The position numbers and the translations under genes are program-made. A stretch of 36,464 nucleotides of DNA from Chloroflexota bacterium. GTDB taxonomy: Bacteria > Chloroflexota > Limnocylindria > Limnocylindrales > CSP1-4. Positions 1 through 36,464 of the stretch are shown here, one piece after another. Numbering within the stretch: the first letter of the stretch is position 1; every line of letters begins with the position of its first letter. Where the stretch lies: assembly GCA_003158675.1 (NCBI GenBank), contig PMKN01000075.1, positions 1-36,464 of the forward strand. Reading direction: 5' to 3'. Below the pieces are notes generated by a model. That model was not told the origin of the DNA and did not search any database. It saw only the letters and a program-made list of their open reading frames with translations.

Positions 1-2
1 AC

Positions 3-1922
3 GGCTCGGGCGATCCCGGCTATGGATACTCGATCACGAGCGGCTCGCTTGTCGGAGGCGATTGATTCGGCGGCGGCCTCAGTCGCGCGGCCGGCGAGAA
101 CGTCGGCGGCTACACGATCAACCAGGGCAGCCTCTCGCTGAGCGGCAACTACAGCCTGAGCTTCGTCTTCGCCACCTTCTTTATCACCCCCGCCACGCCG
201 ACCCTCGCCTTCACGAGCGCCGCACCGGGCGCCGCCCTCGTCGGCGGCGCGGTCTACATCGTGAGCGCCTCCTCCACTTCTCCGGAGGGGATCGCCTTCT
301 GGATCGACGACACGGCCGCCTCGGTATGCTCGATTTCGGGCAGCACCGTCAGCTTCATCGGCGTCGGCACCTGCACGGTCGATGCCTACCAGTGGAGCGA
401 CCTCAACTGGAACGCGGCCCTGGCCCAACAGTCTTTCGGGGTCGCTTTGGGCATGGCCGTTCCCGGGAAGCCCACCGGGGTCACCGGCGTCGGGTTCGAC
501 TCGGCGGCGGTCGTCAGCTGGTCGGCGCCGGCAGACGACGGCAATAGCGCGATCACCGGCTACCACGTCTCCAACACTTCCGGCGGACCGGGCTGCGACA
601 CCTCCGGCCTCAGCTGCACGGTGACCGGCCTCACGAACCACACTTCCTACCAGTTCACCGTGACGGCTATCAACGGCGTTGGATGGGGTGAGCCCTCCAA
701 CGTCTCCGCCGGCGTCCTGCCGAGGATCGGCGCGTCCTTCGTGCCGCTCACGCCGAACCGCGTCCTCGACACCTCCGCGCACGTCGGACTGGCCAGTCCG
801 CTGACTCACCATCATGCCGTGACTTTCGGCGTGACCAACCAGGTGCCCGGAGACTCGAGCAAGAACGTGCCCTCGACTGCCACCGCGGTAACCGGCGTTC
901 TCACGGTGTGGGGTTCGACGGCGCTTGGGTATCTCGCCCTGACGCCGACCCCAACTGACTTCCCGATCACCAGCACGCTCAACTTCCCGTCCGGCGACGC
1001 CAGGTCCACCGGCGTCACGGTGCCTCTGAGCTCATCGGGAACGCTGAGTCTGACGTACGTCGGAACAGCCGGCAGGACGGCCGAAGCCAGCCTCGACATC
1101 ACCGGCTTCTTCCTGGAGGGCTCGTCGGGCGCGACGTACTTCGCCCTGACACCGAACCGGATCCTCGACTCTCGGACCGCGACCGGCAACATGTCGGGCG
1201 GGCTGACCGCCGGCGCGCACCGCACCTTCCAGGTGACAGGGCGCTCGCCCTCCGACTCGTCCCTGAACGTGCCATCGTCCGCTGTCGCCGTAACCGGCGT
1301 GCTGACGGTCACGAATCAGAACAAGGCGGGATTCCTGGCTCTTGGCCCCGATCCGCTTGACGCTCCGATCACCACGTCCCTGTTCTTCCCTGTTGGCGAC
1401 AACCGCGCCACCGGCCTAACGGTCAAGCTCGGCGCAGGCGGCACCCTGTCCGTCGTATACGTCGCTGCCGCCGGCGCGAAGACGAATGTCATCTTCGACG
1501 TCACCGGCTTCTTCATTCCCGGATCGGCCGGCGCGATGTACGTGCCCGTGGCTCCCAACCGGATCCTCGACACGCGCTCCAAGCTCGGCCTGCCCGGGTC
1601 GCTCAGGGCGCGCGTCGGCGTCGCCTTCACCGTTACCGGGCGCGTGCCAGGCGACTCGACGAAGAACATCCCGGGCTCGGCCGTGGCGGTCACGGGCATC
1701 CTGACGGTCACGAATCAGACGGCGCTCGGCTATCTCGCCCTGACCAAGACCGCTTCCAACACCCCGAGCACATCGACGCTGAACTTCCCCAAGGGTGACA
1801 ACCGGGCCACCGGGGTCACTGTGCCGCTGGGTCCGGGCGGGATCCAGGGCATCATCTACTGGGCCACGCCGAATATGGTCAGCGGCGCCATCTTCGACGT
1901 CAGCGGCTACTTCGTGAACTGA
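3..1922 (+). CDS. Secreted modular MBG/Ig-like/FN3 repeat protein, 5'-truncated, with an in-frame stop
   Basis: The reading frame is open from the left edge except for a TGA at 63-65. Before and after that codon the translation reads as one MBG-type domain (GSLVGGD, stop, FGGGLSRAAGENVGGYTI), so the homologous coding region starts left of the window. The track's GTG start at 261 is therefore probably artificial. Order of domains: MBG remnant, an Ig-like segment with VCSISGSTVSFIGVGTC, a fibronectin type III domain (about 460-720), then three 134-residue repeats, each with PNR(V/I)LD, VTG(V/I)LTV and (I/V)(T/S)GFF/GYF signatures. There is no membrane anchor at the C-terminus. Modular proteins of this kind are normally exported surface or secreted proteins; the ligand is unknown. 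TGA serves as the stop of other genes here, so recoding is unlikely. The break is either a real nonsense mutation or a sequencing error. Confidence 0.75.
63..65 (+). other. In-frame TGA interrupting the MBG domain
   Basis: Codons GAT-TGA-TTC lie where MBG domains usually read GD-S-F. A single C-to-G change (TCA to TGA) would explain it. The frame is preserved on both sides, so this is a substitution rather than a frameshift. Confidence 0.7.
738..1919 (+). repeat. Three tandem 402-nt coding repeats
   Basis: Repeat units begin at about 738 (FVPLTPNRVLD), 1140 (FALTPNRILD) and 1542 (VPVAPNRILD). The spacing is exactly 402 nt (134 residues) each time, and the last unit is slightly short. All contain a conserved (N/S)VPS or NIPG motif before AVTG and a 'GD(N/A)R(A/S)TG' motif. 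The units are diverged at DNA level, which points to old duplications rather than recent slippage. Confidence 0.85.
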
Positions 1923-1945
1923 GCCGCCTGTACCGCGAACGCTCG

Positions 1946-1970
1946 AAGGCCCCGGCTCTGCCGGGGCCTT
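1946..1970. terminator. Bidirectional hairpin between convergent genes
   Basis: A perfect 10-bp stem (AAGGCCCCGG / CCGGGGCCTT) with a 5-nt loop sits in the 65-bp gap between the adhesin-like gene and the convergent oxidoreductase gene. The AA/TT ends give a short U run in both directions. This is the expected place for a shared terminator. Confidence 0.8.
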
Positions 1971-1987
1971 CCACGTAGCGGCCAGGG

Positions 1988-2977
1988 TCAGGCGGTCAGC
2001 CGGGGCAGAACGTCGCGTCCGAAGGTGTCGATCCAGGCGGCCTGGTTGCGGCCCACGTTGTGCAGGTAGATCTCGTCGAACCCGAGGTCGATGAACTTCT
2101 GGATCTCGCGGCGATGGACCTCCGGGTCGGCCGACATCAGCATTCGGCCGGCGAAGTCTTCGGGTCTCACGAGCGCCGCCATCTGCTCGAAGTCCTTCGG
2201 CGAGCGGACGTCCTGCTTGGGGAACCGCATTCCGCCGTTGGGCCATTCGGTCACGGCGTTCGCCACGGCCTCGGCGTCCGTCTCGGCCCAGGAGAGGTGG
2301 AGCTGCAGAATCTTCGGCATCGTGGCCGGGTCCTTGCCGGCGTCGCGCGCGCCTTCGGCGAACTTCGCGAAGATGCCATCGATCTTCTCTTCAGGCGCAC
2401 CGACGGTGATGATGCCGTCCGCGAACTGCCCGGTCCGCTTGGCGGTGATGGGACCCGCCGTGGCCACGTAGATGGGCGGCGCTTTCTCCGGCAGCGTCCA
2501 GAGGCGGAGCGTCTCCATCTTGAAGAAGCGGCCGTCGTGCTTGACTTCCTTGCCGCTGAAGAGCTTGGAAACGATTTCGATCGCCTCGAACATGCGGTTG
2601 ATGCGCTCGGGAGCCTCGGGCCAGTAGCCCGCCACGATGTGCTCATTGAGGGCTTCGCCCGAGCCAAGGCCCAGCCAGGTACGCCCCGGATACATCACCT
2701 CCAGGGTCGCCGCGGCCTGGGCGACGATGGCCGGGTGCATTCGAAACGACGGGCACGTGACCCCCGGCCCAAGGTTGCCCTTCGTTCGGGCGCCGGCGAC
2801 CGCCAGGACCTCCCACACGAACGAGGCCTGACCCTGGCGCGGCACCCACGGCTGGAGGTGGTCTGCGGCCATGACGCCGGAGAAGCCGGCCGAATCGGCG
2901 CGGGAACACAGATCCAGGATCTCGACAGGGCCGAATTGCTCGAGCATTGCCGCGTAGCCGATCTTCGCCTGAGCCAT
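1988..2977 (-). CDS. F420-dependent LLM-class oxidoreductase, glucose-6-phosphate dehydrogenase (FGD)-like
   Basis: A 329-residue TIM-barrel protein of the luciferase-like monooxygenase class, close in layout to F420-dependent glucose-6-phosphate dehydrogenase (336 residues in mycobacteria). Compared from memory with mycobacterial FGD, the catalytic-site residues are in register: Glu13, His40 and Trp44 (DHLQPW) and the Glu of GSGEALNE (about 108). A Lys in GPITAK, one in FPKQD and an Arg in FAGRM lie where FGD binds the sugar phosphate. The family uses the deazaflavin F420 and is cytoplasmic. The ATG start has a GAGGAG ribosome site about 7 nt upstream. A related F420-dependent dehydrogenase with another substrate remains possible; no F420 biosynthesis gene is in the window. 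Confidence 0.88.
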   Translation of the reverse strand: MAQAKIGYAAMLEQFGPVEILDLCSRADSAGFSGVMAADHLQPWVPRQGQASFVWEVLAVAGARTKGNLGPGVTCPSFRMHPAIVAQAAATLEVMYPGRTWLGLGSGEALNEHIVAGYWPEAPERINRMFEAIEIVSKLFSGKEVKHDGRFFKMETLRLWTLPEKAPPIYVATAGPITAKRTGQFADGIITVGAPEEKIDGIFAKFAEGARDAGKDPATMPKILQLHLSWAETDAEAVANAVTEWPNGGMRFPKQDVRSPKDFEQMAALVRPEDFAGRMLMSADPEVHRREIQKFIDLGFDEIYLHNVGRNQAAWIDTFGRDVLPRLTA

Positions 2978-3007
2978 CTCGTCTCCTCGGTACGACCAGG
3001 CTTCAGC

Positions 3008-4168
3008 TTACTGGCGAGAGGCGATCCTCGTGGGGACCGCGCTGTCCCAACCGGCTGTCGAAATGACCAGCGTCAGATCCTCGATGTCTCGAATGTGGCG
3101 AGGCTGCATTGGCACGCAGGCCGACCGGCCGAGCAGATAGCCCTGCCCAAAGTCGACCTCGCGGTCCTGGAGCGCCCTCAAGTCGCGGCGGGTCTCGATT
3201 CCCTCAGCCACGACCTGTGCGCCGATGCGGCGGCTGAACGAGACGAAGGCTTCGACCAGCGCCTTCTTGGCCTCGGCGTCCTTGTTGCCGATGCCCGAGA
3301 CGATCTCGCGGTCGATCTTGATGATCGATGGCTCGAGGGCGGCGATGACGGTGAAGCTGGCGTAACCGGCGCCGGCATCGTCGACCGCAAACCCGAAGCC
3401 GAGGCGGCGGAGGGCCTTGACTTGCTTCTTGAGGCGCGGCACGTCGAGGATCGCCTGCTGCTCGGTGCACTCGACGATGATCTGCTGGGGCGACAGTCCC
3501 ACGGCTCGGACGCGGGCCAGGAACTCCTCGGCCACGAACGACGGCGACAGCAGGCTCGTGGGCAGCAGGTTGACCCCGTAGCGCGATCGCCTTCCGGCCG
3601 GCCCCGGTTCCACGACCTCGGCGATGCGAGCGAGCGTGGCGTCGATGATGAAGGAGTCGAATTCCACCGGCCGATTGGCCTTGAGGGCCGCGGCCACGAT
3701 GTCGGTGATCGTGCGTGAGCCCATCCCTGGGCTAAGGCGGAAGAGACATTCCCACTCTTCGGCCCTGAGGGTTTCCAGATCCACTATGGGCTGGAATTCA
3801 ACGTGGTGTTCGTGGCACGCGAAGAATAGGGATAGCACCTTGGCGCCGGCTATCTCCGGTGTCTCGCCCATTCCGATGCGATCGCCCAGGCCGGAGATCT
3901 GGACAGCGTGGCCGAGAGCTATGACGTACCGTTCTGCTACGGGCTGGGCGGGATCGACTTCCGCCAGCCCCCACGCCGTTTCACCGGATAGACGCTGTAC
4001 GAGGTCCTCGGTCAGCTCGGTGGCGCCGGCTATGAAGCACCAGCCTGAGTCGGCCAATTCGATCACGCGCGCATGCGGAAGATGCTGTGCCAGCTGTCCC
4101 ACCAGCCGACCGTCGCGAGTCCACAGCAGTCTTTCCTGTGCCCCCTGCGAAGTCCTGACGAAACGCAC
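3008..4168 (-). CDS. EAL-domain cyclic-di-GMP phosphodiesterase with uncharacterised N-terminus
   Basis: The C-terminal ~250 residues form an EAL domain. The signature is FQPIVDLETL followed by EWECLFR, i.e. ECL in place of EAL. The metal and catalytic positions look kept: Asn in GVNLLP, Glu in VECTE, the DD of VDDAGAGY, Lys in IKIDRE, Glu in VAEGIET and Gln in GQGYLLGR. Hydrolysis of c-di-GMP is therefore plausible. The N-terminal ~130 residues match no domain I recognise; they lack membrane segments and may be sensory. The track starts at GTG 4207 without a ribosome site. GTG 4168 has GAGG at a good distance and is preferred (386 aa). It stands alone behind a long intergenic region, 30 bp from the downstream oxidoreductase gene, so the two may be cotranscribed. 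Confidence 0.85.
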   Translation of the reverse strand: MRFVRTSQGAQERLLWTRDGRLVGQLAQHLPHARVIELADSGWCFIAGATELTEDLVQRLSGETAWGLAEVDPAQPVAERYVIALGHAVQISGLGDRIGMGETPEIAGAKVLSLFFACHEHHVEFQPIVDLETLRAEEWECLFRLSPGMGSRTITDIVAAALKANRPVEFDSFIIDATLARIAEVVEPGPAGRRSRYGVNLLPTSLLSPSFVAEEFLARVRAVGLSPQQIIVECTEQQAILDVPRLKKQVKALRRLGFGFAVDDAGAGYASFTVIAALEPSIIKIDREIVSGIGNKDAEAKKALVEAFVSFSRRIGAQVVAEGIETRRDLRALQDREVDFGQGYLLGRSACVPMQPRHIRDIEDLTLVISTAGWDSAVPTRIASRQ

Positions 4169-4399
4169 GCTGGTTCCTCGGCTCCCTGAGACCCTCGCGG
4201 CGGGCACCTTGACCGGGAGACAGATCCGGCCGAACGAGGGTCAGGAGTGTCTCTTCCTCGCTTTGCCTTGAGCCAGTCCTAACATCTAGGGGTCCAAACC
4301 ACCCGGATGATATCGGTACCATACGCCGGATCGCGGCGTTCGGATAGTGCGCTCGTGCATAAGTACTAGGGGTTCTCCACACTCCGTCCACACCTAACC

Positions 4400-4424
4400 G
4401 CTCGTATGCACCCTAGATACGAGC
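4400..4424. promoter_or_regulatory. Inverted repeat, candidate operator
   Basis: Perfect 8-bp arms GCTCGTAT and ATACGAGC flank a 9-nt centre, and TAACCG occurs directly after or before each arm (4395-4400, 4425-4430). The centre-to-centre distance of about 17 bp suits a dimeric regulator. Which divergent gene it serves is not known. Confidence 0.4.
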
Positions 4425-4571
4425 TAACCGCCCATGCGACAGCTCGGATGTCGTTGTCTGGAGTCGACAGACCGGTGGATGTCAATACGCCACCTTATCG
4501 AGTAGGGAGCCTTCGGGGTCGCCCGGGCGTGAACCGGCGGACCAGAGAGGGCGGGTAGACTCGATGGCGAA

Positions 4572-4595
4572 GGGAGGGGGCGCCGCCCCCTTCTT
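4572..4595. other. GC-rich hairpin upstream of nucleoside phosphorylase
   Basis: GGGGGC / GCCCCC arms with a 3-nt loop, extended by A-T, G-T and G-C pairs and followed by TTCTTC. On the plus strand it resembles an attenuator or terminator about 110 bp before the phosphorylase start. No plus-strand gene lies directly upstream for it to end. Confidence 0.35.
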
Positions 4596-4703
4596 CGGGC
4601 GAGCTGGACCTTAGCCCCGTAGAATCGAGTCAGCGCAGCTCCGGGGCTCGCCGGCCCCTCGACCGTCACTCCCGAACCAAACCAAGCCGAGCTGGAGTCG
4701 CCA

Positions 4704-5450
4704 ATGCCTCGGATCCATCTCCGCGCCGAGCCGGAGGACTATTCCCCCCTCGTGCTTCTTCCGGGAGACCCCAACCGCGCCACCTGGATCGCGGAGAAGT
4801 TCGACGGGGGCATCGTGGCCGCGCGTCAGGTCACTTCCCATCGCGGCCTGCTCGGGTACACGGGGACCTACCAGGGCGTCCCAGTCAGCGTGCAGACGAC
4901 CGGCATGGGCGCGCCGAGCATGTCGATCGTGGCCGAGGAGTTGCTCCGTATGGGAGCGCGACGCCTCGTTCGAGTCGGCACGTGCGGCGGGATCGGGCCC
5001 GGCATCGAGACAGGCGAAATCGTGATCGCGTCCGCGGCGGCTCCGGTCGACGGGGCCACGCGAACCTATCTTCATGGCGAGCCCTATGCGCCCACGGCCG
5101 ACTTCGGCCTCGTTCGGGCGCTCGTCGACGCTGCCGCGCGCCGCGACACGAAGACGCACGTTGGCCAGGTGGCAACGGTGGATCTCTTCTACAACCCCGA
5201 CCCGGACTATGTCACCAGGTGGCGCAGCCGTGGCATCCTGGCCTTCGAGATGGAGACCTCTGTCCTCTATTACCTGGCGGCGCGGGCAAGGGCGGCCGGC
5301 GCGGATGTCGCGGCGGCCTCGATCCTGACCGTCAGCGATGTCCTATCGGAGGAGGTCACCTCGGACGAGTCGTACCTGCCGCCCGATGAACTCAAACGCT
5401 GCGTCGAGCGAACGATCGATATCGCCCTCGAAGCCGGGACCGCGGGCTGA
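4704..5450 (+). CDS. Purine/uridine nucleoside phosphorylase (NP-I family, DeoD-like)
   Basis: 248 residues, the usual size of the hexameric NP-I nucleoside phosphorylases. These enzymes split ribonucleosides or deoxyribonucleosides with phosphate to give free base and (deoxy)ribose-1-phosphate. Seen motifs: phosphate-binding LLPGDPNRA near residue 20, RVGTCGGIGPGI near 90, the ribose-binding EMETSVLYYLA in the last third and TVSDVL, whose Asp corresponds to the catalytic Asp204 of E. coli DeoD. The pattern favours a purine or broad-specificity enzyme, but uridine phosphorylase cannot be excluded. A GCTGGAG ribosome site precedes the ATG. The TGA overlaps the ATG of the inositol-phosphatase gene (TGATG), so the two are translationally coupled. 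Confidence 0.85.
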   Translation: MPRIHLRAEPEDYSPLVLLPGDPNRATWIAEKFDGGIVAARQVTSHRGLLGYTGTYQGVPVSVQTTGMGAPSMSIVAEELLRMGARRLVRVGTCGGIGPGIETGEIVIASAAAPVDGATRTYLHGEPYAPTADFGLVRALVDAAARRDTKTHVGQVATVDLFYNPDPDYVTRWRSRGILAFEMETSVLYYLAARARAAGADVAAASILTVSDVLSEEVTSDESYLPPDELKRCVERTIDIALEAGTAG

Positions 5451-6289
5451 TGTCGATCAGCTCTGTGCCGTCTCGGATGGATCCGCGCAAGCTCGGCACG
5501 TCGGCGGCCTTCGGGCCGGAACTCCAGCTGGCGATCCGGCTGGCCCACGAGGCGGGTTCGATTCAGATGGAGCGCTACGAACGCCTGGAGAAGATCGAGG
5601 CCAAGGGACCGCGCGACGTGGTGACCGAGGTGGACCACTTGTGCGAGGCGCTGGTTATGAAGGCCGTCCGAGAGCGCTACCCCGACGATGCCTTCTATGC
5701 GGAAGAGATCGGTGAGGTTCCTGCGGGGAGTCAGACGAATTCCGGGAGGACGTGGATCGTCGATCCACTTGATGGCACGATCAATTACGCGAACGGGATT
5801 CCGTTCTTCTGTATCTCGATCGCCCTCGTGGCCGATGGCAGGCCCGTGGCGGGTGTCGTGTACGACCCGTCTCGGGACGAGACTTTCGCCGGAGCGATCG
5901 ACGGGCCGGCGCTGCGCAACGGCCAACCGATCCGCGTCGGCAGCAAGGAGCTGCTCGCGGACCTGGTTGCGACCCTGGCGGTCGGTGGCAGGGGCATGGT
6001 TCGAAAGCGCCGCAACGTGCTGAAGAGCGTGCGAGCGAATCGCTCCATGGGTTCGGCTGCGCTGACCCTCGCCTACGTGGCCTGCGGCCGTTTCGACGTC
6101 TACGCTCAGAGCGCTGGACTCTCCGCATGGGACGTGGCTGCCGCCGGGTTGATCGCAGAGCGGGCGGGCGCGACCGTCACCAGCCTGGAAGGCGGTCCTT
6201 GGTTCGATCTTTCGCGGCCTGCCAAGAAATGGTCATGTCTGGCTGCGGCTCCCGGCCACCACGCCGCGATACTCGAGATGCTCGGCTGA
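5450..6289 (+). CDS. Inositol monophosphatase family protein (SuhB-like)
   Basis: 279 residues of the lithium-sensitive, Mg-dependent phosphatase family. Metal-binding motifs are complete: EE near residue 85, WIVDPLDGTINY at 102-113, and WDVAAAGLIAERAGA with the metal-binding Asp near 228. KGPRDVVTEVD is the usual upstream motif. Substrates in the family include inositol-1-phosphate, histidinol phosphate, fructose-1,6-bisphosphate and PAP. The sequence alone does not decide between them. It overlaps the nucleoside phosphorylase by one base, which may hint at a sugar- or nucleotide-phosphate role. It is the last gene of that pair and converges with the exonuclease gene 35 bp on. Confidence 0.9.
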   Translation: MSISSVPSRMDPRKLGTSAAFGPELQLAIRLAHEAGSIQMERYERLEKIEAKGPRDVVTEVDHLCEALVMKAVRERYPDDAFYAEEIGEVPAGSQTNSGRTWIVDPLDGTINYANGIPFFCISIALVADGRPVAGVVYDPSRDETFAGAIDGPALRNGQPIRVGSKELLADLVATLAVGGRGMVRKRRNVLKSVRANRSMGSAALTLAYVACGRFDVYAQSAGLSAWDVAAAGLIAERAGATVTSLEGGPWFDLSRPAKKWSCLAAAPGHHAAILEMLG

Positions 6290-6324
6290 GGCGAGGCTGC
6301 CCGGCCGGCGGGAACACTCAGGAG

Positions 6325-7206
6325 TCAGTCCTGCCAGAGGTGCGGCCGCTCGGCCAGGCCGCGGGCTCCGAGATCGTCGCACAGGGCGAGGAATTGTCCC
6401 CGTCGCGCGCCGCGCCAGCGCAGCTCCTCGGGATCCGCCTGGGGCAGGGGCACGTCCGTGCGGAGCGTGGCCAACCGGCGGTACAGCAAAGCCTCATCCC
6501 AGCCCGCTCGCAGAACCGAGTTCAACGCCGCCGCCGAACGAACGTCAACGTGCCAGTCGCCCACGGCCGCCGGAATGGCCTCGAGGTGGCCGAAGCGTGC
6601 CAGCACGGCGGCAGCGGATCGCGCGCCCCAGCCGGCCAGGCCCGGGAAACCGTCCGCGGCATCGCCGACGAGAGCGAGGTAGTCCGGGATGGATTCGGGC
6701 GAGACGCCCCACTTTTCCCGAACCCCGGCCGCGTCGAAGGTCCTGTCGCGCCGCCGGTCGCGCAGGACCACGCGGTCACCGCGGACGCATTGGGCGAGAT
6801 CCTTGTCCGGCGTGCAGATCCAGATCCTACCTACGTCGGGCCGGTCGCCCCAGAGAGAGGCGGCGGTCGCAAGGGCGTCGTCGGCCTCGAACTCGGTCTC
6901 CGGCCAGACCACGACTCCGAGCGCCGCCATGGCCCGCTCCGCCAGTGGGAACTGGTCGAGCAGTTCGCGAGGAACGCCGGCCTCGGTCTTGTAGCCCGCG
7001 TACAACCGGTTCCGGAACGAGCGGATGACATGGTCCGTGGCGCAGCCGACATGCGTGGCGCCTTCGTCGCGCAGGAGCGCAAGCAACGTGTAGAGGAGTC
7101 CCGTGACCGCCCCGACGTCGCGCCCGTCCGGGGCCCTCACCGGCGGCCGAGGGCTGTAGTGGGCGCGGAACAGCTCGTATGTCGCGTCGACCAGATGCAG
7201 CTCCAC
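6325..7206 (-). CDS. Stand-alone 5'-3' exonuclease (FEN / Pol I N-terminal domain-like)
   Basis: 293 residues resembling the N-terminal nuclease domain of DNA polymerase I without a polymerase. Metal-binding acidic motifs are present: LVDATYELFRAHY (Asp7), EFEADDALAT, TPDKDLAQCV and LVGDAADGFPGLAGWG. The last is the helix-hairpin-helix equivalent of GDxxDNIPGxxGxG, with Gly-Phe in place of Asn-Ile. FRNRLYAGYK matches the substrate-contacting R..Y..YK segment. The expected role is removal of 5' flaps or RNA primers on DNA. The start is GTG at 7206. A GAGG ribosome site overlaps the nicotinamidase stop codon, giving a coupled two-gene operon. Confidence 0.88.
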   Translation of the reverse strand: MELHLVDATYELFRAHYSPRPPVRAPDGRDVGAVTGLLYTLLALLRDEGATHVGCATDHVIRSFRNRLYAGYKTEAGVPRELLDQFPLAERAMAALGVVVWPETEFEADDALATAASLWGDRPDVGRIWICTPDKDLAQCVRGDRVVLRDRRRDRTFDAAGVREKWGVSPESIPDYLALVGDAADGFPGLAGWGARSAAAVLARFGHLEAIPAAVGDWHVDVRSAAALNSVLRAGWDEALLYRRLATLRTDVPLPQADPEELRWRGARRGQFLALCDDLGARGLAERPHLWQD

Positions 7207-7213
7207 TGCAGCC

Positions 7214-7825
7214 TCAGCGCGCCGGGGCCGGGTCGGCGACCAGCGCCACGCCCGCGGCGGTCAGCTCGTCGAGAGCTCTGGCGCCGTCGCCTTCTGCCAA
7301 ATCGACCGCCCGGATCGCGTCGATCAAGACCGCCGTCTCGTAGCCCAGGCGGACTCCGTCGAGAGCCGTGGCCTTGACGCAGTAGTCGGTTGCGAGGCCG
7401 CACACCACGATCCGGGTCGTCCCACCGCACGCCAGCAACGGGTCCAGCTCAGTGGAGATGGTGTGACCCTCGGCATCGCGCATGGAGAAGCCCGAGTAGC
7501 CGTCCTCGCCGTGGGTGCCCTTGCGCACCAGCGGCCCGCGCACCTCGAGTTCGGGGTGGAGCTGCGAGCCCCACGTATCCGCCACGCAGTGGACCGGCCA
7601 AATGCCGCCGTCGGCGGCGAAATGGGGTGTATGAGCGGGATGCCAGTCCTGGGTGTACACGATCGAGGCGCCGGCATCGAGTGCGCGCTGGATTTCGGCG
7701 TTCACGCGAGCGACGATCTCGAAGCCGCCCTTGACGTAGAGGCTTCCGTTCGGATCGGCGAAGTCGTTCTGGACATCAACGATCACGAGGCCGACGTCCT
7801 CGCAGTACCTGGTCCCGGGGTTCAC
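7214..7825 (-). CDS. pncA: Nicotinamidase / isochorismatase-family hydrolase (PncA-like)
   Basis: Converts nicotinamide to nicotinate for NAD salvage. The catalytic triad is visible: Asp in VIVDVQNDF, Lys in VRKGTHGEDGYSGF and Cys in GLATDYCVKATALDG. The metal site is DWHPAHTPHF plus the His of WPVHC, which separates true nicotinamidases from plain isochorismatases. The track begins at a TTG (7996) with 57 low-complexity Pro/Gly/Ala residues that do not belong to the fold. GTG 7825 gives VNPGTRYCEDVG before the first strand, with a weak GGGTGG ribosome site, and is preferred (203 aa). It is followed after 7 bp by the exonuclease gene. Confidence 0.87.
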   Translation of the reverse strand: MNPGTRYCEDVGLVIVDVQNDFADPNGSLYVKGGFEIVARVNAEIQRALDAGASIVYTQDWHPAHTPHFAADGGIWPVHCVADTWGSQLHPELEVRGPLVRKGTHGEDGYSGFSMRDAEGHTISTELDPLLACGGTTRIVVCGLATDYCVKATALDGVRLGYETAVLIDAIRAVDLAEGDGARALDELTAAGVALVADPAPAR

Positions 7826-8210
7826 GACTGGCCACCCGCCGCTTTTGGGGGCCCTCGGGTCGGCAGGCACCTTGGCTCCTCTCTGAGCGCCGCCCTGCGG
7901 GTTGTCGAGGCCGGGGCCCGCCAGGCGCGCTCTTTCAGCTTTGTACGCGATGTCCGGTCGCGGCGCAAGCGGTCGCTTAGGGTCGCCCGGCTGCAACGCG
8001 GCTGTAACGGGATAGCTTTCGGGCCGAACGCAATGTGAACGCGAACGAGGCTACGATCGCAGCAGTTGATCGGTCTTCAATCCTGCACTCTCCCATAGAG
8101 CTACGCCGGTGACGGGGCGTTCCTCTGTAGAAACAAGCGGCCTGGGTCCCCCTCCCCGGGCCGCTTGTCTCGTTGTGGGGCCGAAGCTGGCGCTGGCGCG
8201 GCTGGGCGAG
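7826..8210. other. Intergenic region between nicotinamidase and response regulator
   Basis: Both flanking genes are on the minus strand. The right part (8133-8168) holds a strong terminator for the regulator. The rest must contain the nicotinamidase promoter, but I could not pick convincing -35/-10 boxes. The N-terminal extension of the nicotinamidase ORF covers 7826-7996 and is judged non-coding. Confidence 0.5.
8133..8168 (-). terminator. Rho-independent terminator of the response regulator gene
   Basis: Two 14-nt arms (ACAAGCGGCCTGGG and CCCGGGCCGCTTGT) pair over their whole length with one G-T wobble around an 8-nt loop. Read on the minus strand the hairpin is followed by TTTCTAC, a T-rich tail. 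It lies 42 bp past the regulator stop codon. Confidence 0.85.
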
Positions 8211-8972
8211 CTATTCGTCGCCCCGATGGGCGCCGTCGCGGCGACCGTCGCGCGATCCGTCCCCTACGATGTCGGTTCGTCCGCTCTCCGCGTCCAGCAG
8301 GTAGCCGATGCCCTGGAAGGTCTTGATCCGGCCCGACTCGCCGGGTCGGGCCCCGAGCTTGCGACGGACGCGGCTGACCCACACCCGCAGGTACTGAAGG
8401 TCGTCCCGATATTCGGGGCCCCAGACCTTCGTCAGGAGCTCCGTATGAAGAACGACCTTGCCTGCGTTCGTGGCCAGATGCTGAAGCAGCAGCCACTCCG
8501 TGCGGGAGAGTTGGACAAGCTCGCCGCCGCGGCTGACCATGCGCCGCTCGAGGTCGATCTCGACGTCGTCGAAGCTCACGATGCCGCCGCCCGGCGCCAC
8601 TCCCAGGGCGCGGCGCAGGACCGCTCGAACTCGCGCCGCCAGCTCGTCGAGGTCGAAAGGCTTGGCGACGTAGTCGTCGGCGCCCAGGTCCAGGCCCTTG
8701 GCCTTGTCGGAGGTGGAGCCCTTGGCGGTCAGCAGGATCACCGGAACGGATCTCCGTTCGCGCAGCTGTCGCATGACTTCGATGCCGTCTATGTCCGGCA
8801 TGACGATGTCGAGCAGCACGATGTCCGGCCGGACCTCCTCCGCTTTGCGCAGCGCGTCCTCGCCCCCTGAAGCTGTGACGACGCGGAAGCCTTCTGCGCT
8901 CAGCGCGAGAGAGACGAGTTTGGTGATACGCGGCTCGTCGTCGGCGATGAGAACGAGCGGCTGCGTGCTCAA
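8211..8972 (-). CDS. OmpR/KdpE-type response regulator, orphan
   Basis: Receiver domain at residues 5-120 with the acidic pair ADDEP, phospho-acceptor Asp55 in LLDIVMPD, the switch Thr in LLTAKG and Lys in VAKPFD. A winged-helix DNA-binding domain follows (about 135-230: LSRTEWLLLQHLA, VWGPEYRDDLQYLRVWVSRVRRKL, GIGYLL). A charged tail of about 25 residues follows. No histidine kinase gene is adjacent. The track starts at 9269, but the fold starts near 8960. A TTG at 8972 preceded by AAGGAGAGG is the best start (253 aa). An in-frame ATG 14 codons further upstream is the alternative. It is transcribed divergently from aceE and has its own terminator. Confidence 0.88.
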   Translation of the reverse strand: MSTQPLVLIADDEPRITKLVSLALSAEGFRVVTASGGEDALRKAEEVRPDIVLLDIVMPDIDGIEVMRQLRERRSVPVILLTAKGSTSDKAKGLDLGADDYVAKPFDLDELAARVRAVLRRALGVAPGGGIVSFDDVEIDLERRMVSRGGELVQLSRTEWLLLQHLATNAGKVVLHTELLTKVWGPEYRDDLQYLRVWVSRVRRKLGARPGESGRIKTFQGIGYLLDAESGRTDIVGDGSRDGRRDGAHRGDE

Positions 8973-9249
8973 TGCCCTCTCCTTGCCCTCTCCTTGATGC
9001 GCCTGCCACGGTTGCATCGACGGCCCGTGTGCGACTCCGTACCACGGTACTTGGGACGGCCTATGTGTGCAACGGAATCCTCGACGGACCAATGAAGACG
9101 TGCAGGTCGCATCCGTGAGCCGCGGTCGTTCTCGTGGCCGGTCCGGCGCCCTACCCAAACGACGACCCGCGCCCGATCCGTTACGCTGCATCGCGACTGG
9201 CCCTCGAGGCGCCCGGCCTCCGCGGAAGCGGTCTGGAGAAGAGCCGACG
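8973..9249. promoter_or_regulatory. Divergent regulator/aceE intergenic region
   Basis: 277 bp with promoters expected in both directions. It contains a perfect palindrome-like element GTACC-AC-GGTAC at 9040-9051, and GTTGCA (9012-9017) is mirrored by TGCAAC (9068-9073). These could be operator sites for the adjacent regulator; no further evidence is visible. Confidence 0.4.
8974..8995 (-). repeat. Tandem 11-bp duplication containing the ribosome-binding site
   Basis: On the minus strand AAGGAGAGGGC occurs twice in direct succession, just before the TTG start of the response regulator. Each copy carries a Shine-Dalgarno-like AAGGAG. Only the copy nearest the TTG has normal spacing. Confidence 0.8.
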
Positions 9250-12012
9250 ATGTACTTCGACCAGTTCAAGCATCAGCTGCCGGACACGGATCCTGCCGAG
9301 ACGCAGGACTGGCTCGATTCGCTCGATCAGATCCACGAGCAGGAGGGCGATGAGAGGGCCCGGTTCGTTCTCTACAAGTTGCTCAAGCGCTCGCGCCAGC
9401 TTCACATCGGATTGCCGCCCCTAACCCAGACGCGCTACATCAACACCATCAGCCCGGAGCAGGAGCCGTTCTTCCCCGGCGACGAGGAGCTGGAACGGCG
9501 CATCCGAAGACTGATCCGATGGAATGCGGTGGTGATGGTGATGCGGGCCAACAGCCACTTCCCCGGGATCGGCGGTCACCTCGCCACGTATGCCAGTGCC
9601 GCCACGCTGTACGAGGTCGGCTTCAACCACTTCTTCCGGGGCAAGGACGACGGTAGTTCCGGCGACCAGGTCTTCTTCCAGGGTCACGCCGCGCCGGGCA
9701 TCTACGCTCGCGCCTACCTCGAGGGGCGCTTGACCGAGGAGAACCTCGACCACTTCCGTCAGGAGGCTCTTTCGGGCGGAGTCGGCCTGCCGAGCTACCC
9801 GCACCCGCGTACTCAGCCGGGTTTCTGGGAGTTCCCGACCGTTTCGATGGGCCTCGGCCCAATGGCCGCCGTGTACCAGGCCAGGCTGAACCGTTACCTC
9901 GCCAACAGAGGACTGGCCGACACGTCGGGCAGCCGGGTCTGGGCTTTCCTCGGGGATGGCGAGATGGACGAACCCGAATCACTTGCCGGGATCTCCCTGG
10001 CCGCCCGCGAAGGCCTCGACAACCTGACCTTCGTCATCAACTGCAACCTCCAGCGTCTGGACGGTCCGGTGCGCGGCAACGGCAAGATCATCCAGGAGCT
10101 GGAGGGGCTCTTCCGTGGCGCCGGCTGGAACGTGATCAAGGTCATATGGGGTCGCGAGTGGGACGACCTCCTGGCCCGCGACGTCGACGGCGCTCTGGTC
10201 AACAAGATGAACGAGCTACTCGATGGCGACTTCCAGAAGTTCTCCGTCGCCGGCGGAGCGTACATCCGCGAGCACTTCTTCGGTCCCGAGACATCCCTGC
10301 GCCGCCTGGTCGAGGACCTGAGCGACGACGATCTGGCTCGATTGCGCCGCGGCGGGCACGACTATCGCAAGGTCTACGCCGCCTATCGCGCCGCCACGGA
10401 ATACCGCGGCGCACCGACGGTGGTCCTGGCCAAGACGATCAAGGGCTGGGCTCTCGGCCCGGGCGTGGAGGCGCGCAACATCACGCACCAGGCCAAGAAG
10501 CTCTCAGAGGCCGAACTGAAGATCTTCCGCGACCGCCTGCAGCTGCCCATTCCGGATTCGAAGCTCAAGGATCCGCCCTACTACCATCCGGGCTCGGACT
10601 CGGACGAGATTCGATACCTGCTGGAGAGACGCGCCGCCCTGGGTGGCTTCGTGCCGCGGCGAGTGGTTCGGTCGGCGCCGCTGCCGGCCCCGCGCCCCGA
10701 GGTCGACGCGGAGTTCGCCTCAGGCTCGGATATGGCGGTCAGCACGACGATGGCTTTCGGGCGGCTGCTGCGCAACCTCATACGGGACCCGGAGCTGGGG
10801 CCGCGGATCGTTCCGATCGTGCCCGACGAGGCTCGAACCTTCGGCCTCGACCCGCTGTTCAAGGAAGTGGGCATCTATGCCGCCCTGGGCCAGCGCTATG
10901 AACCGGTCGATTCGGACCTCGTTCTGAGCTACCGCGAGGCCACGAATGGACAGGTCTTGGAGGAGGGGATCACGGAGGCTGGGGCCGTGGCGTCGCTCCA
11001 GGCGGCCGCGACGGCCTACGCAACCCACGGCGTGCCGCTAATCCCGTTCTACATCTTCTACTCCATGTTTGGCTTCCAGCGGACCGGCGACCAGTTCTGG
11101 GCCCTGGCGGACGAGCGCGGCCGAGGGTTCGTAATGGGGGCCACGGCCGGACGGACGACACTGATGGGCGAGGGCCTTCAGCATGACGACGGACATTCGC
11201 ATGTGCTGGCGTCGGTCATCCCGAACATTCGCGCCTACGATCCGGCCTACGCTTACGAGCTGGCTGCGATTGTCCGCGAGGGCATCGACCGCATGTGGGG
11301 GAACGGCGAGTCATCCGGCGACTCGCGGGGTGAAGAGGTACTGGGCGCCTCTTCACACGACGTCTTCTACTACATCACGCTCTACAACGAGAACTACCCG
11401 ATGCCCAAGCGGCCGGCCGACCTGACGGACGAACGGATCGTCCGTGGGATCTACAGGCTGCTCGCGGCTCCCGAGTTGGGCGCGAAGGCGCGGGCGGCGA
11501 AGGCGGCCGCTAAGGGCGCGGCCTCCGTCCGGCTCGTCGGAAGCGGCTCGATTCTCCAGCAGGTCGTGGCCGCCCGGCAGTTGCTCGCGGAGCGCGGCAT
11601 CGCGGCCGAGGTCTACAGCGCCACTTCGTTTCAGCAACTCCGCGCCGACGCTCTGGCGGTCGATCGCTGGAACAGGCTCCACCCGGAAGCGACGCCGCGG
11701 GTCGCCTACGTGAGCGAAGTCCTCCCCCCGGAAGGCGGTCCCATCGTCATCGCGACGGATTGGATTCGAGCCTATCCGGACCTGGTGGCGCCGTGGCTGC
11801 CGGCGAACAGGCTCGTTCTCGGCACCGACGGCTTCGGTCGGTCAGACGCGCGGGAAGCTCTACGGCAACTGTTCGAGATCGACCCGCCGCACATCGCCGC
11901 GGCCGCGCTGGCTGGCCTGGCGCGCGCCGGCCAGATCACGGGCAAAGAGGCCGCGGCCCGGATGCGCGAGCTGGGCGTCGATCCGGAGGCCGCCGACCCG
12001 CGTTCCCTCTAG
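9250..12012 (+). CDS. aceE: Pyruvate dehydrogenase E1 component, homodimeric type
   Basis: 920 residues, the size of homodimeric AceE. It decarboxylates pyruvate with thiamine diphosphate and acetylates the lipoyl group of E2. The ThDP/Mg motif is GDGEMDEPES (235-244), followed about 20 residues later by the Asn of INCNLQRLDG. Active-site His regions NSHFPGIGGHLATYAS and FQGHAAP are present, as are GGAYIREHFFG, KTIKGWALG and the pyrimidine-domain FYIFYSMFGFQRTGDQ. The ATG at 9250 starts the conserved N-terminus; the track's extension to 9067 is unlike the family. The ribosome site (GGAGAAGAG) is weak. E2 and E3 genes are not adjacent. Confidence 0.95.
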   Translation: MYFDQFKHQLPDTDPAETQDWLDSLDQIHEQEGDERARFVLYKLLKRSRQLHIGLPPLTQTRYINTISPEQEPFFPGDEELERRIRRLIRWNAVVMVMRANSHFPGIGGHLATYASAATLYEVGFNHFFRGKDDGSSGDQVFFQGHAAPGIYARAYLEGRLTEENLDHFRQEALSGGVGLPSYPHPRTQPGFWEFPTVSMGLGPMAAVYQARLNRYLANRGLADTSGSRVWAFLGDGEMDEPESLAGISLAAREGLDNLTFVINCNLQRLDGPVRGNGKIIQELEGLFRGAGWNVIKVIWGREWDDLLARDVDGALVNKMNELLDGDFQKFSVAGGAYIREHFFGPETSLRRLVEDLSDDDLARLRRGGHDYRKVYAAYRAATEYRGAPTVVLAKTIKGWALGPGVEARNITHQAKKLSEAELKIFRDRLQLPIPDSKLKDPPYYHPGSDSDEIRYLLERRAALGGFVPRRVVRSAPLPAPRPEVDAEFASGSDMAVSTTMAFGRLLRNLIRDPELGPRIVPIVPDEARTFGLDPLFKEVGIYAALGQRYEPVDSDLVLSYREATNGQVLEEGITEAGAVASLQAAATAYATHGVPLIPFYIFYSMFGFQRTGDQFWALADERGRGFVMGATAGRTTLMGEGLQHDDGHSHVLASVIPNIRAYDPAYAYELAAIVREGIDRMWGNGESSGDSRGEEVLGASSHDVFYYITLYNENYPMPKRPADLTDERIVRGIYRLLAAPELGAKARAAKAAAKGAASVRLVGSGSILQQVVAARQLLAERGIAAEVYSATSFQQLRADALAVDRWNRLHPEATPRVAYVSEVLPPEGGPIVIATDWIRAYPDLVAPWLPANRLVLGTDGFGRSDAREALRQLFEIDPPHIAAAALAGLARAGQITGKEAAARMRELGVDPEAADPRSL

Positions 12013-12067
12013 ATCGCCCGCGGACGGCGCATTCCTGCGCTCTGACGGCTGGGTCGGAGGGCCCGAT

Positions 12068-12784
12068 CTAATTCTGGGCGGCTTCTTCGGGCCGGATCGT
12101 AGGAGACGACCAGGCACCTGGAGGCCAGATCTCGAGGACCACGGCGCCGGTCACGTTGACGAGTGTCGTCGCGCCACGCTGAATATGCCAATCGGTCGTG
12201 CTCGCCAACGGTGTGTGGCCGTGCAGCCAGAGCGGTGGGCGCAGGCGGCGCATCAGCCAGCGGTATCCCGAGAAGCCGCGGTGATAGCCGGCGATCGGGC
12301 TGTCGCCCGCGTCGCGCGGCGGCACGTGGCTGAACAGAATTACGGGTTCCGGTCGGCGGAATCTGCGGACGGCCAATCGGAGCGCCTGATTCCATGCCCC
12401 CAGTTCGCTTCGATTGGCTCTCGGGCCGCGGCTGCCCGGCCAGGTCAGCCCCGCGATCGACAGGCCGGCCTCGCGGTGCACCGCCGTCGACCGGATCGCC
12501 TCGGGGCAGTAGGCCTCGCAGGCTTCCCAGCGCGCGTCCCCGTCGTGGTTCCCGAGGACGTAGGCGAGCGGGGCGTCGAAGCCGTCCGCGAGGAACGCGA
12601 GGTCGTCGTAGTCGAGATCGCCGCAGCCGACGATGAGGTCGATCGGTCCGACGGCACGGCGATTGCGCTGGTCGGCGAGAGCGGGGTCGAACTGATCCGA
12701 GATTGCCAGAAGCCTGATCGGAGCCCCACCCCGATTCCGAAACGGAGCGGCGTCAGGCCATTCGATCGAAAGATGTCTGGTCAC
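12068..12784 (-). CDS. Calcineurin-like metallophosphoesterase
   Basis: About 238 residues with most of the family's metal motifs: GCGDLDYDDL, LGNHDG, FSHVPP and LHGHTPL. The first motif, normally DxH, reads SDQFD. The Asp is kept but the His appears to be replaced by Phe, so the first metal site may be altered. The substrate is unknown; family members act on phosphodiesters and phosphomonoesters. The GTG start overlaps the TGA of the upstream ParB/sulfiredoxin-like gene by four bases (GTGA), so they form one translational unit. The gene converges with aceE 55 bp away. Confidence 0.82.
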   Translation of the reverse strand: MTRHLSIEWPDAAPFRNRGGAPIRLLAISDQFDPALADQRNRRAVGPIDLIVGCGDLDYDDLAFLADGFDAPLAYVLGNHDGDARWEACEAYCPEAIRSTAVHREAGLSIAGLTWPGSRGPRANRSELGAWNQALRLAVRRFRRPEPVILFSHVPPRDAGDSPIAGYHRGFSGYRWLMRRLRPPLWLHGHTPLASTTDWHIQRGATTLVNVTGAVVLEIWPPGAWSSPTIRPEEAAQN

Positions 12785-13566
12785 TTGGGTGCCGCTCCTG
12801 GATCTGTAACTCCCGAGGTGGCTTCGGGCGCTTCGGTCGAAGCCTGCTCCGCGTACCGCATTCCCATTGCGGGTTTGCGACCCTGGGCCGCAGCGCGCAT
12901 CTCCTGGCCCTCGCCGAACAGGGATAGCAGATGGGTGGGCCTTTCAGTGGCCTGACTGTCGAGCGGAACGAGCTCGGTCACCATCGCGTCCAGGCCCGCG
13001 GCGTTGTCCTGAAGGGCCGCGGCGACGCGGTTGTGGCCATCCAGAACCCAGAACTCGCCGCCGAACTTCATGAGGTCGATCGGCGGCAGCGGCCTGAGCT
13101 GCTCGTTGGCCATCCTGATGCGCTGGAAGCGGGACTGCCAGTTGTCGCCCCGGTACTGCCGCAGCGGCTGGAAATCGCTGCCTCGTTGCGCCGGGCCGGC
13201 AACGGCGGTGCCCCGGATCTCCTCCACCGGCACGAACCGCAGCCCAAACTCGCGAGGAGACGCGTCGCGTGCATCTGGGTGGACGTCATAGAGGTTCGGC
13301 AGGGGCTCCTGCGAGATGGCCCGGTGAATACGACCGGCGAGTTCGCCGGAAAGCGCCTGGCCGGCCGCCTCGAGAGCCGTGCCCAGCGCGCTGGCCATCG
13401 GCCCCACGACGTTCGCTACGGGCTCGGCGACGGCCTGGAAGGCGCTGACGATGTTGGCCGCAAGACCCTCGGAATCGGGCTGAGTCGATTCGTCGAGCGA
13501 CGGCGCCTCCGACCTCTCGGGCGCCTCGGCGTGACTCGTGCCGCGCCCCTGGCGATCACTTTCCAT
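12781..13566 (-). CDS. ParB/sulfiredoxin-like nuclease-fold protein
   Basis: 261 residues. The first ~85 are Ala/Glu/Ser-rich and weakly helical. Residues about 90-200 hold a ParB/sulfiredoxin-like domain with LPPIDLMKFGGEFWVLDG followed by HNRVAAAL, the phosphate-binding D-G-H-x-R motif. The C-terminus is low complexity. Family members include ParB, sulfiredoxin and uncharacterised phosphate-transfer or nuclease proteins. There is no DNA-binding helix-turn-helix like that of true ParB. Coupling to a metallophosphoesterase through a GTGA overlap suggests a phospho-substrate task shared by the two. The exact reaction is unknown. Confidence 0.7.
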   Translation of the reverse strand: MESDRQGRGTSHAEAPERSEAPSLDESTQPDSEGLAANIVSAFQAVAEPVANVVGPMASALGTALEAAGQALSGELAGRIHRAISQEPLPNLYDVHPDARDASPREFGLRFVPVEEIRGTAVAGPAQRGSDFQPLRQYRGDNWQSRFQRIRMANEQLRPLPPIDLMKFGGEFWVLDGHNRVAAALQDNAAGLDAMVTELVPLDSQATERPTHLLSLFGEGQEMRAAAQGRKPAMGMRYAEQASTEAPEATSGVTDPGAAPK

Positions 13567-13614
13567 GACCGCAGCGTAGCATCGAACCGGCCGGAACCAT
13601 CGCCGAGATGGCGG

Positions 13615-14748
13615 TCAGCCTTCCGCCAGCCGCGCCCCACCGTCGACCGGAGATGGCCGTTCGGCCGCCGGTTTCGACCCCACCGACCCAGCCGATGGCA
13701 GCATCCCCAGCCGGACGAGTCCCTCGGACGCCGCCGCGCTGGCTCTGCCGCCACGCCGCCGCCAGGCTTCGGCTTTTGCCCGCAGCCACAGGGGCCACAG
13801 GCCGACGAGGACCCCGAGGCGCGTCAGCGAGAGGATCGGCATCGTCGCTACCGCGACGACGAAAGCCAGCCAGTCGGCACGCCAGCGGACAGCCAGGAGG
13901 ACCGCCGCCACGGCGATGGCACCCCGAAGTGCGAAGTCCAGGCCGCCGTGGTTCGGGACGATGGCGTACACGAACCACGCATTCATCTCGGAGGCGGCTT
14001 CCCAGCCGAAGGTCCCCACGTAGTCGACCCACAGCCCGGGCGACGCTCCGATCGAGGCAACGCAGGCCCCGGCGAATAGCGCGCAGCCAACGGCAAGCGG
14101 CCGCCGGTAATCCGGCCGTGTCAACCACAAATAGGGGATCATCAGGCCGGGGCCGCCTTTGAGCGCGGCAAGCCACGGCAGCAGGTACGCGCCGCGCCGG
14201 TCACGCAGGGTGAAGAGGCAGACCGCGGCCAGTTGAAGGGTCACATTGCCGAACTGCAGCTCCAGCCAGATTGGCCACTGCAGCGCGGCGAGCAGGGCCA
14301 GCCGCCAGGATCCGCACAGATACCTAACGCACATCACGCCGCCGAGTCGCCAGACCCAGGCGGCGAGAACTTCCGGGACGAAGGCGATCGGCAGTATCAA
14401 CTGAGCGAAGACCGGCGGGTATTTGTAGATGCCGCCCGCCTGGATCGTAGATTCCTGGTAGAGGGGCTGCCCGTCCAGGATGTGCCTGGCCGCCAGCCAG
14501 TAGGCGTTCGTATCGACCGCGGGCCACCACCCGGACAGCGTCCCCGAGATGACGCCTGCCACCACCTGCACCCCGACCACCAGCAGCAGGCTGATGGCAA
14601 AGACCTGCCACAGCGTCTCGTAGGTGGCTCTTCCGGGGAGGCGCAAAACGCGCGGCTGGCGCTCGCGACCGGCGTGCGCCACGACCTCTGGCAGCGGTTG
14701 CGTTGCGGGGTCCACGTCGGGGGAGTCTACCGGAGCGGGCCCGTCCAC
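13615..14748 (-). CDS. GT87-like (DUF2029) polyprenyl-phosphate-dependent membrane glycosyltransferase
   Basis: A membrane protein with about eight to ten hydrophobic helices. The early loop DTNAYWLAARHILDGQPLY followed by YKYPPVFAQLILPI is the usual D..Y...G..lY..Y.YpP pattern of GT87 mannosyltransferases, which use lipid-linked sugar donors on the outer face of the membrane. The acceptor cannot be told. The cytoplasmic C-terminus is Ala/Arg-rich. The track start (TTG 14817) overlaps the upstream antiporter gene. GTG 14748, just after that gene's stop, is chosen; GTG 14715 is equally possible, and neither has a strong ribosome site. Confidence 0.75.
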   Translation of the reverse strand: MDGPAPVDSPDVDPATQPLPEVVAHAGRERQPRVLRLPGRATYETLWQVFAISLLLVVGVQVVAGVISGTLSGWWPAVDTNAYWLAARHILDGQPLYQESTIQAGGIYKYPPVFAQLILPIAFVPEVLAAWVWRLGGVMCVRYLCGSWRLALLAALQWPIWLELQFGNVTLQLAAVCLFTLRDRRGAYLLPWLAALKGGPGLMIPYLWLTRPDYRRPLAVGCALFAGACVASIGASPGLWVDYVGTFGWEAASEMNAWFVYAIVPNHGGLDFALRGAIAVAAVLLAVRWRADWLAFVVAVATMPILSLTRLGVLVGLWPLWLRAKAEAWRRRGGRASAAASEGLVRLGMLPSAGSVGSKPAAERPSPVDGGARLAEG

Positions 14749-14764
14749 GGCCAGGCGGAATCGG

Positions 14765-15838
14765 TCAGCTCCACCAGACGCTGGCGGCCACGATGACGTA
14801 CAGCCCGACCAGTGCAAGCCCCTCGAGCCAGGTTGATTCGCCGTCGATCACGACGAACGCGGCAAGGAGCGTGGCCAGGGCGAGCGCCGTGATCAGCAGC
14901 GGCGAGACGACGAGAGTCAGCGTCGCGCCGCCCAGGATCAGGCTGCCGAGAACCAGGATCGGAGTGAGGGCCAGCGCCACCTGCAGGCTCGAGTTCAGGA
15001 TCAGGCTGATCGCGAGGTCGCCTTTGTCGGCGAGCATGGCCCGCACGCCGACGACGTTCTCGACCGCATTGCCGGCGATCGCGACCACAACCAGGCCTGC
15101 GAACGCCTGCGACATCCCGAGACTGCTCATCGCTGGTTGGAGAGCCTCGACGAACCAATCGGAGACGAAGGCCGCGCCGATACCGGCTGCCGCCAGAACC
15201 GCGAGGGCGACGGCCAGAGGCCACGGCTGAGCAGCGAGGATGGCTCCCTCCTCGGCAGCCACGGCCGGTCCGTGCTGGCCGATCGAGAACGGGATGCTGG
15301 CCGCGAAGACGACGAGGAGGACGATGGACACCACGACCGAGATCTCCGTCTCGTGGCCGCGGTCCGGACCGCCCGGTGCCGATGCAATCGTCGGGATGGC
15401 GATGGCGGCTACGGCCAGCAGGAGCAGCGTGGACATCGTCCTGGTCTGGTCGCCGCCGAACTTCTGGGCGCCGTTTCGCAGACCGCCCGCGATGAAGGCC
15501 AGACCCAACACGAGCAGCGTGTTCGCCAGGATCGAACCGATCAGCGCCGATCGGACGACATCGACCAGGCCGGCCCGCAGGGCGAAGACGCCGATGAAGA
15601 ACTCGGGCAGGTTGCCGAGTGCGGACTGGAGCACGCCGGTGGCGCCCGACCCGAATCGCTGGCTAAGCTGGTCGGTGCCTTCGCCCACCATCGCCGCCAG
15701 ACCGGCCAGGGCCACCCCCGATGCGACGAAGACGGCCACCGGGGAAACATCGAACGAACGCCCCGCCAGCGCCGCCAGGCTGGCCGCGACGGCGACGGTC
15801 GCGAGAATCCGCGTTCTCGTTTCGACGTAGCCCGGCAC
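14765..15838 (-). CDS. Calcium/proton (CaCA family) antiporter
   Basis: 357 residues with ten or eleven membrane helices in two inverted halves. Alpha-repeat 1 reads LGNLPEFFIGVFALRAG and later GSILANTLLVLG; alpha-repeat 2 reads AGNAVENVVGVRAML and later NSSLQVALAL. The conserved acidic residues (Glu in LPEF and in AVEN) are those that bind Ca2+ in CAX exchangers. The expected role is Ca2+ export driven by protons at the cytoplasmic membrane. The start is GTG 15838 with GGAGG about 9 nt upstream. A hydrophilic loop (RGHETE) separates the halves. The glycosyltransferase gene follows directly and may be cotranscribed. Confidence 0.87.
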   Translation of the reverse strand: MPGYVETRTRILATVAVAASLAALAGRSFDVSPVAVFVASGVALAGLAAMVGEGTDQLSQRFGSGATGVLQSALGNLPEFFIGVFALRAGLVDVVRSALIGSILANTLLVLGLAFIAGGLRNGAQKFGGDQTRTMSTLLLLAVAAIAIPTIASAPGGPDRGHETEISVVVSIVLLVVFAASIPFSIGQHGPAVAAEEGAILAAQPWPLAVALAVLAAAGIGAAFVSDWFVEALQPAMSSLGMSQAFAGLVVVAIAGNAVENVVGVRAMLADKGDLAISLILNSSLQVALALTPILVLGSLILGGATLTLVVSPLLITALALATLLAAFVVIDGESTWLEGLALVGLYVIVAASVWWS

Positions 15839-15964
15839 GTTGTTGCCCTCCTGAGGCCAGTGTGCGCTATCCGGGTGTGATTGTGCCCGACCATGAGCGC
15901 CATCGGCACGGCCTCGACGCCGTGTGGATTCCGCCCCGGCATCGCGTCAGCGATCAGGCCCCAG

Positions 15965-16813
15965 CTAGAAAGGCGGCCAGGGCACCGCCGGCCGGTTGGG
16001 GTCGGGGAGCGGGAAGTGCGGGCGAGCCAGCAAGGCGTCGACGCGACTGGCGGTGGCTCGGACTTCAGCGGGCGTCAGCAACCGGAGCAGCTCCTCGCCG
16101 AGCGTGCCGCCCAGTTCGGCTTTGAGGTGGCTCAGTACGGACACCTCGTCTTCGTTCAGCGGCTGACCACGCCAGCGCCACAAGACTGTCCGCAGCTTCG
16201 GCTCGACCGCGAAGGAGAGTCCGTTGTCGATCCCGAGGACCCGGCCGCCCGGGAGCGGCAGCAGGTGTCCGCCCTTGCGGTCCGCGTTGTTGAGCACCGC
16301 GTCCAGAACCGCGATGCGCCGCAGCGCAGGGTGGTCCTCGCCCACTAGATCGGCGAGATCGATCGACTCGTCCACCTCCATCCACAGCTGGACCATACCC
16401 GAGCCGAAGGGACCGTCGCGCAGGACAGTGGGTGGAATCAGGTCCCAGCCGGTCGCGACGGCTACCGCATGAGCGGCAACCTCGCGGCAGGCCAGGGTTT
16501 CGTCTGGGAAGTCGCTCAGCGGCCGTTCGCCACGCGTTGGCTTGTAGACGCAGCTGGCGATTACGCCCCAGCTACCGTCCTGCGGATGTTCCTCGACGAT
16601 GCAGAAGAAGGTCGCGTTGGAGGCCGACAGAAGCCGGCCTACGACAGTCAAGTCACCGTCGCCCAGAACCCGGATGGCGGTCTGTCGGTCCATAGAACCG
16701 CCCACCTGGCGGCCGGCCATTGCGGCCGCCTCCATCTCCTGCGGAGTAAGGCGCGGCTCGGCATCGCGCGGCTCGGAGAGCGGCGAGGGGCCTCCCGTTC
16801 CGCGCTCGGTCAT
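15965..16813 (-). CDS. SCO1664-like (TIGR03843-type) kinase-fold protein
   Basis: About 282 residues. The sequence VYKPTRGERPLSDFP followed by ETLACREVAAHAVA, then VLDAVLNNADRKGGHLL and LGIDNGLSF, gives the pattern of a PI3/4-kinase-like or HipA-like ATP-binding fold: Lys for ATP, N-N-x-D-R catalytic loop and a D-N-G metal motif. This family is recurrent in Actinomycetota and some Chloroflexota next to DUF3090. The substrate is unknown. The start is set at ATG 16813, which shares a base with the DUF3090 stop (TGATG); the track start at 16885 would overlap that gene needlessly. Confidence 0.8.
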   Translation of the reverse strand: MTERGTGGPSPLSEPRDAEPRLTPQEMEAAAMAGRQVGGSMDRQTAIRVLGDGDLTVVGRLLSASNATFFCIVEEHPQDGSWGVIASCVYKPTRGERPLSDFPDETLACREVAAHAVAVATGWDLIPPTVLRDGPFGSGMVQLWMEVDESIDLADLVGEDHPALRRIAVLDAVLNNADRKGGHLLPLPGGRVLGIDNGLSFAVEPKLRTVLWRWRGQPLNEDEVSVLSHLKAELGGTLGEELLRLLTPAEVRATASRVDALLARPHFPLPDPNRPAVPWPPF

Positions 16814-17379
16814 CAGTGCATGTAGCCGTTGCGGCGGGCGCAGATGTGCCCCTCGGGGTTCAGCGGCTGTCCGCAGAAGGGACACGGCGGCCGCCCCGCG
16901 GCGACGATCTCCAGCGCGCGGCTGGCGAAGGCCAAGGCCCGGCGCGGCTCGAGATGGACCCGGACCAGGTCGCCTTCCTCCTCGTCCTGGGCGGCACTCT
17001 CGCTCACCTCCGCTTCCCCCGTCTCCTCGTCGCTCTCGGTGACCTCGCGGGCTTCTACGATCACGCTTTCATCGTCGCCATCCCAGACGATCGCCATCGT
17101 GCCGACGCGGAAGCTCTCGACCAGGAAGTCGTCCATGGGCGCCCGGTCGACTTCCTCGGGCCTGGCTTCCTCTGGCACGTCCGCGCCACGGCCCCTGACT
17201 TCTGCCAGTAATTCGGCGAGGCGCTCGGCCAGGACCGCGACCTGGACCTTCTCGAGCGAGACAGTGACGACGCGGCTGCCTTCCTTGGCCTGCAGGTAGA
17301 AGATGCGGCTGCCAGGCTGGCCGACTGCCGCGGCGACGAAACGATCCGGGTTCTCGAACGTGTAGACCCGACGAGCCAT
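16813..17379 (-). CDS. DUF3090 family protein with C-terminal zinc ribbon
   Basis: 188 residues starting MARRVYTFENPDRFVAAAVG, the typical DUF3090 opening, with LQAKEGSRVVTVSLEK and VAVLAERL following. A long acidic stretch (about 118-150) precedes a zinc-binding PPCPFCGQPLNPEGHICAR at the C-terminus. ATG 17379 has GGAGG upstream; the track's 14-residue extension does not. Function is not known. It is coupled to the SCO1664-like kinase-fold gene, as in actinobacteria. The third member often found there, a phosphoglycerate-mutase-like protein, is absent from this window. Confidence 0.85.
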   Translation of the reverse strand: MARRVYTFENPDRFVAAAVGQPGSRIFYLQAKEGSRVVTVSLEKVQVAVLAERLAELLAEVRGRGADVPEEARPEEVDRAPMDDFLVESFRVGTMAIVWDGDDESVIVEAREVTESDEETGEAEVSESAAQDEEEGDLVRVHLEPRRALAFASRALEIVAAGRPPCPFCGQPLNPEGHICARRNGYMH

Positions 17380-17752
17380 TGAGCCTCCAGGCGACCGCTG
17401 GCGCGTCGCGCGCCGTCCCATCGAATCGCCGTTGCGACGAATCTATACCCGCAACCGGATCTCCTCCGGGGGCACCCTACGCGGGGGCGCGGCGTGGAAA
17501 TGGGCGGGGCCGCGACGCACCGTCTTGCAGCGCGTTTCTCGATCTCACCCGAAGCCGGCCACGGGTCCGGAATTCGCAGAACGGTGGTGACGCCAGATCG
17601 CGCGCCTCCGGTAGAAGCTGCCCGGCAGGGAAAGAGCCAGAATGCCAAACTGGCAATCAGACATTGACAAATGGTAACTGCGCATGCCATAGTAGCAATC
17701 AGAGAGGTCCAGCCAAGCAGAGAGCGGCGGCGGCCTCAGAAGCCAGGGAACC
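17380..17752. other. Divergent intergenic region before the DUF2089 operon
   Basis: 373 bp without a credible gene. The right-hand part is AT-richer and carries the candidate promoter and repeats for the DUF2089 gene (17643-17703). The left part must hold the minus-strand DUF3090 promoter, not resolved. Confidence 0.5.
17643..17703 (+). promoter_or_regulatory. Candidate promoter with flanking direct repeats
   Basis: TTGACA at 17664-17669 and CATAGT at 17688-17693, with an 18-bp spacer and TGC before the -10, look like a sigma70-type promoter. GCAATCAGA occurs twice (17653-17661 and 17695-17703), 42 bp apart (four helical turns), bracketing the -35 and -10. A dyad TGCCA-AAC-TGGCA (17643-17655) touches the first copy. 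These are candidate operator sites, possibly for the DUF2089 product encoded about 50 bp downstream. Confidence 0.55.
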
Positions 17753-18163
17753 ATGACGCGCGACGTAATCTCAACCTGTCCCGTGTGCTCGAGCGAGCTG
17801 TCTGTGACCCGGCTGCAGTGCCGGAGCTGCGGCACCGCGATCGAGGGCGACTTCACCGTCGGGCGCTTCGGCCGCCTCAACCGCGAGCAGCTGGCGCTTC
17901 TGGAGAGCTTCCTGCGCGCTCGTGGCAACCTCAAGGAGCTGGAGCGGGAACTCAAGGTCTCGTACCCCACCGTCCGGACTCGAATCGATGCCCTCGTGCG
18001 TACCCTCGGGCTGGCGGAGGGCGGCTTCGTCGACGACGTAAGCGGCGAGGCACTTGAGCCGGACGAGATGGCCAGTCTGCGCCGCGAAGTTCTGGAGCGG
18101 CTGGCCCGACACGAAATCACGGCGGACGAGGCGGCGACCCTGATCCGCTCTCGGAAGGAGTAG
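17753..18163 (+). CDS. DUF2089 family zinc-ribbon/HTH regulator
   Basis: 136 residues. An N-terminal zinc ribbon has two CxxC pairs (CPVC near residue 9, CRSC near 23). A helix-turn-helix follows (RGNLKELERELKVSYPTVRTRIDAL). The C-terminus, LERLARHEITADEAATLI, is a short helical hairpin that recurs in the next two proteins. Likely a transcriptional regulator of its own operon. It is preceded by a well-formed promoter with repeats and followed after 2 bp by the DUF4097 gene, whose AAGGAG ribosome site lies in its last codons. The family has no firmly assigned function. Confidence 0.85.
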   Translation: MTRDVISTCPVCSSELSVTRLQCRSCGTAIEGDFTVGRFGRLNREQLALLESFLRARGNLKELERELKVSYPTVRTRIDALVRTLGLAEGGFVDDVSGEALEPDEMASLRREVLERLARHEITADEAATLIRSRKE

Positions 18164-18165
18164 GG

Positions 18166-19308
18166 ATGGGCACATTGGAGCGCCGGGAGACGCTCACCCA
18201 TCGGTTGGGACCCGGAGGACGCCTGTCGATCAAGACCGTCACCGGCGGGCTCCGCGTCCGCGGCATCGAGGGCGAAGACGTTCACGTGACCGTGACCTAT
18301 CGCATCCGCGCAGCCGATCAGGCCTCCGCGGAGCGGGCACTCGACAGCGGCAGGGTGGCGGTCCAGCGCGGCCCCGGTTATCTCGACATCGAGACTCCGG
18401 AACGGCGTCTCTCTACTGGCCTGGCCTGGCTGTTCGGCGGCGCCAGGGTCGGCGCCGACATATCGGTAGACGTGCCGTGGGGCGCCAAGCTGCGCCTCGA
18501 GACCTTGAGCGCCTCGATCGAGGCGGCGACCCTGGTCGGCGACCAGAAGTACCGGACCGTCTCCGGCGACATCAGGCTCTGGAACCTGGGCGGAGTCGTC
18601 GAGGCGGGCACGATCTCCGGCTCCATCGCCCTCGACGGCGGGACGGACTTGCGGCTGCGGGCCAGCACCATCTCGGGCGGGATCAAGGCTCGTGCCGCCG
18701 TGTTCCACTCGTTCAGCCTGTCGACGACGAGCGGCAGCATGACGGTCATCGGAGCACTGGACGCGACCGGCGATTACCGTGCAGAGTCCATCTCCGGCGG
18801 CGTCGATCTGACGCCACTATCCGGAGTCACCGTCGAGCTCAAGACGGTATCAGGCTCGATTCACTCGGAGGTCGACCAGCGCATCGAAGGCGCACGGGGG
18901 TTCGGCCGGGCGACCGTCGGCGACGGCCGAGCCAGGGTGCGGGTCAACTCCACGTCCGGATCGGTCCGGCTGCGCGCTCCGCGGCCAGCCGACACGCCAG
19001 CCGGGCCCGCGACCGCCGGTCCGGTCTCCACCGGGTCGGCGCCGAGTGTTGCCGTCGCCGAGGCCGTGGCAAGCACCGATCCGTCCGCTTCCGCTCCGGT
19101 GCCGGGTCCCGAGATCGACGCTGTCGAAGAGCAGGCGGAGACCTGGAATCCCAACGAGACTGCCGAAGAGGCGGCCGAGTCGACGCGCCACCAACAGGCC
19201 GAGGACGAGGAACTTGCAGTGTTACAGGCCCTCGAGCGCGGGGAAATCGGTGTCGACGAGGCCGCGGCGCGGCTGGAGCGGACAGGGGTCGGCGACGATG
19301 TCCGGTGA
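18166..19308 (+). CDS. DUF4097 beta-helix protein with C-terminal SHOCT-like hairpin
   Basis: 380 residues. Positions 20-270 are a repetitive beta structure typical of DUF4097/YvlB/LiaX proteins, with many T(V/I)SG(D/G/S)I or TSGS repeats (TVSGDIRL, TISGSIAL, TISGGIKA, TTSGSMTV, SISGGVDL, TVSGSIHS, TSGSVRL). An Ala/Pro/Ser-rich linker follows. The C-terminus LQALERGEIGVDEAAARLE repeats the DUF2089 tail. There is no signal peptide or membrane helix, so it is probably cytoplasmic or membrane-peripheral. Relatives act in envelope stress (LiaX in enterococci). It overlaps the next gene by 11 bases. Confidence 0.85.
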   Translation: MGTLERRETLTHRLGPGGRLSIKTVTGGLRVRGIEGEDVHVTVTYRIRAADQASAERALDSGRVAVQRGPGYLDIETPERRLSTGLAWLFGGARVGADISVDVPWGAKLRLETLSASIEAATLVGDQKYRTVSGDIRLWNLGGVVEAGTISGSIALDGGTDLRLRASTISGGIKARAAVFHSFSLSTTSGSMTVIGALDATGDYRAESISGGVDLTPLSGVTVELKTVSGSIHSEVDQRIEGARGFGRATVGDGRARVRVNSTSGSVRLRAPRPADTPAGPATAGPVSTGSAPSVAVAEAVASTDPSASAPVPGPEIDAVEEQAETWNPNETAEEAAESTRHQQAEDEELAVLQALERGEIGVDEAAARLERTGVGDDVR

Positions 19309-19759
19309 GTTGGAGGCGTTGCTCCGCCTCGTCTCGGAGGGTCGCATCACAGCCGAGGAAGCGGCTCCAATCGTGGCTGCTCTCGAAGAGAAGGCCCGCT
19401 TCGACGCGAGAGTGGCGGGGGCCACCGCTGGAGGTGGCGCCGGGGGTGGCGCGGCCGGAGGCTCTGGCTCGGCTGCCGCCTCGGGCGGAGCGAACCAGAG
19501 TGGCCGCGATGCCCGGCGTTCCGGGTCCGTAGAGCAGATGCTCGCGAATCGACGCCTGCGGGTCTACGTGGCCGAGCACGGCCGTCAGGTGATCAATCTC
19601 CAGATCCCGCTCGCTGCGGCGGGGTTCGCAATCGACCAGGTGCCCGGCCTGTCGCCGGATCACCGGTCTCGCATCGTCGAGGCGATCCAGAGCGGCATGA
19701 CAGGGCCGATCCTGGAGGTCTCCGACGGCGGCGACGAGGTCCGGATAGCCATCGAGTAG
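19298..19759 (+). CDS. SHOCT-like/YvlB-N-type small regulatory protein
   Basis: 153 residues. The N-terminus LEALLRLVSEGRITAEEAAPIVAALEE is a third copy of the helical hairpin. A Gly/Ala/Ser-rich linker (about 40-70) leads to a C-terminal domain containing RRLRVYVAEHGRQVINLQIPL that is often joined to the hairpin in SHOCT-like proteins. The ATG at 19298 lies inside the end of the DUF4097 gene; the track's longer ORF from 19046 is an out-of-frame artefact upstream of this point. Probably a partner of the two preceding proteins. No catalytic motif is visible. Confidence 0.82.
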   Translation: MSGELEALLRLVSEGRITAEEAAPIVAALEEKARFDARVAGATAGGGAGGGAAGGSGSAAASGGANQSGRDARRSGSVEQMLANRRLRVYVAEHGRQVINLQIPLAAAGFAIDQVPGLSPDHRSRIVEAIQSGMTGPILEVSDGGDEVRIAIE

Positions 19760-19887
19760 CCACGCGGCTTCGAGCCGCATTCCACATCAAACCGAGCCGT
19801 ACCGGACTGCTCGCGGGCGCCCGGTCTGGACAGGTGTTGCCTGTAGCAAGAGCAATTGGGTTCGCCACGAGGTCGAAGGGGTAGAAG
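19760..19887 (+). promoter_or_regulatory. Short intergenic region before the ABC exporter, small dyads
   Basis: 128 bp. It contains ACAGG-TGTTG-CCTGT (19830-19844) overlapping TTGC-CTGTA-GCAA, and an AAGGGG ribosome site before the ABC ATPase. The gap allows a separate promoter for the exporter, but no clear boxes were found. Confidence 0.35.
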
Positions 19888-20850
19888 ATGCTGCTGGAAA
19901 TCGAGAAGCTCACCAAGGTCTACCGGACCGGCGTTCGGGCCAACGACGGCCTCGACCTGTCGATCGATGCGGGTGAAGTCTTCGGCCTGTTGGGCCACAA
20001 CGGCGCCGGCAAGACGACCCTCGTCAATCAGGTCGTCGGCTTGCTAAAGCCGACTTCGGGCTCGATCCATATCGACGGGCACGACATGGTCGCTCGCCCT
20101 GGCGTCGCGCGGCGGCTCTGCTCCTTCCAGACTCAGGCTCAAGTTCCGATCGACGGCCTCTCTCCGCGCCAGGCGATCGGTTTGATCGGTCAGTTGCGGG
20201 GTGCGTCGAAGGCGGATGTGGCGCGCCGGCGCGAGCGTCTGATCGACGCCCTCGAGATCGGGGAATGGCTCGACGTAGACGCCGCCAGGCTTTCGGGCGG
20301 CGTGAAGCGACTTGTCGCCTTTGCCATGGCCGCCGTCGCACCGGGCCGCCTGGTCATGCTCGACGAGCCGACCAACGACGTGGACCCGGTGCGCCGCCGC
20401 CTGCTCTGGGGCGCGGTGCGGCGGCTCGCGGACGAGGGCGCCGCAGTTCTGCTCGTGACTCACAACGTCATCGAGGCGGAACGGTCCGTGGGCCGTCTCG
20501 CGATCCTCGATCGGGGTCGGGTCATTGCCGAGGGGTCGCCCGCGCGTCTCAAAGCCAATCTCGGCACCGAGCTTCGGCTGGAGCTCGTCCTCGACCCACG
20601 GGTTACGGACACGCCAGCCTCGCCGTTCGGCCGCGGGGTCGTATCCGCGGGCAATCGGCTCATGGTCGGCGTCCCGACCGACGCCGCAGGCGCGGCCGTC
20701 GCCTGGGCCGAGTCGCTGGAGCGTGCCGGCGTGGCCGAGGAATTCACTCTGGGTCCGGTGACGTTGGAGGACGTATACGTGGCAATGGTCGGCGGCGTTT
20801 CGGTCCGACCAGCCGAGAACGAGGAGACATTCGATGCCAGCGCTGCGTAG
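19888..20850 (+). CDS. ABC-2 type transporter ATP-binding protein
   Basis: 320 residues. Walker A GHNGAGKTTL (about 36-45), Q-loop FQTQAQ, signature ARLSGGVKRL, Walker B LVMLDEPTNDVDP and the switch His in LLVTHN are all intact. The C-terminal ~80 residues form the accessory domain typical of drug or antibiotic exporters of the CcmA/NatA class. It energises the membrane protein encoded by the next gene, with which it overlaps by 17 bases. Its position behind the DUF2089/DUF4097/SHOCT genes suggests that its export activity belongs to that module. The substrate is unknown. Confidence 0.92.
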   Translation: MLLEIEKLTKVYRTGVRANDGLDLSIDAGEVFGLLGHNGAGKTTLVNQVVGLLKPTSGSIHIDGHDMVARPGVARRLCSFQTQAQVPIDGLSPRQAIGLIGQLRGASKADVARRRERLIDALEIGEWLDVDAARLSGGVKRLVAFAMAAVAPGRLVMLDEPTNDVDPVRRRLLWGAVRRLADEGAAVLLVTHNVIEAERSVGRLAILDRGRVIAEGSPARLKANLGTELRLELVLDPRVTDTPASPFGRGVVSAGNRLMVGVPTDAAGAAVAWAESLERAGVAEEFTLGPVTLEDVYVAMVGGVSVRPAENEETFDASAA

Positions 20851-21568
20851 CTACCGACTTCTCGTTACCTGGCAGGCCATGCGCAAGAAGGCGTACCTGC
20901 CCCTCATGGCCGCGGTTCAGACCCTGTTCACGATCGGAATCGTGCTGGGTTACCCGCTCCTCTTTCCCACGATCGACCAGACGGCGATCTATCTGATAGC
21001 CACAGGCGCTCCGGCGGTCTCAATGATCTCGGTCGGCCTTGTGGCGCTGCCGCAGACCGTCGGCGAACAGAGGATGGAAGGCAGCCTGGCATACATGCGC
21101 TCGCTGCCCGTGCCCCGCCTCGCCTACCTGCTCGCGGACCTGACGGTCTGGTTGGCGATCGTCATCCCGGGCGTGATCCTGGGCGTGGTCGTGGGAGCCT
21201 GGCGGTTCGGCCTGGATCTCCAGGTCAGCCCGCTGGTCGTTCCGGCGGTCCTGATGGTCGCCCTAACATCTACCTGCGTCGGCTACGCCCTGGCCTCGAT
21301 CCTGCCGTACATGCTTACCGTCATCGTGACCCAGGCCATCGTGGTCTTCGTCTTCATGTTCTCGCCACTGACCTTCCTCCCAAACAAGCTGCCGGCCTGG
21401 CTGGAGACGGTCCATCGGCTGCTGCCGATCCAGGCGATGGGGGAGGTAACTCGAGGCACGATCGCGCCGACTCAGTTCCCGCTGCCACCCGGTGCATTCC
21501 TCACTCTCGCCGCGTGGTGCGTCTTCGGGTTCGCCGTGACCTACGTGGCGATGACGCGACGGACCTGA
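20834..21568 (+). CDS. ABC-2 type transporter permease
   Basis: 244 residues, all hydrophobic segments of an ABC-2 permease: six predicted helices at about 17-40, 47-70, 95-120, 132-158, 166-185 and 220-240. The short cytoplasmic segment GEQRMEGSLAYMRSLPVPRLAYLLAD after helix 2 is the region that contacts the ATPase in this class. It works with the preceding ATPase, probably as a homodimer in the cytoplasmic membrane exporting an unidentified hydrophobic or peptide substrate. It ends the cluster. Confidence 0.88.
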   Translation: MPALRSYRLLVTWQAMRKKAYLPLMAAVQTLFTIGIVLGYPLLFPTIDQTAIYLIATGAPAVSMISVGLVALPQTVGEQRMEGSLAYMRSLPVPRLAYLLADLTVWLAIVIPGVILGVVVGAWRFGLDLQVSPLVVPAVLMVALTSTCVGYALASILPYMLTVIVTQAIVVFVFMFSPLTFLPNKLPAWLETVHRLLPIQAMGEVTRGTIAPTQFPLPPGAFLTLAAWCVFGFAVTYVAMTRRT

Positions 21569-21630
21569 TGCCGCCCATGTCGCCGCGCTAGGCTTGCGGA
21601 CATGAAGCTGCCGGCCGAGAGACCAATCCC

Positions 21631-22353
21631 ATGAGCGCTCCGCCGGGCAACTTGCCCGCCCGCGACTTCGAAGAGATCCGGCTGGCCGAGGCCCTGGAAC
21701 GCGGCCGCTGTCCGGTCTGCGACGCCCGCCAGGAGTCGACCTACGCGGCTCTCCGCGGACTCGCGCGCGAGGGCGCGACGGATCGCTCGCTCCGAGCCGA
21801 TATGGACAAGGGCGTCGGCTTCTGCCAGCCCCACAGCGTCGGGCTGTCAAAGATGGAGCTTCTCCAGACCAGCAGCCAGCTCGCCACGGCGGTACTCCTG
21901 GATGCCGTGCTGCGGCGGCGGCTAGCCACATTAAAGAAGCTCTCCGGCGCCGACTCGGGGGCGCAGGGGCGCGCGCTGGCCGGTCTGGCCGATCCGAAAT
22001 GCCCGGTCTGCACTCGGTCGGCCGAAGCCTCGCGGGCTGCCGTCAGCCGGCTGATGGCACTCTCCGCCGACCCTGCCTGGTCCGCGGCCCTCGGGAGCGG
22101 GGAGATATGCCTGAGCGACCTCTACGGACTGTGGGCGGCCGCGGCGGACGGACCTAAAGAAGTGCATGCGCGCTGGAGCCAGATCCTTGCATCTCAGCTG
22201 GCCCGTCTGGAGGGATTGCAGACGACGCTCGCCGAATATGCTCACAACAGCACCTCGGACCGGCGCCACCTGATCACCCCGGAGCAGCACGCGGCCGGCG
22301 CCGCCTCAATCAGGCTGTTCGGCGGCACACCGGACCGCGACCGCGCTCGATAG
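21631..22353 (+). CDS. DUF6062-like cysteine-rich protein
   Basis: 240 residues with a duplicated zinc-like pattern: CPVC at 27-30 with FCQPH (Cys65, His68), and CPVC at 124-127 with ICLSD (Cys160, Asp163). In the second half the expected His is Asp, so its metal site may be degenerate. The remainder is helical. Its role is unknown; proteins of this type are common in Chloroflexota. The ribosome site is weak. The gene stands alone after the exporter operon and faces ApbE at its 3' end. Confidence 0.75.
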   Translation: MSAPPGNLPARDFEEIRLAEALERGRCPVCDARQESTYAALRGLAREGATDRSLRADMDKGVGFCQPHSVGLSKMELLQTSSQLATAVLLDAVLRRRLATLKKLSGADSGAQGRALAGLADPKCPVCTRSAEASRAAVSRLMALSADPAWSAALGSGEICLSDLYGLWAAAADGPKEVHARWSQILASQLARLEGLQTTLAEYAHNSTSDRRHLITPEQHAAGAASIRLFGGTPDRDRAR

Positions 22354-22446
22354 GATCGCTCCTCGACCGGCGCACTCCTTCACCGGCTCCTAGACTGGCT
22401 TGCCTGGCTCGCGTTTCTCGCCGCCGACCGCGCCGCCCGGCGCCGG

Positions 22447-23283
22447 TCAGCGTGGGTCGGCGAAGCAGCGCTCGAAGCCGGGGGTCCAGGCCAGGCGCCC
22501 ATTCGAGCCGTCCGGATCGGCCGTGATGGCGCAGCCGGCGTAGCCGGCCAGCCCGGCGACCCAGGCCAGGCCGGTCGGCCCCATGGCGAAAGCGGCTGTG
22601 GCATACGCATCCGCATAGGTAAGGCTGGGGCCCACAATCGTGACGCTCAGGACTCCCGTGGGTGCCTTGCCGGTGAAGGGATCGAGCACGTGCTCTCCGC
22701 GCTCGTACGCGCCCGAGGTGGCGACCCCACCGGACCGAATGCTCACCACCGTCGCCACCTTGTCCGGCAGCAGCGGATGCCTGATGCCGATGCGCCATGG
22801 AGTCGCCGGGGCCGCCTCACCTCGTATCACGATGTCACCCCCGCCGTTTATGCAGTAGTTTCGTGCGCCTGCTGATTCGAGGACACGGCCGGCGTTTTCC
22901 AGGGCCCAGCCTTTGACCAGTCCTGAAGGGTCGAGCCCGCCGTCCCGGCGGTGGGCTCTGATGTCGAAGTAACCCTCGCTCGTCTCTCGGATCTCATCGC
23001 AGAGTTCCAGGACCCGCAGGAGTTCGGGGCTGCACTCCTCTTCGGAAATCTCGCCCCGGCTCAGCCGACTGACTTCACTTTCGGGCTTGTACGTGCTGAA
23101 TCGCCGATCGACGTCGCGCAGGTACTCGTACGCGTCATCGAGCGCCGAGGGCGGAACTTCCGGGTCGCGGACGTCCAAGCCGATGGCAGTGCCCATAATC
23201 TGTTCCACGCGCCGCAGCCCGAAGACCGGCACGGTCTCGGCTGGTGGTGGCGACTGTCCGCGGCGCCTTCGTCCCCCGGTCAT
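22447..23283 (-). CDS. apbE: FAD:protein FMN transferase (ApbE)
   Basis: 278 residues. It attaches FMN covalently to a Thr or Ser of target flavoproteins, using FAD and Mg2+. Family motifs: FSTYKPESEVSRLS near 60, LDPSGLVKGWALE in the middle, INGGGDIVIRG, the SGGVATSGAYERG FAD/metal motif and YADAYATAAF with its conserved Asp. There is no lipoprotein signal, so this is a cytoplasmic form. The target protein is not encoded nearby. The ATG at 23283 has no obvious ribosome site. It is divergent from the small SHOCT protein. Confidence 0.9.
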   Translation of the reverse strand: MTGGRRRRGQSPPPAETVPVFGLRRVEQIMGTAIGLDVRDPEVPPSALDDAYEYLRDVDRRFSTYKPESEVSRLSRGEISEEECSPELLRVLELCDEIRETSEGYFDIRAHRRDGGLDPSGLVKGWALENAGRVLESAGARNYCINGGGDIVIRGEAAPATPWRIGIRHPLLPDKVATVVSIRSGGVATSGAYERGEHVLDPFTGKAPTGVLSVTIVGPSLTYADAYATAAFAMGPTGLAWVAGLAGYAGCAITADPDGSNGRLAWTPGFERCFADPR

Positions 23284-23355
23284 GCGAGCATTATGGTCTG
23301 GCGCTCGGGAATCGCCATCGGTGCGGTCGCAGAAGCAATCGGAAAGGAGCCAGGT

Positions 23356-23601
23356 GTGTTCCGACGTCGAATGTTTCTGGCCAGGAGGCGCTTCCTGGGC
23401 CGGCCGCGCCTTCTCGGAGCTGCGCTGCTGGGCGGCTTGGGATTTGCGGCCGGGCGGGCGAGCAGGCCGACCGTCCCGCAGGGCTCATCGCCATCGGAAG
23501 ACTGGACGGTGAAGCTCAGAGAACTCTCCGATCTGCACGCCTCTGGAGCGCTCACGGACCAGGAATACGCCGCAGCCAAGAGCAAGCTGCTGGCGACCTG
23601 A
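23356..23601 (+). CDS. Small membrane protein with C-terminal SHOCT domain
   Basis: 81 residues: a basic start (FRRRMFLARRRFLGRPR), one hydrophobic segment (LLGAALLGGLGFAAG) and a C-terminal SHOCT domain (LRELSDLHASGALTDQEYAAAKSKLL). The track's ORF from 22951 is mostly antisense to apbE. GTG 23356 is the real start because AAGGAG lies 6 nt before it. The single helix with a basic N-terminus implies anchoring in the cytoplasmic membrane. SHOCT domains mediate protein assembly; no specific partner is visible. Confidence 0.72.
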   Translation: MFRRRMFLARRRFLGRPRLLGAALLGGLGFAAGRASRPTVPQGSSPSEDWTVKLRELSDLHASGALTDQEYAAAKSKLLAT

Positions 23602-24237
23602 AGACCGGGCTGCGTGCGATACGCGCCCCAGGCAGTCCTTTCAGAAATGTGCAATGCTGCCCGCAGCGGCGGCGCAGGCTGACTGGCAGCATGGCCGCCG
23701 CAGCCCCACGGAGCAATTGCCTCAGTTCGGCGCGCCCCGATCCTGCAACGCGGATCGTTGCTATACGCCGGGCTGGTGGTCGCGCCCGGGTCTTACCCGT
23801 GGCCTTACCGCGTCTCCGCGCTCTCCATTCGATTGATCTCGATGCTGGCTTGGGTATTGAAATCCTAGAGTGACATGCTTAGGATTACGTCCCCATCCCG
23901 GCGGGGGACGAGCCGGGTTCGCTCCTCCGAATCGATTGGAAGGCTATCGATGGCGATTTCGGTAGCGGTCCAGCCTCGGACGCGTTCTGCGGTCATGCGC
24001 ACGCCCGACTCGTGCCCCGCCGCGCTCCGCGCCATGGCCATCTGGCCGCGATTGGACCGTCGCGCTCTCGCCCGCTGCGGCTGTGACCCGGCTCGAATTG
24101 CCAGGTACGTCTCACGGCGGACCAGGATGCCAACCCGCTCGATCGTGACCTTGTTGAATCGGTTGTAGTTGCAGCGCCGCGACGCCGACCGAGGCTCACA
24201 GGAAGTGGTGTGCTCCGGTCCCTCGCGAAGCGACCCG
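23602..24237. other. Intergenic region of about 640 bp, possible decayed gene in its right half
   Basis: Nothing recognisable in 23602-23864. In the right half a minus-strand frame is open (see the separate entry). I see no RNA gene or clear repeat. Confidence 0.5.
23865..24237 (-). CDS. Doubtful minus-strand ORF, unrecognised, possibly degenerate
   Basis: The frame is open from the HEPN stop to 23865 and its codons look GC3-rich in places. The product ends in EIAIDSLPIDSEERTRLVPRR followed by DGDVILSMSL, which reads like real protein, but no start with a ribosome site is visible and nothing is recognised. It could be the remnant of a gene that followed the HEPN/MNT pair, or chance. The antisense ORF 23875-24168 is less convincing. 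Confidence 0.3.
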
Positions 24238-24621
24238 TCAGCTCTGCCGCTCCAAGAAGCGGACGACTGCGTCCCGGAAGATTTCGGCACGCTCCACAAC
24301 GGTCGCGACGGAGTCGAGGTCGACGACCAGGCTCAGGTCTCCGCCCGATGCCTTGCGCAGGTCGGCCGCGTCCAGCAGCCAGCGGTGATAGGCCGAGTAC
24401 ATGCGGCCGCTCCGCCCGAACTGGCGCCCGTACTCGGCACAGACGGCCTGGGTTGGCCCCGGCGCCAGCCCGTCGACGTCGAGACACGCCTTGGCAAGGC
24501 GGAGCATCGCCACACAAGCCCGTTCCGATGCGGTCTCGGCATCGCCGGCATCGAGTTCCCGGTGAGCGGAGACGATCGCCCGCTCCGCTCCTTCGAGCAG
24601 CTGAGTGGCTCGCTCTCTCAT
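24238..24621 (-). CDS. HEPN domain protein (toxin of a HEPN/MNT pair)
   Basis: 127 residues, all-helical, with the pattern of UPF0332-type HEPN proteins: ASERACVAMLRLAKACLDVDGL, then YGRQFGRSGRMYSAYHRWLLDA and ADLRKASGGDL. R73-x5-H79 fits the Rx4-6H signature of HEPN RNases. In such pairs the HEPN protein is a ribonuclease toxin held in check, often by AMPylation, by the MNT protein. The track's longer start is rejected: ATG 24621 overlaps the MNT stop codon in ATGA. Whether the Arg/His sit at the true active site cannot be told without an alignment. Confidence 0.75.
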   Translation of the reverse strand: MRERATQLLEGAERAIVSAHRELDAGDAETASERACVAMLRLAKACLDVDGLAPGPTQAVCAEYGRQFGRSGRMYSAYHRWLLDAADLRKASGGDLSLVVDLDSVATVVERAEIFRDAVVRFLERQS

Positions 24622-25394
24622 ACGGACACGACGTCGGATCGAATGGCCATCAGATGTCCGTCCGTGCGGTTGCTCCAGGTCTGCCCGGAGACGAACACCC
24701 GGCTCACTATCAGCCCGAATTCGAGGGACAGGCTGGCGCACGCGGCGCTGCTGCGCTCGAGTTCGTCGCCGTAGCGCTCGATCGCATCGAGCACGATAAG
24801 GACCTCGACATCAGCGTCCGCCTTCGACTCGCCGTGTGCGCGCGAGCCATACAGGTACAACCCGACCAACCGTTCGCCGTAGATGGGCCGAAGGATCCGA
24901 GCCAGGCTTTCGGCGACCTTGAGGCCCAAGGCGTCCGGGCGTTTCGGTTCGTTCAACTCCGACGGACGGGTCTGGACGACCCGGGGCGGCGAGGGAGGCT
25001 CCGGTGCGCTCGCATGGGGCTTGAGATGCCGCAAGTCGGATCGGAGGTCAGCGCTCTCCGGGTCAGCGGGGGAAAGCGGCATTGGGCCGGGATCTGGTTC
25101 GGTCGCTACCAGGATCAGGTTCCGGACGGCGATCGCGAACGGGGAGGAGGTCGCTCGGAAGTAGACCTGGTGGCCTTCCGCCTCGCGCCCGACGAGGCCC
25201 GCGGCCACGAGGCGACCGAGTTCACGGCTGGCGGTGCCCGGGCTCGTCCCGGCGCGGCGCTGCAGTTCACGCAGATGCAGGCGACGCTCAGGTTCGGCCA
25301 TGAGCAAGACCAGGATCCGGCGCCTCACGGCCGATCTTCCGAGCGCGAGGTCGGCTGCCGTGGTGTTCTCAGTCACGACTACGCTCGTTCTCAT
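24618..25394 (-). CDS. Winged-helix/minimal nucleotidyltransferase fusion (MNT antitoxin)
   Basis: 258 residues. About 20-85 form a winged helix (RRRILVLLMAEPERRLHLRE followed by LQRRAGTSPGTASRELGRLV). A Pro-rich linker (100-155) joins it to a nucleotidyltransferase domain with LYLYGSRAHGESKADADVEV. The catalytic pair, normally DxD, reads D195-V-E197. A Glu could still bind Mg2+ but is unusual. ATG 25394 fits a transcript that begins next to the start codon, since there is no ribosome site and a promoter lies 10 bp upstream. The winged helix suggests it represses its own operon at the palindrome covering its start. HEPN is the partner, overlapped by four bases. Confidence 0.8.
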   Translation of the reverse strand: MRTSVVVTENTTAADLALGRSAVRRRILVLLMAEPERRLHLRELQRRAGTSPGTASRELGRLVAAGLVGREAEGHQVYFRATSSPFAIAVRNLILVATEPDPGPMPLSPADPESADLRSDLRHLKPHASAPEPPSPPRVVQTRPSELNEPKRPDALGLKVAESLARILRPIYGERLVGLYLYGSRAHGESKADADVEVLIVLDAIERYGDELERSSAACASLSLEFGLIVSRVFVSGQTWSNRTDGHLMAIRSDVVSV

Positions 25395-25432
25395 GCATGA
25401 GACAATCGTACTCACAACAGAGAACAGGTCAA
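25389..25432 (-). promoter_or_regulatory. Candidate promoter and palindromic operator of the MNT/HEPN operon
   Basis: Minus strand: TTGACC (25427-25432), a 16-bp spacer and TACGAT (25405-25410). Ten bases further is the ATG. A perfect 14-bp palindrome TCTCATGCATGAGA (25389-25402) covers the expected transcription start and the start codon. This layout suits autorepression by the winged-helix/MNT protein and a leaderless or nearly leaderless mRNA. Confidence 0.55.
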
Positions 25433-25528
25433 TGGCTCGTGGCGCCCTCGGGTGCCATGCTTAGCGCCACGGGCTGTGTCCGGGATTCTGGCGGAGCACC
25501 GGCGCTTTCGGCTTGGCATACTGGCAAC

Positions 25529-26386
25529 ATGTCGACCCGGTCAGACGGTGCTGTCACCCCGAATCTCCGCGCTGGGAGCCGACCGCGCGGAGGCGGCGAT
25601 CGATTGGATCGTCAGGCCCCGGCGCGATCGAGCTGGCGCTACGCAGTGGCGCGGTCTTTCGCCTGGCTGTTCACCAGGGGCTATTCGAGTTGCCGGGTAG
25701 AAGGCGTCGAGAACCTACCGATCGGGCCATCCATCCTGTGCTTCAGCCACCAGAACTGGATCGACCCGTTGTATCTGCTGGCAGGGCTGCCCGAGCGGCC
25801 ACGGGCCTACTTCTTCGGGCCTCGGCAGGATGACATGACGCGCGGTCTTCGCAACAGGCTGATGCGTTGGGCCGGGGTGGCGATTCCCTTCGCGCCCGAC
25901 CGCCGCGGCCTCGTGGCGGCCACGAGGCGCGTGGAGGAGCTGCTGGCAGGTGGCCAGCGCCTGGTCATCGCAGGCGAGGGGAGGATCCACGCTGGCGAGG
26001 CGGTCGTCATGCCCTTGCTCGATGGACCTGCCTTCATGGCGTTGCGGTTTGGGGTGCCGCTGGTGCCGGTCGCTATTAACGGCACGAGCTGGCTCGCGTT
26101 CAGGCGGCGGGTGCGGGTCAGGATCGGCCGACCGATACGGGCAACTCCGCCTGTAGTCGCAGGCTTGCCGACTTCACCTGCGCATCCAATGGCAGAGGCC
26201 ATCGCAGCAATGACCTCGCAGGTCCGGCAGGCGCTCGTCGACCTGGTCGCCGACTTCCCAGATCCGGCTCCGTCGCGATGGACCGGGGGTCGACTGACCG
26301 AGCTGTTCAACGATTGGCCGGAAGGGTCGAGGCCGCCCACGCCGCCTCGGGGCGGTTGTGCCGAGAATCTGCCATCGAGGGAGTAA
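25529..26386 (+). CDS. 1-acyl-sn-glycerol-3-phosphate acyltransferase family protein (PlsC-like)
   Basis: 285 residues. The acyltransferase motifs are H-x4-D in FSHQNWID (His74, Asp79), EGRIHAGE (the EGTRS-type block) and VPLVPVAINGTSW. The first 40 residues are basic. These enzymes move an acyl chain from acyl-ACP or acyl-CoA to lysophosphatidic acid at the membrane during phospholipid synthesis. ATG 25529 is chosen. CATACT six bases before it could be a -10 box, which would leave a leaderless start; an upstream ATG at 25457 is possible. The gene is divergent from the MNT/HEPN operon. Confidence 0.82.
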   Translation: MSTRSDGAVTPNLRAGSRPRGGGDRLDRQAPARSSWRYAVARSFAWLFTRGYSSCRVEGVENLPIGPSILCFSHQNWIDPLYLLAGLPERPRAYFFGPRQDDMTRGLRNRLMRWAGVAIPFAPDRRGLVAATRRVEELLAGGQRLVIAGEGRIHAGEAVVMPLLDGPAFMALRFGVPLVPVAINGTSWLAFRRRVRVRIGRPIRATPPVVAGLPTSPAHPMAEAIAAMTSQVRQALVDLVADFPDPAPSRWTGGRLTELFNDWPEGSRPPTPPRGGCAENLPSRE

Positions 26387-26516
26387 TCGCGAAATGCGCG
26401 CGGCAGTCGGCCCGCACCGAATGACGTCCGATTCCTGGGCGGATCGCCAAAATGCCGAGATCGAGGGACAGTAGCGGAGTCTGCGATACTTCGGTCGAAA
26501 GACGGAAGGAGCGAAT

Positions 26517-26882
26517 GTGGGCGCAACGGGCCTGGCAGTAAAACCCATCGAGTACCGTAAGCGACTGACCCAGGAGACTGACGAGCAGCTCGATGCTTGG
26601 GCCAAAGAGCTGATGCGGGATGTCGCAATCCGGCGGGGCGTGATCACGGTCGTGAGCGACGTGCAGCGAACCGCCCGACTCGATGAGGCCGGCTTGCGAC
26701 GCACATATGCCCGCGGCGGGGGTGCGCCACAGACCGTGGGCTACGACGCGGAGGGCCACCTGATGGTTCCGGCCATCAACTTGCACTGTCTGGTCACCGG
26801 CCTACGTGTCGACGTGCCCGACGCGCGAGCAAGAATCATTGACTACCTGGTCGCGAATTTCGACGAGATCGTCTACGTCTGA
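26517..26882 (+). CDS. Conserved hypothetical protein, 121 aa, unrecognised
   Basis: A GTG start with AAGGAG 5-6 nt upstream makes this a real gene. The product starts GATGLAVKPIEYRKRLTQ, is soluble and mixed alpha/beta, and contains DVAIRRGVITVVSDVQRTAR and a C-terminal ARIIDYLVANFDEIVYV. No cysteine cluster, membrane segment or catalytic motif is recognised. It is 40 bp upstream of a UbiA prenyltransferase gene on the same strand and may be in its operon. Confidence 0.7.
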   Translation: MGATGLAVKPIEYRKRLTQETDEQLDAWAKELMRDVAIRRGVITVVSDVQRTARLDEAGLRRTYARGGGAPQTVGYDAEGHLMVPAINLHCLVTGLRVDVPDARARIIDYLVANFDEIVYV

Positions 26883-26922
26883 TCGCAGGTCCCCGTCCGG
26901 CTCGGTGCGGAGCCGCAGTCTG

Positions 26923-27765
26923 ATGGCCCATCTGGCCGGTCTAGTTCGTCTGGTCCATCCGTTCCCGTCCGCGCTTGATGCGGTGGCCGCGGCAGCAGTC
27001 GCGCTGGTTGCGGGCGCGGCGATGGCAGTGGCTTTGCGATTGGCCCTGGGGATGCTGCTACTCCAGTTCGCCATCGGCGCTGCCAATGACGTGGTCGATC
27101 TCCCGCGCGACCTGAGGTCCCGCCGCTCCAAACCGATCCCGTTGGGCCGGGTGACGACTCGCGAAGCCGTGGCCGTCGTCGCTTTTGCAGCTTGCGTCGG
27201 TCTTGCCGCCGCGGCCAGTGTGGGATTGGGGGCGGTGGCCGTCGGGATCGCCGGTCTCGCCGTCGGACTCCTCTACGACGTCTGGCTCAAGGGCACGGCG
27301 TTCTCGTGGTTGCCTTTCGCCGCGGGTGTCGCCTTGCTGCCCATCTACGCCTGGGTCGGCGCCACCGGAACGCTGGCGTCGACGTTCTGGGCGATCATCC
27401 CGCTGGCGCTCATCGCCGGGGCAGCCCTGGCCGCCGCAAACTCCGTTGCCGATCTCGCGAGTGACAGAGAGGCGGGGGTCAGCTCGGTGGCGATGTGGCT
27501 GGGACGCCGAGGATCGCTGGTCGCCGGCTGCGTGGCGCTAGGGTTGGTTCAGTTGGCAGTCGTCGTATCGACAGCCCTGTCCGCCGTCTCGCCCGTTGTC
27601 CTCGTCGCCGAACTGACGGGGATCGCGCTTGGTTGGGTCGGGCTGCGCCTCAACGCTGCCCGGAACGATCGGCTCGCTCGTTTGGGCTGGGAGGTGGAGG
27701 CGGTAGGAATCGTCAGTCTGGGGATCGGATGGCTGGTTGCACTCGCCTCGGCAGGAAGTCTATAG
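26923..27765 (+). CDS. UbiA family prenyltransferase
   Basis: About 280 residues with eight or so membrane helices. The first Asp-rich motif is NDVVDLPRD and the second DLASDREAGVSSVA, matching the two Mg-prenyl-diphosphate sites of UbiA enzymes. It joins a polyprenyl group to an aromatic or other acceptor in the membrane. The acceptor (menaquinone precursor, homogentisate, haem or glycerol phosphate) is not decided, as no matching pathway gene is adjacent. ATG 26923 is preferred to the track start at 26806, which runs through the preceding gene. The ribosome site is weak. Confidence 0.85.
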   Translation: MAHLAGLVRLVHPFPSALDAVAAAAVALVAGAAMAVALRLALGMLLLQFAIGAANDVVDLPRDLRSRRSKPIPLGRVTTREAVAVVAFAACVGLAAAASVGLGAVAVGIAGLAVGLLYDVWLKGTAFSWLPFAAGVALLPIYAWVGATGTLASTFWAIIPLALIAGAALAAANSVADLASDREAGVSSVAMWLGRRGSLVAGCVALGLVQLAVVVSTALSAVSPVVLVAELTGIALGWVGLRLNAARNDRLARLGWEVEAVGIVSLGIGWLVALASAGSL

Positions 27766-27782
27766 GCGCGACCGACCCACAG

Positions 27783-27808
27783 CGGGCTGGCCGCAGCTTC
27801 GCAGCCCG
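27783..27808. terminator. Hairpin between convergent UbiA and parB genes
   Basis: CGGGCTG / CAGCCCG arms with a 12-nt loop fill the 45-bp gap between two convergent genes. There is no T run, so factor-independent termination is uncertain. Confidence 0.4.
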
Positions 27809-27810
27809 GG

Positions 27811-28833
27811 CTAGGTTCGGGGGTTGCCCCGGCGGACGAGGACGATTGCGTTCTCGAGCCTGACTCGGGTGATCACGAGGAACTTGATCAGGTTCTGACG
27901 GTCCGTGTCGTCGATCGTCTTTAGGATGTCAGACTGGATGACGGCAATCAACTCGCTCATGGAGTCGGCTAGTTGAGCCCGAACTGCCATAAGAGAGTCA
28001 TCCGAAATCGGACGCTTGGAACCGGTGCCCTGCCAGTTGGGATCCGTCTCCGCATCAGTGGCGTCTTCGATGGCAGCGGCACCTTTAGTGTCGGCGCTCG
28101 TGCTCGGTGCGTGTGCCGCCCGTGGCGGTTCGTCGATCTTCGCGCGCAGTTTGACAAGTGACAGCTCACCCCGACTGACCATTTCGGCCAGCTTCCTGCG
28201 TTTCTTCGGATCGGTGACCTTCAGTAGCTCGTAGGCGTGCGAGAGCGTGTCTTTGCGCACAGACACCAGCTCTCGGATCTCGTCTGGGGCGTCTGCCAGC
28301 CTGAGGCGGTTCTCGAGATAGCCCTTGTCTTTCCCCAGCTTCTGAGCCAGCTTCCGGATGCTGTAGCCGTGCTGGCGAATCATCTTGTCGTAGATCATCG
28401 CTTCATCGATCGGGGACAGGTCCTCGCGCTGGAGGTTCTCGATGACCGAGATCTCGATGGCCGTCTCGTCGTCGATGTCCTCGATCAGCGCGGGAATGGT
28501 CTCCATGCCCGCGGCCGTCGCAGCGCGCCAGCGACGTTCGCCCGCCACCAGTTGGTATCGACCCGCAGGCAGCGGCCGGACCAGAATCGGCTGGAGAACG
28601 CCGTGTTCTTTGACGGAGGCGGTCAGGTCGTCCAGGCCGGCCTGGTCTATCGCCAAGCGCGGCTGGTTGGGGTTGGGGTCAACTCGGTCGACGGGGATAT
28701 TGCGGACCGAAGACGGACGGATGACCGTGGACTCGTCGGCGTTGAGGAGGCTGAGGACATTCTGCGAGAGCTCCTGGCCGCGTTCCTCGTTGAGGCGTGC
28801 TGAGGCGGTCGCCCGGAAATCTACCCTAGCCAA
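27811..28833 (-). CDS. parB: Chromosome partitioning protein ParB
   Basis: 340 residues. The ParB N-terminal CTPase domain (about 45-135) has NPNQPR, GVLQPILVRP, GERRWRAA and ENLQREDLSPIDEA. A DNA-binding helix-turn-helix region follows (SIRKLAQKLGKDKGYLENRLRL), then a linker and a C-terminal dimerisation part. It binds parS, slides as a CTP clamp and works with ParA in origin segregation. The start is TTG 28833, inside the end of parA, with a perfect AAGGAGGT 8 nt before it, also inside parA. I found no consensus parS (TGTTTCACGTGAAACA) in the window. Confidence 0.94.
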   Translation of the reverse strand: MARVDFRATASARLNEERGQELSQNVLSLLNADESTVIRPSSVRNIPVDRVDPNPNQPRLAIDQAGLDDLTASVKEHGVLQPILVRPLPAGRYQLVAGERRWRAATAAGMETIPALIEDIDDETAIEISVIENLQREDLSPIDEAMIYDKMIRQHGYSIRKLAQKLGKDKGYLENRLRLADAPDEIRELVSVRKDTLSHAYELLKVTDPKKRRKLAEMVSRGELSLVKLRAKIDEPPRAAHAPSTSADTKGAAAIEDATDAETDPNWQGTGSKRPISDDSLMAVRAQLADSMSELIAVIQSDILKTIDDTDRQNLIKFLVITRVRLENAIVLVRRGNPRT

Positions 28834-29593
28834 GTGCGATTACCTCCTTGGCGAGCTCCCGGAAATTGTTGGCGGCATCCGAGGCGCTGGCATAAGCGGT
28901 GATGGGTCGACCGGTTAAAGGGGCCTCGCCGAGTTTGACTGCGTTGCGGATTATCGTATCGAAGACGTGGTCCTCGCCGTGTTCCCGCATCTCTTCTAGC
29001 ATCTCCCTGCCCAAGACCGTGCGGGAATCGTAGAAGGTGGGCAGCAGGCCAAGGATCCGTAGGTCCTTGTTGAGCTTGGAGCGGATCGTCGTGATGACCT
29101 TCCCCAGAGCGGCCAATCCCTTGAGCGCGTAGTACTGCGTTTGAACAGGAATGATCACTCCGCTGGCAGCCACGAGTCCGTTGATCGTGAGCAGGCCCAA
29201 GGTTGGTGGGCAGTCGATCAGGATGTAGTCGTAATGGCCTTGCGCCCAATCGTCGATCGCCTCGGCGAGGGCATATTCGCGGCCAATCATGCTGAGGAGG
29301 TCCACTTCGGTCGAGGCGAGGTCGAGGGTAGCCGGAGCCACGTCGACATTCGGCGTCTCGGTCGCAACGACCATGTCCTTGAGCCGGACACGCGGCTGGC
29401 CTAGGACGCTGGCCATCGAATGCTGAACGGTCCCGAGATTGATCCCCAACCCGACCGTCAGGTTGGCCTGGGCGTCCATGTCGATGCACAGCACCCGAAG
29501 ACCATGCTCCGCAAGCGCTCCGGCAAGATTGATGGCCGTGGTCGTCTTCCCGACGCCACCCTTCTGATTTGCGATCGCGATCACGATGGCCAC
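28826..29593 (-). CDS. parA: Chromosome partitioning ATPase ParA (Soj)
   Basis: 255 residues with the deviant Walker A KGGVGKTTTAINLA at the N-terminus, LCIDMDAQANLT (A') and YILIDCPPTLGLLT (Walker B), then PVQTQYYALKGL. The lack of an N-terminal DNA-binding domain is typical of chromosomal Soj-type ParA. It forms ATP-dependent dimers on nucleoid DNA and is stimulated by ParB. The start is GTG 29593 with GAGGTGA upstream. It shares eight bases with parB. Upstream lies a 440-bp region with DnaA-box-like sites. Confidence 0.94.
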   Translation of the reverse strand: MAIVIAIANQKGGVGKTTTAINLAGALAEHGLRVLCIDMDAQANLTVGLGINLGTVQHSMASVLGQPRVRLKDMVVATETPNVDVAPATLDLASTEVDLLSMIGREYALAEAIDDWAQGHYDYILIDCPPTLGLLTINGLVAASGVIIPVQTQYYALKGLAALGKVITTIRSKLNKDLRILGLLPTFYDSRTVLGREMLEEMREHGEDHVFDTIIRNAVKLGEAPLTGRPITAYASASDAANNFRELAKEVIALG

Positions 29594-29704
29594 GGGACGT
29601 TCACCTCGCTCTGAATGATCGGTCGCGACGACTACATGATTCTGACGGGCGGGAAGGCGGAGTGATGTCGCGATGCTACCGCAGCCGGCTGTGAGCAGCG
29701 GCGC

Positions 29705-29713
29705 TTATCCACA
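29705..29713 (+). promoter_or_regulatory. DnaA box, perfect match
   Basis: TTATCCACA equals the bacterial DnaA consensus. It lies 112 bp upstream of the parA start and 26 bp from a second, inverted near-match. Confidence 0.6.
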
Positions 29714-29738
29714 TGAGTTCTGAGTTGTTCACCGATTC

Positions 29739-29747
29739 TGTGGATAT
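29739..29747 (-). promoter_or_regulatory. DnaA-box-like site (8 of 9)
   Basis: TGTGGATAT on the plus strand is the reverse of ATATCCACA, one mismatch from consensus, and faces the perfect box. Confidence 0.45.
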
Positions 29748-29829
29748 CCGACGCCAGCAATCCACGCCCTGGCGGTTCGGCCCCGGGCGGACGTCATTCC
29801 GGCGGCTCCTGCATCCGGCGTACCGTCAG

Positions 29830-29851
29830 CCCGTCTTTGTGCAAAGACGGG
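29830..29851. promoter_or_regulatory. Perfect 22-bp dyad upstream of methylmalonyl-CoA mutase
   Basis: Arms CCCGTCTTTG and CAAAGACGGG pair over 10 bp with a 2-nt centre. No T run follows in either direction, so an operator for a dimeric (for example TetR-type) regulator is more likely than a terminator. It is 180 bp before the mutase start. Confidence 0.55.
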
Positions 29852-29889
29852 TCGGGGTAGGGGAGCCACGAGCTGAGATCGCTGACGAC

Positions 29890-29906
29890 CGGAGGGGAAG
29901 CCTCCG
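29890..29906 (+). other. Second short hairpin in the mutase leader
   Basis: CGGAGG-GGAAG-CCTCCG is a 6-bp perfect stem with 5-nt loop, 39 bp after the 22-bp dyad. It could form in the 5' leader of the mutase mRNA, hiding a GGAGG sequence. Function is open. Confidence 0.35.
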
Positions 29907-30030
29907 CGCGTGCCATGAGCGCGGTAAGCCGAAAGACGAGCTGTCGGCTGGCGGAGGAGTCGCGGTCCGTGCCATGATCCACAGGCGCGTCCGTTCGATC
30001 GACCGCGCGAACGACTGGAGGAAGCGATAC

Positions 30031-31734
30031 GTGGCCGAGGACAAGGGCGTCGAGACGGGCGAAGCAAACGGAGGGGCGCCAGCCGATCCGGGCCGCGAGC
30101 GCTGGCGCGCGACGACTCGTGCCAAGGCCATCTCACGCTCGCCGGAACGGGAGGAGCAGTTCCTGACCACCTCCGGGGTTTCGATCCAGGACCTTTACAC
30201 TCCGGCCGATATCGCCGGCCTGGACGAGGATCGAGATCTGGGACGTCCCGGTGAGTACCCGTATACAAGGGGCGTCCAGCCGACGATGTATCGCGGGCGG
30301 CTGTGGACGATGCGCCAGTACGCCGGCTTCTCGACGGCCGAGGACACGAACCGTCGTTTCCGGTATCTCCTCGAACAAGGCCAGACAGGTCTCTCGGTGG
30401 CGTTCGACCTTCCGACCCAGATGGGGTACGACTCGGACGCACCCCAGGCCGAAGGTGAGGTGGGGCGCGTGGGCGTGCCAATCAACTCCCTCGCCGACAT
30501 GGAAGTGCTCCTCGACGGGTTACCGCTCGGAACGGTCAGCACGTCGATGACGATCAACGCCTCCGCCGCCGTCCTGCTCGCCCTCTACGTGGCCGCGGCC
30601 GAGAAGCAGGGAGTGGCCCGCACCCAGGTCAGCGGCACAACCCAGAACGACATCCTCAAGGAGTACATAGCCCGCGGCACGTACATCTTCCCGCCCCGGC
30701 CTTCAATGCGGCTCGTGACCGACATCTTCGAGTTCTGCTCCAAGGAGCTGCCCCGCTGGAACACGATCAGCATCAGCGGCTACCACATGCGTGAAGCCGG
30801 CGCCACCGCGGCGCAGGAGTTGGCCTTCACGCTTGCCGATGGGATCGCCTACGTCGAGGCTGCGCTAAGCCGTGGCCTGAATGTCGACGACTTCGCCGAC
30901 CGCCTCAGTTTCTTCTTCGCTTCGTGGAGCGAACTTTTCGAGGAGGTGGCCAAGTTCCGAGCCGCGCGTCGGATGTGGGCAAGGATCGTCAAGGAACGAT
31001 TCGGCGCGACCAATACCCGTTCCACGGCCTGCCGCTTCCATGTCCAGACCGCGGGCTCGTCGCTCACCGCCCAGTCGATTGACAACAACGTTGTCAGGAC
31101 CACGGTGCAGGCACTGGCTGCGATCCTTGGCGGGGCCCAAAGCCTCCATACCAACTCTCGGGACGAGGCCCTGGCCCTGCCGACCGCGGAGGCCGCCCGT
31201 CTCGCGCTGCGCACGCAGCAGATCCTGGCGTTCGAATCCGGCGTGACCGAAACGCCCGATCCGCTCGCGGGGAGCTATTACGTGGAGTCCCTCACGAACG
31301 GCCTGGAGAAGGCTGCGAACGACTACCTCGCCGAGATCGACGCACTGGGCGGAACCCTTGCGGCGATCGAAGCCGGCTACCAGCAGCGCCAGATCCAGGA
31401 GTCTTCGTACCGGGTCCAGCGTGCGGTGGAGAGCGGGAGGAAGGTCGTGGTAGGGGTGAACAAGTTCCGCGACGAGGAGAGTTCCACGCCGCCCCTTCAG
31501 CGGATCGACCCCGCAGGAGAGCGACGGCAGTGCGATCGCGTAAGGAAGGTTCGGGCGGAACGAGACGCGGTTGCCTGGGAGGCCGCCCTTAGCAGAGTCG
31601 AGGAATGCGCCCGCGGAAGTGAGAATCTGCTGCCGCCAATCATCGAGGCCGTGAAGACGTACGCGACCGTCGGCGAGATCTGCGACCGCCTGCGTCTCGT
31701 CTGGGGCGAGCACCGCGAGCTCATCACGGTGTAG
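30031..31734 (+). CDS. Methylmalonyl-CoA mutase, large (catalytic) subunit without B12 domain
   Basis: 567 residues, only the TIM-barrel catalytic half of acyl-CoA mutases. Motifs: [20 protein letters not shown] followed by [12 protein letters not shown], then [17 protein letters not shown] and [11 protein letters not shown]. Tyr97 and Arg215 match, at identical spacing of 118, the Tyr89/Arg207 pair that binds the carboxylate in methylmalonyl-CoA mutase; isobutyryl-CoA mutases have Phe/Gln there. The expected reaction is methylmalonyl-CoA to succinyl-CoA. The adenosylcobalamin-binding partner must be a separate small subunit, not found in this window. The start is GTG 30031 with GGAGGAA upstream, not the ORF start at 29713. 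The epimerase gene follows after 240 bp. Confidence 0.9.
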
Positions 31735-31974
31735 GGAGGCGGAACGGGCACGATCTGGATGCCGAGGCAGCCAAGAGCGGCTATATAGTCATATAGTAGT
31801 CGTTAATGGCTATTCACTTGCGAACGGTGCCCTCCTCGCGCAAGCTCGGGGCGGCCATACGTTATGTAGCGATACGCCCCGCTCATTTCGTACCATGGGC
31901 CGGCGCCTAAGTGGTCTCGCAGCCGCATCGCGCACGGCGGTGCCGTCTAGGAAAAGGTAAGTCGCAGGAGAGTC
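31735..31974 (+). other. Mutase/epimerase intergenic region
   Basis: 240 bp. The first part is AT-rich (CTATATAGTCATATAGTAG, 31780-31800) with ATATAGT repeated directly, plausibly a promoter for the epimerase. ATACG occurs twice around 31858-31876. No gene or terminator hairpin is convincing. Confidence 0.4.
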
Positions 31975-32439
31975 ATGGACCAGCCCGAGTCAGCCCTGCC
32001 CGATGGTCTCGGCATTGGCAAGATCCACCACGTCGCCGTCATCGTTCGCAATCTCGAATCGGCCCTCACCCTGTACCGCGACAAGCTCGGGCTGACGGTG
32101 GAGACGATCACCGCAATCCCATTCGATCGAGTCACGATCGGCTTCCTGCCGGTCGGCGACGTGAAGATCGAACTCGTTCAGCCGGACGATGACACCACCG
32201 GGTCGGCCAAGTTCCTGGCGTCCAAGGGCGAAGGCTTCCATCACGTCTGCTTCGAGGTGCCCGATATCCAGGCCGCGCTGGACAGGCTGGCGGCCGACGG
32301 CCTCCAGCTGATCGACTCGAAAGCTCGAAAGGGCGCCGACGGGCCCGTGGCTTTCGTCCATCCGAAGAGCTGCAACGGCGTCCTGGTCGAGTTGATCGAG
32401 GCGCCCGGCGGCCCGGCCTGGGCCAGGCTCGGGTACTAG
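31975..32439 (+). CDS. mce: Methylmalonyl-CoA epimerase
   Basis: 154 residues of the vicinal-oxygen-chelate fold, the usual size of the enzyme. It interconverts (S)- and (R)-methylmalonyl-CoA so the mutase can use it. Two VOC modules are seen: KIHHVAVIVRNLESALTLYR with its metal-binding His, VKIELVQP, then GFHHVCFEVPDIQAALDRL and NGVLVELIE, giving the His/Glu cobalt or Zn ligands. ATG 31975 has AGGAGAG before it. It lies beside the mutase on the same strand and converges with sucD, whose stop is 7 bp away. Confidence 0.92.
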   Translation: MDQPESALPDGLGIGKIHHVAVIVRNLESALTLYRDKLGLTVETITAIPFDRVTIGFLPVGDVKIELVQPDDDTTGSAKFLASKGEGFHHVCFEVPDIQAALDRLAADGLQLIDSKARKGADGPVAFVHPKSCNGVLVELIEAPGGPAWARLGY

Positions 32440-32446
32440 GCCGGGA

Positions 32447-33327
32447 TTACGCCCTGTAACCAGCCTCGAGGAGCAGGCGCGGCAGCTGAGTTGGCGAGTC
32501 CGCCACGTGCACGCCGGCGGCTTCGAGAGCGGCGATCTTCTCCGCCGCGGTGCCCGATCCGCCCGAGATGATCGCTCCGGCGTGGCCCATGCGCCGCCCC
32601 GGGGGTGCTGTGCGCCCAGCGATGAAGGCGGCCATCGGCATGCCCTTGAGGTGTTCGGCGGCGAAAGCGGCCGCCTCCTCCTCCGCGGACCCGCCAATCT
32701 CGCCGATCAGCACGATTGCGTCAGTCTCCGGGTCGTCGCGGAACAGCCTTAGGACGTCCAGGAACGTGGTGCCGATGATCGGGTCGCCGCCGATGCCGAC
32801 GCACGTGGACTGGCCCAGCCCCGCATCCGTCATGGCCTGGACGGCCTCGTACGTAAGCGTGCCCGAGCGCGAGACTACCCCCACACGGCCCGGCAAATGG
32901 ATGGAGGCGGGGATGATGCCCACTTTCGCTCGGCCCGGCGATGTGACGCCGGGGCAGTTGGGCCCGATGAGCCGAGCCTCGGCGCGCCGGACAACTTCGA
33001 CGACCGAGATCATGTCCAGGGCAGGTACGCCTTCAGTTATGCACACGATCGTCTTGACGCCGGCATCAACGGCCTCGAGAACGGCGTCCGGAGCGCCACT
33101 GGCGGGGATGTAGATGACCGAAGTGTTGGCCCCCGCTTGCTTCACGGCCTCTGCGACGGTGTCGAAGATCGGGACGGTGCCGTCTATGGCCATCTGGCCG
33201 CCCTTGCCGGGGCGTGTGCCCGCCACGACGTTCGTGCCGTATGCGATGGACGCGCGGGTGTGAAACTCGCCCTCACGGCCGGTAATTCCCTGGACGACCA
33301 GGCGCGTGTCGCGCCCGACGAGGATGC

Positions 33328-33331
<4 letters not shown>
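32447..33331 (-). CDS. sucD: Succinate-CoA ligase (ADP/GDP-forming), alpha subunit
   Basis: 294 residues. The Rossmann CoA-binding half ([34 protein letters not shown]) is followed by [15 protein letters not shown] and the catalytic phosphohistidine in [17 protein letters not shown]. With SucC it makes succinate and ATP or GTP from succinyl-CoA in the TCA cycle, and it can take succinyl-CoA from the mutase. The ATG overlaps the sucC stop by four bases (ATGA). Confidence 0.95.
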
Positions 33332-34506
<1,175 letters not shown>

Positions 34507-34626
34507 GCCGGCCACTCCACATGCTGGGCAGACGAGGGGCGATACCGGTTCTGCGGTGGATCCCCGCGTAGTGATCGATCGTAGCAGGAGGCCGGTCGAT
34601 CGGTGCCCGGGCGAGACGCGAGACGT

Positions 34627-35949
34627 TCAGGCGAACAGGAAGGTGGCCGTGCCCAAGTTGAATTCGTAGACCGTGAACCGGTCGTTACTCGCTTCTGCCC
34701 AGTAGACGTAATCGCCCTGGATGGTTGCCCAGACCGGGTTGCTGGCATTGGTGACGACGACCCAGTCGCCTGATCGCTGAGATTGGATGATCAAGCGGGT
34801 CCCGTCTGGACCGCCAGCCAAGCAAACGACGTTCGGGGGCCCATCGCCCCCTGTGTCCACGCTCGGTGACGAGTAGCTCAGGCCGCCCATCCAAGGACAG
34901 CGCGTTTCGGCGGGCATTGGACCCCCGCCGCTCGTCTCGTGGTCTGGGACCGGCTGGACCGATATGCAGCCGCCCGCCTCAAAGGCGAGGTACCGGCCAT
35001 CGGCGCTTATCGAAGCGCTCTCCGCGGGCGCGACGATCGTCAGCTCGCGGTTCGTGGCGTCGGCGACAGCGAGGAACATTGGAGCGACTGAGGTGGGCCC
35101 GTCTGACGCGCCGTCGGACGCGAGTGCCAGCTGGGGGTAGATCACGGCCACGAGAGACGACCCGCCGAGCTTCAGGTCGAGCACACGGCTGTCAGTGGAG
35201 GTGGACCACAGCAGTTTGCCAGAATCGGCGCGGACCTCGATGGTGGTGGTTTGGGGCCGGCCCGGAGTTGTGCGGGTTACTGCCCAGGAATCGGTCCCGG
35301 CGGCAAGGATGGGGAAGTCTGAGGTGAAGGCCCCGACCTCTACGGGATCGGCGCCGTCGTGAGGGACCAGATAAGCGTGGTATCCCTGGGGACAGCCGAG
35401 CGGGTCGCATGGGGTCGGGTGAGTCGTCTGATCGGCGTCCAGGACGAACAGGCGATCTCCCGATGCTGCCAGTGCGGCAACGTTTTGGCCGCTGGTGTAG
35501 CCGACAGGGCCGACGTTGCCGGGCTGGTCGAGATCAGCTTCGACGATGGGGTCGGTCCTGGTGAAGATGCGCGACCCGGATACCGCAATCGGAACGGTCG
35601 TCAGGGCGACGTGGTGGAGCGAGGCTTCGTCGACGGCCACTCGACCGAGACCGTCGTCTTCTGTCGAGATACCTGGGCTGGCACTCGGAGTTGGGAAGAA
35701 GTCGATCGGTATTTCGAGCGGCGTCGGCGGCGGCGTCGGCGGCGCCGTAGGCGTCGCCTGCGTCGCGAGCGCGGGCGCGGGCGTTGCAAGCGGGGCAGGC
35801 TGCGGGCGCGGGCCCAATGCGCCGACCGTGACCACCGAGACCAGCAGGAGAATCGGCGGCACGGCCGCCAGGTATGGGCTCCTGCCCGTCCGCGATCGAT
35901 GGATCGTTGTCAGGCGGTCCTGGGCAAACGGTTCGGTCTCATCCGCCAT
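34627..35949 (-). CDS. Membrane-anchored protein with Pro-rich linker and beta-propeller-like ectodomain
   Basis: 440 residues from ATG 35949 (GGGGA ribosome site); the track's earlier start runs into non-coding sequence. A short cytoplasmic N-terminus leads to one membrane helix (about 27-46, [20 protein letters not shown]), then a Pro/Ala/Thr-rich stalk ([12 protein letters not shown]) and an extracellular domain with repeated short strands and GD/SGS-type turns, e.g. [15 protein letters not shown] and [14 protein letters not shown]. It has scattered cysteines ([20 protein letters not shown]), possibly disulfides. I do not recognise the family. A role in binding or sensing outside the cell is an inference from topology only. 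Confidence 0.7.
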
Positions 35950-36077
35950 CCGATGTCCCCTGCGTGCGTGCCCATGCGACGCTGTCGGGGCCGCCCCCGT
36001 GACGTTTGGCATCGGCGCCGCAATGATGCTCCTCAGTCGAGGAGGCCGGCAGGCCGCCAAACCCGCGGTGCATTGGT

Positions 36078-36090
36078 TAGAATTCCGCGC
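36078..36090 (+). promoter_or_regulatory. Candidate -10 box for a leaderless isocitrate dehydrogenase transcript
   Basis: TAGAAT (36078-36083) is followed by seven bases and the ATG, and there is no ribosome-binding site. This is the arrangement of leaderless genes in GC-rich bacteria. No -35 box was recognised. Confidence 0.4.
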
Positions 36091-36464
36091 ATGGCCCTCA
36101 AAGTGACGCTCATTCCGGGAGACGGCATCGGCCCAGAGCTGGCCGAGGCTACCAGGCGAGTCCTCGACGCCTCGGGAGTCGAATTCGATTGGGAGGTCAT
36201 GGAGGCCGGCGAGGCCGTCATGGCGAAGGAGGGGACGCCCCTCCCTCAAGCTGTCCTCGATTCGATTATCCGAAACAAAGTTGCCATCAAAGGGCCAATC
36301 ACCACGCCGGTGGGCGTGGGTTTCCGGTCGGTCAACGTGGCCCTCCGCCAGGCGCTCGGGCTGTACGCGAACCTGCGGCCGGTTAGGTCGATCCCGGGCC
36401 TCAAGACACGGTACGACGATGTCGATCTGGTCATCGTCCGAGAGAACACCGAGGACCTCTACGC
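36091..36464 (+). CDS. Isocitrate dehydrogenase (NAD(P)-dependent), 5' part
   Basis: 124 residues before the window ends. The start is [20 protein letters not shown]; the phosphate- and substrate-binding motifs [32 protein letters not shown] and the early part of [11 protein letters not shown] follow. This pattern is nearer to the NAD-dependent, eukaryote-like isocitrate dehydrogenases than to 3-isopropylmalate dehydrogenase, as the substrate loop carries S-V-N and R-x4-G. It would supply 2-oxoglutarate to the TCA cycle that sucCD continues. The cofactor cannot be told from this half. Confidence 0.88.

Follow-up and report, generated by a model that had tools for sequence, protein, structure and literature searches.

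The window, that is, the whole 36,464-nucleotide stretch of Chloroflexota DNA that was analysed, encodes on its (-) strand a nucleotidyltransferase (NTase) with an N-terminal winged helix (wHTH) and a HEPN partner. Judged from its sequence, this pair is probably a partly domesticated, chromosomal and vertically inherited offshoot of the class II (PDC-M05-like) HEPN/MNT pairs that acts as an autoregulated DNA-binding switch. In this genus the known catalytic residues are mostly lost, the locus sits at a fixed place, the repressor-like sites are evenly spaced and a repair gene is the usual neighbour, which points to a self-regulating switch more than to a toxin system.

Reading from the promoter, a short ORF is followed by the wHTH-NTase gene (24618..25376 (-), 252 aa, likely start GTG at 25376, frame open to 25415) and the HEPN gene (24238..24621 (-), 127 aa, assigned by profile and model), with the NTase stop and the HEPN start sharing ATGA (4-nt overlap). 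The winged helix (25104..25340 (-), residues 13-91) was assigned to the ArsR/MarR type by HMM (MarR_2, 5e-7; ArsR-type, 5e-9) and by its AlphaFold model, which Foldseek related to BigR/NolR/CzrA. The HEPN protein had no Pfam match; its profile reached 2hsb (6.7e-5) and 9xbd (1.4e-21), the fold nearest to its predicted model was 2hsb (AF0298, TM 0.86), and the sister-genus partner matched PF05168 at 4e-11. HMM searches, AlphaFold/Foldseek and the (-) strand coordinates agreed with the sequence-only reading, which had proposed a wHTH fused to a nucleotidyltransferase with a HEPN partner. A whole-genome search found the wHTH-NTase gene in 22 of the 177 genomes of the class, mostly in one genus and with HEPN adjoining; the phylum-wide search of other Chloroflexota returned mostly standalone MNT genes with intact motifs.

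Such a fusion is not new, since it is already catalogued in PADLOC as PDC-M05, a nucleotidyltransferase and HEPN pair that is enriched in archaea and whose antiviral role is unconfirmed (PMC12988326). The window wHTH-NTase matched the PADLOC M05A model PDLC04368 at 5.6e-20, in two stretches covering both domains; the window HEPN gave no match to the M05B model, and the sister-genus HEPN matched it at 9e-4. Like the window pair, PDC-M05 (wHTH-NTase M05A and HEPN M05B) consists of two overlapping genes, and its plasmid examples carry palindromes near the start codon. On the Bradyrhizobium plasmid (L186, 1877-1962), two of these, AACCCATATTGGGTT and TCCCCAATATGGGGA, are spaced by 21 bp, and the NTase ATG marks the end of the second. 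A general 21-bp rule for PDC-M05 was rejected, the spacing being clear in Bradyrhizobium only (0/300 shuffles), marginal in two cases and absent in the others. The window locus differs from PDC-M05 in being chromosomal and fixed, with decayed catalytic motifs, whereas PDC-M05 is found on plasmids or mobile DNA. A reading of the locus as a defence system in the PADLOC sense was also discarded, given that no phage record with an M05A relative was found and that the locus lies in a core neighbourhood.

By sequence, the solved structure nearest to both the window NTase and HEPN was 9xbd, which together with 9xbc represents a solved pair of class II HEPN/MNT (PF05168/PF01909). In PMC7641770, class I is defined by RX4HXY with GSX10DXD, and class II by PF05168, the lack of RX4H, a conserved Tyr and GSX10DXD. 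At the position of the class II Tyr of 9xbd, 9xbc has Phe; no paper on either structure was found in the literature searched. The Type VII HepT/MntA pair (Shewanella SO_3166/SO_3165) likewise shares its gene order and both folds with the window pair, which has neither RX4HXY nor GSX10DXD.

The active-site motif of the window NTase (24804..24848 (-), residues 177-191) is exactly GSRAHGESKADADVE, that is, GSX10DXE, so that the claim of Glu as the second catalytic acid was correct. Kanamycin nucleotidyltransferase uses Asp/Glu/Glu, and DxE as such is therefore not new. Among the NTases of the genus, the GS serine was lost in 17 of 18 and survives in the window copy only, while the Glu of DxE, and acidic residues at both catalytic positions, were present in 18 of 18. 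The kept acidic pair and the GS of the window copy make residual NTase catalysis possible. The HEPN of the window reads RKASGGD (24337..24357 (-)) where RX4HXY would be expected and at the place of the class II R..(A/S)DYD, with the Arg kept and the Tyr lost. Both Rx4-6H and the class II tyrosine were absent from all 18 HEPNs of the genus. The genus thus departs from class II in the missing Tyr, the mostly lost GS, DxE in place of DXD and the additional wHTH; the relatives in the sister genus g11, by comparison, are textbook class II, with GSRARGDHDPDSDIDV (GSX10DXD) and R..ADYD. An alternative His has been proposed for AF0298-like HEPN proteins (PMC3710099), and at this position (YHRW) many HEPNs of the genus have Phe or Tyr. 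As RNA cleavage by a Legionella HEPN does not need its Rx4H residues (PMC11586414), the loss of Rx4H is no proof of RNase loss; judged from these residues, RNase activity of the genus HEPN is unlikely. Both genes are under constraint (dN/dS 0.08-0.30 for HEPN, strong; 0.23-0.45 for NTase, moderate), which argues that they are not dying genes.

These data bear on a working class II toxin-antitoxin system, in which HEPN would be a toxin with an undescribed active site, the DxE NTase would modify or sequester it and the wHTH would autoregulate the operon. The MNT-HEPN order with its 4-nt overlap, the strong selection on HEPN, the acidic pair kept in all genus NTases, the GS of the window copy and the canonical motifs of the close g11 relatives are compatible with such a system. 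However, the modification-site Tyr and Rx4-6H are missing in every member of the genus, the alternative His is replaced in many of them, the chromosomal place is fixed and both genes were lost in the lineages G036 and G053, which makes this reading rather unlikely. More specifically, the idea that HEPN is an active RNase toxin which AMPylation of a tyrosine neutralises was not supported, given the absence of Rx4-6H and of the class II Tyr from HEPN, the absence of the GS serine from the relatives' NTases and the Shewanella MntA D39E/D41E double change (GSX10EXE), which abolished modification; the available part of PMC7641770, where this is described, contained no single change of the second Asp.

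The switch reading draws further on the promoter region. A -35 box TTGACC (25427..25432 (-)), kept in most relatives, and a -10 box TACGAT (25405..25410 (-)) with a 16-nt spacer place the predicted transcription start at 25398 or immediately beside it; one match to TTGACC-16-TACGAT was found where 0.1 was expected. Aligned upstream DNA from 20 genus loci revealed a conserved array of GTTCTC-N6-GAG(A/T)AC units over the promoter, the mRNA 5' end and the NTase start codon, with a spacing of 21 or 22 bp in 62 of 63 steps. In the window, copy A (TGTTCTC-TGTTGT-GAGTACG, 25407..25426 (-)) lies between the -35 and -10 boxes, copy B (TTGTCTC-ATGCAT-GAGAACG, 25386..25405 (-)) is in the middle, and copy Z (CGTAGTC-GTGACT-GAGAACA, 25364..25383 (-)) lies over the NTase start codon, its left half being weak here and strong in most relatives. 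Copies A and Z are near-invariant in the 20 loci, with one to four weaker copies between them, and both persist in G037 and G045 despite decayed middle copies. A first operator phase, GAGAACGANNGTTCTC, was dropped in favour of GTTCTC-N6-GAGWAC, as the latter alone survives in these two genomes.

We have built an operator matrix from the relatives, leaving the window out, and scored it over 72,890 window positions. Copy A came out on top, the three window copies ranking 1, 4 and 5, and ranks 2 and 3 were opposite-strand readings of A and Z; since the matrix derives from orthologous DNA, this ranking measures conservation and not binding. The promoter pattern TTGNNNNGTTCTC..GAGTACGMTTGT occurred at 16 places in 15 of the 177 class genomes, all at the wHTH-NTase gene, and its reversed control gave no match in the same genomes. 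In the sister genus g11 this arrangement recurs with altered letters (TGTACTC-N6-GAGTACA). A different wHTH-NTase paralogue (L093, G072:C139) has its start codon covered by an operator of the same type, GTTCTC-ATGTTG-GAGAAC. A wider regulon was considered and rejected, as operator-like sites elsewhere in the genome were chance-like, for instance inside a gyrase-like coding sequence, and their counts were barely above the control.

The sequence-only reading had drawn attention to a 14-bp palindrome over the transcription start and the start codon. The palindrome, TCTCATGCATGAGA (25389..25402, within copy B), is indeed perfect, spans the predicted transcription start and has no second copy in the 2.78-Mb genome. 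By itself it is no more than expected by chance (5 perfect 14-bp palindromes in the window against ~6 under a Markov model), and its ATG in the NTase frame is not conserved; its significance comes from its conservation as one copy of the 20-locus array. Autoregulation as the likely mode of control, as had been proposed, was also supported. A comparable layout is known from AbiEi-type autoregulation (PMC7319586), with an N-terminal wHTH on the antitoxin and, at the promoter of its NTase operon, several inverted repeats, but there the NTase belongs to an unrelated family and is the toxin, with the wHTH on its partner.

The palindrome carries two ATGs in different frames. That at 25398 opens a nine-codon ORF, MHENERSRD followed by a stop (25369..25398 (-)), predicted to be leaderless, and that at 25394 is in the NTase frame. 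The sequence TACG(A/C)TTGT was found in 20 of 20 genus loci, 6-7 nt 5' of the upstream start codon, which is ATG, or GTG in two relatives. A -10 box placed so near the start codon is the pattern of leaderless bacterial genes (PMC3160421). The upstream-ORF arrangement was present in 17 of the 18 NTase-bearing loci (in G052 the ORF, MGENERSRD and a stop, was read by eye from the DNA), the exception being G055, where the stop falls 14 nt short. The ORF spans 9 to 30 codons, and in nearly all of these loci its TGA overlaps the NTase start RTGNNTGAGAAC by 8 nt. This start, RTG-NN-TGAGAAC, is conserved in 20 of 20 loci and corresponds to GTG 25376 in the window. A leaderless transcript, as earlier suggested, fits the mRNA and its first short ORF at the predicted start, and not the NTase with its likely start at 25376. 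Mycobacterial leaderless coupled small ORFs (PMC4633059) likewise have a 5'-terminal RTG and a short-ORF stop that overlaps the next start; here, by contrast, the overlap is RTGNNTGA and lies inside an operator copy. In g11 the operators lie directly on a leaderless NTase start, with no short ORF, and the wHTH-only gene of G036 has a 1-nt shift that brings the 5' ATG into frame. A simple history of the array would be that a 21-bp unit multiplied in tandem in the stretch separating the start of the mRNA from that of the NTase.

Alternatively, the NTase could begin at ATG 25394 on a near-leaderless mRNA, the short ORF being accidental; this concerns the start codon only and could hold together with any of the other readings. 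At that place, each of the six short-array genomes has an ATG or GTG in frame; overall, the codon is ATG in the window and one relative only, GTG in five and not a start in the rest. Most long-array genomes have no start codon there, and in G037 the NTase frame is closed by a TGA just upstream, leaving RTGNNTGAGAAC as the sole start, so that initiation at 25394 appears unlikely.

The pair lies in conserved surroundings. Acyltransferase, UbiA, ParAB and methylmalonyl-CoA mutase genes on one side, and ApbE and an ABC transporter on the other, are fixed around the pair in 10 genomes. The gene tag (DNA-3-methyladenine glycosylase I) follows HEPN in most of the genus, either immediately or with one gene in between; it was not found in the window MAG, an 82% complete assembly. 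The sister lineage G036 has a wHTH and then tag at the same place, with promoter and operators kept and NTase and HEPN gone; in G053, tag is present together with a remnant of HEPN, and the promoter has decayed. Two versions of the locus occur on different contigs of G047 (L078, G047:C62), one of them 95% identical to G036 and possibly on a misbinned contig. Outside Chloroflexota, a single case was seen on a Legionella adelaidensis plasmid (NZ_LR134425.1, L191, 576-1797), with tag directly upstream of a PDC-M05A wHTH-NTase gene. Between HEPN and ApbE, positions 23875-24168 of the window recur in relatives with open frames on both strands (..RLDRRALARCGCDPARIARYVSRRTRMP..) and could hold a small gene or RNA.

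The lexA promoters of the genus carry GAACGNNYGTTC; their LexA box reads TTGACAATCGAACGNNYGTTCTGTAC (L095-L112; G000:C44:34695-34706), and further candidate SOS boxes were seen in the genome. LexA binding to the array, with the operon and tag as part of the SOS regulon, would find support in the likeness of the array core to this box (GAACGNNYGTTC resembles the GAGAACGANNGTTC phase of the array) and in tag being a repair gene, but it is improbable because the window array (C13) has no GAACGNNYGTTC and none of its units has the complete LexA core GAACNNNNGTTC (present in ~14 of the 20 genus loci), the form of copy A is nearly always GTTCTC/GAGTAC, g11 has only GAGTAC and the conserved phase GTTCTC-N6-GAGWAC differs from that of LexA.

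In the favoured model of an autoregulated switch, the wHTH-NTase, as a dimer or in a larger complex with HEPN, would bind tandem GTTCTC-N6-GAGWAC operators two helical turns apart and thereby repress its own promoter. The mRNA would start at the 5' AUG of the short ORF, ribosomes that complete this ORF would reinitiate at the NTase start that overlaps its stop, and translation of HEPN would be coupled to that of the NTase via ATGA. The NTase and HEPN domains would be partner or ligand-sensing domains that set repression, and not an antitoxin enzyme and an RNase toxin. While the array, the upstream ORF, the overlaps, the residue losses, the selection, the synteny and the tag linkage are read from the DNA itself, we infer the identity of the array-binding protein, repression, the lack of toxicity and a sensed signal. 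More tentatively, domestication could have turned the HEPN-MNT pair into a transcriptional switch, free of toxicity, that serves DNA alkylation repair (tag), the 21-bp-phased array bound by wHTH-NTase/HEPN doubling as the leaderless leader ORF and its copy number tuning repression and translation. Searches of the literature, which covered few subscription journals, turned up no description of the operator array, of the leaderless upstream ORF within it, of the catalytic decay or of the link to tag.

Among predicted toxin-antitoxin modules, HEPN/MNT pairs have been called the most abundant, and class II is without a tested function in the literature searched. A genus in which the known catalytic residues decay while the genes remain under selection, and in which the operator can be read and a repair gene often lies nearby, offers a direct way to ask which roles class II pairs may have besides toxicity. 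The pair of this genus would thus be an example of how HEPN/MNT may turn into housekeeping regulation.
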